Assembly (NCBI RefSeq): GCF_022869165.1
Contig: NZ_CP094929.1
Coordinates: 1,612,001-1,676,000 of the forward strand
Direction of reading: 5' to 3'
Length of the DNA stretch: 64,000 nt
DNA from: Sphaerochaeta associata
GTDB lineage: Bacteria > Spirochaetota > Spirochaetia > Sphaerochaetales > Sphaerochaetaceae
Notes under the pieces: model-generated
What the model was told of the DNA's origin: nothing
The model's input: the letters and a program-made list of their open reading frames with translations, nothing else
Databases searched by the model: none
In this document: positions 1 through 64,000 of the stretch, one piece after another
How positions within the stretch are numbered: the stretch's first letter is position 1
Layout: the number at the start of each line of letters is the position of its first letter
Translations under genes and position numbers: made by a program

Positions 1-47
1 TCATGGCCTTCGACAAGTCCTTGATCACCAACCTGCATTTGGTATAA
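1..47 (+). CDS. rnfA: RnfA C-terminal tail (partial, 5' end outside window)
   Basis: Only the last 14 codons are visible, ending MAFDKSLITNLHLV and a TAA at 45-47. The assignment rests mainly on position: rnfB follows 10 bases later, and rnfA precedes rnfB in C-D-G-E-A-B type rnf operons. The short MAF stretch is compatible with the last membrane helix of RnfA. RnfA is an integral membrane subunit of the ion-translocating ferredoxin:NAD oxidoreductase. The identity is an inference from context. Confidence 0.5.
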   Translation, partial: MAFDKSLITNLHLV

Positions 48-57
48 GGGGGGAGAT

Positions 58-858
58 GTGAATATTCTCTTTGCGATTTTAGTGGTGGCCGTCCTCGGCG
101 GCTTGTTTGGATTCGGTCTTTCCTATGCTGAGAAAAAACTCGCCATCAAGAAAGATCCAAAAGTTCTCGCCCTTGAACCTATTATGCCCGGTGCAAACTG
201 CGGTGTCTGCGGATATGCCGGATGTAATGCATATGCCGCCGCTGTCGCCTTGGGTGAAGCGGAAATCGGTCTGTGCAGCCCCGGCGGTCCTTCCCTGGTC
301 GCTAAAATGGCTGAAATCATGGGAGCCAAGGTTGAAGCCAGCGGCGACAACCGTAGAAAAGTTGCACATGTAATGTGCAAGGGTAATACGGAGTTTACGG
401 TAAAAGACTACACCTACGAAGGATTGCTTGACTGCAATGCAGCCTCCCTGTTGTTTGCCGGCGATAATAATTGCAAAAGCGGATGCATGCATTTGGGAAG
501 TTGCATCAAGGTTTGTCCGGTTGGGGCTATCTCCAAGGACAAGGATGGGTATATCATTGTCGATGAAAAACTTTGCATCAGCTGTGAGAAGTGCGTCACC
601 ATCTGTCCGAATGGGGTCATGCAGATGATCTATGAGGATAGTGAGTATGTGATCGACTGCAATAGTCATGAGCCGGGTGGAAAGGTTCGCAAGCAATGTA
701 CGGTTGGGTGCATAGGATGTAAGATTTGTGAAACCAAATATCCTGAATCCGGATGCAAGGTTGATCGATTTCTTTCTACCTTTGATCAGACGCTCCCGCA
801 CAGCCAGATAGCAGAGGCTGCCCAGGCGTGTCCGACCAAGATAATTATCAAGCGGTAA
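58..858 (+). CDS. rnfB: RnfB, iron-sulfur subunit of the Rnf complex
   Basis: RnfB (266 aa) carries electrons from ferredoxin into the membrane-bound Rnf complex, which couples ferredoxin:NAD oxidoreduction to ion pumping. Residues 1-22 form an N-terminal membrane anchor. The Fe-S motif C48-x2-C51-x4-C56-x16-C73 follows. The C-terminal half has ferredoxin-type clusters (CMHLGSCIKVCP, CISCEKCVTICP) and a further cysteine group near CIGCKICE. The start is GTG, preceded by a run of G (48-55) that serves as ribosome site; the ATG two bases earlier is out of frame and stops at once. It follows the rnfA tail, so it is probably the last gene of the rnf operon. Confidence 0.93.
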   Translation: MNILFAILVVAVLGGLFGFGLSYAEKKLAIKKDPKVLALEPIMPGANCGVCGYAGCNAYAAAVALGEAEIGLCSPGGPSLVAKMAEIMGAKVEASGDNRRKVAHVMCKGNTEFTVKDYTYEGLLDCNAASLLFAGDNNCKSGCMHLGSCIKVCPVGAISKDKDGYIIVDEKLCISCEKCVTICPNGVMQMIYEDSEYVIDCNSHEPGGKVRKQCTVGCIGCKICETKYPESGCKVDRFLSTFDQTLPHSQIAEAAQACPTKIIIKR

Positions 859-861
859 GGG

Positions 862-2763
862 ATGAAAGTACTGATAGGTGCCTACAGTCAACTTAGCCAA
901 GGTGTACCAGTGCCCGCATTCGAGCGGGCACTTACTGCTGTATTCAAGCCTCTTTTGACACTTTTACACCATAGCGAGGGGGCGGTACTTCAATTATCAC
1001 TGGGAGTACCTGTGCTTGAGTGGCTGGAATTGACCCAACAGCCGGTGAACCTTTTGCTTGCCGATCTTGCAAGAAGAGGCAAGGTGGAGCTGCTTACCGG
1101 TTCCTATCACCAAAGCATTCTCAGCCTGCTTTCCCCGAAGGATCGATCCAATCAAATCGAGCTTACCACTACATACTTGCGCAAACGGTATGGACAACGC
1201 TCAAAAACATTGTTCAGCTATGCCCAGGTTTTCAATCCACACTACATCAATACGATGAATTTGTGTTGCATTGATTCACTGGTAATCTCTTCATACGATT
1301 GCGACAAACCCAAACAACAGTTTACGGAGCCTTTCTCCATGCAGGAGATGGGAAAGTCCATTTCGGTAATTCCGACAAGCTCCACCATCAATTCACTCAT
1401 TCGCAAGTTTGCCGAGAAAGAGATTGGTTTTGGCAACCTGCTTGATCAAGTACGTTCGATGTTCGAAGCAAAACCCCCATTTGTAATGGCGATGATAAAT
1501 ATCGACCAGCTTTTACAGGGCGGCATTACGGAGGAACAAACAAACCTTTTGTTCACCATGCTCTTGCAGTACGGTTCACAGAGCATCGAGGAAGCCCATT
1601 CTTTGGAAGAGCTCCCTCAAAAAGGGTATCTGCAGGCAGGGTGGTACGGCTTCGATTCCACCAAAGCCGATTTATGTTGCATCAACGACCTGTTTGTCAA
1701 AGACGAGAGTTTATCGTATCTGTATGGACGATACACCTCCATGGTCGAAATAGCCCGAACGTATAAGAAGGATAAGGATGTCCGTAAGCGTCTGGAGCAC
1801 TTGATACAGAAGCTTTCAACGGGAACGGTGTATCTTTGTGATGCAAATGCAACCATGCTTCGAAGCTCGGTGAGAAAGCTGTTTTGGAGATACATCAGTG
1901 AAGCGGACAGCGTTCTTTCAGCATTGAAGGATTTTTCCTATCCTGTTGTCACCGACTTCGACCACGATGAATTGGATGAGTACCTGGTAATCGGCAAATA
2001 CCTGAGTTGCGTCATCGATTCCAAGGGGGGAAGCCTTGCCGAGTTGACCTACCTCCCATCGCTTTACAATTATGGAGACACACTTTCCCCGCTTCAGGGA
2101 TTTGGAAGCAGTCTGCATAATCAGCATCCTGCGCTGCAAGGCAGAAAACAACGCTTGTTCAGCGATGTGTTTCTTCCCTTTGAATCAGTGCTCGATGAAT
2201 ATGCAAAGACCGACGAACAATCCTGTCTTGATATGAGCACGACGGTGTACAACCTTTCTGTGCTCGATCGGAGAAATACAGAATTTCGCGCAATAGCGAC
2301 CACTGATGCTTCTCCAATCATCGGAGGGGAGGTTGGACTCTCCAAACACTTCAAGATTCGGCAGAATACGGTTCTGCTTGATGTTACCCTGACCAATCTC
2401 AGCGAACATCCGGTCAGTTTCCGGTATGGTTGCGAGATACCTCTCTCGATAGCATCGTTCAAGAATCCCATTCCTTTTTTCCAACTCGAAAATAAGAAGA
2501 ATGTTCTGCATGAGGATGATGAGATTATCCTCAAACAGGTTAAATCCATCCGGATGTATGATGAACCGAACAGCACCTCCCTGACATTGGTAGCCGATAC
2601 CCGCTTTACCTTACTGAAAGAAGACTATACTATTGAAATCCCCACCGTCCTCGGCGTGGAACAGCTGTATCAACATACGTTGTTCATGACTTCCTGGCCC
2701 ATCCAATTGGAGAGCGGAGCAGAGAAAAAAATTACCCTTGGACTCAGGGTGGAACGAAAATAA
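862..2763 (+). CDS. GH57-like protein with DUF1926-like C-terminal region, probably catalytically inactive
   Basis: A 633 aa protein with the layout of GH57 4-alpha-glucanotransferases: an N-terminal barrel-type domain (about 1-300) and a C-terminal beta-rich region (about 370-633) like DUF1926. Family-like stretches are LSLGVPVLEWLE (residues 46-57) and GKVELLTGSYHQSILSLL (73-90). The conserved WLTERVWxP segment, which carries the nucleophile Glu, reads FSYAQVFNP here, with Ala at residue 121 in place of Glu. The N-terminal HQP motif and the GGxYEP motif are also altered (SQL and GSYHQ). It starts 3 bases after rnfB. A regulatory or binding role is possible; the substrate is unknown. Confidence 0.65.
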   Translation: MKVLIGAYSQLSQGVPVPAFERALTAVFKPLLTLLHHSEGAVLQLSLGVPVLEWLELTQQPVNLLLADLARRGKVELLTGSYHQSILSLLSPKDRSNQIELTTTYLRKRYGQRSKTLFSYAQVFNPHYINTMNLCCIDSLVISSYDCDKPKQQFTEPFSMQEMGKSISVIPTSSTINSLIRKFAEKEIGFGNLLDQVRSMFEAKPPFVMAMINIDQLLQGGITEEQTNLLFTMLLQYGSQSIEEAHSLEELPQKGYLQAGWYGFDSTKADLCCINDLFVKDESLSYLYGRYTSMVEIARTYKKDKDVRKRLEHLIQKLSTGTVYLCDANATMLRSSVRKLFWRYISEADSVLSALKDFSYPVVTDFDHDELDEYLVIGKYLSCVIDSKGGSLAELTYLPSLYNYGDTLSPLQGFGSSLHNQHPALQGRKQRLFSDVFLPFESVLDEYAKTDEQSCLDMSTTVYNLSVLDRRNTEFRAIATTDASPIIGGEVGLSKHFKIRQNTVLLDVTLTNLSEHPVSFRYGCEIPLSIASFKNPIPFFQLENKKNVLHEDDEIILKQVKSIRMYDEPNSTSLTLVADTRFTLLKEDYTIEIPTVLGVEQLYQHTLFMTSWPIQLESGAEKKITLGLRVERK

Positions 2764-2784
2764 CCATCTCTAAGGAGTGAGCCC

Positions 2785-3889
2785 ATGTTTTTCCAGAATA
2801 AATCCCTGTTTGAAAGTGTTAAAGAAGAAGCCTATACCGTATGGAGGCGGCTTTGACCCGGATCATATGCTCTCTGAAATCCAGGTCTTGGAAGCAAAAA
2901 CCCTTGAACCCGGCTTTTGGGATGACCGAAAGGGTGCCGAGCAGTTATTTGCAGAGCTGAACGGCCTTAAGGATTCATACTATCCGTGGAAAGAGTTGAT
3001 GGATTCCATCTCCGAAATGTCGGAATTACTGGAAATCTATGCAGATGAACCGGAGAATCCTGAGGAAGAAGCTCAGATAGACGAGCAGATCAAGGAACTG
3101 AAGGAACAGTACAGCCAACTCAAGCTGAAAACGCTGCTTGACGGCAAGTTTGACAAGAATGATTGCTTTTTGACCATTCACGCCGGAGCAGGGGGGAACG
3201 AGGCCAGCGACTGGGCTAATATGTTGATGCGCATGTATCTTCGGTATTGCGAACGCAACGGCTTCAAGAGCCAGGTTCTCGACTTGTTGGAGGATGAGGG
3301 TGGTATCAAAAGTGCCACCATCAAGGTATCCGGACCTTATAGTTTCGGGTATCTCAAAGGCGAGGCTGGAGTACATCGCTTGGTCCGCATCAGTCCTTTT
3401 GACTCGCAAAAACGCAGACACACCTCTTTTACCAGTGTTTATGCCTCTCCTGTCATCGATGACACCATTGAGATCGACCTCAAGCCAGAGGACTACCGTT
3501 TGGACACCTATCGTGCCGGCGGTGCCGGGGGGCAGCACGTCAATAAGACCGACAGTGCGGTGCGTATCACCCACTATGCCACAGGGATTGTGGTTCAGTG
3601 TCAGAATGAGCGAAGCCAGGTAATGAACAAGGATGTTGCGTTCAAGATGCTCAAGAGCCGGCTTTACGAGTACTATCGTGAGGAGAAGGAGAAGGAGCAC
3701 CAGAAGGACGCCATCGAGAAGAAGGAAATTACCTGGGGAAGCCAGATTCGTTCCTATGTGTTCCAGCCCTATACAATGGTCAAGGATCATAGGACCAGTG
3801 TAACGGTAGGCAATATCCAGGCGGTTATGGATGGAGAAATCGGGGATTTTATTGAAGGTTATCTCCAATGGGCCCAAAAGGAGGAGTAG
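2785..3889 (+). CDS. prfB: Peptide chain release factor 2, expressed by programmed +1 frameshift
   Basis: RF2 releases peptides at UGA and UAA. Translation begins at ATG 2785 behind AAGGAG (2772-2777). It runs 23 codons to CTT (2851-2853), meets an in-frame TGA (2854-2856) followed by C, and must shift +1 to continue at GAC 2855. The internal Shine-Dalgarno-like GGAGG (2843-2847) lies three bases before CTT, as in other bacterial prfB genes. Joined as 2785-2853 plus 2855-3889 the protein has 367 aa. It carries the stop-codon recognition tripeptide SPF (in VRISPFDSQ) and the catalytic GGQ loop (GAGGQHVN). The GTG at 2777 in the downstream frame is not the start. Confidence 0.97.
2843..2857 (+). 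promoter_or_regulatory. prfB: Programmed +1 frameshift signal in prfB
   Basis: GGAGG (2843-2847), a three-base spacer CGG, then CTT TGA C (2851-2857). The stop codon is UGA, which RF2 itself reads, and it is followed by C, the weakest termination context. Low RF2 lets the ribosome slip from CUU to UUU and continue at GAC. This is the conserved autoregulatory element of prfB. Confidence 0.95.
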
Positions 3890-3892
3890 CCT

Positions 3893-5155
3893 ATGGCCAG
3901 GCGAACAGCCTTGCTGACACTCCTTATAGTAATCATGGTTCCTCTTTTCGGTGTTGGGGAGGCAGGGCCGATCTTTCGCATCGGTCTTGTCCTTCTCGAT
4001 GAAAATCTGGAGGGTTTGGCCGAGGTGGTCTCCACTTCGGCCGGTACCTATGGTTCATCCATCTATTTGGATGCACGGCAGCAACAAGTTCTCCTGGAAA
4101 AAGAGAAGAAAAGCCTGGAACAGAAAAGACTTGATGCAATACATGCTGCGTACGGCAAACAGGACGCCGGTATTCTGAACACGGCTTTGCGTGTAGAGCA
4201 GCAAGAGCTTGGCGACGTGCCGAACATCCGCACGTGTGAATACACGATAGAGGCGTATGACGAGGCCCTTGCCGCTCTGGTCCGCTCCGATGAGCAGGCC
4301 CTTGTTTGGTTCATGCAACATAGCCTGTACGATGGGCTTTTCTTGATTCAATCCGAAAAGTTGGGTGATCTGCAGCGGATACGGATCGAATTTGTATCCA
4401 CTGATCGGATATTGTTGCTTGACCGATTGGTACAGTATGGCTCCTACCAGAGCCTGGGCTCTGAGTTGGATGAGCAGATATTTCGTCTGTTTGCGGCTTC
4501 CGACCAAGGAGCCCTGCTCTTTGAGAAAGGCATTGGTGCTTTTTCTGTATTCGTTGATGGCGCGAAGGAAGCAGTTGCCGATTCACCTATTTTCCTTGAT
4601 AGTGGTGCACATGAACTGCTGATCTCAGCTGAAGGGTATGAGACGTCGCTTCTGTCGGTTGTCCTGGAGCCGAAAAAAATCAAGGTCCTGTCCTTTTCCT
4701 TGGAAAAAATAAAGCATCCTGTACTGCAGATCAACTCCACCAGTGGCAAAGCCAATTGGTTTGTAGATGGCCGGCAAGCGGGCATCGGTCTCTCCATTTC
4801 ACTTGCAGACCCGTCATACCCGTTGGTCCTGACAGGTACCAAGGATGGGTTTGCCAACCGGATCATACAGTTGGACACTCCGGTAAAAAAGTTGGAAGTG
4901 GCGTTCCAACCTGTGCTTCTCTCCGATGAGGTTCTTGTGTTGGAGAGTCAAAAGGACTTTTATAAACGTCTGAGAAATACTATCTTGTTGTTTGGAGCCT
5001 ATGTAGGCTGTACTGCGTTGTCCAAGACATTCAATTCCACAGAGCCTCTTTGGCAGGTGGGCTTGGTTGCCACCAGTTCGCTTGCCTTGGTATCCGGTGT
5101 GGCCTTGGTGATGGAACTTGCTTCGTATGCAGCCCGATCAGGTTCAAGCTTTTGA
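3893..5155 (+). CDS. Exported or membrane protein with PEGA-like repeats, function unknown
   Basis: A 420 aa protein. Residues 1-24 form a signal sequence or anchor (MARRTALLTLLIVIMVPLFG). The middle part (about 225-350) holds two PEGA-like segments, seen as SVFVDGAKEAVADSPIFL...GAHELLISAEGYE and WFVDGRQAGIG...YPLVLTGTKDGF. Two hydrophobic stretches near the C-terminus (about 360-410) look like membrane helices. PEGA modules are surface-associated beta domains. The ATG is preceded by GGAGGAG at the prfB stop, and ftsY follows 20 bases later, so it is probably co-transcribed with both. No enzymatic motif is visible. Confidence 0.7.
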   Translation: MARRTALLTLLIVIMVPLFGVGEAGPIFRIGLVLLDENLEGLAEVVSTSAGTYGSSIYLDARQQQVLLEKEKKSLEQKRLDAIHAAYGKQDAGILNTALRVEQQELGDVPNIRTCEYTIEAYDEALAALVRSDEQALVWFMQHSLYDGLFLIQSEKLGDLQRIRIEFVSTDRILLLDRLVQYGSYQSLGSELDEQIFRLFAASDQGALLFEKGIGAFSVFVDGAKEAVADSPIFLDSGAHELLISAEGYETSLLSVVLEPKKIKVLSFSLEKIKHPVLQINSTSGKANWFVDGRQAGIGLSISLADPSYPLVLTGTKDGFANRIIQLDTPVKKLEVAFQPVLLSDEVLVLESQKDFYKRLRNTILLFGAYVGCTALSKTFNSTEPLWQVGLVATSSLALVSGVALVMELASYAARSGSSF

Positions 5156-5175
5156 TGATAGATTAGGAGATTTAT

Positions 5176-6051
5176 ATGCTGAAAGGATTTGGAGCGAAAC
5201 TGAAAGCGCTCTTCGGGATGAATACCTTTGATGAAGGTTACTTCGAGAACCTTGAGGATTTTCTGATAGAAGGAGATTTGGGGGCAAAGCTCGCAACCCA
5301 AATCTCTGACGAGGTTCGCAAACTTGCCAAGAGCGAGAAACCAAAAACCCAAAAGGATTTGCAGATATTGGTAAAACGTTTGCTTTCCGATAAGATCCGT
5401 ATCTTCGATCCGGGTCTGGAAGAAGGGAGCCTGACTGTTTATTTGATTCTCGGAGTGAACGGGGTCGGCAAGACCACTTCGATAGCAAAACTAGCCCAGT
5501 ATTACAAAAATCAAGGAAAGCAGGTCCTGCTTGCCGCAGCCGATACATTCCGCGCTGCAGCCATCGACCAATTGGAAGTTCACGCCCAGCGGCTTGGCTG
5601 CAGGATTGTGAAGCAGAAAAGCGGCAGTGATCCGGGTTCTGTGGTGTTTGATGCCATCACCTCGGCCCAAGCAAGGGGCGAAGATCTAATACTCGTCGAT
5701 ACTGCAGGAAGAATGCACAATAAGGAGAATCTTCTAAGAGAGCTCTCCAAGATCGACAAAATCGTAAAAGGAAGGGGCATCGAGGACGTTCATTACAAGA
5801 AGTTCTTGGTCATAGATTCTACCACCGGACAAAATGGGATCAGCCAGGCGGAGCTTTTCAATCAGGCGGTGAAGCTTGATGCCTTGATTCTCACCAAATA
5901 TGATAGTCTTGCAAAGGGTGGAGCACTTGTGCAGATCGGTGAGAAACAGAATATTCCCATCGCATTTGTCGGGACCGGAGAGACATACAAGGACATCCAT
6001 CCCTTTGACAAGGATGAGTTCCTTGATACGCTGGTCGGGTTGACCGACTAA
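5176..6051 (+). CDS. ftsY: Signal recognition particle receptor FtsY
   Basis: FtsY (291 aa) is the membrane-associated GTPase that receives ribosome-SRP complexes for co-translational insertion. The N domain is at about 1-80. The G domain shows the P-loop GVNGVGKTT, the DTFRAAA insertion-box region, DTAGR (G3) and TKYD (G4), with the closing GTGE. The protein is compact: it lacks the long acidic A domain of E. coli FtsY. An AGGAG (5164-5168) precedes the ATG. The next gene starts two bases after its stop. Confidence 0.96.
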   Translation: MLKGFGAKLKALFGMNTFDEGYFENLEDFLIEGDLGAKLATQISDEVRKLAKSEKPKTQKDLQILVKRLLSDKIRIFDPGLEEGSLTVYLILGVNGVGKTTSIAKLAQYYKNQGKQVLLAAADTFRAAAIDQLEVHAQRLGCRIVKQKSGSDPGSVVFDAITSAQARGEDLILVDTAGRMHNKENLLRELSKIDKIVKGRGIEDVHYKKFLVIDSTTGQNGISQAELFNQAVKLDALILTKYDSLAKGGALVQIGEKQNIPIAFVGTGETYKDIHPFDKDEFLDTLVGLTD

Positions 6052-6052
6052 G

Positions 6053-7015
6053 ATGAAACGCCTGTTGCTCGCCTGCACGATTCTGTTCTGTCTTTCCGGC
6101 CTGCCTGCAATCTCCATGCGGCTATCCAACAGCATCGGGCAGGACAAGGGAGAGTGGACAGGTGAGGGCTCTTTTTATCTTGCACACCTTCCGAATCAGA
6201 CTCAGCTGCACGGGCCTGAAGGATTGGTCTGGACAAAACAGCTGTTTGAATCCGAAGAGGATCAGATACTGGTAACGCGCTATGCTGACGGTACTGCGGA
6301 CACGATTGAGGTATTTTCAAATTCGCTCTTGATGCGACTGCAGTCAGAACAGGACGTTACGTATTATCAGTATGCACCAGACGGCCGTCTCATGCAGGCG
6401 ACCACCGTCATCGACGGCCGACTTTCTCAGGCCAGGCTCTACAGCTACAGCAGTGACTCACTTGCTTCAATCATCACCATCGCCGAAAACCTGAGCGAAA
6501 TGCGTACCTTCGGCATGTTCAAGGACCAGGCTTACTTCGCCTTTTCAGACAAGGATGGGGGACAGTTGTTTACCACCCTAGCGAATGGAAGAACCATTGG
6601 AGAATATTGGATAGGTGATGAAAAGCAGGAACAGGTTTCAGTGACCACCTATGAGGATGGAGGTTTCTCCATCCTGAGAAAGAGTGGAGAGGTACAAACT
6701 CTTGAAGAGTATGATCGATCGGCACTGTTGGTTTCCTCCAAAACTCCTTCCTATCTCGTCGAATACCGGTATAATGAACATCGAACAGTTATTGAAGAGC
6801 GAATCACAGAAGCGGACGGCAGGATGACCATCAAGACATATGATGAGGGAAAGCTTGTCGTATCTACAGAATCATTTGGGGGACGCGTGGTGAAGACAAT
6901 CCGGTACAACGAGGACGGAAGCAGCGTACAGACTCTCTACAGCGAGGGAAATCCATATGCTGATGTAACCTATGCCGTTGATGGAAAGCGTGTCCTCTCC
7001 ATCTCCTATTATTGA
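6053..7015 (+). CDS. Exported protein with repetitive beta-strand sequence, unknown function
   Basis: A 320 aa protein with a signal peptide (residues 1-21, hydrophobic, ending near PAIS). The rest is made of short repeated strands such as YYQYAPDGRLMQAT and YNEDGSSVQTLYSEG. These resemble YD or toxin-type beta repeats, with spacing about one strand pair per 20 residues, so an extracytoplasmic beta-rich scaffold is likely. It sits between ftsY and a LolCDE-like transporter, with its stop just before the permease start, so it is probably translated from the same mRNA. No specific function is recognised. Confidence 0.65.
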   Translation: MKRLLLACTILFCLSGLPAISMRLSNSIGQDKGEWTGEGSFYLAHLPNQTQLHGPEGLVWTKQLFESEEDQILVTRYADGTADTIEVFSNSLLMRLQSEQDVTYYQYAPDGRLMQATTVIDGRLSQARLYSYSSDSLASIITIAENLSEMRTFGMFKDQAYFAFSDKDGGQLFTTLANGRTIGEYWIGDEKQEQVSVTTYEDGGFSILRKSGEVQTLEEYDRSALLVSSKTPSYLVEYRYNEHRTVIEERITEADGRMTIKTYDEGKLVVSTESFGGRVVKTIRYNEDGSSVQTLYSEGNPYADVTYAVDGKRVLSISYY

Positions 7016-7016
7016 T

Positions 7017-8186
7017 ATGCAGGTACTTCTTCTGCTTTGCACCCGTTATGCTTTCTCCAAGCAGAATAGGCACAGGGGAACCAGTATCCGTATTACCATC
7101 GGTCTGGGCCTTTGCCTGTTCGCCATCATAGCGGTTTTGTCTTTCATGCAAGCCCTTCAACGGGACCAGTTCGACGATATCCGGACATTTGAATCCTTCG
7201 ACCTGCAGGTTGTTCTCTCCACAAGCGATGAAGCTGCCGCCAGGCATGCTGCAGATGAGATTGAAGCCCTCGCCTCCGTTGATAACGCATTCATCTACGC
7301 AGACATACCTGTCATAACGCAGGCGACAGCCGGCGATACGGTTGCCGGAAGAATCAGGGGATTGGAGGCTGAAGGCAGGTTTCTTTCGCAGCTGAACAGT
7401 TATCGGGGAGAACTCTTTGTGCCGGGTTTCCTTGCTTCCTCCTACTCAAACAGCAGAACCCATGCCCTCAAGGATGAGGTCAAGGTCACCCTGCTCAAGA
7501 AAGGTCGACAGGCGACTGTTATACCAAGCCAGAAAAACATGGTGATAGGCTCCCTCTATTATACAAGCAGCTATGATTTCGATCGGGCGACCTTCCTTTG
7601 TGATATAGAGACGCTTCTTTCCTTGAATCCGGACGTTCAGCTGAAGATTGGAATCTTTACACAGAACGATGTCCTTGAGGTAAAACGGCACATCCTTGAT
7701 CTGGGGTATGAGGAAGTCGCCACCTACAAGGAGTTGAATGCATCGTTGTACGGTGCCATGGAGCTCGAGCAAAAGATGATGACCCTCATGCTTTTTCTGA
7801 TGGTGTTGGTCATTCTGGTACATATCAGAAGCAGCAGCAGGCGATTGCTTTTGGCCAAGCAACGAGAGATAGCAATGCTCAGGTCGATGGGATTGACAAA
7901 AAAACAGGTGCAATCACTCTTTGTCCTGCAATCCCTTTTGGTTACGCTCATCGGTTGCGTGGTTGGCCTGGTGTTCTCCTATTCGGCCGTAGCCCTTTAC
8001 CCCATGCTCTCCAATGTCGTATACCAATCCATGGGTGTGCACCTGATATTGGAGATCAGAACGTACGAAGTGGTGTTTTTGGTAGTCTCAATCCTGGTAT
8101 TCAGCATGCTTGCTTCCTTTCAAGGAACGCATAGAATTCTGAAAGCCGATATTATGGAGATGTTTGCGCATGATGAAGTCATCTGA
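7017..8186 (+). CDS. FtsX/LolC-type ABC transporter permease
   Basis: A 389 aa permease with the MacB/FtsX layout: one N-terminal helix (about 24-46), a large extracytoplasmic domain (about 50-255), then three C-terminal helices. Between helices lies the conserved cytoplasmic stretch AKQREIAMLRSMGLTKKQV. ATG 7017 is preferred because earlier in-frame codons lie inside the upstream gene. It overlaps the ATPase gene by 17 bases. With the next two genes it forms a complete permease-ATPase-permease set like LolCDE, which releases lipoproteins from the inner membrane. The exact substrate cannot be read from the sequence. Confidence 0.85.
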   Translation: MQVLLLLCTRYAFSKQNRHRGTSIRITIGLGLCLFAIIAVLSFMQALQRDQFDDIRTFESFDLQVVLSTSDEAAARHAADEIEALASVDNAFIYADIPVITQATAGDTVAGRIRGLEAEGRFLSQLNSYRGELFVPGFLASSYSNSRTHALKDEVKVTLLKKGRQATVIPSQKNMVIGSLYYTSSYDFDRATFLCDIETLLSLNPDVQLKIGIFTQNDVLEVKRHILDLGYEEVATYKELNASLYGAMELEQKMMTLMLFLMVLVILVHIRSSSRRLLLAKQREIAMLRSMGLTKKQVQSLFVLQSLLVTLIGCVVGLVFSYSAVALYPMLSNVVYQSMGVHLILEIRTYEVVFLVVSILVFSMLASFQGTHRILKADIMEMFAHDEVI

Positions 8187-8868
8187 AGTATTATCCCTGA
8201 AGCAGGTTTCCAAAAGCTTTCCGGCAACCCTCAGGGGGGGGCAGCCCATCCACATTCTCCAGCAGGTGGATCTTTCACTGTCCGACTCCACCAGTGTCGC
8301 TATCACAGGGCGAAGCGGAAGCGGAAAATCGACGCTTCTGCAAATAAGCGCAGGGTTGCTTTCGTGTGACAGCGGGCAGGTGATTTTTGAGAATCGGGAA
8401 CTCTCGACGCTCGATGACGTGAGGCTGAGCATGCTGCGCTGCAGGCGGATGGGCTTCATCTTCCAAAGCAGCCTCCTGCTTGATGATTTCAATGCCCTTG
8501 AGAATGTGCAGATTCCCGCCATGATCGCCGGTTGTTCGGAGAAAGAGGCACAAAAACGTGCATTGAACCTACTGCAAACCGTCGGGCTTGCTGACAGGTT
8601 GTACCATACCAGCGACCAGCTTTCAGGAGGTGAGCGCCAGCGGGTAGCCATTGCACGGGCTTTGGTGAATGAACCTGCGGTAATCTTTGCAGATGAACCA
8701 ACGGGTTCGCTGGATGAACGGAACGCCCAGCTGGTGGAGGACCTCCTGCTCAATTTGGTGGCAGAGCGCAAGGTGGCTCTGATGCTCATCACCCACAACA
8801 ACGTTTTCGCAGCTCGTTGTGACTTCGTGTACCATCTGCATAACAGAAATCTGGAGGTGGATGCTTGA
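8170..8868 (+). CDS. lolD: LolD/MacB-type ABC transporter ATP-binding protein
   Basis: A 232 aa ATPase energising the two flanking FtsX-type permeases. Visible motifs are Walker A GRSGSGKST, the Q-loop FQSSLLLDDFN, signature LSGGERQRVAIARAL, Walker B VIFADEPTGSLDE and the switch His in LITHN. ATG 8170 is favoured: GGAGA at 8156-8160 is nine bases upstream, while the in-frame TTG at 8164 is too close to it. The sequence is of the LolD/FtsE/MacB branch. The name lolD rests on context (permease genes on both sides) and fits lipoprotein release; a MacB-like export role is the alternative. Confidence 0.85.
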   Translation: MMKSSEVLSLKQVSKSFPATLRGGQPIHILQQVDLSLSDSTSVAITGRSGSGKSTLLQISAGLLSCDSGQVIFENRELSTLDDVRLSMLRCRRMGFIFQSSLLLDDFNALENVQIPAMIAGCSEKEAQKRALNLLQTVGLADRLYHTSDQLSGGERQRVAIARALVNEPAVIFADEPTGSLDERNAQLVEDLLLNLVAERKVALMLITHNNVFAARCDFVYHLHNRNLEVDA

Positions 8869-10037
8869 AAGGTTCCCTCTTTCACCTCATGGTCCTGCGA
8901 AAGCTTGGATATCGAGGAAGTCGAGCAGCAAAAAAACGAATACTGTTCAACATTCTGCTGATCAGCTTGGTCGTAGCTTCCTTGGTCTTTGCCCAGATAT
9001 TTGTCGTGTCCATGAGTCGCGGCATAGCCGACAAGTATGCCCTGCTAGGGAACGGGCACTTGCAGATTCATGAGCATACCGGTCTGGAACTTGGTCCGAT
9101 TGAAGGCCTTTTGGATACACAACTGGTAGCACAAAGCCATGCGCTCATCTACAGCCCCGAGGCTAACAAGATGGTACGGCTCAAGGGCGTAGGTTCTGAG
9201 TATTTCAATGAAATGAGGCTGGAACAGCTCAGTATGGGAACCCCGGAGGCTGGACAAGCAACCAATCTTCCCCAAATCCTGATAAGTACCACCTTGGCCG
9301 AAGAATTGGGTGTCACGGTCAATGACCGGGTCGCCCTCATGCTGGTAAGTCAGAACAGCATACGGCCCCAATTGTGCGTGATACACAATCTGTACGACTC
9401 CGGATATCAGGAGCTCGATGCCAATCTTGTATTCTGCGACTACGAGCTCGTGCATCGGCTCTTCGGGGGTAAGGAAGAGACGTACTATGAGCTGCTGGTG
9501 GAACAATCACGGATGCAGAGCATCAAGGGCGACCTTCAGATGCAGGGATATTCGGTGACTTCCTGGGATGAGGAGAATTACAGTGTGGCAACCAACCTCA
9601 ATACAAGCCGGCAGGCTGTGTTGGGTGTCATGGTTGTTGTTGCCATTCTTTGCGGTTATTTCATCAGTGAACTGTCCCGGGAACTGGTGGAGGACGATAA
9701 GCACAAGATCGCGATGCTTACGCTCCTCGGGGCAAGAAGAGTATTCATCCGCAAGGTCTATTTCTCAACGGTCATGCTGGTCACCTTGGTATCCATCCTT
9801 GCAGGAACCATGGCGGGGATGTTGCTTGCAAGCAACCTCGGTCCGTTGCTTTCGTACATCGCTGACAAGTCGATTCCCTCCCTTTCCTACTATCTATTGG
9901 ATTTTTCCATCTCCATCCCGGCCTCCGACATCCTGTCAATAATTTTGGTATTGCTTTTTGTCAGCATGATTTCAGTGCAGTGGAGCCTCAGAAGGGTAAA
10001 GGTAATTGAACCTCTTTCCTGTACACACTTTGACTAA
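8865..10037 (+). CDS. FtsX/LolE-type ABC transporter permease
   Basis: A 390 aa permease, the second membrane partner of the LolCDE-like set. It has an N-terminal helix (about 24-45), a long periplasmic domain and three C-terminal helices (starting near VLGVMVVVAILCGYF). The cytoplasmic loop EDDKHKIAMLTLLGARRVFIRK matches the coupling-helix region of this family. The start is TTG 8865, supported by GGAGG (8853-8857) seven bases before it; it overlaps the ATPase stop by 4 bases. The promoter of rnz lies across its stop codon. Confidence 0.85.
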   Translation: MKGSLFHLMVLRKLGYRGSRAAKKRILFNILLISLVVASLVFAQIFVVSMSRGIADKYALLGNGHLQIHEHTGLELGPIEGLLDTQLVAQSHALIYSPEANKMVRLKGVGSEYFNEMRLEQLSMGTPEAGQATNLPQILISTTLAEELGVTVNDRVALMLVSQNSIRPQLCVIHNLYDSGYQELDANLVFCDYELVHRLFGGKEETYYELLVEQSRMQSIKGDLQMQGYSVTSWDEENYSVATNLNTSRQAVLGVMVVVAILCGYFISELSRELVEDDKHKIAMLTLLGARRVFIRKVYFSTVMLVTLVSILAGTMAGMLLASNLGPLLSYIADKSIPSLSYYLLDFSISIPASDILSIILVLLFVSMISVQWSLRRVKVIEPLSCTHFD

Positions 10038-10057
10038 CTACGGTTTTCAGCTATACT
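10030..10057 (+). promoter_or_regulatory. Sigma-70 promoter of rnz, start codon at the predicted +1
   Basis: TTGACT (10030-10035), a 16-base spacer and TATACT (10052-10057). Six bases later comes the A of the rnz ATG, the usual distance from a -10 box to the transcription start. No Shine-Dalgarno sequence lies between, so the mRNA may be leaderless. Confidence 0.7.
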
Positions 10058-10063
10058 GACTGC

Positions 10064-10987
10064 ATGAATTTTGAAGTATTTGTTCTGGGGACCAGCGGCA
10101 TGATGCCTCTTCCCAATAGGTATCTTACCAGCGCGATGGTTCGCCGGGACGGGGAGCTTTTTCTGTTTGACTGCGGAGAGGGAACCCAGGTTTCGCTGAA
10201 GATGTTGAATCTCAAATGGAAAAAAATCCACTCCATATTTATCAGTCATATGCATGCAGACCATGTCACCGGCCTTCCAGGAATCCTGATGCTCTCAAGC
10301 CAGGTCGACCGTAATGAGCCTCTTACCATTTACGGTCCTGCGAAACTCAAGGAGTATATCGACGCCAATCGGCGCATTCTCGATATGTACATCAATTATG
10401 AGATCATCGTGAAGGTTGCAGAGCAGGGAGTCATCCTCGAGACAGAGGATTTCACTGTCTCCGCCTTCCCGTTGCACCATACAAAACCTTGTGTAGGGTA
10501 TGTCATGCAGGAGAAGGACCGCCCCGGTGAATTCCACCCTGATACGGCGCGGCAACTGGGTGTTCCCATGGGTCCGATGTGGGGCAGGCTGCAAAAGGGC
10601 CTTGCGGTAACGCTGGGCGATGGTACGGTCGTAGAAAGTCACCAAGTAATGGGCCAGAAGCGGGAAGGGCGTAAATTCAGCTACGTAACCGATTCAATCT
10701 ATCTTCCTTCCATCGCAGATCATGTGAGAAAAAGCGACCTGTTGCTTTGCGAGGGCATGTTCACCGCCGATATGGCTGAGACGGCTTTTGAGAAAAAGCA
10801 TATGACGGCCGAACATGCTGCGAGGATTGCCAAAGAGGCGGAGGTGGCGCAGCTCGGCCTTTTACACTACAGTCCCCGCTACAGCGACCGTGAACTCAAG
10901 TACTTGCTCAAGGATGCAAAAAAAGTCTTCGGGCCGTCAATTCTGACCAAAGACCGTATGTGTTTTGATATTCCGCTGAAAAGTTAA
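10064..10987 (+). CDS. rnz: Ribonuclease Z (tRNA 3' endonuclease)
   Basis: RNase Z (307 aa) is a zinc metallo-beta-lactamase-fold nuclease that trims the 3' trailer of tRNA precursors lacking an encoded CCA. That fits this genome: neither tRNA in the window encodes CCA. The metal motif HMHADH is at residues 62-67; LHHTKPCVGYV, the Asp in the VTDS segment and the late His in LLHYSPRYSD supply further ligands. The start at MNFEVFVLGTSG matches the conserved family N-terminus. There is no ribosome site; the promoter's expected start point coincides with the ATG. Its stop overlaps the end of the convergent gene by 4 bases. Confidence 0.95.
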   Translation: MNFEVFVLGTSGMMPLPNRYLTSAMVRRDGELFLFDCGEGTQVSLKMLNLKWKKIHSIFISHMHADHVTGLPGILMLSSQVDRNEPLTIYGPAKLKEYIDANRRILDMYINYEIIVKVAEQGVILETEDFTVSAFPLHHTKPCVGYVMQEKDRPGEFHPDTARQLGVPMGPMWGRLQKGLAVTLGDGTVVESHQVMGQKREGRKFSYVTDSIYLPSIADHVRKSDLLLCEGMFTADMAETAFEKKHMTAEHAARIAKEAEVAQLGLLHYSPRYSDRELKYLLKDAKKVFGPSILTKDRMCFDIPLKS

Positions 10988-11862
10988 TTCTCGCTCACGT
11001 TGCAGGCGGCCTCAGCTTCATGCAGCAGCTGATTGCTGTCGATCATTCTCCCGTTGCGTGATGCAAATCCAATCTGCAAGGATGAGCCTGAGAACTCCTT
11101 CTTGCAACTTTCGATCATGGTGAGGGTGAATGAGCGGGCTTCGTCTGCATTGTAGAAGGGAAGGACCATGGCAATCCTGCCGCCTTCGAGGGTGAAACTG
11201 TAAGCAAGTTCCCCGCTTTGCATCATGAGCTTGTTTGCTATCAGGGAAGCCGGTCCCTCGGTGACCTCTATCAACACCAACGTAAGGTCGTAATCCATGT
11301 CCTTGGAGTTGTCAAGCTCAACAGAAAGAATTGAAGCGAAGTCTGTCTTGTAGACGATCTGTTCTGCAACGGGTTCTTCTGCTACAGCGGGTTCTACGAC
11401 TTTTTGAACTTCGATATCCCGTTCAATGCGGGGCATCGCAACGACAGGTTTGATGACCGGTTCTATTTCCAGCTTCTCTTCCTGAATTTCAACCGGTTGT
11501 ACTTTCTGAGACACTGATTCAACTTTTTGCTGGCCGAATGCAAGTTGATCGCTGTGTAAATGGGCGGGATCGTCATGAGGAAGCGTGTAGAACGGCTTGT
11601 CATAGGCATTGGGTGGAAGCTTATCCACCTGATCTGCATAATCCTCATCCCTGCGGCGTGCCACAAGGACACCGATTTCAATCATTACCAGACCGATGAG
11701 CAGGGGAAAAAGCTTGACCAAGAGTCCGTACAACATCTCTTGATTGATGTCATACAACGGAAGGAGGAATCGAGATGCCAGATACAGGACTGCAAGCAAC
11801 AGAAAAACGGTAAGGAACAAACTCAAAATGATTTGCCGTCCATAGTGTTTGTTTTCAGACAT
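10984..11862 (-). CDS. Membrane protein with a degenerate GGDEF-like C-terminal domain
   Basis: A 292 aa protein. Two membrane helices occupy about residues 9-62. A charged, proline- and valine-rich linker (about 70-165) follows. The C-terminal domain (about 175-292) has GGDEF secondary elements: DYDLTLVLIEV, EGGRIAMVLPFYNADEA and a final LLHEAEAAC helix. The GGEEF active-site motif is replaced by EGGRIA, so cyclase activity is not expected. ATG 11862 is chosen because GGAGG (minus strand, about 11868-11872) lies inside the longer TTG reading. It is divergent from the FtsB-like gene and shares with it a 20-base palindrome. The role is unknown; signalling or scaffold functions are possible. 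Confidence 0.65.
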   Translation of the reverse strand: MSENKHYGRQIILSLFLTVFLLLAVLYLASRFLLPLYDINQEMLYGLLVKLFPLLIGLVMIEIGVLVARRRDEDYADQVDKLPPNAYDKPFYTLPHDDPAHLHSDQLAFGQQKVESVSQKVQPVEIQEEKLEIEPVIKPVVAMPRIERDIEVQKVVEPAVAEEPVAEQIVYKTDFASILSVELDNSKDMDYDLTLVLIEVTEGPASLIANKLMMQSGELAYSFTLEGGRIAMVLPFYNADEARSFTLTMIESCKKEFSGSSLQIGFASRNGRMIDSNQLLHEAEAACNVSEN

Positions 11863-11888
11863 CGCAACCTCCAAGCAAACTTTACACC

Positions 11889-11908
11889 GATACTATAGCT
11901 ATAGTATC
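11889..11908. promoter_or_regulatory. Perfect 20-base palindrome in a divergent promoter region
   Basis: GATACTATAGCTATAGTATC reads identically on both strands. It lies between the divergent degenerate-GGDEF gene (-) and the FtsB-like gene (+). A plausible + strand promoter, TTTACA (11881-11886), 18 bases, TATCAT (11905-11910), overlaps it, so a bound dimer would block transcription. It is a candidate operator for one or both genes. A cruciform or a pair of back-to-back -10 boxes (TATAGT on each strand) would also explain the symmetry. Confidence 0.5.
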
Positions 11909-11936
11909 ATACTTATTATATAGATTGAAGGATTGC

Positions 11937-12368
11937 ATGACAAGAAAATTCCCGCTGATATTCGCTTTGAGCCTAGCTATATCCTTCCCGTTGCTTCTTT
12001 CCGTCTTCGGGGAGGGAGGTTTTCTCCATAACCAGGCCCTGCGCAAGGAAATCGAACGCCTGCGCTATTCACAGCAAGTCCTTTCGTTGCAGGTAGACTC
12101 CTTGACCATGCAGCGGGAGCGGATGGGGGAGCGCGATGCAATCCAGGACGCCGCCTTCAAATACGGTTACCAACGTGAGGGCGAGCAAGTCTTTTATTTC
12201 GACCTTGGTGATGAGGCTTTGGCCATGGCAGCTCCTGTTACCGCAGGAGAGCCTTACAGCCGCCCATCCTTTGAAGGTTTGCCAACCATCTTCGTTTTCC
12301 TTATGGCACTAGCATTATCAACCCTACTTACGATATGCTATGCATTGCTTGAACGTAAACGGAGATAG
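11937..12368 (+). CDS. FtsB/DivIC-like septum formation protein with an extra C-terminal helix
   Basis: A 143 aa protein: an N-terminal membrane helix (about 6-26), a coiled coil (NQALRKEIERLRYSQQVLSLQVDSL, about 30-60), then AAFKYGYQREGEQVFYF, which matches the 'Gyv.pGE' segment of FtsB/DivIC. A second hydrophobic helix near the C-terminus (about 110-135) is unusual for the family. FtsB/DivIC proteins act with FtsL and FtsQ in the divisome. ATG 11937 follows AAGGA (11928-11932); an upstream TTG reading would contain that site. It overlaps the start region of the next gene. Confidence 0.65.
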   Translation: MTRKFPLIFALSLAISFPLLLSVFGEGGFLHNQALRKEIERLRYSQQVLSLQVDSLTMQRERMGERDAIQDAAFKYGYQREGEQVFYFDLGDEALAMAAPVTAGEPYSRPSFEGLPTIFVFLMALALSTLLTICYALLERKRR

Positions 12369-12372
12369 AATT

Positions 12373-12951
12373 GTGGGTTGGATGGTTGAGGAAGCGCAGC
12401 TGCTCTACAAGACGGTGGATTCCACCATTGATCGGGTGGTGCGGTATTTGCAGGAGGATAATCTCTTGGTTCTCCCCTGTGACACGATATATGGCTTGAG
12501 CGGCCGATATGCAACAACTTTTGACAAATTGTGTGCTCTCAAGAAGACTACCGGACAACACCAATTCATCGTGCTTGCCACCTTGGAGCAGGCGCATCAG
12601 CTTTGCAAGGTACCGCCGATTCTGGAAAAACACTGGCCTTGTGCACTGACAGTCATTCTGGAAAACCACGAGGGCGGGCAAAGTACCGCCATCAGGGTTC
12701 CAAACGACCCATTCATTCAGACGATCCTCACCAAACTCGGCAGGCCCATCTACTCCACCAGTGTCAATGATACTGGCTTCACCATCACCAATATAACCGA
12801 TATCATCTTTACGTATAAGCAGAAAGTAAAGGCCATAGTCATCGATCCGGATAGAGGAAGGGATACTCCCTCCACCCTGATCGATTGCACGAAAGCGCCC
12901 TATGAGCTTGTACGCTGCGGCGCTTACGATGCGTCACAGCTGCTTGTTTAG
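12373..12951 (+). CDS. Sua5/YciO/YrdC family protein (possible threonylcarbamoyl-AMP synthase)
   Basis: A 192 aa YrdC-fold protein. Family enzymes make threonylcarbamoyl-AMP for t6A37 of ANN-decoding tRNAs. The fold's DTIYGLSG segment, the STSVNDTG region (family SANxSG) and the C-terminal STLIDC...LVRCG are clear. The usual KxRPxxxP ATP/substrate motif is weak: it reads LKKTTGQHQFIVL, lacking the prolines. It may be the divergent single copy or a YciO-like paralogue. GTG 12373 is preferred, seven bases after GGAGA (12361-12365); an upstream ATG at 12340 has no such site. It overlaps the convergent DUF1015 gene by 4 bases. Confidence 0.72.
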   Translation: MGWMVEEAQLLYKTVDSTIDRVVRYLQEDNLLVLPCDTIYGLSGRYATTFDKLCALKKTTGQHQFIVLATLEQAHQLCKVPPILEKHWPCALTVILENHEGGQSTAIRVPNDPFIQTILTKLGRPIYSTSVNDTGFTITNITDIIFTYKQKVKAIVIDPDRGRDTPSTLIDCTKAPYELVRCGAYDASQLLV

Positions 12952-14267
12952 TTCTGGATGCGTCGAGCCTCCATATAATATCGCTTCTCATGCGCCTCTC
13001 CCATGGAGAAGGTTTTCCGCGGAAGCGCATTATCCTTGATGATGGTATCAAAGAAGGTGGCCTTGGAAACATCGGGAAGAATGAGAGCGATGTTTCCTTT
13101 TTTCCGCCCGAGATTAGCAGACACATCGACGCCGTGGATATAATCCACAGTTGCAAGCTTGTGTGCAAGCAGCGAATCGATGACAAGCTGCAGTGTGCCT
13201 GCGGCAATGGACGCTTTTGGCTGTTGCAGAACGAACACCGAACATCCATCGGCATCACAGTACCCGAATTTTTGCAGACCATCGTTCACATTGATCTGTG
13301 CCACCACTTCTTCTTTGGAAGGGACTTTCTTTTCAACATACGAGGTGCATACCTTGGCAATCTCTTGAAGGAACGTCTCCTTGGAGAGATTGAAGAGAAC
13401 GCGGTGAATTGGTTCAAATTCGAGGCCTGGATCAAAAATGTTTTCCAGTTCCACCAGTGCATACCGGGCAGGATGGTTTTTCAATTCTTCTTCGCTCAAG
13501 GGTTGCTTGATGTCCATCCAGCAGCTTTTCGCCGTTGCCAGGCTATGGTTTCCATCGCCCATGGCAAAGAGCAGGGGATTGGAGGGGTCCAAGGCGTCAT
13601 GCATGGCTTTTACTGCCAGTGCAATGGCTTCAAGGTCCTCCTGCCGGTCGACGACCCATGCGCTGAGATGCCCTCCGCCGGCCATCAATTCAGTATCATA
13701 TGCTTTTTTCAGCTGCTCGGTTTTCTTTGTCAACGGCTCGATGATCGAACGTTTCTCGTCGTTTATCAACACCATGATATGTGGCAGCTCCAGCGGAGCG
13801 TTGCGCCTGATCTCCTTTCTCGGAGGGATGCGGCTCAGAATCGTCCCTTCGGTTGCCCTGATCAAGGTTCTTGAGTCCTTGGCATAGTCGTAGTGTTCCA
13901 GATCCAGGGCGACCAGCAACCCCCATCTTCCATTCGGACAATTGTCCGTTGTACGATGGACAAGGAAAAAACAGTTTGGATAGGTGGTGAAAATACCGTT
14001 TTTAATATAATCCTGCATCGCAGAATTGATTGATCTGATGCGTTTCTCGGGATCTGCTTCCTCCAGGTAGACTTCCGGGTAGATCAGGTGCAGGGTGGAT
14101 GGATCGTTTTTTACATATTCGGCTGCTTGTTCCCAATACTCGGGTTCTGAAGTATACTGATCACAAGCAACGACAGCCCATTTGGTCAGGTCGGTTCCTG
14201 GTTTAGGAATCATGATATCGGCACATTTGAGTGCATACTGGGCCAAGTGTTGAGCAACGTTGGACAT
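12948..14267 (-). CDS. DUF1015 family protein
   Basis: A 439 aa cytoplasmic protein of the DUF1015 family, recognised by VACDQYTSEPEYW near the N-terminus, a central LLVALDLEHYDY region and the strongly conserved FAMGDGNHSLATAK segment (about residues 230-243). The biochemical function of the family is not established; in other bacteria members often lie next to serine-pathway or dehydrogenase genes, which is not the case here. ATG 14267 has AGAGG seven bases upstream. It is transcribed alone on the minus strand between a YrdC-family gene and thiN. Confidence 0.85.
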   Translation of the reverse strand: MSNVAQHLAQYALKCADIMIPKPGTDLTKWAVVACDQYTSEPEYWEQAAEYVKNDPSTLHLIYPEVYLEEADPEKRIRSINSAMQDYIKNGIFTTYPNCFFLVHRTTDNCPNGRWGLLVALDLEHYDYAKDSRTLIRATEGTILSRIPPRKEIRRNAPLELPHIMVLINDEKRSIIEPLTKKTEQLKKAYDTELMAGGGHLSAWVVDRQEDLEAIALAVKAMHDALDPSNPLLFAMGDGNHSLATAKSCWMDIKQPLSEEELKNHPARYALVELENIFDPGLEFEPIHRVLFNLSKETFLQEIAKVCTSYVEKKVPSKEEVVAQINVNDGLQKFGYCDADGCSVFVLQQPKASIAAGTLQLVIDSLLAHKLATVDYIHGVDVSANLGRKKGNIALILPDVSKATFFDTIIKDNALPRKTFSMGEAHEKRYYMEARRIQN

Positions 14268-14345
14268 GCTGTAACCTCTTTGATTTATGGATGTGGTAAT
14301 ATACTATTCCAATATTGCCAGATACGCAACATAAAGTGAGAAAAT

Positions 14346-14978
14346 ATGAGTAAAGCAATTATATATACAGGTGGCGGTGCTCCAGCATCCATTCCTTTTG
14401 GATTGGTGCAGAAGGGTGATTACGTCATCGCCGCCGACAGCGGGTATGATACAGCACGCAAGCTCGGCACGCATGTCGACCTGTGTGTCGGCGATTTTGA
14501 CTCCACATCCCTTTCAAATGAAATCCAAAACCGGGTCCATGAAAGAAGTCTTCGTGACAAAGACGAAAGCGATACCGAGTTGGCAATCAAGAAAGCGATC
14601 AGCATGGGGTATGACTCGTATTGTCTTGTGGGTGGAGGAGGCTTTCGAATGGATCACCTGTTTGCAACATTCAGCCTGTTCGACCGGTTTGGCCCCCCCG
14701 ATCTTTGGTATACTGGATACGAGGAAGTACATCTGGTGCGCGGGTACCAGCGTTTCGAAGGTCTGAAGGCAGGGCGGCATGTCAGTCTTTTCCCAACCAG
14801 TTTCACCAAGGAAGCGTTTATAACCGCAAAGCAGTTGCAATGGCCTTTGGAAAACCATCGATTGTCGATGGATACCCTTTCGCTCTCAAACCGCACCACT
14901 GATTCCTTCCTGGATGTATTTGCAAAACAGGGGGGGGTACTGTTTGTCAGCTTCCCGGTTGCAGACAAGCTGCCCTAG
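14346..14978 (+). CDS. thiN: Thiamine diphosphokinase
   Basis: A 210 aa enzyme that transfers pyrophosphate from ATP to thiamine, giving TPP. Diagnostic features are the N-terminal AADSGYDTA, the metal/ATP motif VGDFDST (about residues 48-54), DKDESDTELAI (about 75-85) and the C-terminal beta domain with SLSNRTTDS, a thiamine-contact type segment. The ribosome site GTGAG (about 14336) is weak. The 78 bases upstream show no TPP riboswitch elements. No other thiamine gene is near, so salvage of imported thiamine is a likely use, but that is inference. Confidence 0.9.
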   Translation: MSKAIIYTGGGAPASIPFGLVQKGDYVIAADSGYDTARKLGTHVDLCVGDFDSTSLSNEIQNRVHERSLRDKDESDTELAIKKAISMGYDSYCLVGGGGFRMDHLFATFSLFDRFGPPDLWYTGYEEVHLVRGYQRFEGLKAGRHVSLFPTSFTKEAFITAKQLQWPLENHRLSMDTLSLSNRTTDSFLDVFAKQGGVLFVSFPVADKLP

Positions 14979-14988
14979 ATGCTATTCT
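14959..14988 (+). promoter_or_regulatory. Promoter of the small membrane protein gene, start codon at predicted +1
   Basis: TTGCAG (14959-14964), an 18-base spacer and TATTCT (14983-14988), all inside or just after the end of thiN. The A of the next ATG (14995) is the seventh base after the -10 box and no Shine-Dalgarno sequence is present. The geometry is the same as at rnz and rpe. It is a candidate leaderless promoter, with a weaker -10 box than those two. Confidence 0.45.
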
Positions 14989-14994
14989 CTGTGT

Positions 14995-15336
14995 ATGTTG
15001 CAGACCAGACGATTGCTGGCATTTTCCAGCCGGGTACACACCTATACACTCCTTTTGTATCTGTTTTTCTTTCTTGTGTACCTGCTAGGCAGTTTTTTTT
15101 CAGTAACCGTTGAGTTCGTCACTCTCTTGCAGTTCTTTTTGTATTTGATCAGCTGGACCAGCTTGCTGTTCGGTGTCTGGATATTGGTTTTCTCCTGTAT
15201 CGTATGGGCAGGCGACCGCGTATTTCCCGTCTCATCAGTGCTCCTTACCATCGCAAGAATGTTCTGCATACTTGCCTTGGGCTTTGTGGTGGCCTTGTTG
15301 GAGACGTTGTTCCAGAAGGGGCTGGTGATCAGTTGA
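14995..15336 (+). CDS. Small integral membrane protein, unknown function
   Basis: A 113 aa protein dominated by three hydrophobic helices (about 17-40, 45-70 and 85-105), with a basic N-terminus (MLQTRRLLAFSSR) likely to stay in the cytoplasm. No family motif is recognised. ATG 14995 is the first start after the thiN stop; it has no ribosome site but lies at the predicted transcription start. Its stop is directly abutted by the aroH region (GAATGAGGAG), suggesting co-transcription with chorismate mutase. Confidence 0.6.
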   Translation: MLQTRRLLAFSSRVHTYTLLLYLFFFLVYLLGSFFSVTVEFVTLLQFFLYLISWTSLLFGVWILVFSCIVWAGDRVFPVSSVLLTIARMFCILALGFVVALLETLFQKGLVIS

Positions 15337-15348
15337 ATGAGGAGTACT

Positions 15349-15720
15349 ATGCATAAACCAACCATATGTGCCATTCGTGGTGCGATTTGTGTAGCAAAGG
15401 ATGAACCGCTATACATAGAAGCTGCCGCCTGCAGGCTCTACAAGGCTATTCTTGAGCAAAACAATCTGGATGAAGAGAATGTCGCGAGTCTTCTGATCAC
15501 CCAAACCAGTGATTTGAAGAGCAGAAATCCAGCAACCGGCCTGAGAAAAGGCGGGTATTGCAGCACCACGCCGTTGTTCTGCATGCAGGAGCTTGAGATT
15601 GAAGGGATGCTGGAGCGCGTCATCCGCATGCTTCTCATCCTCAACTTCCATACAGACAAAACCAAGGCGGTGTTCATGGATGGGGCGGAAAGACTTCGTC
15701 CTGATTTGCAAAAACAATAA
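15349..15720 (+). CDS. aroH: Chorismate mutase, AroH type
   Basis: A 123 aa AroH-class chorismate mutase, converting chorismate to prephenate for phenylalanine and tyrosine. Compared with the B. subtilis enzyme it keeps the early Arg (AIRGAI), the Cys and Glu of LFCMQEL, the Arg of RVIRMLL and the ending AERLRPDL. The Tyr of the HVYLEKA region is Phe (AVFMDGA), and the FPAKAVR loop reads NPATGLR. ATG 15349 lies behind GAGGAG (15339-15344); the ATG at 15337 would place that site inside the gene. It lies 209 bases upstream of the tct-aroA locus. Confidence 0.88.
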   Translation: MHKPTICAIRGAICVAKDEPLYIEAAACRLYKAILEQNNLDEENVASLLITQTSDLKSRNPATGLRKGGYCSTTPLFCMQELEIEGMLERVIRMLLILNFHTDKTKAVFMDGAERLRPDLQKQ

Positions 15721-15929
15721 TTATAGTGTGCTTGGTATTGTATTCAGGTTTTATTTTGTGCATTTAAATGAAAATTTACAGATTGCGATGTAAAAGAAAA
15801 CCTTTTCTATTTGTTTATCCACTATAAAATATATTTCTTTATCTGGTTTTTAACGAATAATTATTGCATAAATACTCAAGAAATTGCATACTAAATGGTA
15901 ATTTACACAATACACTTTAGGAGGCTTCC
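15721..15929. other. AT-rich intergenic region with symmetric elements upstream of tctC
   Basis: This 209-base gap holds no gene. It contains the palindrome CATTTAAATG (15761-15770) and the inverted repeat AGAAAA-CC-TTTTCT (15795-15808), possibly a weak aroH terminator. The octamer ATTGCATA occurs twice, exactly 20 bases apart (15863-15870 and 15883-15890). A possible promoter is TTGCAT (15864-15869), 17 bases, CATACT (15887-15892). The tctC ribosome site TAGGAGG follows at 15918-15924. It is the likely control region of the tct-aroA-lacI operon. Confidence 0.5.
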
Positions 15930-16958
15930 ATGAATCGTCGAATTACCATCGCTCTTATGCTCTTTTGCACCTTTGGATTGTTTGCGGCAGGAGTTGCCGA
16001 GCAAACTTCCCCGGTATATCCACAAAAACCCATCACCATGATTGTTCCATACGGAGCGGGTGGGACGACCGACATCAGTGGAAGGCAGTTGGCCATCCAA
16101 CTGGAAAAGCATCTGGGCAAGAGCATCACGGTGATCAATCAGGGTGGGGCGAGCGGTTCCATCGGGGCACGGACGGTGCTCGATGCAAAAAGCGATGGAT
16201 ATACCGTTCTCTTTACGGCTGAATCATTGGGAACCCAACGTGTCATGGGGCTCAGTGAGATGAGTTATGATGATTTCACCCCCATCATGGTTGCAGTCAA
16301 CGATCCTAAAGTAATTGTTGTCCATAAGGATTCACCCTATCAAACGCTGCAGGATTTGGTAAACGATATCAAGAGCCGTCCCGGCAAGGTGAAAATGTCC
16401 TATACAGGACCTGGTGGTTCTGGGCACGTCCAGGCGCTCATCTACAACAAAATGGGTTTGGACATGGCCTTGACTGCATACCCCGGTGGTGCCGACTGCA
16501 TTGTAGCCGTTCTTGGCAGACAGGTTGAGTTTACCAATTCCAACTACTCAACGGTGACCGGATATTTGGAAAGCGGGGATCTCAAACTGTTGGGAATCTC
16601 TGCACTCCAGAGATTGGAGGCACATCCCGAAGTCCCGACGCTCGATGAGATTCTTCCCGGTTCACAGAAGTATCTGGGCAATCCCTTTACTCCGCTCTCC
16701 TTGCTTGTGAAAGCCGATGTTCCTGCCACTGTTGTCCAGATTCTTCGGGAAGCTGCCTCCAAGGCGGTCCAAGAGCAGGCATGGAAGGACTTTGTTGCGA
16801 AAAACTCATTGGACAAGCTGTATGAGAAGTACCCGGACGAGGCTTCCATGCGCTCCTTCTTCACCGAGTGGGAATCCCTTGTTTCTTGGTTGTTGTATGA
16901 CAACGGAGCTGCAAAAATCAGTCCTGAGAAGTTCGGCATCAAGAAGTTGCATTACTAG
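15930..16958 (+). CDS. TctC-type solute-binding protein of a tripartite tricarboxylate transporter
   Basis: A 342 aa periplasmic binding protein. The signal peptide is residues 1-20 (ending FAAG). The mature part has the family's start YPQKPITMIVPYGAGGTTDISGR, and GGASGSIGA and GPGGSGHVQALIY follow. TctC proteins bind carboxylated small molecules and hand them to the TctAB membrane parts. The ligand cannot be read from the sequence, but coupling to aroA makes an aromatic or cyclic acid a fair guess. The start follows TAGGAGG and the next gene begins 8 bases after the stop. Confidence 0.93.
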   Translation: MNRRITIALMLFCTFGLFAAGVAEQTSPVYPQKPITMIVPYGAGGTTDISGRQLAIQLEKHLGKSITVINQGGASGSIGARTVLDAKSDGYTVLFTAESLGTQRVMGLSEMSYDDFTPIMVAVNDPKVIVVHKDSPYQTLQDLVNDIKSRPGKVKMSYTGPGGSGHVQALIYNKMGLDMALTAYPGGADCIVAVLGRQVEFTNSNYSTVTGYLESGDLKLLGISALQRLEAHPEVPTLDEILPGSQKYLGNPFTPLSLLVKADVPATVVQILREAASKAVQEQAWKDFVAKNSLDKLYEKYPDEASMRSFFTEWESLVSWLLYDNGAAKISPEKFGIKKLHY

Positions 16959-16966
16959 GAGCTCCA

Positions 16967-17410
16967 ATGACCACGCACCACAAGCACAGTATGACATGCT
17001 ATGAGGGCATTGCATTTCTCCTGCTCTCCGTCAGTCTTATCGTGTACTCACTAGTCAATCATGCAGAGGCTCAAGTTGAGTGGAAACAGTCACCGTATCT
17101 GTTTCCACTGTTGATAGCCGTGTTTTTGCTTCCACTCTCCCTGTCTGTGATAAAACAGGGAGCGAAGCAGTGCCCGCAGGAATCGGGGAAGTTTCAAGGA
17201 AAACCAACGCTGGTAATGGTTGCAGCAACCGCTCTTTACATTGCAAGTATGGGCCTGCTTGGATTTTTGGTCAGCACCGCTCTTTTCTTGCTGTTCATCA
17301 TTCGGTATCTGGGAGAGAAACGATGGGTTGTGACCATCAGCATTGCCATCCTTTTTCCTGTGGTGCTGTATCTGCTATTCGCCATGCTTTTGCATGTGAT
17401 GCTGCCATAG
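16967..17410 (+). CDS. TctB-type small membrane subunit
   Basis: A 147 aa protein with four hydrophobic helices, the normal size and topology of TctB. It forms the membrane part of the transporter with TctA. An AGGAG at 16957-16961 precedes ATG 16967. It is 12 bases from tctA. Sequence conservation in this subunit is always low, so the call rests on size, topology and position between tctC and tctA. Confidence 0.88.
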   Translation: MTTHHKHSMTCYEGIAFLLLSVSLIVYSLVNHAEAQVEWKQSPYLFPLLIAVFLLPLSLSVIKQGAKQCPQESGKFQGKPTLVMVAATALYIASMGLLGFLVSTALFLLFIIRYLGEKRWVVTISIAILFPVVLYLLFAMLLHVMLP

Positions 17411-17422
17411 GAGTTCAATGCA

Positions 17423-18910
17423 ATGGTTGATGTGTTGGGAATTCTTTCGTTCGCCTTTGATTTCAGGTTTGTTCTTCTGGTTTTCGTTGGATCGGTCGCC
17501 GGCTTGTTCGTCGGTGCAATCCCCGGTTTATCGGTCTCCATGGCAACGGCCCTGTTGGTCTCCATCACCTATTCGTGGCAGACCACCGATGCGCTTGCCA
17601 CCATCATGGGTGTGTATGTGGTCGGGGTTTTCTCCGGAGCGCTGTCGGCAATCCTGATCAATATCCCAGGAGCCCCTTCATCGGTGGTTACCACCCTCGA
17701 CGGCTTCCCCTTGGCAAAACGCGGGCAGTCATACCAGGCGCTGTCGTACGCCATCATGTACTCATTCATTGGGACATTGTTCGGCTTCATAGCTCTATTG
17801 CTGGTGGCAAAGCCTATTTCATCCCTTGCCTTGCGGTTCACTCCCATGGATTACTTTTTGCTGGCCTTGTTCGGCCTCACAACAGTCGGTTCGCTGACAA
17901 GCAAGCAGTTCTCCAAAGGCTTGATCAGCGCAGCCTTGGGGTTGTTGTTCAGCATGATCGGCATCGACTCGGTCATGGGTACCGCCCGCATGACCTTCGG
18001 AATTCGCAATCTGCAGGCCGGTATCAATATTGTTCCGGCACTGGTGGGTTTGTTTGGGTTTTCCGAAGTGCTGATGAGCCTCTCAGTTTCTCTTGAGGAC
18101 GGGGAAGTAGCCAAAATGTCCAAGACCCCGATACGGCTCAAAGAGTTGCTTCGTCACGCTCCTCTTTCACTCTGGTATGCCACCATCGGCGTTTTTGTCG
18201 GGGCACTGCCCGGGGCCGGAGGCCCGGTGGCCGCCTTCTTGGCCTACAGTCAGGCAAAACGAGTGGTCAAGCATCCATCCGTTCCCTTCGGCGAGGGGGC
18301 GGTTGAGGGTATCGTCGCAAGTGAAACTGCCAATAATGCCTGTATCGGCGGGGCGATGATACCAATGCTTACGTTGGCTATTCCCGGTGATGCCGTAACG
18401 GCGATTATTCTCTCGGTGTTCTATGTGCACGGGTTGCGACCGGGACCCATGTTCATCCAGACCAACAGTGATATGTTCCAGGCGATTCTTGCCGGTGGTT
18501 TTGTGGGAAGCTTCTTCCTGTTGTTGCTGGGCTATCTGGCGGCGCCGAGAATCAGCAAGGTGCTTACCATTCCCAAGAGGGTCCTGCTGCCGTTGGTGAC
18601 CGTTTTGTGCGTCATCGGCTCGTTTGCCGCTAACAACCGGAGCTTCGATGTCCTTTTGATGTTCCTATTCGGAATCCTGGGCTTCTTCATGCGACGTCGT
18701 TCCTACTCGGTGGCTCCGATGACACTTGCCATCGTGCTGGGAGGCATGATGGATTCCAATTTCAGAAGGGCAGTGAGTCTGGCATCCAGTGAAGACAACA
18801 AGCTTCTTGCTCTTTTCGGCCGGCCGATTACCATGATTCTGCTGCTCCTCTTGTTGATAACCCTTGCTACCAACAGCAATCTTTTCAATCGTCGAAGGAA
18901 ATCCAAATGA
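17423..18910 (+). CDS. TctA-type large membrane subunit
   Basis: A 495 aa polytopic protein (about 11-12 helices). Family signatures are GAIPGLSVSMATALLVSITY, the GVYVVGVFSGALSAILINIPGAPSSV segment and the second GALPGAGGPVAAFLAYSQAKR repeat. TctA forms the translocation path and uses an ion gradient. ATG 17423 follows GGAG (17411-17414) at eight bases. The stop overlaps the ATG of aroA by 4 bases, so the enzyme is translationally coupled to the transporter. Confidence 0.94.
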   Translation: MVDVLGILSFAFDFRFVLLVFVGSVAGLFVGAIPGLSVSMATALLVSITYSWQTTDALATIMGVYVVGVFSGALSAILINIPGAPSSVVTTLDGFPLAKRGQSYQALSYAIMYSFIGTLFGFIALLLVAKPISSLALRFTPMDYFLLALFGLTTVGSLTSKQFSKGLISAALGLLFSMIGIDSVMGTARMTFGIRNLQAGINIVPALVGLFGFSEVLMSLSVSLEDGEVAKMSKTPIRLKELLRHAPLSLWYATIGVFVGALPGAGGPVAAFLAYSQAKRVVKHPSVPFGEGAVEGIVASETANNACIGGAMIPMLTLAIPGDAVTAIILSVFYVHGLRPGPMFIQTNSDMFQAILAGGFVGSFFLLLLGYLAAPRISKVLTIPKRVLLPLVTVLCVIGSFAANNRSFDVLLMFLFGILGFFMRRRSYSVAPMTLAIVLGGMMDSNFRRAVSLASSEDNKLLALFGRPITMILLLLLLITLATNSNLFNRRRKSK

Positions 18911-20205
18911 ATGTACATGTCAAACCCGGCTTCTTGAAGGGGAGCCTCCAAGTCCCAGGTTCGAAGAGTCATACCATCCGTTCGGTGCTGCTTGCCACCC
19001 TTGCCGGTGGCAGGACGTGCATAGAGAATCCTCTTGCAAGCGGCGACGGACTGAGTGCCCTGGCAGCAAGCCGTGCCTTTGGGGCGATTGTCAAGGAAGA
19101 AGAGAATCGTTGGGTTGTTCAGGGAAGGGGAGGCATCCTGCAGGTTCCCTCCAATGTGTTGGACACCGGGAACTCGGGGACCACTACCTGTCTGTTTACA
19201 TCGGTGGCCTCCTTGGTGGACGGCTATACGGTAATCACCGGTGATGAACAGATTCGAAGACGGCCCATCATGCCTTTGGTCGACGCATTGAATGCTTTGG
19301 GCGCCACGGCATTTCTTACCAGGGGAGGCCAAGGCTGCCCCCCTGTGGTGGTGAAGGGAGTCCTGCAAGGAGGGACGGTGACCATCGAGGGTAAAAACAG
19401 CCAATATGTCTCAAGTCTGCTGTTGTCCGCCCCTCTGGCGAAGCGTACAACGGTGATACAGGTCGTCAACGCCTTGGAAAAACCGTATGTTCAACTTACG
19501 CTCGATTGGATGAAACGTCTTGGTATAGAGGTGGCAAATCCAGCGGACTATACGCAATTTGTTGTTGAAGGGGGACAGCAGTATCAATCGGGTGATTTTA
19601 CAATACCCTCCGACTGGTCTGCAGTCGCCTTTCCGTTGGTTGCTGCTGCGATTACCCGGTCGGATTTGGTGCTTACCGGTCTGGACTTCTCCGATTCCCA
19701 AGGGGATAAGCGTGTAGTTGATATTCTCGCCCGATTCGGGGCGAATGTGTACAGGCAGAATGAGAGCGAACTGCACATTGTCGGAGGAGAAAGACTGAAG
19801 GGCGGCTTGACCATCGATCTTTCAGACATTCCCGACGCCCTTCCGGCTTTATCCGTTCTTGCGACCCAGGCTGAAGGGCGGACGGTATTTGTCAATTTGG
19901 AGCATGTCAGGCAGAAAGAGACTGACCGGGTGGCCGAAATGACTGCAAAATTGAATTCGCTCGGTTGTTCACTGCACATTGAGCAGGACTCTTTGGTGGT
20001 GGATGGCCCGACTGCTATTCAGGGTGGAATAGTCTCATCTTCAGGCGATCATCGTATTGCGATGGCATTGGTGGCCGCCGGTCTTGCCGCGGAAGGCGAG
20101 GTTGTCATTACTGATGCACAGTGTGCCGATGTCTCTTTTCCGGGATTCTTCTCGAAGTTTGCAGCCTGTGGTGCCGGTCTTTTGATTGAGGAGGCGCAGG
20201 ATTGA
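18907..20205 (+). CDS. aroA: Atypical EPSP synthase-like enolpyruvyl transferase
   Basis: A 432 aa protein with the whole EPSP synthase fold (3-phosphoshikimate plus PEP gives EPSP). Kept features are GSKSHTIR (Lys and Arg of the N-terminal motif), GDEQIRRRP (the Arg before Pro equals E. coli R124), NSQYVSSLLL (Ser-Gln of the shikimate site), the IPDALPAL Asp region, RQKETDR and SSGDHRIAM. The near-universal GTxxR of the first glycine loop reads GTTTCLF, so the Arg (E. coli R100) is missing, and E. coli K411 is replaced in CADVSFPGFF. The gene is coupled to tctA and the LacI gene by 4-base overlaps. It may be a true AroA or a paralogue with another acceptor. Confidence 0.8.
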   Translation: MNVHVKPGFLKGSLQVPGSKSHTIRSVLLATLAGGRTCIENPLASGDGLSALAASRAFGAIVKEEENRWVVQGRGGILQVPSNVLDTGNSGTTTCLFTSVASLVDGYTVITGDEQIRRRPIMPLVDALNALGATAFLTRGGQGCPPVVVKGVLQGGTVTIEGKNSQYVSSLLLSAPLAKRTTVIQVVNALEKPYVQLTLDWMKRLGIEVANPADYTQFVVEGGQQYQSGDFTIPSDWSAVAFPLVAAAITRSDLVLTGLDFSDSQGDKRVVDILARFGANVYRQNESELHIVGGERLKGGLTIDLSDIPDALPALSVLATQAEGRTVFVNLEHVRQKETDRVAEMTAKLNSLGCSLHIEQDSLVVDGPTAIQGGIVSSSGDHRIAMALVAAGLAAEGEVVITDAQCADVSFPGFFSKFAACGAGLLIEEAQD

Positions 20206-21260
20206 ACACGAAGAAAGTAACGATCACCGATGTCGCCAAGGAGGCGGGGCTCTCCATAGCAACCGTCTCCCGGGTTATCAATCATGCACGAAATGTCGAT
20301 CCTGAATCTGAAAAATTAATTCGTCACGCAATGAAAAAGCTAGGATATGTTCCCGCTGTAAAAAAGCAGAAACTCTCGTTGATGGCCTTGATAGTTCCAA
20401 GTCTGGAGAACCACTTTTTTTCGGCGGTTGTCGAAGGCGTGATGAGGGAGGCCAACAAGATGCTTTGTCATGTTGTAGTGTACTCCTCGAATGGAAGCGC
20501 CGAGCAGGAGGCCCAGTGTCTCATGCGTGCCGCCTCCCTTGGTATCTCGGCCCTCCTGTTCTGTCCTCTTTCCGATTCTTCGGCTGCTATGCTTCCAGAT
20601 TTGTTCGACCCGGATTTTCCCCTGGTAATCGTGTATCGGAGAGATTACCTGAAGGGAGCAAGTCATATCTATTACAATAATGTGGAAGGCGGGTACATTG
20701 CAGCCAAGTACCTGCTCAGGGGCAATCATCGGCATATTGCCTTCTTTGCCAGTTTCTGGCAGCAACCCAAAGAGAGTATAGCCGACTTGATCGCGTATCT
20801 CGACCATCCGAACCGCGGCAGCTACTCATCACTGGACCGCCTCGAAGGATACAGGCGGGCTCTGGCGGAATTTTCGCTTCCTCTCGATCAATCGTTGATT
20901 TGCATGACCGGCTATGACTTTCCAAGCGGCTATGCAACAGCGAGGGATTTCCTCTCAAGACTGAGGGATTTCGATGCGATCATTTGCTGCAACGATGCGG
21001 TTGCAGCAGGCGTCCTGCAGGCTCTGGATGAACAGCACATCGCCGTTCCCCAGCAGGTTTCCATTCTTGGATACGACGATTCATTTCTTTCAGAAATTGC
21101 ACGTCCGTCGTTGAGCAGCATTCACCAGGACCCTCAGAAACTGGGAAAGAGGGCGTTTGAGCAACTACAACTCATCCTGGGTGGAAAAAAGTGCGATGAT
21201 ATCATCCTGCAACCGAGTTTGAAAATCCGCAGTTCCTCACGGATGCGTGAACTTGACTGA
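20202..21260 (+). CDS. LacI family transcriptional regulator
   Basis: A 352 aa regulator. The helix-turn-helix and hinge are at about residues 7-60 (TITDVAKEAGLSIATVSRVIN). The sugar-binding-protein-like sensor domain starts near LSLMALIVPSLENHFF and includes DAIICCNDAVAAGVLQAL and SILGYDDS. The start is TTG 20202, overlapping the aroA stop by 4 bases with GAGGAGG just upstream, so it belongs to the tct-aroA operon. It probably controls that operon in response to the imported compound. Most LacI regulators sense sugars; here a cyclitol or hydroxy acid such as quinate or shikimate is conceivable but unproven. Confidence 0.9.
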   Translation: MNTKKVTITDVAKEAGLSIATVSRVINHARNVDPESEKLIRHAMKKLGYVPAVKKQKLSLMALIVPSLENHFFSAVVEGVMREANKMLCHVVVYSSNGSAEQEAQCLMRAASLGISALLFCPLSDSSAAMLPDLFDPDFPLVIVYRRDYLKGASHIYYNNVEGGYIAAKYLLRGNHRHIAFFASFWQQPKESIADLIAYLDHPNRGSYSSLDRLEGYRRALAEFSLPLDQSLICMTGYDFPSGYATARDFLSRLRDFDAIICCNDAVAAGVLQALDEQHIAVPQQVSILGYDDSFLSEIARPSLSSIHQDPQKLGKRAFEQLQLILGGKKCDDIILQPSLKIRSSSRMRELD

Positions 21261-21265
21261 AAACA

Positions 21266-21298
21266 ATAAAAAAGCATACCAGAATTTCTGATATGCTT
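21266..21298 (-). terminator. Intrinsic terminator after tRNA-Thr
   Basis: Arms AAGCATA (21272-21278) and TATGCTT (21292-21298), with an inner CAGA/TCTG pair and one mismatch. On the minus strand the hairpin ends in a T run followed by ATTG. It lies immediately after tRNA-Thr and ends near the LacI-family stop. Confidence 0.8.
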
Positions 21299-21301
21299 GC
21301 G

Positions 21302-21373
21302 AGCCGACTGTCAGGATTGAACTGACGACCCCGAGATTACAAGTCACGTGCTCTACCGCTGAGCTAAGTCGGC
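21302..21373 (-). tRNA. tRNA-Thr (anticodon TGT)
   Basis: Read on the minus strand, the acceptor arms GCCGACT (21373-21367) and AGTCGGC (21309-21303) pair fully. The D arm GCTCAGCGGTAGAGC and T arm GTTCAATCC are standard. The anticodon loop CTTGTAA gives TGT, reading ACA. CCA is not encoded. The discriminator is T. Confidence 0.96.
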
Positions 21374-21385
21374 TTGGACTGTTGC

Positions 21386-21414
21386 AATATACCGACAGAA
21401 AAACTCTCTGTCAA
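21386..21414 (-). promoter_or_regulatory. Promoter of tRNA-Thr
   Basis: On the minus strand TTGACA (21414-21409), 17 bases and TATATT (21391-21386). The expected transcription start is near 21379, six bases before the mature tRNA 5' end. Confidence 0.8.
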
Positions 21415-21458
21415 GCCATGCGAAAAACTCAGTGATGTCAGTTTTTTTCTATCAGCGG

Positions 21459-21487
21459 TTGACAAAAGATACAATACTTTGTAATGT
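21459..21487 (+). promoter_or_regulatory. Probable promoter of tRNA-Tyr
   Basis: TTGACA (21459-21464), 17 bases and TAATGT (21482-21487). The -35 box is perfect and the -10 box poor. The start would be near 21494, twelve bases before the mature tRNA. Confidence 0.5.
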
Positions 21488-21505
21488 ACGGTTGTCTTTT
21501 GGCAT

Positions 21506-21587
21506 GGAGAGGTTCCCGAGCGGCCAAAGGGGGCAGACTGTAAATCTGTTGGTTACACCTTCGAAGGTTCGAATCCTTCTCTCTCCA
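21506..21587 (+). tRNA. tRNA-Tyr (anticodon GTA)
   Basis: Acceptor arms GGAGAGG (21506-21512) and TCTCTCC (21580-21586), discriminator A. The anticodon stem-loop CAGACTGTAAATCTG gives GTA. A long variable arm (class II, as expected for bacterial tRNA-Tyr) precedes the T arm GAAGGTTCGAATCCTTC. CCA is not encoded. Confidence 0.96.
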
Positions 21588-21591
21588 CTTG

Positions 21592-21624
21592 GAGGCCTTC
21601 TTCTTTGAGGAAGGCCTCTTTTCC
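21592..21624 (+). terminator. Intrinsic terminator after tRNA-Tyr
   Basis: A perfect 9-base stem GAGGCCTTC (21592-21600) with GAAGGCCTC (21610-21618), a nine-base loop and a TTTT tract. It lies five bases after the tRNA. Confidence 0.9.
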
Positions 21625-21649
21625 GTTCTCTATGATGAAAGAGGTGCTG

Positions 21650-22090
21650 ATGCGTTGTTTTTATGAGAAAGGCTTGGCGTTTACCTGTGTTTCCGGTTGC
21701 AATTATTGTTGCAGTTGTGAGCCCGGTTATGTGTTCCTTTCCCAAGAGGATCTACAGAGGCTCTGCGCATTCACTTCGATGGACGAAGAACGTTTCATCC
21801 GCACCTATTGCCGTTTGGTGAACATGGGCTCATTCAGTATGGTCAGTTTGCTGGAAAAAGAGAATTACGACTGTATTTTCCTTACGAAACAGGGTTGTTC
21901 GGTCTACGAAGCGAGACCCAGACAATGTCGCACCTATCCTTTCTGGAGGAGCGTAATGGAAAACGAAGAGAGTTGGGAAGCAGAGAAGGCATCTTGCCCG
22001 GGAATCGGTAAAGGAAAGGTCTACTCAAAAACGGAAATCGATGAGATTCTCCGTCAGCAGACCGGACAAGAACCGATTATCCGTTTGTAG
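21650..22090 (+). CDS. YkgJ-type cysteine cluster protein
   Basis: A 146 aa protein of the YkgJ/UPF0153 zinc- or iron-chelating group. The cysteine motifs are CVSGCNYCCSCEPGYVFLS near the N-terminus, CSVYEARPRQCRTYPFW in the middle and CPGIGKG near the end. The function of the family is not known. ATG 21650 is chosen because AAAGAGG (21638-21644) lies five bases upstream; longer readings begin inside the tRNA-Tyr terminator. It precedes dnaG by 8 bases and may be the first gene of the dnaG-rpoD operon. Confidence 0.82.
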   Translation: MRCFYEKGLAFTCVSGCNYCCSCEPGYVFLSQEDLQRLCAFTSMDEERFIRTYCRLVNMGSFSMVSLLEKENYDCIFLTKQGCSVYEARPRQCRTYPFWRSVMENEESWEAEKASCPGIGKGKVYSKTEIDEILRQQTGQEPIIRL

Positions 22091-22098
22091 GGCATCCT

Positions 22099-23895
22099 AT
22101 GGCAAAAGTGTCCGATTCAGTCCTTGAGCAGATCAAGGCACGCATTCCCATCAGTGAAGTCGTCTCAGACTATGTAACCCTCTCATCCAGAGGAGGCAGG
22201 CTTTGGGGCCTGTGTCCCTTTCATCAGGAAAAGACGCCTTCATTCTCCGTAGTCGACGACCAAGGCTTCTACTACTGCTTCAGTTGCAAGAAGGGCGGGT
22301 CCATGTTCGACTTCGTCATGGAGATGGAGAAGGTCCCGTTCATTGAATCGGTAAAAATCCTTGCAAAGAAGGCCGGCGTCGAACTTGCAGAGGAGAGTCC
22401 GGAGGATAAGAAGTCCAGGGATCTGAATGAAACGCTGTACGACCTATACGACAAGATAGCAGGCTCCTTCCATTTTTTGCTTACATCATCACCACAAGGC
22501 GAGCATGCCAGGGCGTACCTGCGCGAGCGAAATGTGTCAGAGGCCATGTGGGAAACCTTCAATCTCGGCTATGCTCCACAGGACAGCTCCTGGTTGTATA
22601 CCTTTCTTACAAAACGGCATTACAGTGACGAACTCTTGGCAAGAAGCGGTCTGTTCAGCCAGAACAATCCAACGTATCCGTTGTTTCGCGACCGGCTGAT
22701 GTTTCCGATCCGCAGCTGGCAGGGTAAGACGGTGGCCTTCGGAGGCCGGGACCTTACCTTCACTTCAAAAGCAAAATACATCAATACCCCTGAAACAGCA
22801 ATTTATAGTAAGAAACACCATCTGTTTGGTCTTTATGAGTCGCTCGATACGATAAAAAAAGGGCAAAAAGCCATCCTGTGCGAAGGAAATTTCGATGTGG
22901 TGGCTTTGCACCAGAGCGGCTTCACCAATGCCATGGCTCCTTTGGGGACCAGCTTCACCGAAGAGCAGGCCAAGCTGCTGCGCCGTTACTGCACCTCCGT
23001 TGAAATTCTCTTTGACAGTGATCGGGCGGGACAGAGTGCAACGGCAAAATCGCTGGTGATCGCCCAGAATATCGGCATGGAGAATTCGGTTCTCACCCTG
23101 GGCTCTGCGAAGGATGCATCAGAGTTGGTGCAGCATGAGGGTGAGGAGGCTCTGAAAAGAGCATTACAACAGCCGCAGCAAGGGTTTCGTTATCTTGTAA
23201 ACAATGCCGTAAACCAGTATGATATACTGACGCCCAAAGGCAAAACCGCGGTATTTAACGCTGTGAGACCATATTTGGACGCTACTGTGTCGTCTATTGA
23301 GAAGCAAGATCTGATCAAGGGACTGGCAGCAGTTTTGAATGTTGACGAATCGTCGATACTTGACGATTATTCACGGAATGCTCCTGCCGCAGTGAAAACG
23401 GTGGTGGCAACAGGAGAGACGCGGGTCAAACCACTCAATCCTGCAACAATCTCCGTGGATTTGTATGCGATGTTGACATTGGTCAATAATAGGGAGTTAT
23501 ACCTGCAGACACGGTATAAGATTGCTGTTGAGGACTTGGAAGATACAGAAGCAGAAGCACTGTATGACGTATTGGAGGAAGCTGCGAGAGAAGAAGTCGG
23601 CAAGCATGATGAATACATCCTGCAAATGATAGATGATGAGCAGCTTCGCAGCGATGTCGCTTCATCCTTTACCATGGAGGAGTTCAAGCTTGCTCCCCAA
23701 CGAGTGCTCAATGAAGCGGTGAATCGGATTCAATTGAGGACGTACGAGAAAAAGCGGTTGAGTAATAAACGGCTCTTGGATATCAGTCTCTTGGATGGTA
23801 CCGGGGATGAAGGAATTGAGGAATTGCTTCGGGAAAAGACGGAGATTGATGCAAAGATTGCTCAACTCAAGAGAATTCTCGAGCAGGATATTTAA
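22099..23895 (+). CDS. dnaG: DNA primase
   Basis: DnaG (598 aa) makes RNA primers at the replication fork. The CHC2 zinc ribbon (CPFHQEKTPSFSV...YYCFSCKKGG) is at about residues 38-70. The RNA polymerase core and TOPRIM domain contain the metal motif EGNFDVVALHQSG and the Asp pair in LFDSDRAG. The C-terminal DnaB-interacting region is helical and weakly conserved. It sits directly before rpoD, the classic macromolecular-synthesis arrangement; rpsU is absent. Confidence 0.96.
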   Translation: MAKVSDSVLEQIKARIPISEVVSDYVTLSSRGGRLWGLCPFHQEKTPSFSVVDDQGFYYCFSCKKGGSMFDFVMEMEKVPFIESVKILAKKAGVELAEESPEDKKSRDLNETLYDLYDKIAGSFHFLLTSSPQGEHARAYLRERNVSEAMWETFNLGYAPQDSSWLYTFLTKRHYSDELLARSGLFSQNNPTYPLFRDRLMFPIRSWQGKTVAFGGRDLTFTSKAKYINTPETAIYSKKHHLFGLYESLDTIKKGQKAILCEGNFDVVALHQSGFTNAMAPLGTSFTEEQAKLLRRYCTSVEILFDSDRAGQSATAKSLVIAQNIGMENSVLTLGSAKDASELVQHEGEEALKRALQQPQQGFRYLVNNAVNQYDILTPKGKTAVFNAVRPYLDATVSSIEKQDLIKGLAAVLNVDESSILDDYSRNAPAAVKTVVATGETRVKPLNPATISVDLYAMLTLVNNRELYLQTRYKIAVEDLEDTEAEALYDVLEEAAREEVGKHDEYILQMIDDEQLRSDVASSFTMEEFKLAPQRVLNEAVNRIQLRTYEKKRLSNKRLLDISLLDGTGDEGIEELLREKTEIDAKIAQLKRILEQDI

Positions 23896-23917
23896 ACAGG
23901 GTAGGTAGATAATACAG

Positions 23918-25975
23918 ATGCTTGATGAAAACATTTCGCAGGCCATAGTCAAGGACATGGTGGCGCGTTCAGCAGAGACCGGACATGTGACGAAAGAGGA
24001 TATCAGAAAGGCTCTTGGTACACAGAATGCCACGGATGAGGCTGTCGATGAAATCATGCAGACCCTCAGTGAATTGGAGATAATCGTTACCGAAAGTGAT
24101 GAGGCTCCAGCTGCAGGTCTCTACGCCGAAGGACCGTCCGAGGATGAAATCGATACCGACCTGGATGATGAGCCGGACGATGTCGACCTGCTTGAGGACG
24201 ACCTTGAGGACGATCTTTCCGTTGACGCTCTGATTGATGACTTTTCCGGCCATCACGATGATAAGCCTGAAGCAAAAAAAAGCGGCGGCGAGGAAAGTGA
24301 TGACGAAGATGAGGAAGATGATGCTGTCCTTGATGATGATGAGGAGCAGTCTCCCTCGATGAAACATGCCTGGAGCGGCATGGGAACCGATGATGATACG
24401 GTAGGTGGCAGCGACCACTTTGTAGATATATCCAGTCTTGACGACCACGACGGCGACATCGAACACATCCGTCACAACACCATATTGGGAACCGATAAGA
24501 GTGATTCAAGTGGTGATGACCCTATTCGCCTCTATCTGCGTGAGATCGGCAAGGAGAATCTGCTTACTGCAGACCAAGAGGTTGAGCTCAGCAAGAAGAT
24601 GGAAGACGGTGCCTTGATCATCAAGGAGGTCATTCAGGAAAGCGGGGTTTTAATCACCCGTTTCCATGAGATCGTCAAGACGCTCAATACCAAGATTGAA
24701 GGCCAGGAAGAAGAGTACAACGCCAAGGACTACAAGGAGCTTGTCACCAACCAGAAGCGGTTCACCCAATTCTACAAGGAACAGATAAAGGATGTGCAGG
24801 CGGGCCTGAAGAACTATATTGCAAAGAAAGAGCAGATGATCAGCAGCGGAGAGGATGTACTGCATGATGAGGCGTTGATCAAGACGCGCATCACGTTGCT
24901 GAAGAAACTTGCGAAAGTGGATTTGCAGCCCGAGGAAATCACCTCCTTCACTCACGATTTCGTCGATGCAGAGAATAGGATTCGTTCCTATAAGGAGAAG
25001 AAACAGCAGCTTGAGAACAAGTTGCATATTTCTTCGGCCAAGGAATTGAGGCAGCTCGGACGCGATCTGGCAACCCAGTCCCGAAGTGCAAAAATCGAAG
25101 AGGAACTCCATCTGTCCAGCGATACCATCAAGGATCTGATCCGTGAACTTCAACTTACAGAGAAGGATTTGAGACAGATTGAGTATCAGTTCGAGGAGAC
25201 ATGCGATAACATCCTGCTACACTCCACCAAGATCAAGTACGGCCAGAAGATGATGAAGGATGCCAAGGACCGATTGATCCGGGCCAACCTCAGGTTGGTC
25301 GTATCCATTGCAAAGAAGTACACCAACCGTGGCCTGCACTTCTTTGATTTGGTTCAGGAAGGCAACATCGGCTTGATCAAGGCCGTAGAGAAATTCGAGT
25401 ACCGCAAGGGCTTCAAGTTCTCCACCTATGCAACCTGGTGGATACGGCAGGCGATCACCCGGTCTATCAGCGACCAAGCCCGTACGATCCGCGTTCCTGT
25501 GCATATGATCGAGCAGATCAACAAGGTGGTCAGGGAGTCGAGAATGCTCATGCAATCGCTTGGTCGTGAACCTACCGACGAGGAAGTTGCTGAAAAGCTC
25601 GGCTGGACGGAGAGCAAGGTCAAGGCGGTGAAGAACGTCGCCCGTGAACCGATCAGCCTGGAAACCCCGGTGGGCGAAGAGGAAGACTCGTTGCTTTCCG
25701 ACTTCATCGAGGACAAGGAGGTGGAGAATCCAGCCACTCAGACCGCATACTCGTTGCTTCAGGAACAGCTCAAGGATGTGCTTGCAACCCTTCCTGCACG
25801 TGAACAGGAGGTCCTGAAGATGAGATTCGGCCTCGAGGACGGATATTCATTGACACTGGAGGAAGTTGGATTGTATTTTGAGGTGACCAGGGAACGTATC
25901 CGCCAGATTGAGGCGAAGGCTCTCAGGAGGCTCAGGCATCCCAAGCGTAGTAGAAAATTGAAGGATTTCATTTGA
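23918..25975 (+). CDS. rpoD: Primary sigma factor (sigma-70), large with an acidic insert
   Basis: A 685 aa housekeeping sigma factor. Residues 1-65 are region 1.1-like. Residues about 66-180 are extremely acidic (runs of D and E). Region 1.2 ([21 protein letters not shown]) follows, then a long non-conserved insert (about 235-430). Regions 2.1-2.4 include [26 protein letters not shown] and [15 protein letters not shown], and regions 3 and 4 end with [23 protein letters not shown]. The recognition helices are of RpoD type, consistent with TTGACA/TATAAT-like promoters seen in this window. A TTG start of the next gene region overlaps its stop. Confidence 0.97.
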
Positions 25976-25992
25976 GATACAGGGAGAAGATG

Positions 25993-26811
25993 ATGGAAGA
26001 AGCAGAAGTATTTGCAAAGCTCAGCCAATTGCAGGAGGACCTGACCTTACGGTTTGCCCTTGAGGATGAGATTGTCAAGTTGCCCAGAGATCTGAAAGTC
26101 AAGCAGGAACTGCTGGACAAGATCAACTTGGAATATATTGATGAACATGCCAGAAGTGAAACAGCCAAGGATGATCTCAGAAGCCTGCGCATCCAGTATG
26201 ATGATGCAGTACATGCCCGTGAGAACTCCGAGAAGCAGATGGAGTTGATCTCTACACAGCGCGAGTTTGAAGCGCTCGAGAAAGAAATCAAGGATGCATC
26301 TGCAAAGGAGCAGAGTCTGCTCAAGCAACTGCATGTCAAGGAGAAGCAGGTTCACGAATTCAGTGACCGTCTTACCGAGAAAGAGCAGTTGATGATGCTG
26401 CAAAAACAGGAAGTGGACAACGAGGCCAGTAAAATCGAAGCCTTGCTCTCCGACAAGAGAAACCAGCTTTCCAAGCTTGAGACCAAGTGCGAGCAGTACA
26501 TCAGCGGCGATATAACCGAAGACCTGTACAACAAGTTCTGCAATATTGTGAAGAACAAGAAGGGAAAGGGTATTGTTCCCATCCATGGCTTGGTTTGCCA
26601 GGGGTGTCACATTGTGCTTCCCATCCAGTTCGTCAATGTTGTTCGTTCGGCAAAGGAGATTGAATTCTGTCCGTATTGCAGCCGAATCCTCTACTATGAA
26701 GAGGTTGAGGGTGCCGACGAGCAGTTCCGCAAGAGAATCGAGGATATTGAGATTGAAGAGGGCGGCCTTGCCGACTTTGTCGATTCCAGTGAATTCGACG
26801 ACCTTCTCTAG
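25993..26811 (+). CDS. Coiled-coil C4-type zinc ribbon protein (DUF164 family)
   Basis: A 272 aa protein. The N-terminal two thirds are a long coiled coil (about 5-175). The C-terminal C4 zinc ribbon reads CQGCHIVLP...FCPYCSRILYY. The family (zf-RING_7 / CT398-like) is widespread; chlamydial members bind sigma-54 and flagellar or secretion proteins, but no general role is settled. ATG 25993 is favoured, six bases after GGGAG; ATG 25990 and the overlapping TTG 25972 are alternatives. It follows rpoD and ends 8 bases before the rnpB 5' strand. Confidence 0.82.
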   Translation: MEEAEVFAKLSQLQEDLTLRFALEDEIVKLPRDLKVKQELLDKINLEYIDEHARSETAKDDLRSLRIQYDDAVHARENSEKQMELISTQREFEALEKEIKDASAKEQSLLKQLHVKEKQVHEFSDRLTEKEQLMMLQKQEVDNEASKIEALLSDKRNQLSKLETKCEQYISGDITEDLYNKFCNIVKNKKGKGIVPIHGLVCQGCHIVLPIQFVNVVRSAKEIEFCPYCSRILYYEEVEGADEQFRKRIEDIEIEEGGLADFVDSSEFDDLL

Positions 26812-26819
26812 GATTTTTA

Positions 26820-27157
26820 CAAGGTGGGCGAGATGATCGCGGGCGGTCGAAAGGCCGCTTGAGGAAAGTCCGGGCTCCATAGGACATGATGCCGGGTAAC
26901 ACCCGGGAGCGGCGACGCTATAGAGAGCACCACAGAAAATATACCGCCGAGCGATCGGTAAGGGTGAAATGGTGGGGTAAGAGCCCACCGCACTTCTGGC
27001 AACAGAAGTGGCAGGGTAAGCCTCGTCAGGAGCAAAATCAAGCAGCAGGTTGGGTGGTCCGCCTTGAGCCTGCGGGTAGGTTGCTACAGCGTCTTGGTAA
27101 CAAGAAGCGTGGATAGATGATCATCAGATACAGAACCCGGCTTATTGCCTGCCTTGT
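26820..27157 (+). ncRNA. rnpB: RNase P RNA, bacterial type A
   Basis: The catalytic RNA that cuts tRNA 5' leaders. Conserved blocks are GAGGAAAGTCCGGGCTCC (26860-26877), CACAGAAAATATACCGCC, GGTAAGGGTGAAA, the AGATGATCATCAGATACAG region and CAGAACCCGGCTTAT (27131-27145). The 5' strand CAAGGTGGGC pairs over ten bases with GCCTGCCTTG (27147-27156) to form helix P1, and a run of T follows, so P1 doubles as the terminator stem. The RNA starts 8 bases after the zinc-ribbon gene stop, so it needs processing or a promoter inside that gene; no clear promoter was found. Confidence 0.96.
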
Positions 27158-27187
27158 TTTTTTTGCATAGTGATAGGAGAACAGAGG

Positions 27188-27955
27188 ATGATGAGATCGC
27201 GTTATTGCACCCTTCTTCTGTTCTCTTTTTGTTTGCTCTTTGCAGGTTGCAGGAAAAACGGTCCTTCGCTTGACCAGCTTGCCCTGCAAGGTGATTTTGA
27301 GAAACTCGAGCGTGCAGCCAGCGATGATTTCTCTGCAACCTATCAAAAGAGCTCGCTCTACTATGTTGCATTGGCCCAGGAACGTCTTGGAAAACTTAAG
27401 GAAGCTGCATCGAGCCTGCACTTGTATCTGGCCATGACAGGGAAACAGGGTGCTTCGGCAGCGGCTGCACAGCTTGCCGTGCTGTTGGGCAACCGGGTTG
27501 GGGATGCCGAACTTGTCATCGACATGGGTCTGCTGCTTGAAGAGAAACAGGCCTTGGATGAGCGGACAGCAAAAGAATTGTATCAGGCGCTGCTTTCCAG
27601 GACAAGGACCGATGACGCCCATAGAATCTTTACCACGTATTTGAAGGAGACCATCGACAGCTTCGCCTATGCAACGGTATTAGTGGAAGCCAAGGCCTCT
27701 TTCTCGCTGGTAAAACAAGCGTTTTCTTCACTTTCGGACGAGCATGCGGTAACCCTGCTGCAGTATGCCTCCAGCATGGAGAACGGTGTCCAGCGTGCCT
27801 ATGACTACTTCGTGTTCGCTCTATCGTATGAGAACAGGATTCTTGATGGCACAATGAAGAAAAACCTGTATACTGCCCTTGCCCGGTTCGCCAGCCAAGC
27901 CGACCAGCGCGTTCAGGCAAACAAATACCAAAGCTTGGCAAACACATTACCATGA
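27188..27955 (+). CDS. Lipoprotein with TPR-like helical repeats
   Basis: A 255 aa exported protein. The lipobox LLFAGC follows a hydrophobic signal, so Cys at about residue 20 would be lipidated. The mature part is helical, with alternating pairs such as YVALAQERLGKLKEAASSLHLYL resembling tetratricopeptide repeats, suggesting a protein-interaction role in the envelope. ATG 27188 lies eight bases after AGGAG (27175-27179). Its stop overlaps the next gene's ATG by 4 bases. The specific role is unknown. Confidence 0.72.
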   Translation: MMRSRYCTLLLFSFCLLFAGCRKNGPSLDQLALQGDFEKLERAASDDFSATYQKSSLYYVALAQERLGKLKEAASSLHLYLAMTGKQGASAAAAQLAVLLGNRVGDAELVIDMGLLLEEKQALDERTAKELYQALLSRTRTDDAHRIFTTYLKETIDSFAYATVLVEAKASFSLVKQAFSSLSDEHAVTLLQYASSMENGVQRAYDYFVFALSYENRILDGTMKKNLYTALARFASQADQRVQANKYQSLANTLP

Positions 27956-30450
27956 ACAAGGATTATGCTATGCAGATTGTAGATACTATCGCCGATGACC
28001 TGTTGATGATTCAAAATCCAGCCCGCTATACGGGTGGGGAGTTCCACTATGGAGAGAAAGACCTTTCGAAGGTGAATCTGTATACGGCCATCTGCTTTCC
28101 TGACTTGTACGAGATTGGCATGAGCAACAATGCAGTGCGTATTCTTTATGACTTGCTCAACAACATGGAAGAGGTCTACTGTGACAGAGTCTTCTCCGTT
28201 GCCCATGACTTTGAAAAGTTGCTTCGACAGAAACAGATCCCCCTGTATACCTTGGATCTTCAGAAGCCGCTTTCCGAGCTCGATATGCTCGGCATCTCCA
28301 TCGGGTATGAACTCTGTGCCACCAACATTTTGCAGGTTCTCGAACTTGGCTTGATTCCCCTGCACGCCGTCGACCGAACCGACGAGCATCCGATTGTCAT
28401 CTGCGGCGGACCCGCTGCAACCAATCCACTTCCATTCGCTCCTTTCATGGACTTTGTCTATATCGGGGAAGCGGAGGGTGGACTGGAAGAAGTGGCCGGA
28501 CTTTTGCTCGAAGCAAAGAAGCAGCATAAGAGCAGAAGTGAGAAGATTGCGTTGCTTAAAGAGCTTCCCTATCTTTGGTACAAGGGCAAAAAGCTGGCAT
28601 CCCGTTTCATTGATACAACCTTTGCAACACCCGGGAAGCATACCTATCGTCACTATGTGGTTCCCAACTTCAAGGTCGCCCAGGACAACGGGGTTGTGGA
28701 AATCATGCGCGGTTGTCCCAACAGCTGCCGTTTCTGCCATGCAGGCCAATACTACAAGCCATATAGGCAGAAGCTGTACAGCACCATGGCCGAGCAGGTC
28801 GAACAGCATGTAAGCGATTTCGGCTATCGTGAGGTGACGCTCTCATCACTATCCAGCGGGGACCATCCGTACATAAAGGAGTTGATTGAAACACTCAACA
28901 CCGAGTACTCACAGAGACATGTCTCTTTCTCACTTCCCAGTCTGAAGGTGAATTCCTTCTCGTTGGGTATTCTGGAACAGCTTTCCGAAGTCCGTAAAAG
29001 CGGGCTGACCTTTGCCATCGAAACTCCAAAGGAAGCCTGGCAGCGTGCCATGAATAAGGAGGTTCCTCTTGAGCAGGTCATTGAAATCGCCCGAGAGGCG
29101 AAGAGCAGGGGATGGAAGCTTGCCAAGTTCTACTTCATGATAGGGCTTCCCTTCGTCGACCGCGAGGTTGAAAACCAGGCTATCGTCGATTATGTCGGTG
29201 CCATCTTCGATGCTACGCGTCTGTCTATGAACATCAACATCGGGACCTTCATCCCCAAGCCACATACACCGTTCCAATGGTGCAGCCAGCTGACGCCCAA
29301 GCAGTCATACGAGCAGCTCTCTTCACTGAAGAAAGCAATTAATGAGCGTATCAGAGGGTGCAAGGTGAGTTATCATGAGCCCAATATCAGTTATCTGGAG
29401 GGGTTGATAAGTCGCGGTGATGAGCGGTACGCGGAGGTCATAGAATCTGCCTATCGCAAGGGTTGCCGTCTGGATGCATGGGACGAGCATCTGAAGGCAG
29501 AGCTGTGGATGGAGGCGATCAAGGAGGCTTCCTACAACCCTGATACCTGCATCTTCGATCCATACGGCTTGGACGAGGACCTTCCCTGGGACTCGGTGAG
29601 CATGCGGGTCAGCAAGAAATTCCTCAAGGATGAGTATGAAATGGCCAAGAGCCTGCTCTTGACCGAGCGGTGCTTTGAATCATGCAACCATCTCTGCGGT
29701 GTGTGTTCTAAGGTCACCGAAGTCATGGATACCACGCATAAGGACCCGATACTCGAACAGGTCAGGAACAAGACCTTGGCAGTCGAGCCGAAGGTGGAGA
29801 CGGTGGAGAAGACGGTACAGGCTCTGATCACCTACCGAAGGTTCGGCCGATCGCTCTATATAAGTCACATTCATGCCATGCGCAATTTTGAGATGGCTTT
29901 CCAGCGTTCCAAGGTGGGGGTGCAGTTCACCCAGGGATTCAATCCCAAACCCAAGCTTGAATTTGTCAATCCGCTTTCTGTCGGCATCGCAGGAGATGAG
30001 GAAGTGATGCTTGCCGAGTTGATTGATTTCGAGGGCCTGACTGAATCTGAAGTCAAGAAGAAACTGAGCTTGGCCCTGAATGCCGGGTATGAGATTAAAG
30101 AAGTGATCTTTCTCCGACTCGACAAGAAACAGACGTTGGCGAAGTATCTGAAGGGCAGTCTCTATACCATTGAGACCCGTGCGGATGAAGAGAGCCGTTT
30201 GATATTGGAATCGTTCTGCAACCAGGAATTGAAGGATGTGGTTGTGCGCAAGGAAGCCGAAGGTTTGTTCTCCGTCCGTTTGGAAGGTGAGAAGAACTTG
30301 GTAAAACTGCTCTTTGGCAGCGAAACTGACAAGTTTGCACTTGCCAGCCGTCTGCGTATAACAAGAAGGGCCCTGTTCGCCGGTTCCTGGGAAGTCTCCT
30401 ATCCTGCTTTCTTCACTTCGCTCATGAAGGAACAACATTCAATTCAGTAA
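27952..30450 (+). CDS. Radical SAM protein fused to a DUF2344 domain
   Basis: An 832 aa fusion. Residues about 1-200 are a B12-binding-like domain. The radical SAM core has the cluster motif RGCPNSCRFCHAG (C-x3-C-x2-C, about residues 254-266). The C-terminal part from about 620 (YRRFGRSLYISHIHAMRNFEMAFQRS...QGFNPKPKLEF) is the DUF2344 domain. In many bacteria the two halves are adjacent genes or one gene upstream of RNase G and rplU. That neighbourhood is absent here. A tRNA or rRNA modification role has been suggested for the family but is not established. ATG 27952 is coupled to the lipoprotein stop. Confidence 0.88.
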   Translation: MNKDYAMQIVDTIADDLLMIQNPARYTGGEFHYGEKDLSKVNLYTAICFPDLYEIGMSNNAVRILYDLLNNMEEVYCDRVFSVAHDFEKLLRQKQIPLYTLDLQKPLSELDMLGISIGYELCATNILQVLELGLIPLHAVDRTDEHPIVICGGPAATNPLPFAPFMDFVYIGEAEGGLEEVAGLLLEAKKQHKSRSEKIALLKELPYLWYKGKKLASRFIDTTFATPGKHTYRHYVVPNFKVAQDNGVVEIMRGCPNSCRFCHAGQYYKPYRQKLYSTMAEQVEQHVSDFGYREVTLSSLSSGDHPYIKELIETLNTEYSQRHVSFSLPSLKVNSFSLGILEQLSEVRKSGLTFAIETPKEAWQRAMNKEVPLEQVIEIAREAKSRGWKLAKFYFMIGLPFVDREVENQAIVDYVGAIFDATRLSMNINIGTFIPKPHTPFQWCSQLTPKQSYEQLSSLKKAINERIRGCKVSYHEPNISYLEGLISRGDERYAEVIESAYRKGCRLDAWDEHLKAELWMEAIKEASYNPDTCIFDPYGLDEDLPWDSVSMRVSKKFLKDEYEMAKSLLLTERCFESCNHLCGVCSKVTEVMDTTHKDPILEQVRNKTLAVEPKVETVEKTVQALITYRRFGRSLYISHIHAMRNFEMAFQRSKVGVQFTQGFNPKPKLEFVNPLSVGIAGDEEVMLAELIDFEGLTESEVKKKLSLALNAGYEIKEVIFLRLDKKQTLAKYLKGSLYTIETRADEESRLILESFCNQELKDVVVRKEAEGLFSVRLEGEKNLVKLLFGSETDKFALASRLRITRRALFAGSWEVSYPAFFTSLMKEQHSIQ

Positions 30451-31083
30451 TCGTTCGATATGTGGAAGGGCCTCCTGAGGTCCAACCATCATCAGGATGT
30501 CATCGGCCTGCAGGCCGAAATATGGGCCAGGGGAGAGGGTGATTGCACCCTCTCTTCTTACTGCGACCACCGTAGCACCGGTTTCCTGCCAGAAATGCAG
30601 CTCACCCAGGGATTTGCCGATAACTGTACTCGATTGATTGACTGTATAGCTGAAGACCGGGAAAGGATTGGACTCTGCAAAGCGGGAATTGATCGTAAAC
30701 AACTGTTTTGCAAGGGAGAAGAACTCTCTGTCCAAGGCTTCATGTTCATCAAGGAGCGTACGCATGCGCTGCAGCAACTGTTTCGATTCATCGTGCTTGT
30801 CATAGGTCTCGATAAATGTCTTTGCTTGTTTGCGGCTTTTTACCTTGACACCGCTATTGTGCATGACTTCCACCACGCCTTGCTCCTCGAGAATGGCGAA
30901 GGAGCGCCGAATGGTCTCAGGCGACACTCCGTATTCGCCGCTGAGCAGCGTTCTCCCGGATAATTTCACCCCTTCGGCCAACTCCTCGTTGGCGATTCGT
31001 TTGGCGATATCCACAGCAATCCTTTCATAAATGGCGCTCTTTTCCCGTTTGCTGGTACGGTTTGGCTGCAATGGTTCCATCAT
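30439..31083 (-). CDS. GntR-type regulator with an RCK_C domain (BusR-like)
   Basis: A 214 aa regulator. A GntR winged helix occupies about residues 15-88 (IYERIAVDIAKRIANEELAEG...GEYGVSPETIRRSFAILEEQGVV). A helical linker follows, then a C-terminal RCK_C (TrkA-C) domain, about 140-214, with VIGKSLGELHFWQETGATVVAVRREG...DDILMMVGPQEAL. The same architecture occurs in BusR, the Firmicute repressor that senses cyclic di-AMP and controls osmolyte uptake. The start follows GAGGAG by six bases, two codons after the mazG stop. The target genes are not visible here. It overlaps the convergent radical SAM gene by 12 bases. Confidence 0.85.
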   Translation of the reverse strand: MMEPLQPNRTSKREKSAIYERIAVDIAKRIANEELAEGVKLSGRTLLSGEYGVSPETIRRSFAILEEQGVVEVMHNSGVKVKSRKQAKTFIETYDKHDESKQLLQRMRTLLDEHEALDREFFSLAKQLFTINSRFAESNPFPVFSYTVNQSSTVIGKSLGELHFWQETGATVVAVRREGAITLSPGPYFGLQADDILMMVGPQEALPHIERLLN

Positions 31084-31086
31084 CGC

Positions 31087-31923
31087 TCACTCCTCATGCT
31101 GTAAACGCCGCTCGGCTTTGATCTCTTCCCAAAGCCGGTCCATCTCAGCAAGGTTCTCTTGGTTCAGCTGCACGCCTTCAGCTTGCGCTCGTTGGTAGAG
31201 GGCATTGAACCGACTCCTCATTTTTTGATTCGAGCGGTGCAGGGCCAAGGAAGGATTGAAGCCCAAAAAGCGGCAAAGGTTCACCGCTGAGAAAAGCAGG
31301 TCTCCCAATTCCATCTCAAGATCCTCCCTCTCATCGCGGGGATTCCTATATGCTTCAACGACTTCAGCAAGCTCTTCCTGCACCTTGTCGAACACTCCTT
31401 GGGCATCGGGCCAGTCGAAGCCTACCTTGCGGATTTTCTTCTGGATTTCATTGGCCATTTCCAAGGGGGGAAGGGAAGGGGGGACACGACTGAAGAAATC
31501 ATCCTTTTGATGGGTTTTCCCTTCAACATCAACTTTAATGGCATTCCATACATCTATCACTTCACTGCTGTTTGCAACTTTCTGGTCGGAAAAGACATGG
31601 GGATGCCTGCGGATCAACTTCTCGCACACCAGATTGAGTGCTTCGATGCCGGCAGCAGGATCTGTTTCCTGATGCATTTCCAATAGCATCATTGCATTGA
31701 GAAGTACATCGCCGAGCTCCTCGCTCTGTCCTTCCTTGTCATCGGAAAGCACTGCATCAAGGTATTCATACGTCTCATCGATGAGGTGTGTCGAGACTTG
31801 TTTGGGGCTCTGCTCCCTGTCCCAGGGACAGCCTTGCTCGCTGCGAAGCAGGGTGACAATTGCAAACAACTGCATCAGGGCATCCTGAAGGGTGGTTTTC
31901 TTTTCATAGGTGAAGTCAATCAT
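31087..31923 (-). CDS. mazG: Nucleoside triphosphate pyrophosphohydrolase MazG
   Basis: A 278 aa protein with two MazG domains, hydrolysing NTPs to NMP and PPi. The first has CPWDREQSPKQVSTHLIDETYEYLDAV and EELGDVLLNAMML; the second has GFDWPDAQGVFDKVQEELAEVVEA and LEMELGDLLFSAVNL. The acidic EExxE/ExxD metal ligands are present. ATG 31923 fits the family start; longer upstream reading is not family-like. There is no ribosome site; a promoter TTCTCA (31959-31954), 17 bases, TATACT (31936-31931) puts the start of transcription at or one base before the ATG. The BusR-like gene follows directly. Confidence 0.92.
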   Translation of the reverse strand: MIDFTYEKKTTLQDALMQLFAIVTLLRSEQGCPWDREQSPKQVSTHLIDETYEYLDAVLSDDKEGQSEELGDVLLNAMMLLEMHQETDPAAGIEALNLVCEKLIRRHPHVFSDQKVANSSEVIDVWNAIKVDVEGKTHQKDDFFSRVPPSLPPLEMANEIQKKIRKVGFDWPDAQGVFDKVQEELAEVVEAYRNPRDEREDLEMELGDLLFSAVNLCRFLGFNPSLALHRSNQKMRSRFNALYQRAQAEGVQLNQENLAEMDRLWEEIKAERRLQHEE

Positions 31924-31930
31924 GTGTACG

Positions 31931-31959
31931 AGTATACCTGTTAACGGCAATCTTGAGAA
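31931..31959 (-). promoter_or_regulatory. Promoter of mazG, start codon near predicted +1
   Basis: On the minus strand TTCTCA (31959-31954), 17 bases and TATACT (31936-31931). Seven bases separate the -10 box from ATG 31923 and there is no Shine-Dalgarno sequence. Confidence 0.55.
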
Positions 31960-31977
31960 CAGAAAAGGCAAAGCCTC

Positions 31978-32017
31978 TTGACATGATGTTATAACTGTAT
32001 ATACTGTACATATACAG
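31978..32017 (+). promoter_or_regulatory. Promoter with overlapping operator for the YtrA-type regulator operon
   Basis: TTGACA (31978-31983), 16 bases and TATACT (32000-32005) form a near-consensus promoter. The inverted repeat CTGTATAT (31995-32002), seven bases, ATATACAG (32010-32017) is perfect and covers the -10 box and the expected transcription start near 32012. The position fits an autorepressor site for the GntR/YtrA protein encoded just downstream. Confidence 0.78.
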
Positions 32018-32029
32018 AAGGAGTACAGG

Positions 32030-32407
32030 GTGGATATTATCCTCTCAAATACCAATCAGGACCCGATTTACGAGCAGATTGCCCATCAGATGCGTACCCA
32101 GATAGTGTCTGGCATTCTCAAGGAAGGCGAATTGTTGCCTTCAATCAGAGCTCTTGCCAAGGAACTGCGCATCAGTGTGATAACCACCAAACGTGCGTAT
32201 GACGAACTTGAACGGGAAGGATACATCGAGACCATCGCTGCTAAAGGAAGCTATGTTGCAGCGCGTAGCCATGAACAACTGAAAGAGGAATACTTGAAAA
32301 AAATCGAGGATCATATGCGTTCGATTCATTTGCTTGCCCAGTTCATCGGGCTCAGCGAAGAGGAGCTTGGAATGATGTATCAATTACTTACAGAGGGAGA
32401 ACGATAA
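32030..32407 (+). CDS. GntR family regulator, YtrA type
   Basis: A 125 aa regulator: a winged helix (about 10-75, IYEQIAHQMRTQIVSGILKEGELLPSIRALAKELRISVITTKRAYDELEREGYI) and a short helical dimerisation tail, the compact YtrA design with no ligand domain. The start is GTG 32030, six bases after AAGGAG (32018-32023). The gene is directly followed by an ABC ATPase and permease, the standard YtrA context, and probably represses this three-gene unit through the palindrome on its own promoter. Confidence 0.92.
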   Translation: MDIILSNTNQDPIYEQIAHQMRTQIVSGILKEGELLPSIRALAKELRISVITTKRAYDELEREGYIETIAAKGSYVAARSHEQLKEEYLKKIEDHMRSIHLLAQFIGLSEEELGMMYQLLTEGER

Positions 32408-32408
32408 G

Positions 32409-33260
32409 ATGGAGAGCGCAATACACTGTTCGAATCTGAAAAAATCCTACGGGTCATTCACTTTGGATATTAATGATTTGCATATAGCCACTGGAACGGT
32501 GCATGGTTTGATTGGAGCGAACGGCTGCGGCAAGACCACCACGATAAAACTGCTGCTCGGCTTGTTGTTTCCTGATTCAGGAGACCTTTCGGTCTTGGGT
32601 TCTCATGCGATCGGTCAGGATACAGAGATCCGGCAGAACATTGGTTTCATTGTGGAAGATGCTTCGGTTCCCAGTCTTATGAATGCAAAACAGCTGTCTG
32701 ATGTATTGAAACAAACCTACCATGGATGGGATCAAGTTCGGTATGACCTGTTGCTTAAGCAGTTCCAGCTTGATGCGAAGAAGCAGTATCGAATGTATTC
32801 ACGAGGCATGAAAGTGAAACTCCAGCTTGCGGTTGCACTCAGTCATCAGGCCTCTCTCTTGATTCTGGACGAACCAACCAGCGGTCTGGATCCCTTGGCA
32901 CGAGATGAAATTATCACCATTCTTTCAGAGTTCCGGGAGGATGAGAGCCATACGATTCTTATCAGCAGTCATATCACCAGTGATTTGGAAAAGCTCTGTG
33001 ATTATGTCACGTTCTTGGAACATGGGCGGATACGGTTCACCCGTGAAAAGGACGAATTGCTCGATGAGTTCCGATTGGTACAGACAACTCATCAGATGGA
33101 AGCCGATATTGATAGCGATGCGATTGTGGCAAGGCGCGACGGATCGTTCCAGGTGGAGCTGTTGATGAGAGCACAGGATGTGCCTTCGTTTGTTGAAGCC
33201 AGAAGGCTCAACTTGGAAGAATTGATCATTCTTTTGTCCAGGAAAGGAGGCGCTGCATGA
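32409..33260 (+). CDS. ABC transporter ATP-binding protein
   Basis: A 283 aa ATPase with Walker A GANGCGKTT, signature YSRGMKVKLQLAVAL, Walker B LLILDEPTSGLD and switch His in ILISSHITSD. The C-terminal tail beyond about 215 is of the drug- or bacteriocin-exporter type. It begins one base after the regulator stop and overlaps the permease by 4 bases. The substrate is unknown; envelope-stress or antimicrobial export is typical of YtrA-regulated sets. Confidence 0.92.
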   Translation: MESAIHCSNLKKSYGSFTLDINDLHIATGTVHGLIGANGCGKTTTIKLLLGLLFPDSGDLSVLGSHAIGQDTEIRQNIGFIVEDASVPSLMNAKQLSDVLKQTYHGWDQVRYDLLLKQFQLDAKKQYRMYSRGMKVKLQLAVALSHQASLLILDEPTSGLDPLARDEIITILSEFREDESHTILISSHITSDLEKLCDYVTFLEHGRIRFTREKDELLDEFRLVQTTHQMEADIDSDAIVARRDGSFQVELLMRAQDVPSFVEARRLNLEELIILLSRKGGAA

Positions 33261-33865
33261 TGGCTTTGTTGCTCAAGGATGTGTTTCTGATACGCAAGCG
33301 CAACTTGATAATGCTTTTTGCGATTGCCATTTTTGTTGTTCTTGCAGGAGTGCAGGGTGGGTTGGTCAATACGGTAATGGCAACCATGATGCCGCTGCTG
33401 ATGGGTTTTACCACCCTGGCTTATGACCAAAATGACGGTTGGGAAGCCTATGCGTGCGCCCTTCCATTCTCCAGGATCCAAATTGTGAAGAGTAAGTATG
33501 TGCTGGCACTTATTTCCATCGTCGTCTCGATACTGCTGGTTTTGATCGTCGGTCTTGCAGCTTCGGTATTGGAACTGAAGACGATGTTGTCGAATGCCGT
33601 CACCCAATTCACCTTCGGCTCCTTGTTTGTTGCCATCAATTACCCCTTGATCTTGAAATTTGGTTTTGAGAAGAGCAGGCTGTACTATATTTTGGTCATG
33701 ATCGGCTTGATGTCCATTGGGTCGGCTCTTTCTACATTCCAGAAAGGTCCTTCTATGCCTGTCTCCCTGGCATTTGCTTTACCGGTTGCAGCGTTGGCGG
33801 GTTTGATTGCAAGCTATTTTCTCTCGTGTTCGATTATGAAAAACAAGGAATTTTCTGGTTCATGA
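33257..33865 (+). CDS. ABC-2 type transporter permease
   Basis: A 202 aa membrane protein with six hydrophobic segments, matching the ABC2_membrane_5-like permeases. MMPLLMGFTTLAYDQNDGWEAYACALPFSR is the conserved early loop of this group. ATG 33257 sits behind AGGAGGC in the end of the ATPase gene. It works with the ATPase upstream as an exporter. Confidence 0.85.
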   Translation: MMALLLKDVFLIRKRNLIMLFAIAIFVVLAGVQGGLVNTVMATMMPLLMGFTTLAYDQNDGWEAYACALPFSRIQIVKSKYVLALISIVVSILLVLIVGLAASVLELKTMLSNAVTQFTFGSLFVAINYPLILKFGFEKSRLYYILVMIGLMSIGSALSTFQKGPSMPVSLAFALPVAALAGLIASYFLSCSIMKNKEFSGS

Positions 33866-33936
33866 CGCCAAAACTCTAGCAAAAAGAGCATAAATCATGC
33901 TACTACAGCAGTAACCTGTCCTGTTGGGGGTGTTGT

Positions 33937-35736
33937 ATGTGCGGTATTGTGGGGTATGTCGGATCTGAGGAAGCTTCCTCCATTTTGCTGGAAGCACTTC
34001 GCAAGCTGGAGTATCGTGGCTATGATTCTGCTGGTATCGCCTTGGTCGATGAGCATAAAAGCCTGCAAATCCGCAAGATTAAGGGACGGCTTTCCAATTT
34101 GGAGCTCTTGGTTCAGCAAAAGCCGATTGCCGGTAAGTGCGGTATCGCACATACAAGGTGGGCGACTCATGGGGAGCCTTCCGACCTGAACAGCCATCCA
34201 CACACCGATGTATCACAGAGCATTGCCGTTGTACACAACGGGATCATTGAGAACCATGCCCAACTGAGGGCTTGGCTTGAAAAACACCAAGTTACGTTTG
34301 CTAGCCAGACCGACAGCGAGGTCATCGCTCATTTGATCGACTTCCACTACAACGGCGATTTGCTTCTTGCAGTGACCGAGACGGTAAAAAGGCTGGAAGG
34401 TTCATATGCCATCGCGGTTGCGTGCAGCCAACATCCCCAGCTGTTGGTTGTTGCAAGAAAGGATAGTCCCTTGGTGATAGGACGGGCGGAGAATTTCACA
34501 ATGCTTGCCAGTGATGTTCCTCCGCTTTTGAGTCACACCAGGGGGGTTCAATATCTAGAGGATTTGGAAGTAGCCACGCTCACTCAGCATGAAGTCCACA
34601 TCTATAATCTTGATGGGGATGAGATCGAGCGGGAGATTCAGACGATCGACTGGGATATGGAAGCTGCAGAGAAATGCGGTTTCGAACACTTCATGCTCAA
34701 GGAGATTTGCGAACAGCCCAAAGCACTACGCGATACCTTGCGGGCCAGATATAAGGATGGTTCATTGTCCTTTCCCGTCCAAATCGAAAATCTCTTGGAA
34801 AATTGCAAGCATCTTTTAATAACCGGGTGTGGAACCGCCTATCATGCTGCAATGGTTGCTTCCTATGTGATTGAACAGGTTGCCGGCCTGCCGGTGGAAG
34901 TGCTTGTAGCCAGTGAACTCAGATATAGGCCCCATATCCGCAAGGAAGGCGAAGTATGTCTGCTTATCAGCCAGAGCGGTGAAACCGCCGATACCATTGC
35001 ATCTCTTCGTTTGTTGAAGGAGCTGGGTATTCCGACGATCGCCCTGACGAATGTAGTGGGCTGTACGCTCAGCAGAGAAGCCGATTGGGTCCTGTATACC
35101 CAAGCCGGTCCGGAAATCGCTGTAGCCTCAACAAAGGCCTTTACAACACAGCTCTTGAGTCTCTTCACCATAGCTTCTTTGATTGCCAAACAGGAACGAT
35201 CGGGGCTTTTGGAGGCTCTCGATCAACTGCCTGGCAAGACACAGTTGCTCATCGACAGGCAGGAAGATATACAGCGGTTTGCAGCCAGCCAGTTCAACAA
35301 AACAAAAGTATTCTTCATGGGACGGCTGGTTGATTTTGCCATAAGTCTTGAGAGCGCCCTCAAGCTCAAGGAGATCAGCTATACACACAGCGAGGCATTT
35401 GCCGCCGGCGAACTCAAGCATGGACCTATCGCCTTGGTTGATACTTCTACGCTGGTTGTTGCACTATGCACCCAACCATCCTTGTATGCAAAGATGGATT
35501 CCAACATCAAGGAAGTAAAAGCAAGAGGCGCTACAGCGTTGGTAATTACCTTTGAGGATGTCCATACCTTCGATGATACCGCGGATGCCATTTTCAGGCT
35601 GCCTCAGACGCATCCATTGTTCAGTCCTGTTCTCAGTGTCATTGTAAGCCAGCTCTATGCATACTACTGTTCAGTCCTTAAGGGAAACGATCCGGACAAG
35701 CCAAGAAACCTGGCCAAGTCGGTTACTGTCGAGTAA
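33937..35736 (+). CDS. glmS: Glutamine-fructose-6-phosphate aminotransferase
   Basis: GlmS (599 aa) makes glucosamine-6-phosphate, the entry to peptidoglycan and lipid-A sugars. The N-terminal glutaminase begins with the nucleophile Cys2 (MCGIVGYVG), with YRGYDSAGIA and THTRW-like AHTRWATHG. Two SIS domains follow (TGCGTAYHAAMV, SQSGETADTI). The C-terminus ends AKSVTVE, the conserved LAKSVTVE tail. A G-rich ribosome site (GGGGG) precedes the ATG. The 71-base leader shows no glmS ribozyme elements. Confidence 0.97.
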   Translation: MCGIVGYVGSEEASSILLEALRKLEYRGYDSAGIALVDEHKSLQIRKIKGRLSNLELLVQQKPIAGKCGIAHTRWATHGEPSDLNSHPHTDVSQSIAVVHNGIIENHAQLRAWLEKHQVTFASQTDSEVIAHLIDFHYNGDLLLAVTETVKRLEGSYAIAVACSQHPQLLVVARKDSPLVIGRAENFTMLASDVPPLLSHTRGVQYLEDLEVATLTQHEVHIYNLDGDEIEREIQTIDWDMEAAEKCGFEHFMLKEICEQPKALRDTLRARYKDGSLSFPVQIENLLENCKHLLITGCGTAYHAAMVASYVIEQVAGLPVEVLVASELRYRPHIRKEGEVCLLISQSGETADTIASLRLLKELGIPTIALTNVVGCTLSREADWVLYTQAGPEIAVASTKAFTTQLLSLFTIASLIAKQERSGLLEALDQLPGKTQLLIDRQEDIQRFAASQFNKTKVFFMGRLVDFAISLESALKLKEISYTHSEAFAAGELKHGPIALVDTSTLVVALCTQPSLYAKMDSNIKEVKARGATALVITFEDVHTFDDTADAIFRLPQTHPLFSPVLSVIVSQLYAYYCSVLKGNDPDKPRNLAKSVTVE

Positions 35737-35748
35737 TACCGGATGAAT

Positions 35749-35778
35749 CCAAACAGATTCTGTTTGGTAGGGTTTCTA
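35749..35778 (+). terminator. Probable terminator after glmS
   Basis: A perfect 8-base stem CCAAACAG (35749-35756), loop ATT, CTGTTTGG (35760-35767), followed by TAGGGTTTCT. The T tract is weak, so termination may be incomplete. Confidence 0.6.
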
Positions 35779-35852
35779 GTTAACAGAATATATATTATTT
35801 ACATTTTATACAAAATCACTACTGTAGGAGAGTAGGTACACTATTGAGGTTA

Positions 35853-36554
35853 TTATATAAGCTGAATCGATGCGACAGATTCAAGGCGTGTCCAATATTT
35901 ATTGGAAAAATCACCTTCTGAGATATTGATGGCAGCATAGACATGAATATATAAAGAGCCTACAGCAGTACTCGATACTACATAGTCTGGGAAATCTGCT
36001 ACTTCACTCGGTACGGTAATAAAAGATTCTCCATTAAACCTGGTTAACTCTAGGCTTGGATTTGTATAGGAGCCGGAAATCACAGTGAATTGCAATGTAT
36101 TATTTGAAGTGAGAGATACAGAAAATTGGATGTCAGGATTCAAAGGATTTGTTGCAGTAGAAAAGAAATATGGTGCATTGAATTCATTACTGTTTGAATC
36201 CGACAATTTGTATAACGTGTATTCTTTGTTATTTGATGTGGTATTTAAAATTACAGATCCGGAAGAAATCATTCTGCCATCAACAATATTCCTTCTGAAT
36301 TCTGAATTGAATTTTGTTGAGAGTATAGTAGGATTTGCCGGTTCATCAGTGACAATGTATGCAAGCAAGAGAGAGGGCCCTGTGGATTGCTTGATCCAGC
36401 TGAGTATATTATCAGGATTTGTAAATGTGAATGTAGTAGTAATAGAATCGAATGAGTAATCGATTGAGAATACAGTCATTATCCCACACCCCACCAGCAT
36501 CAACACAAGAAAAAAGACAGACACCATACGAAGAATGTGATTTCTCATCTTCAT
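35853..36554 (-). CDS. Putative lipoprotein, AT-rich orphan
   Basis: A 233 aa exported protein with lipobox LMLVGC at about residue 23. The mature part is rich in Ser, Thr, Asn and beta-forming residues (SFDSITTTFTFTNPDN, SVILNTTSNNKEYTLYKLSDS), with no recognised motif; it looks like an Ig-like or adhesin-type surface domain. Codon use is markedly more AT-rich than in neighbouring genes, and the gene is alone between glmS and the TPR gene. It may be a lineage-specific acquisition. The start follows AGGAG at nine bases. Confidence 0.6.
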   Translation of the reverse strand: MKMRNHILRMVSVFFLVLMLVGCGIMTVFSIDYSFDSITTTFTFTNPDNILSWIKQSTGPSLLLAYIVTDEPANPTILSTKFNSEFRRNIVDGRMISSGSVILNTTSNNKEYTLYKLSDSNSNEFNAPYFFSTATNPLNPDIQFSVSLTSNNTLQFTVISGSYTNPSLELTRFNGESFITVPSEVADFPDYVVSSTAVGSLYIHVYAAINISEGDFSNKYWTRLESVASIQLI

Positions 36555-36607
36555 GGCATCTGTCTCCTCTCTTCACGGTGGGTTCTAAACTACCCTACCC
36601 CGTTTAC

Positions 36608-37300
36608 CTACAAAAGTGCAAGTCTATTGGTTGCAATCTTGGCAAACTCAGAAGTTGGGAATTGGTCGGCGAGCTGTTGGAGCGTTGCTTTCGCGAGCTC
36701 GGTATTACCGCTCTTCTCCTGCAGGCGAGCCTGACCGAACAAAGCCTTTGGAGCCTCTGCGGCAGACAAGCCAAACTCATCAATGACCTTTGTATAGTAC
36801 TCGAGAGCCAAGGAATCATTACCAAGTTCCTCAGCACTTACTGCAGCGTTGGTCAGAGCCAGTGATGCAAGGTAGTTCTTTCCTGCATTCGAGTACGTCA
36901 AGACAAAGCTGTCAAGCGATTTCTGGTACTCCACTTTCTCAAAAGCCACCATACCCAACAGGTATTGAGCCTTAAGGCTGGGATACTTTTTGCCTTTCAC
37001 GGAAAGGTCATTCAAGCCGGCAACGAGTTCATCGTACTTTGCCTGATAGCCCTCATCCTCCGAGCCCATGACCTGAAGATCAGAATAAGCAGTCTCCAAA
37101 AGGTCAATAGTATTGAACTGCGCCTGCAGATTCTTGTTATTGACCGAGGTGACGATGCCAAGTGTAATCAGACCGATAACTACGACTGCCAAGACAATGA
37201 TGGCTACCTTCTTGTTACGGGCCAAAAAGCTATTCAATGATCCTTCGATTCTTTCAGTCAAGGTAAGTTCAGCTGAATCCTTCTTATTCTTACTCATCAT
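36608..37300 (-). CDS. Membrane-anchored tetratricopeptide protein (YfgM-like)
   Basis: A 230 aa protein. The N-terminus is cytoplasmic and charged, and a membrane helix lies at about 30-52 (KVAIIVLAVVVIGLITLGIV). The C-terminal part has TPR-like helices (AQYLLGMVAFEKVEYQKSLDSFV, AEAPKALFGQARLQEKSGNTELAKATLQQL). The layout matches YfgM, which links the Sec translocon with periplasmic chaperones, but helix order alone does not prove the function. GGAG precedes two adjacent ATG codons (37300 and 37297); either may be used. It lies after the rpsA terminator. Confidence 0.7.
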   Translation of the reverse strand: MMSKNKKDSAELTLTERIEGSLNSFLARNKKVAIIVLAVVVIGLITLGIVTSVNNKNLQAQFNTIDLLETAYSDLQVMGSEDEGYQAKYDELVAGLNDLSVKGKKYPSLKAQYLLGMVAFEKVEYQKSLDSFVLTYSNAGKNYLASLALTNAAVSAEELGNDSLALEYYTKVIDEFGLSAAEAPKALFGQARLQEKSGNTELAKATLQQLADQFPTSEFAKIATNRLALL

Positions 37301-37321
37301 ACATCTCCGTTATCAAGGGTA

Positions 37322-37349
37322 TAAAACACAGGCGGCTGTGTGCCGCCTG
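37322..37349 (-). terminator. Terminator after rpsA
   Basis: The minus strand shows CAGGCGGC, loop ACACA, GCCGCCTG, then TGTTTTAT. The 8-base GC-rich stem occupies 37329-37349. It separates rpsA from the TPR gene. Confidence 0.85.
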
Positions 37350-37367
37350 GTATGGTGGAACACAACC

Positions 37368-39083
37368 TTAGTTGTCTTCCCTATCCTCATCCTTGTAACG
37401 CATCATGTCTGCAAGGGAGAAGGTATCACTGTCATCATCCTCATGGATGTATTTTGCAATCTCGGACTGCTGGGAACGCTTGACCATCTCCTTGATGGAG
37501 AGTGAAAGCTTCTGGGTAGTCGGGTTGCATTCAACAACCATGGCAGTGATGGGATCACCAACGTTGAACTTCTTGAGGGCCTCATCGGTATACTCTTCAT
37601 CGGGTCCGACCAAGTTGTACTTGCTGATCAGTCCTTCAATGTCACCCATGACCTTCACGAATACGCCAAAGTCAGTCACATTGGTGATGACACCGCTGAT
37701 GGTGCTGAACTTCGGATAGTCGTGACGAAGAGTCTGCCAGGGATTGCCCTCGAGCTGCTTCACGCCAAGGCGGATTCTGCGGTTGTCCGGTTCGACACGG
37801 ATTACCACAACGTCGATCACATCACCTTCGGCGCAGAAGGAAGCCATGTTCTTGACTTTCTTGGTCCAGGAAATGTCATCAATGTGCAAAAAGCCGTCGA
37901 TACCTTCCTCGAGATTTACAAAGGCACCACTGTTGGTGATCTTCACAACCGGCTTGGAAAGTGTCATGCCGACAGGATAGCGCTCCACAATGGTATCCCA
38001 GGGGTTTTCCTCAAGCTGCTTGAGACCCAAGGAAACACGCTTCTTGTCCAAGTCATACCCAAGAACCTTTGCCTCGACGACATCGCCGACATCCAGGACG
38101 TCCTTGGGGTTGTTGACCCGCTTGGTCCAGGAGAGCTCGGAAATGTGGGCAAGGCCCTCGATGCCGGGCTCGATCTCGATGAATGCACCAAAGGTGGTAA
38201 TCTTGGTTACCGGTGCCTTGATGGTATCACCGACGTTGTACTTCTGCTCGAAGGTCGTCCAGGGGTCTTCCTGCATGTGCTTGAGCGACAGGTTGATCTT
38301 CTGCGTCTCGGGATCGATGTTGATGAGTCTGAGCTGTACAACCTGACCCTTCTTGACAAAATCCTTAGGACGGGTGACATGGCCCCAGCTCATGTCATTG
38401 ATATGCAACAGTCCATCAAAACCACCAAGGTCAATGAATGCCCCGAAGGAGGTAAAGGACTTAACCACACCTTCGACGACGTCACCGATCTGTACGGTCG
38501 AGAAGAACTTCTCTTTATTTTCTTTGATTTTCTGGTCAAGATACTCACGTCTGTTCACCACGCTCTTGAGCTTGGTGCCGCCATGGAACTTGTCGATGAT
38601 GAAGTAATCAGTTACTCCGATCAATGTTTCCGGTTCCTCGACTCTCACAACGTCAGCCTTGGAGAGGGGGCAGAACCCCTTGTACTCGCCTCCGAGATCG
38701 ACCTCGAAGCCACCCTTGATTACTTTCTCAAATTTGCCCAAAACGGGAGATCTGCTTTCAGCAGCAGCCTTCAGTTCATCGGTGCGTTCCTTGAAATCGG
38801 CGCGCTTCTTGGAAACGACGATCTGACCGCCCTTTCCTTCCTTATTGATGATGACGACTTTTACTTCCTCACCAACTTCGGGAATAGATGCGAACTCATC
38901 ACGAGAGATGCGACCCTCGCTCTTGTAACCGACATCCACGAATACATACTCGTTGTTTACCTGGACAACAGTACCGGCCACGAGCTGACCGTCTTCGATT
39001 CCATCAAGAGATTTAAGATACTCCTCCTGCAGCATATCCTGCATTTTGGTCTTCTTTTCATCCATTTCTTGTTCTTCAGCCAC
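37368..39083 (-). CDS. rpsA: Ribosomal protein S1
   Basis: S1 (571 aa) binds mRNA on the 30S subunit and unfolds structured leaders. Six S1 repeats can be seen; the last four carry the typical F/Y-G-A-F core (GAFIDLGGFDGLLHINDMSWGH, GAFIEIEPGIEGLAHISELSW, GAFVNLEEGIDGFLHIDDISW, GVFVKVMGDIEGLISKYNLV). The start is GTG 39083, seven bases after AGGAG. It follows cmk, the usual gene order. The first two repeats are less conserved. Confidence 0.96.
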   Translation of the reverse strand: MAEEQEMDEKKTKMQDMLQEEYLKSLDGIEDGQLVAGTVVQVNNEYVFVDVGYKSEGRISRDEFASIPEVGEEVKVVIINKEGKGGQIVVSKKRADFKERTDELKAAAESRSPVLGKFEKVIKGGFEVDLGGEYKGFCPLSKADVVRVEEPETLIGVTDYFIIDKFHGGTKLKSVVNRREYLDQKIKENKEKFFSTVQIGDVVEGVVKSFTSFGAFIDLGGFDGLLHINDMSWGHVTRPKDFVKKGQVVQLRLINIDPETQKINLSLKHMQEDPWTTFEQKYNVGDTIKAPVTKITTFGAFIEIEPGIEGLAHISELSWTKRVNNPKDVLDVGDVVEAKVLGYDLDKKRVSLGLKQLEENPWDTIVERYPVGMTLSKPVVKITNSGAFVNLEEGIDGFLHIDDISWTKKVKNMASFCAEGDVIDVVVIRVEPDNRRIRLGVKQLEGNPWQTLRHDYPKFSTISGVITNVTDFGVFVKVMGDIEGLISKYNLVGPDEEYTDEALKKFNVGDPITAMVVECNPTTQKLSLSIKEMVKRSQQSEIAKYIHEDDDSDTFSLADMMRYKDEDREDN

Positions 39084-39113
39084 TTGATTTCTCCTGATCC
39101 TAAATTTACCTAT

Positions 39114-39758
39114 TTACTTCGCCTTAAGCGTAAAAATAGCAGATAACACTTTCTCACAAACTTGCACCATAGTCAAGTACGAGGTATCGATGTACAGCGC
39201 TCCATCGGCCACTTGCAAAGCCCCTACAGGCTTTGTTCTATCGATGTGGTCTCGCTCCTTGATCTCTTTGAGCACCGTCTCATAGGAAGGGCCGTCTGGA
39301 TGCTGTTTGAACCTGCGTTCTGCCCGGACTTCAGCCTTGGCATCAAAGTAGCACTTCAGCTCGGCATCGGGGAACACAACCGTAGTAATATCCCTGCCTT
39401 CGACGACCACATCCAAGTCTTTGGAAATTCTTCTGAGTTGCTCGTTCACATGCTCGCGCAGTGGAGGATACGCGGAGATTTTCGCAACATACCGGTCAAC
39501 CTCATTGGTATGGAGCTTGTCCTCCACATCCTCTCCTCCCACACAGATACGCCCATCCCCCACAGTAAGGACATGCTGTTTCGCAGTCTCAAGGACGGAA
39601 GGAAAATCCATCGGATCTTTGCCCAGTTGAATATGCAGGTAGGTATAGGCACGGTAAAACGAGCCGGAATTCAAATAATAAAAATCACAGGACCGAGCAA
39701 TCATTTTTGCAATGGTGCTCTTGCCCACCCCCGCTGGTCCATCGATTGCAACTACCAT
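39114..39758 (-). CDS. cmk: Cytidylate kinase
   Basis: A 214 aa kinase phosphorylating CMP and dCMP. P-loop IDGPAGVGKST at residues 5-15, NSGSFYRA (substrate loop), GRDITTVVFPDAELKCYFDA (conserved GRDIGT-like segment) and RAERRFKQ are visible. It overlaps the upstream pseudouridine synthase gene by 7 bases and lies upstream of rpsA, so the two are probably co-transcribed. Confidence 0.95.
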   Translation of the reverse strand: MVVAIDGPAGVGKSTIAKMIARSCDFYYLNSGSFYRAYTYLHIQLGKDPMDFPSVLETAKQHVLTVGDGRICVGGEDVEDKLHTNEVDRYVAKISAYPPLREHVNEQLRRISKDLDVVVEGRDITTVVFPDAELKCYFDAKAEVRAERRFKQHPDGPSYETVLKEIKERDHIDRTKPVGALQVADGALYIDTSYLTMVQVCEKVLSAIFTLKAK

Positions 39759-40504
39759 GAGACTTTCCTCTTCTTTACAGGTTCTGTCTCCCCTTTGAGC
39801 ATGGCCTCGATTTCAGAGGGGAATACTGCACGATACTGACCCGGCTGCATGTCGCCAAGTTCGATGCAGCCGATTCTCATGCGCACAAGCTGTTTGACAT
39901 CGTAGCCGTAGTAGCTGAAAATCTTACGGATTTCACGATTCTTGCCTTCAGTAAGAATGATCTTCACCCACTTCTTGGAAAGAATTTCAAATCGCTTGAT
40001 GCGGTACGGCTGGGGAATATCGATATAGATTCCCTTCAAAGCTTCTTCCAGGTCTTCCCTTCTCACCTCGGTAGAACAACTTACCAGGTACTCCTTCTCG
40101 ATTTCCCGGGACGGGTGCATCACCTTCTGGGCGACATCTCCGTCGTTGGTGAAGAGAATCAGGCCGCTGGACTCCTTGTCCAGCCTTCCGATATGGAAAA
40201 GCAGGTTCTTGTCGGCGATGTCGATGAGGTCGCGGGCATACAGCTTCTCGTTGGGGTCGTAGTTTGTGCAGACATATCCGCGCGGTTTGTAGAGGGCGTA
40301 GTAATACGTCCTGTCGGCGGGTTCGACCAGCTGGTCATCGACCATGACTACATCTTCCTCATTGACCTTGGTACCAAGCTCGGTCACCCGCTTGGTATTG
40401 ATCGTAACTCTGCCTGCGGTAATCAAGGTTTCGCAAAACCTTCTTGAACCACAACCGCTCTTGGCCATATAGGCCTGTAGACGAATCGGATATTCCAATT
40501 TCAT
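39752..40504 (-). CDS. rluB: RsuA/RluB family 23S rRNA pseudouridine synthase
   Basis: A 250 aa enzyme. An S4 RNA-binding domain (about 8-60, RLQAYMAKSGCGSRRFCETLI) precedes the catalytic domain, which has the essential Asp in HIGRLDKESSGLILFTNDGD and EGKNREIRKIFSYYG. The target base is not determinable here; RluB (Psi2605) or RluE/RsuA-type activity is likely. Its ATG overlaps the scpB stop by 4 bases, as in the common scpA-scpB-rluB order. Confidence 0.92.
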   Translation of the reverse strand: MKLEYPIRLQAYMAKSGCGSRRFCETLITAGRVTINTKRVTELGTKVNEEDVVMVDDQLVEPADRTYYYALYKPRGYVCTNYDPNEKLYARDLIDIADKNLLFHIGRLDKESSGLILFTNDGDVAQKVMHPSREIEKEYLVSCSTEVRREDLEEALKGIYIDIPQPYRIKRFEILSKKWVKIILTEGKNREIRKIFSYYGYDVKQLVRMRIGCIELGDMQPGQYRAVFPSEIEAMLKGETEPVKKRKVSW

Positions 40505-41109
40505 TCTGTTTCAATCTCCTGTGTCGTCTCCGTTTCAAACCGCAAACGGTCAATATCCGAAAGCTTGGGTAGAGCGCTTATGCTGCTCAGGTTGAATTCG
40601 AAGAGGAACTTTCTTGACGTTCCATACAGACAAGGATGACCGGGAACGTCCTTTCGGCCAACCACTTTGATATACTCACGCTCTCTCAGCAACCTGATGA
40701 TGGTGTCACTGGCCACCCCACGGATATTGTCTATTTCCCTGCGGGTAATCGGCTGACTGTAGGCAACAATGGAGAGAGTTTCCAAGGCTGCACGCGAAAG
40801 ACGCCTGTCGACACGCTTGCCGTAACAAGAGCGCAACTTATCGTGTAAATCGGAGGATGGAAGGAAATGATACGAACCTTGGCTCTCAACAAGATCAAGC
40901 CCATGGAGAAAGAGTGCATAATGCTCCTTGATTTGTGCAAGAGCAGCCTTGGCTGTCTCCTCACTGAAGGATGTCATTTTCATCAATTTTTCCAAGCTCA
41001 CCGGTTCATTCTCCAAAAAGAGAATGATTTCCACCAAACGGGCCTCTGTACTCAAGAGGGGGCCTTGACCCAGCAAATCATTGCCGGTTTGCCTCTTCTT
41101 ATCCACCAC
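40501..41109 (-). CDS. scpB: Segregation and condensation protein B
   Basis: ScpB (about 202 aa) joins Smc and ScpA in chromosome condensation. Two winged-helix domains are visible, with RRLSRAALETLSIVAYSQPITRREIDNIRGV the most conserved block and VGRKDVPGHPCLYGTSRKFLFEF. GGAG (41118-41115) is followed by TTG, GTG and GTG in frame at 41112, 41109 and 41106; 41109 gives five-base spacing. It lies 8 bases from scpA. Confidence 0.94.
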   Translation of the reverse strand: MVDKKRQTGNDLLGQGPLLSTEARLVEIILFLENEPVSLEKLMKMTSFSEETAKAALAQIKEHYALFLHGLDLVESQGSYHFLPSSDLHDKLRSCYGKRVDRRLSRAALETLSIVAYSQPITRREIDNIRGVASDTIIRLLREREYIKVVGRKDVPGHPCLYGTSRKFLFEFNLSSISALPKLSDIDRLRFETETTQEIETE

Positions 41110-41117
41110 CAACGCTC

Positions 41118-42086
41118 CTATTCATCATCGTCAAGGAAGATTTGCTCCTCCTCACTTTCATCATCATACAGAAAAACCCGACCGGCGTCAGTAGTTGTAC
41201 AATCAGATTCTGCATCTTGCTCGGAATCTTCTGTAAAAAATTCCAGTTCTTCATCGTCTGTTATCGCAGCAGCGGGAAGTTCCTCAAAATCCAAGTCGGA
41301 ATCCTCGTCATAAAACTGGTCGAAATCAATCGCAAAGGCCTCATCACGACGACGAATCATGATGGGTCCGAAAGGTTGGGTCTGCACCAAGGTGATCATG
41401 CGAAGCTTGCATGCATCAAGAATGGCCATGAAGGAGCAGATGATGTGCAACGGTGTATCCAGGTGGATGATGATATCCTCGATGCTGATATACTCCTTGG
41501 TCTCAAACAACTCCTGCATCAAGGCAATCTTCTCATTGACGGTAACCGATTCATATACATTGAACACCTTGTTCGGTGTAATAGTGGTCATCAATCGTGA
41601 AAATGTTGCGAGCAAATCCTGCAGCGATACCTCGGCAAACAACTCCTCGTCACCGAAAGGCAACCTGAATTGAGAGCTTTTGCGACTGATGAACAGTTCC
41701 CCCGAACCAGAGGTATTGGTCAACAAGTCGGTGTATTTTCGGAATTTCTGATACTCCAGCAAGCGCTCGACCAATTCCTGTCTGGGGTCCTGGTACTCTT
41801 CGTCGAACTCCAAATCCACAGGCAGCAACATTCGACTTTTAATGTACAGGAGATCGGCAGCCATTTTATAAAACTGAGTAAGATCGCCCAGTTCCATGAA
41901 CGCTTCCTGTTTCAAGAAGGCAAGGAACTGGTCGGTTATGGCACTGATGGGAATGTCATAAATATTGATTTCACTCTTTTGAATCAAAAAGAGCAGAAGG
42001 TCCAAAGGACCATCAAAGATGGGGGTATGAAATGTCTTCCCACCCCCGGTATTCTCTTTTTGATTATCTTGATTCAACACTGCCAT
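41118..42086 (-). CDS. scpA: Segregation and condensation protein A with acidic tail
   Basis: ScpA (322 aa) is the kleisin that bridges Smc heads. The N-terminal signature is FDGPLDLLLFLIQKSEINIYDIPI. The family is usually near 250 aa; here the last 60 residues form an acidic extension (DEDSDLDFEELPAAAITDDEEL...SEEEQIFLDDDE). The promoter TTGTCA (42128-42123), 17 bases, TATACT (42105-42100) starts transcription about seven bases before ATG 42086, leaving only AAGGGTG as leader. The in-frame GTG just before the ATG is an alternative start. Confidence 0.92.
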   Translation of the reverse strand: MAVLNQDNQKENTGGGKTFHTPIFDGPLDLLLFLIQKSEINIYDIPISAITDQFLAFLKQEAFMELGDLTQFYKMAADLLYIKSRMLLPVDLEFDEEYQDPRQELVERLLEYQKFRKYTDLLTNTSGSGELFISRKSSQFRLPFGDEELFAEVSLQDLLATFSRLMTTITPNKVFNVYESVTVNEKIALMQELFETKEYISIEDIIIHLDTPLHIICSFMAILDACKLRMITLVQTQPFGPIMIRRRDEAFAIDFDQFYDEDSDLDFEELPAAAITDDEELEFFTEDSEQDAESDCTTTDAGRVFLYDDESEEEQIFLDDDE

Positions 42087-42099
42087 CACCCTTGCAATG

Positions 42100-42128
42100 A
42101 GTATACCCAAGCAGGGGCTCCATGACAA
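42100..42128 (-). promoter_or_regulatory. Promoter of scpA
   Basis: On the minus strand TTGTCA (42128-42123), 17 bases and TATACT (42105-42100). The start point near 42093 leaves a leader of about seven bases. It lies just after the recA terminator hairpin. Confidence 0.7.
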
Positions 42129-42130
42129 GG

Positions 42131-42151
42131 AAGCGCTCAATAAGAGCGCTT
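42131..42151 (-). terminator. Hairpin after recA
   Basis: Perfect arms AAGCGCTC (42131-42138) and GAGCGCTT (42144-42151) with a five-base loop, 11 bases past the recA stop. It has no T tract, so it may end transcription inefficiently or protect the recA mRNA end. Confidence 0.6.
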
Positions 42152-42162
42152 GTGCGGGTCAC

Positions 42163-43248
42163 TTATACCGACGAATCCTTTTCCTTCGTGGCTTCCTTCC
42201 CGTTTTTTGGTTCTTTCACTTTCTTAGGGAACATAAGAGCACGGAGCTTCACATCCAGATCAGCAACGATATCAGGATTATCTTTAAGGAAATCGAGGGT
42301 TTTGTCCCTGCCCTGCCCGATTTTTTCACCGTTGTAGGAGTACCAGGATCCACTCTTCTCCAACATCTCATACTTGAGTGCAGCATCGAGCACACTGGAA
42401 ATGTAACTGATGCCCTCGCCGAACATAAGATCCAGTTCCACCTTCTTGAAAGGAGGAGAAACCTTGTTCTTGACGACCTTGATACGGATCCTATTACCTA
42501 TGATATCATCAGCGCCCTTGCTCAGCGATTCAATCTTTCGCACTTCAATGCGGACCGAGGCATAAAACTTCAAGGCATTACCACCGGTGGTCGTCTCGGG
42601 ATTGCCGAACATTACCCCGATCTTCATGCGAATCTGATTGATGAAAATTATGGTAGTATTGCTCTTGGAGAGCAGTCCTGTCAGCTTTCTGAGGGCCTGG
42701 CTCATAAGACGAGCTTGCAGACCCATATGGCTGTCGCCCATATCCCCGTCGATTTCCGCCTGCGGGGTCAGTGCGGCAACAGAGTCGACAACGATGACAT
42801 CCACCGCACCACTGCGAACCAATGACTCGGCAATTTCAAGGGCCTGTTCACCGCTGTCAGGCTGGCTGATCCACAACTCATCGATGTTCACCCCAAGCTT
42901 CTTGGCATAACTGGGGTCCATCGCATGCTCGGCATCGATGAAGGCGGCAATCCCCCCCGCTTTTTGACTTTCAGCAATGGCATGAAGCGCCAAGGTTGTT
43001 TTACCACTGCTTTCAGGGCCGTAGATTTCGATGACCCTACCCTTAGGGTATCCCCCTATTCCAAGGGCTTCATCAAGCAACAGGGACCCTGAGGAAATGT
43101 ATCCGATGTCCAAGGACTCCTCGCTGTCACCCAACTTCATCAACGAACCCTTGCCGAACTGCTTGTCGATCTGGATCCTTGCTGCCTCCAAAGCCTCACG
43201 CTTCTGGTTGAGGTCTATCGGAAACGACGCTTCTTTATTCTTTGCCAT
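42163..43248 (-). CDS. recA: Recombinase RecA
   Basis: RecA (361 aa) forms filaments on single-stranded DNA, drives strand exchange and promotes LexA cleavage where present. Walker [16 protein letters not shown], Walker [12 protein letters not shown]1 [20 protein letters not shown] and L2 [30 protein letters not shown] are all present. The C-terminal tail ([17 protein letters not shown]) is charged. GAGGAG precedes the ATG. It follows dtd, with a 12-base palindrome in the 67-base gap. Confidence 0.98.
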
Positions 43249-43278
43249 AGTTTGCTCCTCAGGCTCTATCAGCCCTTT

Positions 43279-43290
43279 CCCTTATAAGGG
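43279..43290. promoter_or_regulatory. Perfect 12-base palindrome upstream of recA
   Basis: CCCTTATAAGGG lies between dtd and recA, about 31 bases before the recA ATG. A TATAAG -10-like box is inside it on the minus strand, though no convincing -35 box is seen. It could be a repressor site such as a lineage-specific SOS box; this is inference. Confidence 0.35.
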
Positions 43291-43315
43291 TAGGCCAAGT
43301 CGTAATTGCTTCACA

Positions 43316-43753
43316 TCATGCTTCCAACACAAAGGTAACCGGTCCGTCATTCATATACGAAACGTCCATATGCGCACCAAAGCGGCCGGCGGCCACTGAA
43401 TATCCCATCGATTTGAAGAGTAGGAGAGCTTCTTCATACAAGGCCTCTGCCTCCTTTGGGTCGGCCGCATCATCATATGAGGGGCGATTTCCCTTGCGAA
43501 GGTTGGCAAGCAAGGTGAATTGGCTGACTACCAAAAGTTGTCCACCAACTTCATCCAACGCCTTGTTCATTTTGCCCATCTCATCGGAAAAAACACGAAG
43601 CTTGACAATTTTTCGGCACAACCAGGATAGGTTCTGCTTCGAATCTCCCTTGCCTATCCCCAAATACACCAACAAGCCATGGTCGATGCAGCCCACCACT
43701 TCCCGATCAACGACAACCTGAGCATGCTTTACCCGTTGGATAACAGCTTTCAT
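43316..43753 (-). CDS. dtd: D-aminoacyl-tRNA deacylase
   Basis: A 145 aa DTD enzyme that removes D-amino acids (and glycine mischarged on tRNA-Ala) from tRNA. The two signature elements are SQFTLLANLRKGNRPSY with the catalytic Thr region, and the C-terminal NDGPVTFVLEA. The length is the family standard. It is coupled to rpe by a 4-base overlap. Confidence 0.95.
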   Translation of the reverse strand: MKAVIQRVKHAQVVVDREVVGCIDHGLLVYLGIGKGDSKQNLSWLCRKIVKLRVFSDEMGKMNKALDEVGGQLLVVSQFTLLANLRKGNRPSYDDAADPKEAEALYEEALLLFKSMGYSVAAGRFGAHMDVSYMNDGPVTFVLEA

Positions 43754-44418
43754 ACCCTTGCGTGTTCCACCATCGCCTGGACAAAAGAAAAACGGTCCTG
43801 TTCACAGAAAAAGGCACTGCCGCAGACAGCCACATCAGCTCCCAGTCTTGCAATGGTTCCCACCGTCGACAGATTGATGCCGCCGTCGACGCTGATCAAA
43901 TAGTCGTATCCTTTCTTCTCCCTGATTGAAGCCAGTTCGCTGATTTTCTCCAAGGTTGAAGGAATCAGGCTCTGGCCGCCGAATCCGGGGTTGACAGTCA
44001 TGATGAGGATAAGGTCGACCATGTCCAGGACCGGAAGAATCGACGTGACCGAGGAGGAAGGGATAAGCGATACGCCGGCTTTGCATCCGCTGTCCTTGAT
44101 CATCTGCAACGTCCTGTGAAGATGCACCGAAGCCTCGGCATGCACGGTAATGTAATCACTGCCGCTCTGCGCAAAGTGGGCAACATATCGTTCAGGTTCA
44201 TTGACCATCAGATGGGTGTCAAAAACCAGATCGGAGTGAGGACGCAAGTCTTTGATGAACTTGGGGCCGAAGGTGATGTTGGGTACAAACATGCCGTCCA
44301 TGACATCGAGATGAACCCATTGAGCACCACTTTTGTTGATGCTTTCCACTTCCTCGGCGGTACGGGAAAAATCAGATGAAAGCATGCTTGGTGCGATAAT
44401 CAGGGATGTTTTTTCCAT
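43750..44418 (-). CDS. rpe: Ribulose-phosphate 3-epimerase
   Basis: A 222 aa TIM-barrel enzyme of the pentose phosphate pathway, interconverting ribulose-5-phosphate and xylulose-5-phosphate. IAPSMLSSDF, HLDVMDGMFVPNITFGP (metal His and Asp), DTHLMV, MTVNPGFGGQ and ISVDGGIN are diagnostic. There is no usable ribosome site: the GGAG lies only one base before the ATG. The promoter's predicted start of transcription is the A of the ATG itself. Confidence 0.96.
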   Translation of the reverse strand: MEKTSLIIAPSMLSSDFSRTAEEVESINKSGAQWVHLDVMDGMFVPNITFGPKFIKDLRPHSDLVFDTHLMVNEPERYVAHFAQSGSDYITVHAEASVHLHRTLQMIKDSGCKAGVSLIPSSSVTSILPVLDMVDLILIMTVNPGFGGQSLIPSTLEKISELASIREKKGYDYLISVDGGINLSTVGTIARLGADVAVCGSAFFCEQDRFSFVQAMVEHARV

Positions 44419-44424
44419 ACTCCA

Positions 44425-44453
44425 GTTATAGCAGGTAGAAAGAGGTTTTGCAA
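44425..44453 (-). promoter_or_regulatory. Promoter of rpe, start codon at predicted +1
   Basis: On the minus strand TTGCAA (44453-44448), 17 bases and TATAAC (44430-44425). Exactly six bases (TGGAGT) separate the -10 box from ATG 44418, so transcription should begin at the start codon. Confidence 0.72.
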
Positions 44454-44515
44454 TGTCATTTATCGCATAAATACTATATATCTGTTAATATGTTTTTTGC
44501 CTTTCTGAAAATCAA

Positions 44516-44544
44516 TTGCTAGTTTTTTCAAAGCATGGTATAGT
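44516..44544 (+). promoter_or_regulatory. Promoter of the greA fusion gene
   Basis: TTGCTA (44516-44521), 17 bases and TATAGT (44539-44544), with the start expected near 44551. The leader is about 95 bases and contains a terminator. Confidence 0.78.
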
Positions 44545-44550
44545 AATGTA

Positions 44551-44607
44551 AGTTGATTGAAATGACAAACCCGAGCAGACTATGACCCGGTCTGCCCGGT
44601 TTCTTTT
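44551..44607 (+). ncRNA. Candidate greA leader RNA (GraL-like attenuator)
   Basis: From the predicted start at about 44551 to the end of an intrinsic terminator at 44607 is a transcript of about 57 bases. The hairpin pairs AAACC (44567-44571) with GGTTT (44598-44602) and GCAGAC (44575-44580) with GTCTGC (44590-44595), with one bulge and one mismatch between, and ends in GGTTTCTTTT. A seven-residue reading frame MTNPSRL (44562-44585) runs into the hairpin, but no ribosome site supports it. E. coli greA has an equivalent promoter-terminator leader making GraL RNAs. Confidence 0.6.
44567..44607 (+). terminator. Intrinsic terminator inside the greA leader
   Basis: The stem is about twelve pairs, the outer GGTTT arm runs into CTTTT, and 38 bases remain to the ATG at 44646. 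The upstream rpe gene points away, so the terminator can only act on transcripts from the greA promoter. Confidence 0.72.
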
Positions 44608-44645
44608 ACGTCTGAGAATATGGATAAATATGTTTGGAGGAAGCC

Positions 44646-47366
44646 ATGGGATTCCAGGAGATTGAGAACTTACTGAAAGAAGAGCAGTGGACAAGAACTA
44701 CGGTGCAAACCTATACGGTCAACAGCTTTCAGACTCTTGATGCCCAAATCAAAGAGTTGGATGAGGAGCAGAAGACCGAGGCTAAAAACCTATGTGACAA
44801 GCACCTCGCTGAGCGGGAGCGCAACAGCATCATTGCAATGTACATCAGTGGTTCCATCCAATTGGAACGAAAAGGTGCTGATGACTATCTCCAGCTTCTC
44901 AATCTGATTGAGATGTTTATGGAGAACAAGAAGTGGAACGTGGTTGAGATGCTGTGCGCCAAGATCTTGAGCCGCAGTGAAAACAAGCACGCCCTTCGCC
45001 TTCTCTCCTCCAGTTATGAACAGACTGGCAGGGAGGATGAGAAATTCGCCCTTTGGGAACGATTGGTGAAAGTCGACTACGAGGAAGTGGACATCGTCCG
45101 CTATCTGGCAGTCCATGCCAACCAAAAAGGTTCCAAGGACAAGGCGATCGGTTTTTACAAGAAGGCCGTGCATCGTTTGATCAAGCGAAAGGACGTATCG
45201 TCGGTGCGCAGCCTGTTTGCGGCAATGCTCGAGCTTGAAGGGGAGAATTTCGGATACTTCATGTCTGTAGCCGACCAAGTGTCGGTCATCAGCAAGAGTA
45301 CCGCAATCGCCTTGCTGCGCGACCTTGAGCTTGCAAACAAGGATGACATCGACCGCCAGATTGAATGTCAGAAGAAAATGCTTTTTCTCGATCGCGAGGA
45401 CACCTTTGCCCGCGAGAACCTGATCAGAAGCTACAAGACAAAGTACAAGACCCATTCACGATTGAAGAATTGCCTGGAAAGCAGTGCCTTGACCAGTAAT
45501 TTCACCCGGGATGTACTTCACAGCATTGAAGATTTCGAGACCAACATCGCATTTGACAAGGGGACCTTCGTCTTTCAGAACAGTACCAACCGTATCGGCA
45601 GAATCCGATTTATCGATGAGAATGATGTAATCGTTGATTTTGCAGGCCAGAGTACCAAGGAAGGATCAAGACTCTCAACCTCCATGGCTTTCAAGAGCCT
45701 TCAGGCCCTTCCCAAGAGTCATATCTGGGTTCTCAAGAGTGCTCTGCCTCGTGAAAAGCTGAATAAGAAAATTCAGGAAGACATCACGTGGACGCTGAAC
45801 ACCTTGATGGCCAGCAACGGCGGGAAAATAAGCCTCAAGGAGATGAAAAACGAACTGGTTCCTTCCATTCTGGATGCCAAGGAGTGGACTCCCTGGCTTA
45901 ATCAGGCAAAGAAGGTATTGATGACCAATCCCCTCTTCGACCTTTCCAACAACGAAACGGATACCTATCTGTTGCGCTCCACACCCGTCAGTTACGAGGA
46001 GAAGCAGCTCTCTGTGTTCAGAGGAGAGAAGGACTTCTACGATAAAATAAAGAGCCTTAAGGATTTCATCGCGAGCAAAGGTGATGTTGAAAGTGACTTC
46101 TTCTTTGAGATGGTAAAGTATTTCAGTGATATGTTCCTTGAGGAGAATGGTGCGTTCAAACCTATTGTGATTGCAAACGATATGACCTTCAGCTCATTCC
46201 TCCTGCTTGAGGACTTGGTTAAGAAGCAGAACATGAATTTCATCAACAAGCCTGAGAACCTGACATTTGCCATGCTCTATGAGAGAGTTGAAAACATCGA
46301 GAGTTGTTTTGCAGCAATCAAGGACGCTGAGCTGAAAAAGAGCTTCATCGACCATGTCGTGGATGAAGTCGCCAATTGGCCGAAGGTGTTGGCACAGCTT
46401 TTCCCCTACTATCTGACTGGATATATCCCAGATATTTTCAGACAGAACAAGAAGACGAATGATTTTATCAGAATCTATAAGGATGCTGTCGAAAACTTCA
46501 AAGAGAAAGGCAATACCCTACTCTATCTACTGAAGAACGGAGAGGCCAAGTTGTGGGCCAAGGCCGGGATAAGTGAGGAGCAACTGCTCTTCACCAAACT
46601 GCAGTTGCTCGACTATACCAACCGTTGCATCGATAACAAGAAGGACGTCCAGGAGAATCGCAAGAATGCAAAGACCTTGATGGGTCTGCTCTTCGATGAG
46701 AAGGACATTTTCAAGTACATCGAGCAGGGCAAGGAAGAAAATGCCCAGAAGATATACAGCCTTGTAGCAAATGTATTCGACCTGCCCGGCGGCAAAAAGA
46801 TTGAGATCAAGCATGCCATCAGCGAGAAGTATCCCTCCTTCAAGTTCTTTGACGAATTGATGCCCATCGACAAGGAATCGGTTGTTCCAACCGGGCTCTT
46901 CTGCACGGCGGCCTCCTTGGACGCCAAGAAGAAGGAGCTGGAGTACATCCAGCACGTAGAGCTGCCTGAAGTCGCCCGTGAAATCGGGATGGCGCGTGAA
47001 ATGGGTGATCTCAGGGAGAACAGCGAGTACAAGTACGGTAAGGAAAAGCAAAGCCTTCTGAACAATACGTTGCGTCGACTTGCCGAGGAGATTGACCGGG
47101 CAACGGTCATCACCAAGGATAAGGTCGATCCTGAAAAGATTGGCTTCGGCACCAAGGTTGTGCTCTTCGACCACACCAAGGATCAGGAGATAGCCTATAC
47201 GATCATGGGACCGTGGGAGTCGAACCCCGATGAGAACATCATCAACCTTTCAGCCCCGTTTGGAAGAGCCTTGCTCAACCGGCAAAAGGGTGAACGGTTC
47301 TCGTTTGTCCTCAACGAGCAGAGTTACGATTTCACCGTAAAGGAACTTACCGTTCTGGACTTCTAG
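44646..47366 (+). CDS. greA: GreA transcript cleavage factor fused to a large N-terminal region
   Basis: A 906 aa protein. Residues about 755-906 are a complete GreA: coiled coil with the catalytic acidic tip MGDLRENSEYKYGKEKQ and the C-terminal FKBP-like domain (LSAPFGRALLNRQKGERFSF). GreA rescues backtracked RNA polymerase by stimulating transcript cleavage. The first 750 residues are helical repeats (TPR-like near 100-260) and a segment with FETNIAFDKGTFVFQ. Such long GreA proteins are known from other spirochaetes. ATG 44646 follows GGAGG (44636-44640). The function of the N-terminal region is not known. Confidence 0.93.
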   Translation: MGFQEIENLLKEEQWTRTTVQTYTVNSFQTLDAQIKELDEEQKTEAKNLCDKHLAERERNSIIAMYISGSIQLERKGADDYLQLLNLIEMFMENKKWNVVEMLCAKILSRSENKHALRLLSSSYEQTGREDEKFALWERLVKVDYEEVDIVRYLAVHANQKGSKDKAIGFYKKAVHRLIKRKDVSSVRSLFAAMLELEGENFGYFMSVADQVSVISKSTAIALLRDLELANKDDIDRQIECQKKMLFLDREDTFARENLIRSYKTKYKTHSRLKNCLESSALTSNFTRDVLHSIEDFETNIAFDKGTFVFQNSTNRIGRIRFIDENDVIVDFAGQSTKEGSRLSTSMAFKSLQALPKSHIWVLKSALPREKLNKKIQEDITWTLNTLMASNGGKISLKEMKNELVPSILDAKEWTPWLNQAKKVLMTNPLFDLSNNETDTYLLRSTPVSYEEKQLSVFRGEKDFYDKIKSLKDFIASKGDVESDFFFEMVKYFSDMFLEENGAFKPIVIANDMTFSSFLLLEDLVKKQNMNFINKPENLTFAMLYERVENIESCFAAIKDAELKKSFIDHVVDEVANWPKVLAQLFPYYLTGYIPDIFRQNKKTNDFIRIYKDAVENFKEKGNTLLYLLKNGEAKLWAKAGISEEQLLFTKLQLLDYTNRCIDNKKDVQENRKNAKTLMGLLFDEKDIFKYIEQGKEENAQKIYSLVANVFDLPGGKKIEIKHAISEKYPSFKFFDELMPIDKESVVPTGLFCTAASLDAKKKELEYIQHVELPEVAREIGMAREMGDLRENSEYKYGKEKQSLLNNTLRRLAEEIDRATVITKDKVDPEKIGFGTKVVLFDHTKDQEIAYTIMGPWESNPDENIINLSAPFGRALLNRQKGERFSFVLNEQSYDFTVKELTVLDF

Positions 47367-47375
47367 CCGATTCAA

Positions 47376-47407
47376 GGCCCCGGTTGAAAAAAAGACTGGG
47401 GCCTTTG
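47376..47407 (+). terminator. Terminator after greA
   Basis: A strong stem GGCCCCGGT (47376-47384) with ACTGGGGCC (47395-47403), then TTTGTATTG. One G-T pair and an A-rich loop are present. Confidence 0.8.
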
Positions 47408-47431
47408 TATTGTCCATGGTAGTATGATTGC

Positions 47432-49135
47432 ATGCAAAACCGCTATCCCATTGATGCCGATCACCTATTGCCTGAATACCCCCGACCGCAAATGGTACGT
47501 GCTTCCTACGTTTCCCTCAATGGGATGTGGGAGTGTGCTATAACGGACGATCCGGGAATCCCAGACTTTTTCCCCTACTCAATATTGGTACCCTTCTCCC
47601 CTGAAACCAGGCTTTCCGGCATGGAAAGGGGCGTTGGCGTCAACCAGACGTTGACCTATCGAAGAACCTTCCGTTTGTCACTGGAAACAGACAAACGAAC
47701 GCTGTTACATTTCGAGGCCGTAGACCACAGCTGCACTGTCTATCTCAATGGTGTTTGCGTCGGCAGCCATCGCGGGGGATACCTCCCCTTCCACTTTGAC
47801 ATCACCGTAGCGGTGAAGCAGGACAATGAATTGATCGTGCAGGTCAACGATCCCTGTGACAGCCAAAGCATCATCCGTGGGAAACAGGCCCAGGAGGCCT
47901 CGGGAATCTTTTACAGCGGACAAAGCGGCATCCACCAAAGTGTTTGGCTTGAACAGGTGAGCCGGCACTACATCAAAGGGTTGGTCATCGCAAGCAATCT
48001 CGAACAACGATGTTGGCATGTAACCGTAGAAGCCGACCAATCCGGGCTTGAGGTTGTTGTCTCATACCTTGATGGATCAAGAAAGGTGAAGGGATTGAGC
48101 GGCCAGCGTCTCAACTGCCAGGTGGATGAAGTCCATCCTTGGAGCCCCGAGGATCCGTATTTATACACCTTCACCGTCACCATGGCCGATGATTGCGTTC
48201 ATAGCTATGTAGGCCTTCGCAGTTTTTCGGTCACAGATGGTCGATTGTACCTGAACGGCAAACCGTACTATCATCATGGCATCCTCGACCAAGGGTATTG
48301 GCCTTACAGTCTCTATACGCCTCCTTCAGACCAAGCCATGATCGACGATCTGTTGTTGATCAAAAAGTTGGGTTTCAACATGGTACGCAAGCATGCCAAG
48401 GTCGAAAACCTTCGTTGGTATCACCACTGCGACAGACTGGGTTTGCTCGTATGGCAGGACATGGTAAGCGGAGGGCGAAAACCGTTCCAACCGATTATGA
48501 GCGGTCCCCTCTTCCTGAAAAGATTCTCAGTCCCCGATTCTCTCTATCCTTTATTGGGAAGTCAGGATGAGCAGTATCGAAAGGATTTTGAAGAACAATT
48601 GACACAGATGATTCAAACCCTCTCCAACTGCGTCAGTATAGCCATGTGGGTCATTTTCAATGAAGGATGGGGCCAGTTCGATACGCAACGAATGCTGGAT
48701 TTGGTGCAGTCTCTGGACAGCTCTCGTACCATAGATCCTGCAAGCGGATGGTATGATCAAAAAATCGGCGGTTTCTGCTCACGCCACGTCTACTTCAAAG
48801 CCTATCGTCATACTCCCGACTCCAACGGCAGGGCTGTCATCCTTTCTGAATTCGGTGGATACGTATACCGTGAAATCGGACACGATGAGCAGACAAAAAT
48901 CTTCGGCTACAAGAAATTCTCCGACCGCAAAGCCTTTGGAGAAGCGTTCTTCGACCTCTATGCCAATCAGATTGTTCCAGCCAAGCAACAAGGCCTTGCC
49001 GCTTCCGTATACACGCAATTTTCCGATGTACAGCAGGAACTGAACGGCTTGGTGACCTTCGACCGGCTCTCAGTCAAGGTGGATGAGGTTGTCGCCTTGC
49101 AGGTTGCCGCCATGCTTCTTGGAACGCAACAGTGA
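47432..49135 (+). CDS. Glycoside hydrolase family 2 enzyme
   Basis: A 567 aa GH2 protein (beta-galactosidase/beta-glucuronidase clan), retaining mechanism. An N-terminal jelly-roll (about 1-170, with DHSCTVYLNGVCVGSHRGGYLPF) and an immunoglobulin-like domain precede the TIM barrel. The acid/base Glu is in IFNEGWGQ and the nucleophile Glu in VILSEFGGY. No signal peptide is seen, so it acts in the cytoplasm on imported oligosaccharides or glycosides. There is no ribosome site; an extended -10 box (TGG-TAGTAT, 47417-47425) places the start of transcription at the ATG. Its last 66 bases overlap murJ on the other strand. Confidence 0.9.
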   Translation: MQNRYPIDADHLLPEYPRPQMVRASYVSLNGMWECAITDDPGIPDFFPYSILVPFSPETRLSGMERGVGVNQTLTYRRTFRLSLETDKRTLLHFEAVDHSCTVYLNGVCVGSHRGGYLPFHFDITVAVKQDNELIVQVNDPCDSQSIIRGKQAQEASGIFYSGQSGIHQSVWLEQVSRHYIKGLVIASNLEQRCWHVTVEADQSGLEVVVSYLDGSRKVKGLSGQRLNCQVDEVHPWSPEDPYLYTFTVTMADDCVHSYVGLRSFSVTDGRLYLNGKPYYHHGILDQGYWPYSLYTPPSDQAMIDDLLLIKKLGFNMVRKHAKVENLRWYHHCDRLGLLVWQDMVSGGRKPFQPIMSGPLFLKRFSVPDSLYPLLGSQDEQYRKDFEEQLTQMIQTLSNCVSIAMWVIFNEGWGQFDTQRMLDLVQSLDSSRTIDPASGWYDQKIGGFCSRHVYFKAYRHTPDSNGRAVILSEFGGYVYREIGHDEQTKIFGYKKFSDRKAFGEAFFDLYANQIVPAKQQGLAASVYTQFSDVQQELNGLVTFDRLSVKVDEVVALQVAAMLLGTQQ

Positions 49136-50659
49136 CAGCAGGGGAATGCGTGCAATTTTGTAGGAGAGGAGCATTATCCCCAGGGCGGCCGATCCAATGA
49201 GCATCAGATATGCAAGGTTTGCAAAGCTTGAACCGCTTTCATGCCATTGCAATCCCAGATTTTTATAGAAGATACAAAATGCAAGAACCGGTAGATTTGC
49301 CAATACGATTCTGAGAAGCCCCTTGAAAAACCGGGCTTCCTTTGTAAGCGGGAACAAGTCACGCAAAAGAAAGAACAATATGAACAAGCCAAGGGTGTAG
49401 GCGATGCCGTTGGCAAGCGGCAGCGATACTATGTCCAAACCAAGCTTGAGGAAAACCCACATCAAGGCGATATCCAGCAGATTCTGCAAAAAAACAATTC
49501 GAGTCATAAGCGCGTGACGATTTGCACTATACCCAAGACGCAGCATCAAGGCATACCATGCGCTGAATACCATGAAAACCAGATAAGGCCTGAGCACCAA
49601 GGCTGTCAGCGTTGCATCGGCGAGTGTATAGTTGCCAGTCTGCAGGACTACACTGACACTTTCCCGGCTGAGAAAGAAGAGAATGATGGAGCTGGGCAGC
49701 AAAAGCGCCAACAGGCTGAGCAGTGAGTTTCGTGTATAGGTTCTCAATAAAGGAGCATTGTTGGAAGCGGCTGCCCGGCTCATCAAGGGAAGGCTTACCG
49801 CACTGATGGCATTGAAGAAAATCCCATACGGTGTTTGATAGAAAATCGTGGAATTTGTAAAGGCCGTAACGCTGCCTTCGCTCAAATGGGAAGCGAATAA
49901 GAAACTTACCATCTGGGTGATAATCTGCATCCCCATACCCAGGGAGACCAAAGCCCATGCAACCAAGACTTCCTTGAAAGGAGCGTTTTGCGGTCTCAGC
50001 ATCGGTTTGAACCGATATTCGTAGCGCCTGACCATCAGGTATGAATAACTACCCTGTAAAAGCCCTCCGCCAAGTACGGAATAGGCCATGCTCATCGCAC
50101 CGTACCGATCAGATAGAAACCATACCCCGAATATGACACAAATCGAAAAGAGCAACGGAGAGAGGTAGGCATGCAGGAAATTCTCGTGCGCCTGCAATAC
50201 TCCGTTGAAGATGGAAGCAAGACTTATGGTGGCCAGGTATACCATGAAGAAGGGAAGCAACCTTCCTCCCAATCGAACCTGGTTCGCATCGAAGTCGCTG
50301 AGAAATGCTATCAAGCCATCACCATAGAAATAGGATACCAGCACCAGTGGGATGAGCAAAAGGCTCTGGAATGTACACAACAGTGCAAACAGTCGGACAC
50401 AACGATGTTTCTCATTTCGACCCAATAGGGAGGAGAAAGCAGGGATCAAGGCGGCATTGACAGCCCCTTCGGCAAAAAGTTTGCGAAAATTGTTGGGAAT
50501 ATTGAAGGTGAAGTTTATTACATCTGCAATCGCAGTGGCCCCGAACACCGAGCCGAGCACCCGTGCTTTGATGATTCCCAATAGTCTGCTGAGCAAAGTG
50601 CAGACCATGATCAGCAGACTGTTTCTCGCCGTCCTTCTACTTTGCGTAGAATCGTGCAA
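49070..50659 (-). CDS. murJ: Lipid II flippase MurJ
   Basis: MurJ (about 529 aa) flips lipid II for peptidoglycan synthesis. The N-terminus NSLLIMVCTLLSRLLGIIKARVLGSVFG and the adjacent NIPNNFRKLFAEGAVNAALIPAF are diagnostic MviN/MurJ blocks, with about fourteen hydrophobic helices following. The start is uncertain: TTG 50659 overlaps the tgt stop by about 20 bases and fits the family, but the ribosome site (AGAGAG) is weak; longer readings run through tgt and are not homologous. Its stop lies inside the convergent GH2 gene. Confidence 0.93.
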   Translation of the reverse strand: MHDSTQSRRTARNSLLIMVCTLLSRLLGIIKARVLGSVFGATAIADVINFTFNIPNNFRKLFAEGAVNAALIPAFSSLLGRNEKHRCVRLFALLCTFQSLLLIPLVLVSYFYGDGLIAFLSDFDANQVRLGGRLLPFFMVYLATISLASIFNGVLQAHENFLHAYLSPLLFSICVIFGVWFLSDRYGAMSMAYSVLGGGLLQGSYSYLMVRRYEYRFKPMLRPQNAPFKEVLVAWALVSLGMGMQIITQMVSFLFASHLSEGSVTAFTNSTIFYQTPYGIFFNAISAVSLPLMSRAAASNNAPLLRTYTRNSLLSLLALLLPSSIILFFLSRESVSVVLQTGNYTLADATLTALVLRPYLVFMVFSAWYALMLRLGYSANRHALMTRIVFLQNLLDIALMWVFLKLGLDIVSLPLANGIAYTLGLFILFFLLRDLFPLTKEARFFKGLLRIVLANLPVLAFCIFYKNLGLQWHESGSSFANLAYLMLIGSAALGIMLLSYKIARIPLLSLLRSKKHGGNLQGDNLIHLD

Positions 50660-51758
50660 GGTAGTCTCTCTTGAAGGATGCAAATCTGTTCTCCCTGATC
50701 GCCTGCCTGACTTGTTGCATGAGGCGGTAAAAGTAGGTAAGGTTGTGTTCGGTGGCAAGCATGCCGCCGAGCATCTCTCCTGTCTTGACCATGTGGTGCA
50801 TATAGGCACGGCTGTACTGGGTGCATGCACGGCAATTACAACGCTCCTCGATGGGACGCTGGTCGAACTTATGCATCGCCTTTTTAAGCGTCACTACCCC
50901 GTCATCGGTGAATACGGCACCATTGCGGGCCATACGGGTAGCCAACACACAGTCGAACATGTCAATGCCGTTCTCCACAGCCTCCAGAATATAGTCGGGA
51001 CTGCCGATGCCCATCACATACCTGGGTTTTTCACGGGTGACCAAATCGGCGGTGTACTGCAGATAATGAACGAATTGCTCGCTTGTCTCCCCTACACTTA
51101 ATCCACCGATTGCGATGCCAGGAAAGTCCATCTCATTGAAAAATTCGGCACTTTGTTTTCTCAGATCTTCATAGAAGTTGCCTTGTACGATGCCGAACAG
51201 ATTGCCTTTGAACGATTCTCCCAGCTCCTTCCGATGAGTCAATGCCCGTTTCGCCCAGGAATGGGTGATATGCATCGCCTCGGTCGCTGCACGATGATTG
51301 ATCTCTGGTGGAGTACAGACATCGAGGCACATGGCAATGTCCGATCCGATGATTTTCTGCGTATCGACTACACTTTCAGGGGTGAATACATGTTTGGACC
51401 CATCGATATGGCTTTGGAAGGTTACTCCCTTCTCCCCGATTTTTCTAAGTCCTGAAAGACTGAACACCTGAAATCCGCCGCTGTCGGTCAAAAGATTGCC
51501 ATCCCAGTTGGAAAAGGAGTGCAGTCCTCCGAATTGTGAGAGTACTTCGAGGCCGGGTCTCAAATACAGGTGGTAGGTATTTCCCAGGATCAAGGAGTAC
51601 CCGATTTTCTTGACATCCTCATGAAACATGCCCTTTACCGTCCCATTTGTGCCTACCGGCATAAAAACAGGTGTTTCCACCTGGCCGTGTCCGAGTGTTA
51701 AAAGACCTAGACGGGCTTTGCTGGTGGTGTCCTGGTGCAACTGTTGAAATATCTTCAT
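50637..51758 (-). CDS. tgt: tRNA-guanine transglycosylase
   Basis: Tgt (373 aa) replaces G34 of tRNA-Asp, -Asn, -His and -Tyr with preQ1 in the queuosine pathway. The catalytic region PVFMPVGTNGTVKGM, the nucleophile Asp in LTDSGGFQ and the barrel segment GIGSPDYILEAVENGIDMFDCVLATR are present. The zinc ligands CNCRACTQYSRAYMHH are complete. The tRNA-Tyr (GTA) in this window is an expected substrate. It follows lptG by 9 bases. Confidence 0.97.
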   Translation of the reverse strand: MKIFQQLHQDTTSKARLGLLTLGHGQVETPVFMPVGTNGTVKGMFHEDVKKIGYSLILGNTYHLYLRPGLEVLSQFGGLHSFSNWDGNLLTDSGGFQVFSLSGLRKIGEKGVTFQSHIDGSKHVFTPESVVDTQKIIGSDIAMCLDVCTPPEINHRAATEAMHITHSWAKRALTHRKELGESFKGNLFGIVQGNFYEDLRKQSAEFFNEMDFPGIAIGGLSVGETSEQFVHYLQYTADLVTREKPRYVMGIGSPDYILEAVENGIDMFDCVLATRMARNGAVFTDDGVVTLKKAMHKFDQRPIEERCNCRACTQYSRAYMHHMVKTGEMLGGMLATEHNLTYFYRLMQQVRQAIRENRFASFKRDYLARFYAK

Positions 51759-51767
51759 AGCTATCCT

Positions 51768-52853
51768 CTATCGTATTGCGGCTCGTTCTGCCAGCGCAAT
51801 GCATACTATCACAATCATGGGGATTACCATACCCCACAAAGGGCCGATAACCGCCTGCTTGGCCATGATCAGCGTGACCATTTGCACTACATAGTAGATT
51901 ACCGCCAAACCCAGGCTCGTGATGATGGAGAAGAGCAACACATTCTTCTTGTATTTATAACTGATTGCGCATGCAATGAACAACATGACCAGCGGAGTGA
52001 GCGAGTCCAAAATACGCTTGGCAAAGTCTGTGGCAAGCTCGGGATACCGATTGGGATCCAGGTCTGCGATTCTTGCAAGGTAGTGGTATGCCGTCCTCAG
52101 TTCCATGGTCTTGATGTCATTGGAGAGATTCCTGAAGTATGAAGGATGGAGGGTGAACGCATCGACATACAACGCAGGGTGATCGGTTTGGTTGACGAGC
52201 ATGCTCGATTCATCAATCGCCTGTTCTCGAGCCTGCTCCAATCTCCACAGGCCCTTCTCCTCTTCCCAATAGGCCCATGGGGCATCGATGCGTGATTGCA
52301 GCGAGCCCTTCTCATCAATAAGCACCAGCATGACTTGAGCCAGACGCTTTTCCTTTTCGCTGTATTGACGGGCATGGACGACATACGTTCCTTCTGGATC
52401 ACGCAAGGTGATATTGCGATTATCATAGGTGCTTCTTAGGCCGAAGAGTGCATCCTCCTGTGCTTCCCGTTCCTTGCTGAGTGGAATATGGACATATTCT
52501 GAGAAACCGAACTGGAGGGCGGAGAACATAATGCCGAGAAGCAGAATGGGAATGACGATTCTCTTGTAGGAGTGTCCGCTGCCGAGCAGGCAGATCATTT
52601 CGTTGTTGGCCTGCAATTGAGAGAGGAAAAAGGAGGCTGAAAACAAAAGAGACGGACCAAGTGCAAAAAGTACCGCCTCAGGCGCATAGAGGAGCGTCAA
52701 TTTGGCAATAACCGGATAGGGAATGCTACGGGTAAGGTAAGAGTCCAGGTTTGCAAAAAGATCGACGCTGAGCAACATCAAGGTACAGAGCAGCAAGGTG
52801 ATTGATGCAACCAAGGCAATGGTACGGATTATGTATCGATCGATGAGTTTCAT
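51768..52853 (-). CDS. lptG: LptG-type permease of the lipopolysaccharide export system
   Basis: A 361 aa YjgP/YjgQ-family permease: three helices at the N-terminus, a large periplasmic jelly-roll (about 115-260) and three C-terminal helices. The start MKLIDRYIIRTIALVASITLLLCTL is typical of the family. ATG 52853 overlaps the lptF stop by 4 bases; longer readings enter lptF. It pairs with LptF to extract lipopolysaccharide or another lipid from the inner membrane. Many spirochaetes lack LPS, so the cargo may be a different glycolipid. The letters F and G are assigned by position. Confidence 0.86.
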   Translation of the reverse strand: MKLIDRYIIRTIALVASITLLLCTLMLLSVDLFANLDSYLTRSIPYPVIAKLTLLYAPEAVLFALGPSLLFSASFFLSQLQANNEMICLLGSGHSYKRIVIPILLLGIMFSALQFGFSEYVHIPLSKEREAQEDALFGLRSTYDNRNITLRDPEGTYVVHARQYSEKEKRLAQVMLVLIDEKGSLQSRIDAPWAYWEEEKGLWRLEQAREQAIDESSMLVNQTDHPALYVDAFTLHPSYFRNLSNDIKTMELRTAYHYLARIADLDPNRYPELATDFAKRILDSLTPLVMLFIACAISYKYKKNVLLFSIITSLGLAVIYYVVQMVTLIMAKQAVIGPLWGMVIPMIVIVCIALAERAAIR

Positions 52854-54112
52854 AAACGCCTCGCATGCAGCAAAAGCAATAATCCGCTGATGAACATGAT
52901 GAGATTGGGCGACCAAATCAGGAAGGCTGGAGTTACTGAGATGGAGAAAATCTGCATCTGTGCAAAAAACAAGAGATACCAGTAGAGCACTGCAACCAAC
53001 ATGGATAAACCGAAGCCGATAAGTCTGCCATGTTTGACACGAAAGAAGGAGAGAGAGAATGTAAGGAAGACGAGCATGAAACAAGCAGCGCTCAAGGCGA
53101 ACTTCTTATGCAGTTCCGCACGATAGTACTGATAATAGAAGTTGATGGGTTTTTGGGCTTCCAATCGCTCCAATTCTAGTTGCAGCTCCGCGATCCGGGA
53201 GACAGGAACGAGGGAATCCATTTTTGATTGTTCGACCAATTCTGCAAGAGAGAGTTCGGCTTGTCTGATTTTTTCCTCATACCGCTTCTTCTCCTCATCA
53301 AGGGCAAGCTTGTGCGTCTGGATGTTCTGTCTCAGCTCATTGACGGAAAGCTGTGAAGGGAGAGCTGAAGCGATGCTGGCGATCTGACCGGAGAAGTTGA
53401 GAAAAAACTGGGCTGATTCAGCCTTGGAGAGGGCCCAGCCACTTTGTGACTCGCTCTTGAGAATCAAAGGGTCATCGAGCTTGAGCTGATAGATGAAGGA
53501 CTGTAGATCGTACAGGGAGACTTCTGCCTTCGGTGCACTGAGAATCTGTCCTTGTCGTGCCGAGGATGTTTCAAAGAGAACGATGTCATGGACTGTATTC
53601 CCCTCCACTTCTTTGTTGACCATGACTGTATCGGCTATGGTATTGGTGCTGTTGGCCCTCAGCTCCAGCGTAGGAAGGTCGCGCATCAGCTCGGTGTACA
53701 ACTCACGGTACTTCTTCGTACTCCAAGGCAGTGCTTTATCAGCGGTAAAGAAGGTTACAAGGGAGAAACCCAAGGAAATGACAATGATGGGGATGAATAC
53801 ATGCTTGAGGGAGATACCGCTGCTTCGAATGGCTAGAATCTCGTTGTTGCCTGAAAGGTCTCCTATGACCATGCTGCTCGCAGTCAGCGAGCTGAAGGGA
53901 AAGGTGTACAATAAAAATTGCGGGATGGAAAGCATGACAAGCTGTAGTACTGCAAGGTAATCCACCTGCTTGAGCAGGATGCGTTGGGCTATGAGCAGAA
54001 TCTGGTTGATGAAAAAAATAAAAAAGAAGAAAAAGAACGCCACAAGAAAAGAGAGCAGATACTCCCTTCCTATGTGGCGGTATACTAGCGAAAAACGAGC
54101 GGATGAAGCCAA
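52850..54112 (-). CDS. lptF: LptF-type permease with a coiled-coil insert
   Basis: A 420 aa YjgP/YjgQ-family permease, with a family-typical first block YRHIGREYLLSFLVAFFF and six helices arranged three plus three. Between the periplasmic domain and the last helices lies a charged segment (about 260-330, LALDEEKKRYEEKIRQAELSLAELVEQ) with coiled-coil character, longer than usual. The start is TTG 54112: GGGAG at seven bases supports it and it follows the dut stop by two bases. It works with LptG. Confidence 0.86.
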   Translation of the reverse strand: MASSARFSLVYRHIGREYLLSFLVAFFFFFFIFFINQILLIAQRILLKQVDYLAVLQLVMLSIPQFLLYTFPFSSLTASSMVIGDLSGNNEILAIRSSGISLKHVFIPIIVISLGFSLVTFFTADKALPWSTKKYRELYTELMRDLPTLELRANSTNTIADTVMVNKEVEGNTVHDIVLFETSSARQGQILSAPKAEVSLYDLQSFIYQLKLDDPLILKSESQSGWALSKAESAQFFLNFSGQIASIASALPSQLSVNELRQNIQTHKLALDEEKKRYEEKIRQAELSLAELVEQSKMDSLVPVSRIAELQLELERLEAQKPINFYYQYYRAELHKKFALSAACFMLVFLTFSLSFFRVKHGRLIGFGLSMLVAVLYWYLLFFAQMQIFSISVTPAFLIWSPNLIMFISGLLLLLHARRL

Positions 54113-54114
54113 AG

Positions 54115-54564
54115 CTATACTCCCGTCGAACCAAAGCCTCCACTTCCCCGTTCTGTTGCATCCAAGCTGATCGATTCAGAGAAGGTTGCTTGTTCACATC
54201 GTGCAATAACCATCTGGGCGATACGGTCACCGTGATGGATACGCACCTCCTGCCTGCCATGGTTTATGAGAAGTACACAGACCTCACCACGGTAATCAGC
54301 ATCGATGGTGCCCGGGCTGTTCAACACAGTCAAACCATGCTTTGCAGCCAAGCCGCTTCGCGGTCTCACCTGCGCCTCGTACCCCTGCGGTAGTTGAATG
54401 CTCAAGCCGGTGGGTACTTTTGCATAGGAACCGCTGCCGAGCACCAAATCCTCATCAAGGCAGGCGGCGAGGTCGGCACCGGCACTCAGTTCAGTACCAT
54501 AGACCGGAAGCAGTGCTTCCGGTCTTACCTTGACTACATGAACCTTGATTGAACCAGTATCCAT
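54115..54564 (-). CDS. dut: dUTP diphosphatase
   Basis: A 149 aa homotrimeric dUTPase that hydrolyses dUTP to dUMP and PPi. The five motifs are seen as [40 protein letters not shown] and the C-terminal [11 protein letters not shown] arm. ATG 54564 follows one base after the pnp stop, with only a weak ribosome site, so translation is probably coupled to pnp. Confidence 0.95.
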
Positions 54565-54565
54565 C

Positions 54566-56674
54566 TTACTTCGATTTTGTCTCGATTGCATCGATGTAAC
54601 TGAGGTTCAAGCGGTTCTGACGGTCAATCTCCATGAGTTTTACCGGAACAACCTGTCCTACCTTCAATACATCCTCTACATTCTGGACTCGAGTCTTTGC
54701 AAGTTTGGAAATATGGCAGAGGCCTTCCTTACCCGGCAGGATTTCAATAAAGGCACCAAAGTCCATGATTCGCTTCACTGTCCCTTCATAAATGCGGCCG
54801 ACTTCCGGTTCCTCGACGATGGATTTCACCAGTTCCTTCGCCAACTGTGCAGAAGCATTATTTCTTCCATAGATGGTGACGGTTCCATCATCAGCAATAT
54901 TCACCTCAGCCCCACTCTGGCTTGCAATGGCTTTGATCGTTTTTCCACCCGTTCCGATGACAGCTCCGATCTTCTCTTCATCCACCTTCATGGTGAGTAT
55001 CTTGGGGGCATACTCGCTGATTTCCTCGCGTGAGCTGCTCAAGGCGCCTTCCATGATGGAAAGAATATGCATTCTGCCCTGTTTAGCCTGCTCAAGAGCC
55101 TTCTTCATGATCTCAGGAGTGACTCCTGCAATCTTGATATCCATCTGGAACGCGGTGATACCATCGCGACTGCCGGCAACCTTGAAGTCCATGTCGCCGA
55201 GGTGATCCTCCTCGCCGAGGATATCACTGAGCACAACGTACTTCGAATAATCGGCGCCTTCGGTGATCAGTCCCATTGCAATGCCTGCAACAGGCTTCTT
55301 GATGGGAACGCCTGCATCCATGAGGGAGAGACAACCACCGCAAACCGATGCCATGGAAGAGGAACCATTCGATTCCATAATCTCACTGACGACGCGCACG
55401 GTATACGGGAAGGACTCCTTTGCAGGAACAATTGCCTCAAGAGCACGCTGGGCCAAGTGACCATGGCCGATTTCGCGGCGACCGGTACTGAGCCTTCCAC
55501 ACTCACCTACGCTGTACGGAGGGAAGTTGTAGTGGAGCATGAAGGAGCTGAAACTCTTCTCTCCATCAATGGTGTCGAACATCTGCTCGTCACTTGCTGT
55601 ACCGAGGGTGGTTACAGCCAATGCCTGGGTCTCCCCACGAGTGAACAATGCTGAACCATGGGTGCGATCAAGCAAGCCTACTTCACAGGTGATGGGGCGG
55701 ATCTGGTCTACTGCGCGCCCGTCGGTTCTTTTGCCGTCGTTGAGAATTGATGCACGCAGGATCTCATACTCGAGGTCCTCGAACAACGATGAAAGCTGGC
55801 CGTCGCGCTTTGCATCCTCATTGATCAAATCCTCGAATTTTTCACGCACCTGAGCCTGGACCTTGGCAAGAGCTGCATAGCGCTCCATCTTTCCTTTGAC
55901 AAAGGAAGCTTCCTTGATCAAGGGATGGGCATACTCGCGGACCGGACCAATCCAGGAAAGGTCGACGGTGGGAGTGAGGACAGGCAGCTTCTCCTTGCCC
56001 GCAATCTTTTTAAGCTCAAGCTGTGCATCACAAAGCTTGGTGATGAAGGGTTGAGCAGTAGCAATTGCCTCAAGCATCACTTCCTCGCTCACTTCCTTTG
56101 CACCACCCTCGACCATGGTGATGCCGTCGCGGGTTCCTGCAACGACGATATCCAAGGTGGAGCGCTCGATCTGACTGAATGTAGGATTGACGACATATGC
56201 TCCGTCCACCATGGAGATGCGAACCGCAGCGATAGGTCCGTTGAAGGGAATGTCGCTGATGGTCACCGCAGCACTGGCGGCATTGATGGCGATGATGTCG
56301 GGAGTGTTGTTCATATCAGAGGAGACAACGGTGGGAACCACTTGAATCTCACGGCCGAAAGCCTTGTCGAACAAGGGGCGCATCGGACGGTCGATGAGGC
56401 GGCTTACCAGAATTTCCTTATCCTTGGGGCGGGCTTCCCTCTTGAGAAAACCACCGGGGATTTTGCCTGCGGCATAATATTTTTCATTATATTCTACGCT
56501 CAAGGGTACATAATCCAGAGCTTCATTGGGCTCCTTTCCGCAACAGACGGTGGCGATAACGGCACTACCCTCATAATGAGCATACACGGTACCACTGGTC
56601 TGCTTGGCGATTTTCCCGGTTTCAAACACCAGGTCGGATTCGCCGATCCGTACAGATACTTTCTTAACTTCCAT
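54566..56674 (-). CDS. pnp: Polynucleotide phosphorylase
   Basis: PNPase (702 aa) degrades RNA phosphorolytically and is a degradosome core component. Two RNase PH domains, the second containing [20 protein letters not shown] and the catalytic region SGSS-type [15 protein letters not shown], are followed by a KH domain ([25 protein letters not shown]) and an S1 domain ([29 protein letters not shown]). It lies downstream of rpsO, the conserved order, with a terminator hairpin between. Confidence 0.97.
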
Positions 56675-56721
56675 ACTTCTTGTTCCTTTCTTTGTTCTTT
56701 TAGTTCTTTCTACACGTTATA

Positions 56722-56765
56722 TAAACAAAATAGCTCCAACGGCCTGAAAAGCCATCGGAGCTATT
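56722..56765 (-). terminator. Terminator after rpsO
   Basis: On the minus strand AATAGCTCC and GGAGCTATT form a 9-base stem with an inner GGC/GCC pair, then TTTTGTTTATATAACG. It partly insulates pnp from rpsO; read-through is needed for the downstream operon unless pnp has its own promoter. Confidence 0.82.
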
Positions 56766-56794
56766 CATACTATGTTACGAATGCGACACCACGA

Positions 56795-57061
56795 CTACTT
56801 TCTCAGGCCGAGTTCGGCAATCAGAGAACGGTAGGCTTCGATATCGGTATTCCTCAGGTACTTGAGGAGCCGTCTGCGCTGACCAACCATCAGAAGCAAG
56901 CCTCTGGTTCCTGCATGGTCCTTCGGATTTCTCTTGAAGTGGGGCTGCAGGTCGTTGATGCGAGCGGTAAGCAAGGCAATCTGAGCCTTGGTCGAACCGG
57001 TGTTCTTTTCGTCACCGCCAAACTTGGCAATGATTTCTTGTTTCTGTTCCTTAGAGATCAT
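56795..57061 (-). CDS. rpsO: Ribosomal protein S15
   Basis: S15 (88 aa) binds the central domain of 16S rRNA. The sequence has the family's [34 protein letters not shown]. The start follows GAGGAG and overlaps the ribF stop by 4 bases. Confidence 0.97.
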
Positions 57062-57894
57062 GAAATACTCCTCTTAGCCTGAAAGCTAAGTCTTTTTGTA
57101 CGAACAGCAACCCAATCCCACATCGCCTTATCAGGTACTATCAAGAGTTCATCCTCACCAAGGCGGGCATGAACCTCCACGACAGAACCATCTGAAAGCA
57201 AAAGCAAGGCATCATACACGCCACTTGGAGGCAGCAATTGCATGAAGGATGCAGTTCGATACAGCAAACCTTCTTCAATGAACTTGGATGGATACGCCAC
57301 CAAATCCAACTCATAGGGTCTGCCGAGCATACTTTGGACTTCTTCCAAAGCGCCCTCAAGAAGTTTTTTACGCACCAGGCTGCTTGAAGTAATTTCTCCA
57401 TTCGTTGTTAATACAAACGGGGGAATCTCAACAAGGGCTCCCGGTGACAATCGGGCTAGATATTCCTGCAGCTGAACAGGTCCGGCACTCGAAGCCGGGG
57501 CACCGCAGCGGAAATCCTCTCCGACAACCATCACTTTGACTTGGCAAAAAGCACATACCAAAGTGAGGAACTCCTCAGCTGTGAGTTTACTGAAATCAGC
57601 AGAAAAGTCAATGACAACAAGATGGTCAACCCCAATATTTTCAAGTAATTCATCAATTTGAGCATCACTGGCCAATTTTGAATGGTAGGGTTGTGTTTTC
57701 ATCAGCATCTTGGGATTCTTATCGAAGGTGATGACCATGCTTTGCAAGTCCTGCTTTTTGGCAAGGTCGACGCATCGTTTGATGATAGCCTGATGACCGC
57801 TATGCAATCCATCAAATACACCTATGCAGACAGACATGCTCTGTTGCCATAATACAGGATACGCCGAAAGATGCATGAAATCGTATCGTTTCAT
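57058..57894 (-). CDS. ribF: Riboflavin kinase/FAD synthetase
   Basis: A 278 aa RibF. The N-terminal adenylyltransferase domain has [16 protein letters not shown] and VVGEDFRCG. The C-terminal flavokinase region is poor: the usual GGPxxVGxRPT segment is not obvious, and the tail ([12 protein letters not shown]...[11 protein letters not shown]) is shorter than in typical 310 aa RibF proteins. It may have full or only FAD-synthetase activity. It lies between truB and rpsO with 4-base overlaps on both sides. Confidence 0.85.
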
Positions 57895-58784
57895 CCTACT
57901 ATCTCCTTGCGATACGGATGTATTTGTGCAATGATCCGTCCTTCCTTCATATCAGCTACAGCACGGAGTACTCCATCTTTACTGTACAGTGCACCATACA
58001 CTTCATGTTCGCTTTGACGCCTTACTTTCACAGCGCGTGGAAACGAGCCGTTGGCAATACGAAAGAGTTCCTCGTCGGCCACTTCAAAGATGCTTACCGA
58101 TTCAACACGCTTCAGCCGCTCATCGGTCTGTGCGACCGAAGCAACAAGGCTCTCGGTAAGTTTGGCATCGACGGCTTCGCTCAGCGAAAAGGGGCCGATG
58201 CTTGTTCGTTCCAAGCCTATCAAGTGTGCACGGCTTTTAGTGGCAATTCCCAAATCACGAGCCAAGGAACGGATGTACGTACCTTTGGAAACATGGATGT
58301 CGGCAACCAGAAGACCATTATCATACGAAACCGGCTCGAAGCTGTATACCGTGATGGGACGTTTTGCCATCTCCACCTCTTTTCCGCTGCGTGCAAGGTC
58401 GCTGGCCCTCTTCCCATTGATATGCAACGCGCTGTATTGCGGCGGCTGTTGCTCGATGGACCCTAGAAAGGAGGGAATTGCCTGTTGGATTTCCTCGAAG
58501 CTAGGAATGGTGGCAGTGGCGATGACTTGCCCTTCGGGATCGAGGGTATCTGTTTCCGATCCGAATGATATTTCAGCGCGGTAGCTTTTATCCATTGTTG
58601 AGAAGAGAACATTCAGCTTGGTCATGCTCCCAGTCAATACAATCAACAGCCCGCGGGCAAACTTATCAAGCGTACCGGCATGACCCACTTTAGGGTCGAT
58701 GGTACGCTTGATATCATTGAGGGACGAAAAACTGGTAAGACCCGGTTTTTTATTGATGAGAAGAATGCTAGCTTTTGTTCCCAT
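57891..58784 (-). CDS. truB: tRNA pseudouridine-55 synthase
   Basis: TruB (297 aa) makes Psi55 in the T loop of all elongator tRNAs. KVGHAGTLDKFARGLLIVLTG carries the catalytic Asp; QQPPQYSALHINGKRASDLARSG and KGTYIRSLARDLG are the substrate-binding blocks. It overlaps rbfA by 17 bases and ribF by 4. Confidence 0.96.
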   Translation of the reverse strand: MGTKASILLINKKPGLTSFSSLNDIKRTIDPKVGHAGTLDKFARGLLIVLTGSMTKLNVLFSTMDKSYRAEISFGSETDTLDPEGQVIATATIPSFEEIQQAIPSFLGSIEQQPPQYSALHINGKRASDLARSGKEVEMAKRPITVYSFEPVSYDNGLLVADIHVSKGTYIRSLARDLGIATKSRAHLIGLERTSIGPFSLSEAVDAKLTESLVASVAQTDERLKRVESVSIFEVADEELFRIANGSFPRAVKVRRQSEHEVYGALYSKDGVLRAVADMKEGRIIAQIHPYRKEIVG

Positions 58785-59130
58785 CTTCCACCAGTGTATC
58801 GATCAGGGCATTGATTTTCTGCCCCTCTTTGAGGGAGATATCGGCCTTGAAGGTCAATACCGGAGTATTCCTGGTTTTCAGGAAAGCCCCTACCCGCTTT
58901 TGGATGAAACCACTTGCCTTCTGCAAGGCATCAACGCTTGCATGCAAGGATTCATCGTCAAGGACACTCGAGATGAAGACGGTGGCAAATGCATTGTCCA
59001 CCGAAAGTTGAACCCTGCTGACCGAGCACAGGGTGCTCAGCAGCGGATTCTTGATCTCTCCTTTGACGATCAGCGTGCTGATCGCCTCGGAGAGTTTTGC
59101 TTCTATACGTTTTTGACTGTATTCACTCAT
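58768..59130 (-). CDS. rbfA: Ribosome-binding factor A
   Basis: RbfA (120 aa) is a cold-shock 30S maturation factor with a KH-like fold. RVQLSVDNAFATVFISSV, LQKASGFIQKRVGAFLKTRNTPVLTF and the LIDTLVEDG tail match the family (cf. RSxLxxxLxLRxxPxLxF). The ATG overlaps the infB stop by 4 bases. Confidence 0.93.
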   Translation of the reverse strand: MSEYSQKRIEAKLSEAISTLIVKGEIKNPLLSTLCSVSRVQLSVDNAFATVFISSVLDDESLHASVDALQKASGFIQKRVGAFLKTRNTPVLTFKADISLKEGQKINALIDTLVEDGNKS

Positions 59131-62027
59131 ATTTTCACATTGCTTTCCAGCTTGCGGGCGATTTCTTCGGTTTCAACAACCTCAAGAATATCACCGACAT
59201 GCAGGTCGTTGAAGTTCTCAAGACCGACGCCGCATTCGAAGCCTTCTGCAACTTCCTTGGCATCGTCCTTGAATCGCTTCAAGCTCGAAATCTTGATCAT
59301 CTCGCTGTTGATCTGGATGGAGTCACGGATGACCCTGACCAGACTATTGCGCTTGATCTTACCCTTGGTGACCATACAACCGGCAATGGTGCCGACCCTG
59401 GGTACCTTGAAGGTGTCACGGACCTCGACGGTACCGATCTCAACCTCACGAACTTCAGGACTGAGCATGCCTTCCATCGCCAAGCGAATATCATCCACCA
59501 CATCATAAATGATGTTGTACTTGCGGATTTCAATCTTCTCCTGGTCGGCCAAAGCCTGTGCACGGGGAGTCGGCCTTACATTGAAGCCGATGACCAGTGC
59601 ATCGGAGGCGCTTGCCAACGTGACATCACTTTCAATGATGGCACCGGCACTCGCACGGATGACATTGAGATGGATCTCATCGTTGGAAAGTTTCTCAAGC
59701 GAACCCTGCAATGCTTCCACAGAACCCTGAACGTCACCCTTGATGATGACATTGAATTCCTGGATGGCCCCTTCCTTGATTTTCGTATAGAGGTTGTCAA
59801 GGGTGACCTTCTTCACATTACGGCTGTCACCTAGGCGTTCCAGTTCCTGACGCTTGGCACCAACCTGGCGGGCCTGGCGCTCATCCTCAGTCACCTGGAA
59901 CGGATCACCGGCACCAGGGATATCGCTCAAGCCAATGATCTCAACCGGAGTTGATGGACCGGCCTCATCGATTTTTCGTCCCTTGTCATCAAACATTGCA
60001 CGTACTCTACCGGGGTAGATGCCTGCTACGTAGTGATCACCCTGCCTGAGTGTTCCTCTTTCAATCAAGACCGAAGCTACAATACCACGACCCTGGTCGA
60101 TGCGGCTTTCAATAATCTTGCCTTCAGCCCTGCAATCAGCATTGGCCTTGAGCTCAAGCATTTCAGCCTGCAACAGAACAGTATCAAGAAGCTCATCGAT
60201 ACCCAGTTTCTTCAATGCAGAAATCTGGCAATAGAGAGTCTGCCCGCCCCAATCCTCAGGCATCAGTCCTAAATCGGAGAGCTGTTGCATGACACGTTCG
60301 GGCTTCGCTTCAGGAAGGTCGCACTTGTTGATGGCGACGATGATGGGAACATTGGCAGCCCTTGCGTGGTCGATGGCTTCACGGGTCTGCGGCATGACTC
60401 CGTCGTTGGCGGCAACCACCAGAATGACGATATCGGTTACCTGTGCACCACGGGCACGCATCATGGAGAATGCGGCGTGACCCGGAGTATCGAGGAAGAC
60501 GACCTCGCCCTTGCCTGGCAGATTCACCTTGTAAGCACCAATGTGCTGGGTGATCCCGCCGAATTCCCCTTCGGCGACCTTCGTAGAACGAATGGCGTCG
60601 AGCAGCTTAGTCTTACCATGGTCAACGTGGCCCATGACTGTGACGATGGGGGCACGATAGACCAGGTTCTCCTCACTGTCAGGTTCACTGGCGATCAAGG
60701 TCTCATCGTACAAGGAGACAAGATGCACTTGGCAGTTGTACTCGCTGCAGATGATTTCAGCAGTCTCGAAATCAATCTGTTGGTTGATGGTGACCATCAT
60801 GCCCATCTTGAAGAGCTTGGCAATGATTTCACTCGCCTTCAAGTTCATCTTTTTAGCAAGATCGCTGACGGTGATTACTTCCATCATATCAACAACCTTG
60901 GGAACCGATGCGAGCTTTGCAGCAGCCTGCTCCTTTCTTCTCTGAATCTGGAACTCTTTCTCTTCCTCGGCATTCCGTTTCTTATAGGAAGCCTGATCCT
61001 TCTTCTTGGTGAAGGTTTTCTTGGGAGTTCTCTGATTCAGCGTATCCATATCCTGAGAGCCGGGAGCTCCTGAACCAGGTCTTTGCCCTGCACCGGGGCG
61101 CTGACCGAATGGAGGTCTTCCGCCTGCTCCCTGCGGTCTGAAGCCGCCTTGTCCCTGGGGCCTGAAACCACCGGGACCCGAAGGTCTTTGTCCGGGAGCT
61201 CCACCAGCAGGACGTCCCTGATACGGAGGCCGGTTCTGAAAGCCACCCTGACGAGGAGGCTGCGTTCCTTGGTAAGGAGTTGAAGGACGGGGATTCTGTC
61301 CCTGATAGCCCTGACCGGCGGGAGCACCCTGGCCCTGGTAACGGGGATTCTGTCCCTGATAGCCTTGACCTGCAGGAGCGCCCTGGCCTTGGTAACGGGG
61401 ATTCTGTCCCTGATAGCCTTGACCTGCAGGAGCGCCTTGGCCCTGATAACGGGGATTCTGTCCCTGATAACCGCTTGAAGGCCTATTACCTTGATACGGC
61501 GGGCGTGTTCCAGGTGCAGGTCTACCACCTACGGTTCCGGCGATGCGAGGTCCGTTGGAAGGTACCGGTGGCTGCTGGGCAGCTGCAGCCTCAGGTCCAC
61601 GACTCTGCATTTCGGCATGATCCTTGACCGTTAGGCCTTGATTGGGTACCGGCGGAAGATTGGTCGGCCTGATCACAACCGGACCATTATGCAACGGGGA
61701 AGCGGAAAGCTTATCAGAAGCAGGACGTGTTGTTTTGCGCACCCCGCCCAGGCGATGCTGGGTGCCCTGTTTTTCATGAGACTTGGTACTTTCATCCGAT
61801 TTGGGTGATTCAACAACACTCTCGGATGCACTCTGATCGGAGTCGCTCTTAGGCTGAGGCTTTACCACCACCACTTTCTTTTTTACAACCACAACCCGGC
61901 GTTTTTCGGGGGCTTTCTGTTTTGCATCCTGTTCCTTGGCGGGGCTCTTGTTCTCTTCCTTCTGCTCCGAGGGAGTTACTACATGCTTGATCAATGTTGC
62001 TTTGGGCTTATTATTCTCTTCCGTCAT
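59127..62027 (-). CDS. infB: Translation initiation factor IF-2 with repeat-rich N-terminal region
   Basis: IF-2 (966 aa) delivers fMet-tRNA to the 30S subunit. The GTPase shows [32 protein letters not shown] and NKCDLPEA; domains II, III and IV follow to the C-terminal [26 protein letters not shown]. The first ~380 residues are low-complexity (basic, Gln/Gly/Pro-rich) and contain three 18-residue repeats of the form [18 protein letters not shown] (about residues 186-246). A strong KH-like [20 protein letters not shown] precedes the G domain. It is 19 bases downstream of nusA. Confidence 0.97.
61289..61470 (-). repeat. Three near-identical 54-base tandem repeats in infB
   Basis: Units at 61289-61342, 61343-61396 and 61397-61450 plus a partial copy to about 61470. 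Each begins GGGGATTCTGTCCCTGATA on the + strand and encodes 18 residues of the IF-2 N-terminal region. Units two and three are almost identical, so slippage or unequal exchange in recent time is likely. Confidence 0.92.
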
Positions 62028-62046
62028 TATTTCCTCTTGGATGGTT

Positions 62047-63543
62047 TTACTCTACCTCAAATGCCAGACCTGTTCCACAGCTGGGGCACACGGTCATATC
62101 CATGGTGATGGAGGCACCGCAATTGGGGCAGACATATTCGGTCTCTCCATCCTCTTCGTCCTCAACGATATCTACATACTCGTTGATGGTGTCCTTGATT
62201 GCGATGATCTCTTCCTCATTCAAATCACCGAACCCTGCCAACTCCTCGTCACTGAGGTTGATGAACTCTTCAACACTATATACATCGTGGAATTGAAGCT
62301 TCTTGAGCAACATGGAATCGAGGGGGAGTTCAGAAAGTGCAATCTCATCCTCTTCGACAAAGCTCTCAGCCTCCGCCTCAACAGCCACTTCAGTGGCAAC
62401 GAACTCCTGTTGAGGTATCTGTTCCTGTTCAAAGATTGGTTCACCATTACCGAAAATGCTTTCAGCCCTGAACCTGGCTTCCTTGGCGATATCCATCTCA
62501 TCGAATTGGGCCTGGGTTTTCACATCAATCATCCAATCGACCAGTTTATTTGCCAATCGAACATTGAGGCCCTGCTTTCCAATGGCAAGAGAGAGTTGAC
62601 TGTCCTCGACAATCGCTACTGCATGATAAATGTTCTTATCGATGATCACGACATCCTTGACCTGAGCGGGCGACAGGGCGTTGCGGATATAGTTTGCAGG
62701 ATTCGTGTCATAGCGCAGAATATCGATTTTCTCTCCCTCTATCTCACTCATGATAGTCTGAATTCGATTTCCCTTCAACCCGACGCAAGCACCGACCGGA
62801 TCGATATCGTCATTACGGCTGGCTACAGCAACCTTGGAGCGATATCCCGCCTCACGAACAATCTTGATGATGTCAATCTGGTTCTGGGCTATTTCAGGAA
62901 CTTCGACCTCAAAGAGCTTGCGAATCAGTTCGGGGCTGGTCCTGGAGAGGACGACGCGAAGTCCACGTTCTGCTTTTTCGACTTTTTCCACATAGCACTT
63001 GATCTTGTCGTTGCTGCCATAGCTTTCTCGACTGGATTGGTTTCTTCTGGGGAGCAATCCTTCGGTGGTCCCGATATCCACATAGATATCGCCATTGGGA
63101 AGCTGCCGGCGATAGTAGCCGATGATCAACTGTCCTTCCTTGGCCTTGTACTCGCTGTACAGGGTATCCTTCTGGATGTCCCTGAAGCTCTGATGGGCAC
63201 GCTGCTTTGCACTCTGGACGCTGATGCGGTCGAACTCCTTGAGATCGACCGGAATGAGCAATTCGTCGCCGATCTCACACTCCTCATGAATCTCCTTGGC
63301 CTCGCTGAGAGGAATCTCAGTAACCTCATTGTACCAGTTGTCATCGTCAACAATCTTTCTGCGGCTGGCAAGCTCGACCGACATGTAGTCTTCACTGAAT
63401 TCAATGACTGCATTCTCATCGGTACCGAATTTACGTTTATACGCTGCGCGAAGTATGTCCTCGATGGTGCTGATGACCAGCTCTTCGGAAATGTTCTTTT
63501 CCGCTACCATACTCCGGATAGCGTCACCTATTTCAGTTGCCAT
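62047..63543 (-). CDS. nusA: Transcription factor NusA with a C-terminal zinc ribbon
   Basis: NusA (498 aa) modulates pausing, termination and antitermination. The N-terminal domain is followed by S1 (about 135-200), and KH1-KH2 with DPVGACVGLKGNRIQTIMSEIEGEKIDILRY and LAIGKQGLNVRLANKLVDW. The tail is a helix-hairpin-helix-like acidic domain (about 400-465) and then a zinc ribbon, YVCPNCGASITMDMTVCPSCG, with Cys at residues 472, 475, 486 and 489. That ribbon is not part of standard NusA. It overlaps the rimP stop by 11 bases and precedes infB. Confidence 0.96.
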   Translation of the reverse strand: MATEIGDAIRSMVAEKNISEELVISTIEDILRAAYKRKFGTDENAVIEFSEDYMSVELASRRKIVDDDNWYNEVTEIPLSEAKEIHEECEIGDELLIPVDLKEFDRISVQSAKQRAHQSFRDIQKDTLYSEYKAKEGQLIIGYYRRQLPNGDIYVDIGTTEGLLPRRNQSSRESYGSNDKIKCYVEKVEKAERGLRVVLSRTSPELIRKLFEVEVPEIAQNQIDIIKIVREAGYRSKVAVASRNDDIDPVGACVGLKGNRIQTIMSEIEGEKIDILRYDTNPANYIRNALSPAQVKDVVIIDKNIYHAVAIVEDSQLSLAIGKQGLNVRLANKLVDWMIDVKTQAQFDEMDIAKEARFRAESIFGNGEPIFEQEQIPQQEFVATEVAVEAEAESFVEEDEIALSELPLDSMLLKKLQFHDVYSVEEFINLSDEELAGFGDLNEEEIIAIKDTINEYVDIVEDEEDGETEYVCPNCGASITMDMTVCPSCGTGLAFEVE

Positions 63544-64000
63544 GTGAATCGTCCTCCCATCTATAGTCGAGCTTTGCCTTCTGGATGTCGGAAAAAGCTA
63601 CAGACATAGTCTCAATCATCTCTTTTGCATCCTCAATAAAAACCTGTGAGAGCTGTACGGAAGTCTGGTCGGCCTGTGCTATGATTCCACTGACCCACGC
63701 TTCCTTGCTCGTATCATACACTCTGACTCGCTTGCCCGTAAACAAGCCGAACTCGTACACATCCTTAAACGTTCGCTGCAGTCCAGGCGTACTGACTTCG
63801 AGCTGAAGATCACGTTCTCCAAGCTGCAACTCCATACGTGGATACACAAGGCGGTAGACCTTTGCACAGTGGTCAACGCTCACTTCTGCTTCTTTTGCGA
63901 CTATCACCATGGTAACGGTGACACTTTTTCCCCGATCAATGCGATTGATGTCTACCAGAGTAATCCCCATCGCCTCGAGCAGCGGTTCATACTCCATGAA
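63533..64000 (-). CDS. rimP: Ribosome maturation factor RimP (5' end may lie outside the window)
   Basis: RimP (at least 154 aa) assists 30S assembly. YEPLLEAMGITLVDINRI, SVDHCAKVYRLVYPRMEL, LEVSTPGLQRTFKDVYEF and GKRVRVYD match the family's two domains. The ATG at 63997 is only three bases from the window edge; other RimP proteins have 10-15 residues before the LVEALGFELV-type segment, so the true start may lie beyond the window. It heads the rimP-nusA-infB-rbfA-truB operon. Confidence 0.9.
   Translation of the reverse strand, partial: FMEYEPLLEAMGITLVDINRIDRGKSVTVTMVIVAKEAEVSVDHCAKVYRLVYPRMELQLGERDLQLEVSTPGLQRTFKDVYEFGLFTGKRVRVYDTSKEAWVSGIIAQADQTSVQLSQVFIEDAKEMIETMSVAFSDIQKAKLDYRWEDDSHGN

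Follow-up and report, generated by a model that had tools for sequence, protein, structure and literature searches.

Leaderless transcriptomes are known from Mycobacterium and Deinococcus, and the lambda cI and TetR repressors are made from leaderless mRNAs. For the Spirochaetes, Zheng et al. (2011; PMC3160421) predicted TA-led leaderless genes in 6 of 18 genomes, where they amount to 1.8-6.9% of genes (mean 3.9%). In Leptospira interrogans, differential RNA sequencing (dRNA-seq) identified ~440 mRNAs with a 5'UTR of <10 nt, about half of them with one of <2 nt (PMC5243855), and this is the one 5'-end map that we found for the phylum. Our literature search returned no paper on leaderless genes, nor any 5'-end map, in Sphaerochaeta.

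Here, we analysed a window of 64,000 nt from Sphaerochaeta associata (bases 1612001-1676000 of a 3.55 Mb single-contig genome), in which an earlier note had pointed to several genes with a promoter directly in front of the start codon. As in Mycobacterium, Deinococcus, lambda cI and TetR, the -10 box of these genes is fused to the start codon, and several of the candidates that we list are small repressors; unlike in Mycobacterium and Deinococcus, the share of genes concerned is smaller and GTG starts are not detectably used in the S. associata genome. The candidates also resemble the TA-led genes of Zheng et al. (PMC3160421), with a TANNNT -10 box ~12 bp upstream of the start and no Shine-Dalgarno (SD) sequence, and their share of ~5% of genes falls in the range of 1.8-6.9% given there for Spirochaetes. 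Orthologue conservation and a frame control are added here. Leptospira belongs to the same phylum but to a distant lineage, and its leaderless mRNAs were mapped, whereas those of Sphaerochaeta are deduced from sequence (PMC5243855).

Promoter layout at five genes of the window

The five genes all carry a sigma-70-type -10 box followed by 6 nt (rnz, a small membrane gene, rpe and a GH2 gene) or 7 nt (mazG) and an in-frame ATG. Every sequence quoted for these sites in the earlier note was found in place, including that of GH2, which had been put forward as a possible fifth case. We saw no usable SD site before the ATG of any of the five genes, although the claim that no such sequence exists has to be qualified at rpe, where a GGAG stands 1 base before the ATG, a spacing too short for it to function. 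That most other genes have clear SD sites holds only roughly, for ~31 of 53 starts in the window in a simple count based on approximate start positions.

The putative leaderless ORF of rnz (ribonuclease Z; 10064..10987, plus strand) matches NCBIfam TIGR02651 (E 1e-104) from residue 4, and ATG 10064 is thus the true N-terminus. Its -10 box TATACT (10052..10057, plus strand) is intergenic and ends 6 nt before the ATG. The -35 box TTGACT (10030..10035, plus strand) is separated from it by a 16-nt spacer, is kept in the genus and overlaps the last codon and the TAA stop (10035-10037) of the upstream ORF; the two boxes together have 10 of 12 matches. The rpe gene (ribulose-phosphate 3-epimerase; 43750..44418, minus strand), also a putative leaderless ORF, matches NCBIfam TIGR01163 (E 7e-77), again from residue 4. 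It is preceded by a TG-extended -10 box, TATAAC (44425..44430, minus strand), 6 nt before ATG 44418 and, with a spacer of 17, by the -35 box TTGCAA (44448..44453, minus strand). The -35 boxes of rnz and rpe are good matches, while those of mazG and the small membrane gene are moderate. At mazG (nucleoside triphosphate pyrophosphohydrolase; 31087..31923, minus strand; NCBIfam NF007113, E 5e-74), likewise putatively leaderless, the -35 box TTCTCA (31954..31959, minus strand) stands 17 nt from the -10 box TATACT (31931..31936, minus strand), which ends 7 nt before ATG 31923.

The small membrane gene (14995..15336, plus strand) is a putative leaderless ORF starting at ATG 14995 and encodes a 113-aa hydrophobic protein without a match in Pfam or NCBIfam. 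Its -10 box TATTCT (14983..14988, plus strand), replaced by TACCAT or TAGGAT in relatives, is TG-extended and lies 6 nt before the ATG; the -35 box TTGCAG (14959..14964, plus strand; spacer 18) is inside the end of the upstream gene. The protein is conserved, and among the genomes searched it occurs in the genus only; the gene follows one that, from a reading of its sequence, is thiamine pyrophosphokinase-like. The GH2-family glycosidase (47432..49135, plus strand), a putative leaderless ORF, is beta-glucuronidase/beta-galactosidase-like, an assignment below curated cut-offs and made at the family level only. No -35 box is evident there, and the extended -10 box TGG-TAGTAT (47417..47425, plus strand), 6 nt before ATG 47432, stands in for it. 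Just upstream of this promoter is an intrinsic-terminator-like hairpin (47374..47405, plus strand). As its end lies 27 nt before the ATG, there is little room for a long read-through leader.

A frame-specific peak across the genome

The genome was sampled in 60 stretches of 20 kb which, with the window, make up 1.264 Mb (35.6% of the genome). Genes were called with a simple coding-potential caller of our own that is blind to upstream signals, so that starts are approximate, and the gap was defined as the number of nt between the end of the -10 box and the start codon. A composite promoter score, which adds a -35 and TG-extension score to the -10 box, peaks at gap 6 (42 cases) and gap 7 (20 cases) against 3.0 per gap elsewhere in this sample. 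The excess corresponds to 56 of 1,030 genes, or ~157 +/- 43 genes genome-wide (~5%), and about one tenth (some 6) of the 62 listed candidates are expected by chance. Strict -10 boxes before in-frame ATGs near gene starts number 31 at gap 6 and 24 at gap 7 vs ~6 at neighbouring gaps, and the sampled off-frame ATGs give 4/4 and 2/0 at gaps 6 and 7. GTG or TTG starts in the same sample are without a gap 6-7 peak.

An enrichment over shuffled sequence, which the earlier note had proposed to look for, is clearly present: in the 35.6% genome sample, 34 SD-less ATG starts have a box at gap 6 or 7, vs 3.7 +/- 1.9 in 300 dinucleotide shuffles (maximum 10). Compared with other gaps in the sample, this excess has a Poisson P of 5e-21. 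None of the 220 sampled SD starts has a box at gap 6 or 7. In the window alone, 3 of the 15 SD-less starts found by the caller have such a box vs 0.15 expected. A -35 match of at least 4 of 6 accompanies 53% of gap 6-7 boxes, vs 28% at gaps 12-30. A pattern search of the whole genome agrees with the sample, as TATAMT-6-ATG occurs 53 times vs 25 for the reversed control. Sampled SD genes have a weaker -10 peak of their own ~20-22 nt ahead of the start, which corresponds to a minimal leader of ~14-16 nt.

Conservation within the genus and peaks in relatives

An alignment of 23 same-genus rnz loci, that of S. associata included, shows TATACT followed by 6 or 7 nt and an invariant ATG in every locus, and the intervening bases vary. 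Orthologues of mazG retain TATACT with 6-7 nt, mostly 7, and those of rpe retain TTGCA ... TATAA(C/A) with 6-7 nt. The small membrane gene keeps -10 boxes such as TATTCT, TACCAT and TAGGAT, and GH2 keeps TAGTAT, TAGGAT or TATGAT, in both cases with 6 nt and mostly TG-extended. When columns are anchored on the ATG, mazG and GH2 have their conservation maximum on the -10 box, where rnz is also highly conserved; in rpe and the small membrane gene, the best-conserved windows are on or near the -35 box. As the -35 boxes of rnz and the small membrane gene share sequence with the end of the upstream gene, their conservation proves little, unlike that of the -10 boxes of these two genes, which are intergenic. 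In a synteny test of the window, boxes that are kept in every genome are commonest at gaps 6-7; rpe was omitted from this automated output and its conservation rests on direct reading of orthologues. In genome G001, the rpe locus (L096) lacks one base directly behind the ATG, so that the usual start of rpe is out of frame; this is either a sequencing error or a shifted start. In a small check of sampled candidates against a congener, G002, 6 of 6 gap 6-7 boxes are kept, although 2 look like conserved coding sequence.

Relatives of rnz in the named genomes belong to Sphaerochaeta and close Spirochaetales; one same-genus relative, G003, agrees with S. halotolerans in the position and strand of its match. 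Among 80 such loci, nearly all from spirochaetes, 49 have TANNNT at gap 6 and 14 have it at gap 7, with 0-8 at other gaps; as the loci are related, these 63 cases are not independent events. The -35 region varies from clade to clade (TTTGACTAA, TTGCAACAAGATTG, CTTTTCAC and others), and the spacing between the -10 box and the start thus outlives the promoter sequence. The start is GTG in 20 of the 80 loci, 19 of which have a box at gap 6 or 7. GTG starts of rnz at 6-7 nt from the -10 box are found in many other Sphaerochaetaceae-like genomes (L198, L202 and L213-L231), yet the S. associata genome has no GTG peak.

The same gap 6-7 peak is present in G002 (15 vs 2.2 expected; ~3% of genes) and in Sediminispirochaeta smaragdinae (formerly Spirochaeta; G059), with 24 vs 1.9 (~7% of genes), so that the class is not confined to the lineage of S. 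associata. The suggestion that it is a trait of this lineage does not hold, as it is no less frequent in S. smaragdinae and has been mapped experimentally in Leptospira (PMC5243855).

Functions of the candidates

About 45 of the candidates could be annotated. They include enzymes (RNase Z, CCA-adding enzyme, MetRS, MutL, DprA, DHQ synthase, signal peptidase, acetyltransferases), small regulators (CsoR-like, PadR, ArsR, CI-like, AraC) and others, such as BirA-like and BioY proteins, transporters and an IS transposase. Their functions are mixed, with no shared pathway seen, and the only mild theme is that of small regulators and tRNA/DNA enzymes. The sole common element seen is an ordinary sigma-70-type promoter. 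A functional regulon is not evident among the annotated candidates. The proposal that leaderless translation is regulated here finds no support, given these mixed functions and the lack of any sign of regulation among the tests run. At locus L083, a gene for a BirA-like biotin ligase/repressor (8847-9818, minus strand) and a BioY transporter gene (9902-10441, plus strand) are divergent, and both look leaderless.

Discussion

In sigma-70 promoters the -10 hexamer ends ~6 bases before +1. Gaps of 6-7 nt therefore put +1 on the A of the ATG or one base before it, and the 'fixed distance' calls for no mechanism of its own. Judging from promoter placement, we consider it probable (about 0.88) that the named genes give rise to leaderless mRNAs. 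In this reading, a housekeeping (sigma-70/SigA-type) promoter would place +1 on the A of the ATG or within ~1 base of it, and a 70S ribosome with fMet-tRNA would start directly at the 5'-terminal AUG, without SD contact. The 6-7 nt spacing, the restriction to ATG and the mutual exclusion with SD sites are all predictions of leaderless initiation. The proposed class stands as far as promoter position is concerned, given a frame-specific, ATG-only peak, conservation of the gap among orthologues and its recurrence in two relatives; the actual 5' end, leader-free translation and the 70S route are inferred. Additional upstream promoters or read-through may give longer leaders at the named genes, a possibility largely excluded at GH2 only.

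The SD-less starts do not stem from an altered ribosome or a lost SD system. The 16S anti-SD GGATCACCTCCTTT and bS21 are present in the genome, as is a full-length S1-like ribosomal protein in the window (37491-39038, minus strand), just under the curated cut-off of the rpsA model. The SD system is thus intact and operates side by side with the leaderless class.

The alternative that survives best, although we regard it as improbable, is that RNA polymerase starts at a purine located a few bases upstream of the ATG and that the resulting mRNAs, with very short leaders of 1-5 nt, are treated by the ribosome as near-leaderless. Gap 7 has nearly half as many cases as gap 6, the box stands at gaps 8-11 in some rnz relatives, and 5' ends 1-5 nt upstream are indistinguishable from zero by sequence. 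However, the peak stands out sharply at gap 6 and has dropped to near background by 9-10, and the usual +1 at gap 6 is the A itself. It is very unlikely that the true start codons lie downstream, with these ATGs inside a normal leader: starts were indeed called from sequence by a home-made caller, but the agreement of rnz and rpe with their families from residue 4, the retention of the ATG across the genus and the limitation of the peak to in-frame ATGs all speak against wrong start codons. Least likely of all is a chance origin in start regions that are AT-richer than genes and in which single hexamers are common, since shuffles, other gaps, off-frame ATGs and orthologue conservation all speak against it and rule it out for the class, although a single listed candidate may still be due to chance.

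Leaderless genes of this kind are already known in bacteria, other spirochaetes included, and the case of Sphaerochaeta is a well-supported further example. It is conceivable, if doubtful, that long-term selection acts on leaderlessness itself at particular genes of Sphaerochaetaceae, because the rnz promoter turns over (in its -35 boxes, and between TATACT, TATAGT and TAGTAT at -10) while the distance stays at 6-7 nt. If true, this would suggest a role in translation, such as SD-independent output under conditions that limit normal initiation. With ~5% of its genes placed for leaderless translation and conservation at the level of orthologues, this free-living spirochaete genus offers a class that aids start-codon annotation and a ready list of genes for asking why some genes hold leaderless starts over the long term despite an intact SD system.

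Follow-up and report, generated by a model that had tools for sequence, protein, structure and literature searches.

The AroA encoded in the 64,000-nucleotide stretch of Sphaerochaeta associata DNA analysed here (the window) belongs to a clade of AroA proteins that crosses phyla, is linked to importers, and is not separated from ordinary AroA by annotation. For this locus we favor, with moderate confidence, a LacI-controlled tctC-tctB-tctA-aroA-lacI operon that would join a carboxylate importer to an EPSP synthase and that was probably gained horizontally beside a resident aroH. An ORF check of the window confirmed the order aroH, tctC, tctB, tctA, aroA, lacI, with the following features:

15337..15720, + strand: AroH-type chorismate mutase (CM_1/TIGR01796 profile match)
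15769..15780, no strand assigned: candidate operator palindrome TGAAAATTTACA (TGTAAATTTACA in congeners), from comparison of loci
15864..15892, + strand: promoter-like TTGCAT-17-CATACT, read by eye
15897..15908, no strand assigned: second candidate operator half-site GGTAATTTACAC, at the expected transcription start
15930..16958, + strand: TctC solute-binding protein (PF03401)
16967..17410, + strand: TctB small membrane subunit (PF07331)
17423..18910, + strand: TctA large membrane subunit (PF01970, 463 bits)
18907..20205, + strand: AroA, member of the importer-linked clade (TIGR01356, 394.5 bits, cut-off 287.25)
20202..21260, + strand: LacI-family regulator with a TTG start and the Shine-Dalgarno sequence GGAGG (PF00356, PF13377)

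The earlier note had described tctC through lacI as running in one direction with 4-base overlaps at tctA-aroA and aroA-lacI, and the ORF coordinates bear this out: both overlaps are exact (ATGA and TTGA, respectively). All three subunits of a TctABC importer (TTT family) are present in the usual C-B-A order, but the importer at this locus differs from TctABC in being translationally coupled to aroA. The regulator carries both the helix-turn-helix domain (PF00356) and the sugar-binding-type domain (PF13377). The AroH chorismate mutase that the same note had placed upstream is there as well, and aroH is the constant upstream neighbor of aroA across the genus. It is probably outside the tctC transcript, since the 209-base gap between aroH and tctC has its own promoter- and operator-like sequence. 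A search for RNA structure in that gap found nothing above shuffled controls.

The host genome is a complete single contig of 3.55 Mb, and a PF00275 profile search of it returned two matches, AroA at this locus and a second gene that by sequence is MurA. No second canonical aroA was thus found, the MurA gene being rejected as a candidate. The locus AroA scores 88 against the MurA profile, far short of its cut-off of 392.7. It resembles the EPSP synthase family both in lying above the TIGR01356 equivalog cut-off and in being the sole copy in a complete pathway. All other steps of the shikimate pathway are encoded elsewhere: a fused aroDE, aroC and aroK share one neighborhood away from the tct-aroA locus, aroB was found, and there are two DAHP synthases, one of which shares an open frame with prephenate dehydratase. 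Because it is the only homologue besides MurA and the pathway is otherwise complete, AroA must by exclusion supply EPSP, and judged from gene content it is almost certainly a working EPSP synthase. The earlier note had raised the possibility of a paralogue with a new role, and had proposed a search for a second aroA and for shikimate kinase, with a single aroA counting toward refutation. The kinase gene aroK is present, aroA is single, and relatives that lack the importer retain aroA beside aroH, all of which speaks against that possibility in this genome.

Residues were numbered as in E. coli AroA, by alignment. The locus AroA retains K22, S23, R27, N94, G96, R124, Q171, Y200, D313, K340, E341, R344, H385 and R386, which include the catalytic pair D313/E341 and the PEP-binding residues K22, R124, R344 and R386. 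The claim that most catalytic residues are kept (K22, R124, D313, E341, R344, H385 and R386 among them) was therefore correct, as was the claim that the arginine of the GTxxR motif and the equivalent of K411 are lost, R100 being replaced by Cys and K411 by Val. What did not hold was the use of these two changes as a pointer to a new role. We aligned 140 AroAs from spirochaetes, Clostridia, Planctomycetota, Verrucomicrobiota, Armatimonadota, Omnitrophota, Woesearchaeota and others, collected with patterns that favor this class, so that the counts do not describe other AroA classes: V or I occupies position 411 in 140/140 of the non-E. coli sequences, and at position 100 there are 85 with Tyr and 19 with Arg, the remainder having other residues (a tally that includes E. 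coli). Position 197 is Glu throughout the set. Spirochaete AroAs mostly have a residue other than Arg at position 100, and some aligned AroAs with changes at 100 or 411 directly adjoin aroK, aroC, aroDE or aroH. Because the substitutions are class-wide, including in AroAs beside these pathway genes, they give no hint of a new role; loss of R100 and K411 was rejected as a sign of neofunctionalization, and on this alignment the two residues do not define the EPSP synthase family.

Apart from Cys100 and Val411, the latter common to a whole AroA class, the locus AroA has Asn169 where ordinary AroAs have Thr or Ser, His336 in place of Gln, and Ser412 in place of Thr. In the E. coli enzyme, according to its structure and UniProt entry, positions 169 and 336 are contacts of shikimate 3-phosphate. 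The alteration of these predicted contacts, together with the change at 412, counts against the plain EPSP reading within our preferred explanation.

In a maximum-likelihood tree of 58 AroAs, an importer-linked clade is split from all other AroAs with support of 100/98, and in a larger tree (124 rows) its support is 98. The locus AroA falls inside this clade, apart from the vertical spirochaete AroA. The clade has three parts. One joins the AroAs of the genus with TctCBA-linked AroAs from MAGs labeled Gracilibacteraceae, Thermotogales, Firmicutes and Methylobacteriaceae, labels that may be wrong for single contigs. Another consists of two AroAs, one from G048 and one from Sediminispirochaeta, and the third, AroA2, is a subclade with members in spirochaetes, Clostridia, Negativicutes and others. 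Outside the genus, the locus AroA has its closest relative in a Gracilibacteraceae MAG (L154), where the order is tctC-tctB-tctA-aroA-aroC. The vertical spirochaete AroA survives in one congener (G016), which also carries AroA2. Since the vertical spirochaete AroA lies across the split, the most likely history of the locus aroA is arrival in the genus by horizontal transfer and replacement of the native gene in most species; the AroA trees do not support its vertical inheritance. Every clade member tested exceeds the aroA equivalog cut-off, and for this reason annotation hides the clade. A search of the open-access literature, outside which most subscription papers fall, returned nothing relevant on importer-linked aroA, TTT importers with shikimate, aromatic synthesis in Sphaerochaeta, or the shikimate 3-phosphate contact residues.

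The order tctC-tctB-tctA-aroA recurs in the Thermotogales (L152), Methylobacteriaceae (L141) and Gracilibacteraceae (L154) MAGs. Across the clade the importer may be TTT, TRAP-TAXI, ABC or CitMHS, and the regulator LacI, LysR or IclR. Most AroA2 loci have a TRAP-TAXI importer beside AroA2, while L115 has TctCBA, L122 an NMT1-type ABC importer together with an overlapping AroQ chorismate mutase, L119 a CitMHS-family permease and L121 a Gate-family membrane protein; in L111, AroQ lies downstream of AroA2. L123 has no recognized importer, and L150, one of the G048-like pair, has no importer link. The TRAP-TAXI loci (e.g. L062, L118) resemble ours in that an importer, a homologue of AroA and a regulator make up a single unit, and the AroAs form sister subclades. 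They differ in the importer family and in having more acceptor-site changes, and AroA2 genomes, unlike that of S. associata, often have a second AroA and sometimes lack a shikimate pathway. Outside the clade, 46 loci were examined and none had a tested importer near aroA; this shows a contrast but gives no exact frequency, because the importer references were taken from the clade itself and some flanks were short; neighbors in GC-rich loci were found by tblastn. Because the link recurs across phyla in one AroA clade with differing importer and regulator families, the proposal that importer, enzyme and regulator form a unit has gained ground, and the reading of it as a functional unit is well supported by comparison of loci. 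In L154 the identity is 43% for TctA and 57% for AroA, a discordance that suggests that the pairing formed more than once.

These patterns bear on the reading in which the neighborhood is incidental, an ordinary AroA having arrived as a passenger of a tricarboxylate importer to which it is unrelated. In favor of such a reading, the genus shows at least two losses of the importer from loci that kept aroA. We nevertheless consider it improbable, since nearly every AroA2- or Tct-linked member with enough flank has an adjoining importer, drawn from several importer families and accompanied by three regulator families, while the loci outside the clade lacked the tested importers and the L154 identities suggest repeated pairing.

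Within the genus, 11 of 26 genomes have tct, aroA and lacI, two (G012 and G015) have aroA and lacI without tct, and nine have aroH beside aroA without tct, some of these contigs ending just past aroA so that lacI is possible there; in the other four, either the vertical AroA or AroA2 is all that was recovered, or no AroA at all. The importer has thus been deleted at least two times with aroA retained. In G012 the deletion is clean, leaving operator, promoter and lacI. G015, which also keeps lacI, has a 49-residue remnant of the TctA C-terminus between promoter and aroA, 96% identical to G021 TctA (E = 2.7e-18). In some importer-less congeners aroA overlaps aroH by 4 bases. As the importer was lost repeatedly while aroA stayed, the importer is dispensable and aroA is not, and this retention is what would be expected of a sole EPSP synthase.

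Regulation by the LacI protein is suggested by a site of the TGTAAATTTACA type that precedes tctC, or aroA in G012, once per locus. Within one mismatch it is present in 9 of the 11 LacI-bearing loci scanned; L060 has a version one base longer and L059 has none, and no such site was found in the LacI-less loci scanned. The candidate operator thus co-occurs with lacI across the loci scanned, against an expected chance occurrence for such a palindrome of 0.15 per 64 kb. The candidate promoter TTGCAT-17-CATACT departs from TTGACA/TATAAT beyond the threshold of the consensus scan, which did not list it, and congeners without tct have a very similar promoter immediately upstream of aroA.

Four genomes are at odds with a plain EPSP role across the entire clade, and they count against our preferred explanation. 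G084 (L111), G093 (L122), G086 (L115) and G098 (L129) have AroA2 and an importer and lack the shikimate pathway: profile searches found RecA and no AroC, AroE or shikimate kinase, and tblastn found no AroB, TrpE or PheA. Kinase matches were short P-loop scraps only, and the DAHP-family matches in three of the four were open frames of only about 280-300 aa, which on size we guess to resemble KDO8P synthase. All four are MAGs of unstated completeness, and L111, L122 and L115 are mutually related; an assembly gap is an unlikely cause for the loss of every pathway step in all four. G029 and G102 also lack some steps but show signs of incompleteness. With AroA2 and an importer present and AroB, AroE, AroK and AroC missing, an EPSP-independent role of AroA2 is likely in these four genomes, and what would fit them best is an AroA2 that transfers enolpyruvate directly to an imported unphosphorylated acid. 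Positions at which AroA2 departs from ordinary AroA include 21, 24, 26, 169, 172, 244, 246, 248, 271, 273, 336 and 348. The genus AroAs carry part of the AroA2-type changes (169, 249, 336, 412 and some others), and they lack most of the AroA2-specific ones, namely those at 21, 26, 172, 244, 271 and 273. We entertain, tentatively, that the clade began as enolpyruvyl transferases acting on an imported unphosphorylated ring carboxylate independently of shikimate, that AroA2 still does so, and that Sphaerochaeta recruited one member as its sole EPSP synthase.

In the LacI-controlled operon that we prefer, tctC-tctB-tctA-aroA-lacI would have arrived by horizontal transfer beside the resident aroH. 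The putative repressor LacI would bind sites of the TGTAAATTTACA type ahead of tctC and keep the unit silent until an effector appears. TctABC would import a carboxylate from aromatic metabolism, the likeliest being a ring acid without a phosphate (shikimate, quinate or dehydroshikimate) entering upstream of AroA; AroA would convert shikimate 3-phosphate to EPSP, toward chorismate, and chorismate would then be used by AroH and other enzymes. The weakest part of this account is the ligand, for which our guess is shikimate or a closely related ring acid. A shikimate importer would be expected beside aroK, which lies elsewhere, and this counts against the explanation. The closest solved relatives of TctC, 4x9t followed by BugD and terephthalate-binding proteins, were not informative on the ligand.

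The main rival holds that the importer salvages an aromatic end or side product (an aryl pyruvate, an aryl acid or a prephenate-like acid), LacI co-regulating uptake and synthesis, and that AroA is an ordinary EPSP synthase for which the imported compound is no substrate. It accords with AroA being the sole EPSP synthase, with linked enzymes that lie downstream in the pathway (AroH here, AroC in L154, AroQ in L111, L122 and L139), and with TctC relatives annotated as binding aromatic acids such as terephthalate. Yet it leaves unexplained why the partner is consistently AroA and not TrpE, PheA or DAHP synthase, and why AroA2 occurs in pathway-less genomes, and we regard it as rather unlikely. 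That the locus AroA is no EPSP synthase and transfers enolpyruvate onto the imported acid itself is very improbable: it shares a clade with the heavily changed AroA2 of pathway-less genomes, is altered at 169 and 336, and diverges faster than its pathway partners (G015 and S. associata share 54% identity in AroA, 77% in AroC and 78% in AroDE), but a complete pathway would be left without an EPSP synthase, importer-less congeners keep aroA, in some cases overlapping aroH, and most AroA2-specific changes are absent from the genus.

EPSP synthase is the target of glyphosate and among the most studied bacterial enzymes, and an aroA match is commonly taken as ground for annotating aromatic amino acid synthesis. 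The S. associata locus offers a tractable case, because its genome is complete and has a single AroA and because relatives have naturally lost the importer. If a branch of AroA is tied to carboxylate importers, partly in genomes without the pathway, many 'aroA' annotations would mislead, and the branch would imply a second enolpyruvyl-transfer reaction whose acceptor is yet to be found.

Members of AroA2, a subclade within the importer-linked AroA clade, were found at two loci of similar content:

L111, 3766-9562: DUF362 protein, NMT1-type ABC importer, AroA2, AroQ chorismate mutase
L122, 2529-8631: DUF362 protein, NMT1-type ABC importer, AroA2, AroQ chorismate mutase

At both, AroQ shares a 4-base overlap with AroA2, and despite this chorismate mutase, neither PheA nor TrpE was detectable in the genomes holding these loci. 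A DUF554 membrane protein, a possible extra partner, adjoins the AroA2 unit in spirochaetes and Marasmitruncus (L061 4974-5681, L064, L072, L118 12390-13085). Immediately 3' of aroA in G048, whose AroA belongs to the importer-linked clade, lies a 483-aa ORF (L080 5530-6981) with no Pfam match.

In the window genome, DAHP synthase and prephenate dehydratase occupy a single 639-aa open frame (C1:43198-44853), seen again at equal size in relatives. A second, unlinked shikimate-dehydrogenase-like gene (L010 4829-5743), which several congeners also carry, may encode a quinate or shikimate dehydrogenase. MurA (L002 1477-2766; C1:14693-15922) has PPGGDVIG in place of the usual Cys115 and is an Asp-type MurA. 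Elsewhere in bacteria, this type is accompanied by fosfomycin insensitivity.

Follow-up and report, generated by a model that had tools for sequence, protein, structure and literature searches.

The leader closest in layout to the one described here is GraL of Escherichia coli, in which a promoter belonging to greA is followed by an intrinsic terminator and then by greA itself (Potrykus et al. 2010; Dylewski et al. 2019, PMC6829880). In this system GreA increases termination at GraL and its residue D41 is needed; deletion of greA raises a leader fusion 3.5-fold and lowers GraL 4-fold (PMC6829880). Repression is abolished in log phase when the hairpin arms are swapped with their pairing kept, and an unknown factor has been invoked for the regulation (PMC6829880). 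The GreA feedback was never reproduced in vitro, and GraL also acts in trans, on the nudE mRNA (PMC6829880). Leaders likewise carrying an attenuator upstream of a gene of the greA/rnk family were predicted in Enterobacteria, Pseudomonas, Yersinia and bacilli (Naville and Gautheret 2010, PMC2965389). The text of that study does not mention spirochaetes, and a search of open-licence papers gave neither a report on spirochaete greA leaders nor RNA data for any Sphaerochaeta.

The greA leader of Sphaerochaeta associata, whose genome is a single contig of 3.55 Mb, was analysed in a 64,000-nucleotide stretch of DNA (the window), the numbering of which is used throughout. On the forward strand, a consensus match to a sigma-70-type promoter (44516-44544) is made of the -35 element TTGCTA (44516-44521), a 17-nt spacer and the -10 element TATAGT (44539-44544), the latter preceded by TG. 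Transcription is predicted to start at about 44551. A 5' segment of some 20 nt (44551-44570) precedes the terminator hairpin core CCGAGCAGACTATGACCCGGTCTGCCCGG (44571-44599), which was recognized by its fold, conservation and covariation, and the U-tract TTTCTTTT (44600-44607). The terminator placed at 44567-44607 by the first-pass annotation corresponds to this core with flanking A/U and the U-tract, and all the coordinates given there for the promoter, the terminator and the 38 nt between the U-tract end and the greA ATG (44646) were found to be correct. A Shine-Dalgarno sequence GGAGG lies at 44636-44640. The greA gene (44646-47366, forward strand; NCBIfam NF011309 / PRK14720) encodes a TPR-like N-terminal region fused to GreA and is followed by a terminator of its own with a perfect stem (47374-47405, -21.5 kcal/mol).

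The upstream neighbour is rpe, coding for ribulose-phosphate 3-epimerase (43750-44418, reverse strand; named from the sequence and an earlier reading). As rpe is divergent, the leader terminator cannot serve an upstream gene, and it stands between the greA promoter and greA. Family leaders are T-rich downstream of the hairpin (6.4 of 8 positions) but not A-rich upstream of it (3.1 of 8). The T-tract is thus on the greA side only and the terminator would act in the greA direction only, which agrees with the earlier proposal that it concerns greA transcripts alone; a terminator for the opposite strand was ruled out, the left side having no A-tract.

The same annotation had recognized the layout of GraL here without its sequence, and the comparison bears this out. 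About 20 nt precede the hairpin in Sphaerochaeta and 19 in E. coli (PMC6829880), and a short terminated RNA is expected here as well. The E. coli hairpin, GACCTGGGACTTGTACCCGGGTC, is nevertheless unrelated, so that the sequence homology expected of a member of the GraL RNA family was not found. The greA neighbours differ as well, being yhbY and dacB in E. coli and rpe in Sphaerochaeta. Like riboswitch and T-box attenuators, the leader would terminate transcription early in a 5' UTR; unlike them, it has no aptamer, alternative structure or Rfam family, the only hit of the Rfam search being MicC at 27 bits against a gathering score of 90, a chance match. The predicted greA/rnk leaders were reported with a clear antiterminator (PMC2965389), whereas none is detectable in the Sphaerochaeta leader: the longest complement to the left arm in the 5' segment (3.47) does not exceed that in shuffled sequences (3.55). 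An attenuator based on alternative pairing of the 5' arm was accordingly set aside.

Taken alone, the sequence of this leader makes a weak and rather ordinary case for a promoter-terminator unit. Within 1 kb, 3 promoter-like and 2 terminator-like sites were counted, compared with 1.2 and 0.6 in shuffled sequences, and the fold of the hairpin has a z-score of -0.56. The case therefore rests on comparison. The greA fusion was detected in 24 of the 26 genomes of the genus. Promoter, hairpin, U-tract and Shine-Dalgarno sequence follow each other in fixed order in all 24 genus leaders with an intact 5' end; loss of the hairpin in close relatives, named beforehand as an outcome that would speak against the element, was thus not seen in the genus. 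In the genus the hairpin reads CCGAGCAGRC...GTCTGCCCGG, 70-77 nt 5' of the ATG, the right arm being CTGCGCGG or CTGCACGA in three leaders. GreA was found in 20 of the 22 genera of the family Sphaerochaetaceae, and a hairpin 5'-CCGAGC…GCCCGG-UUU occupies the same place in 41 of the 46 leaders that came from outside the genus of S. associata (g1). This amounts to 65 of 70 leaders and 17 of 19 sampled genera. A TTGC-type -35, a 17-nt spacer and a TATA-type -10 occur at the equivalent place in most family leaders, and the predicted start lies about 5-24 nt before the hairpin, a distance computed as that from the -10 to the hairpin less six. As judged from these alignments, conservation puts the leader element far beyond chance.

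The element was nonetheless lost in four leaders, one of genus g6 (G030; L058) and three of g13 (G037, G053 and G065; L065-L067), while that of G059 carries a remodelled hairpin. Remodelled forms without the mismatch described below occur in g3, g15, g17, g18 and g21. These losses and changes imply that the hairpin is not essential. Genera g6 and g13 retain greA without it and can be regarded as natural knock-outs of the element. In one further leader (L031, from G044 of g20) 211 nt separate the hairpin from the greA start that was chosen, far more than elsewhere, which could reflect a mis-called start or inserted sequence.

The hairpin of S. associata is made of 7+3 pairs around an A44574·C44596 mismatch located three pairs from the base of the stem. 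The two parts of the stem evolve differently, and the compensatory changes that the first-pass annotation had proposed to look for in Sphaerochaetaceae leaders were found in the inner stem only. There, pairs 7-10 vary freely and still pair, with 30 two-sided changes against 8.0±2.8 in shuffled alignments (0/500); 85.5% of the cells are paired, a share that drops to 40% or less when the partner is slid. In the outer stem the sequence is frozen. Among 55 non-redundant hairpins, pairs 3, 5 and 6 are G-C, G-C and C-G almost without exception, and pair 4 retains its left A in 55/55, facing C in 39 of them, U in 12, G in 3 and A in 1. Genus-weighted information reaches 2.0 bits at each of the left positions 3-5, compared with 0.04-0.56 in the flanks; as GAGC served as the anchor of the alignment rows, these four letters are in part invariant by construction and the fair statistic is the 65 of 70 leaders. 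Covariation of the inner stem on top of a frozen outer stem indicates that RNA pairing is selected, at an orthologous greA throughout, and suggests a further constraint, at the level of sequence, on the outer stem. Leader hairpins have a mean stability of -13.0 kcal/mol, and the A·C mismatch costs about 4.8 kcal/mol, which its repair would add. The frozen arms and the mismatch probably keep the terminator incomplete and form a sequence-specific target.

Several controls addressed the specificity of the element. The exact motif pattern has one copy in the 3.55 Mb genome, at greA. A covariance model built from 40 leaders, with rough E-values, gave its best family match at greA, and each genome has a single strong copy there. 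When the matching loci were fetched, greA was adjacent in 24/24 family loci and in 0/13 non-family loci. The single genomic copy and the location of the non-family matches away from greA rule out a generic terminator or repeat family. In these genomes, the terminators at the 3' end of greA mostly surpass the leader hairpin in strength (about -14 to -31 kcal/mol), are mostly perfectly paired, and were present in most congeners with sequences unrelated between species, although a few calls were over-extended or spurious and none was found in 7 loci. The leader terminator thus combines weakness with conservation, whereas the one at the gene end is strong but not conserved. Interruption of the U-tract was dropped as a special trait because the control terminators also lack U6, and a feature common to both sets is not evidence. 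A DNA-binding inverted repeat was likewise rejected, the spacing of the arms ranging from about 5 to 33 nt in the 55 hairpins, unlike that of a dimer site.

Outside the family, the CCGAGC hairpin was absent before greA in 27 other Spirochaetota loci and in most of 21 further loci. In these loci greA closely follows a gene for a TPR protein or another gene, and wherever the flank extends far enough, a divergent rpe lies upstream of the TPR gene. Across much of the class, a conserved gene directly upstream of greA encodes a TPR protein of about 310 aa (e.g. L110, L112 and L117). It is absent from 61/61 family genomes tested by a search that found it in 6/6 non-family genomes chosen as positive control. 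The TPR gene is also missing from two other families, f56 and f57, in which greA faces rpe directly, yet no such leader hairpin is seen there; one locus checked in them (L204) gave a single weak, unrelated terminator-like call. The idea of an ancestral leader inherited from the lost TPR gene was rejected, such a hairpin being found neither before the outgroup TPR gene nor in f56 and f57. The simplest account of this distribution is that greA was inherited vertically and acquired the hairpin in the Sphaerochaetaceae lineage. Its absence from other spirochaetes argues for an origin independent of GraL, and early termination as a control of greA, as in E. coli, appears to have arisen twice. Unlike GraL, the leader feeds a TPR-fused GreA of 906 aa. 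The catalytic loop of this protein is intact, the GDLRENxE motif being conserved with D788 and E791. Second matches to the GreA domain alone, besides the fusion, occur in some genomes of the family (G028:C13:22122-22595; G047:C68:16625-17098; G060:C4:154809-155222; and G089, C10:2609-3100 and C166:5101-5592).

On balance, and with a slight preference over the other readings combined, the element is best explained as a cis-acting transcription attenuator of greA, with the level of GreA as its most likely controller. RNA polymerase starting at about 44551 would make the hairpin and the U-tract within some 55 nt; we infer that a share of the transcripts ends there as a short RNA and that the remainder reads into greA. 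A ribosome or an antiterminator would hardly fit in the roughly 20 nt before the hairpin, so the division between the two outcomes would be set by the polymerase and the proteins on it. By analogy with E. coli, more GreA would give more termination and hence less greA. In a workable scheme, the mismatch would slow completion of the hairpin, the polymerase would pause and backtrack over the U-tract, and cleavage stimulated by GreA would return it to a terminating register, so that termination would rise with GreA. The frozen arms can be seen as the evolutionary counterpart of the E. coli arm-swap result. More tentatively, at somewhat under even chances, CCGAGC/GCnCGG with its invariant left A could be a regulatory RNA site recognized in a sequence-specific way, by the elongation machinery or a partner protein; GreA autoregulation would then have evolved independently and converged on the GraL architecture.

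A simpler reading, which seems to us about half as probable as attenuation governed by GreA, is that of a weak terminator without any sensing, which would keep greA expression at a fixed proportion of promoter output. Its addition may have followed the loss of the TPR gene, by which greA came to lie first behind the rpe-divergent promoter; the position of greA outside the family, mostly second behind a gene that all tested family genomes lack, fits this account, as does a stem that is weakened yet conserved. Such a device, however, needs only a given stability, and leaves unexplained why the outer pairs do not swap orientation and the left A never changes while the inner stem changes freely. 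The same contrast between a sequence-frozen outer stem and a variable inner stem and loop would suit a binding site for a dedicated protein setting termination, be it the TPR-like part of the GreA fusion or a different factor specific to the family, all the more as arm sequence also matters in E. coli, where an additional factor was invoked (PMC6829880). This proposal is nonetheless improbable: other spirochaetes carry the same TPR-GreA fusion without the hairpin, and the N-terminal region matches TPR designs only and no RNA-binding family.

A terminated RNA of about 55 nt acting mainly in trans, as GraL does on nudE (PMC6829880), is very improbable here, since the conserved sequence lies inside the stem only, the 5' segment and the loop, where seeds would sit, are unconserved, and no conserved exposed seed was seen. 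Ribosome-mediated attenuation through a leader peptide deserves almost no weight. The seven-codon frame ATGACAAACCCGAGCAGACTATGA (44562-44585) pointed out in the first-pass annotation does exist and overlaps the 5' arm, but comparison refutes a role for it: the frame is kept in the closest relatives only, other congeners having other frames, no stop or no start, it has no Shine-Dalgarno sequence and begins about 11 nt from the predicted start. No conserved translated short frame overlies the hairpin, and the 5' segment holds no conserved open frame.

By these comparisons, the leader of Sphaerochaetaceae is a putative greA attenuator, specific to the lineage and unrelated in origin to enterobacterial GraL, whose architecture it shares. 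The GraL loop of E. coli has been regarded as one of a kind, difficult to classify and with a factor still missing. With its far better conserved core and its clear lineage of origin, a greA attenuator that arose separately would make the early-termination brake on greA a recurrent solution. For the family itself, the frozen bases, the mismatch, the natural losses and the outgroups without the hairpin would provide a comparative handle for finding the reader of the element.
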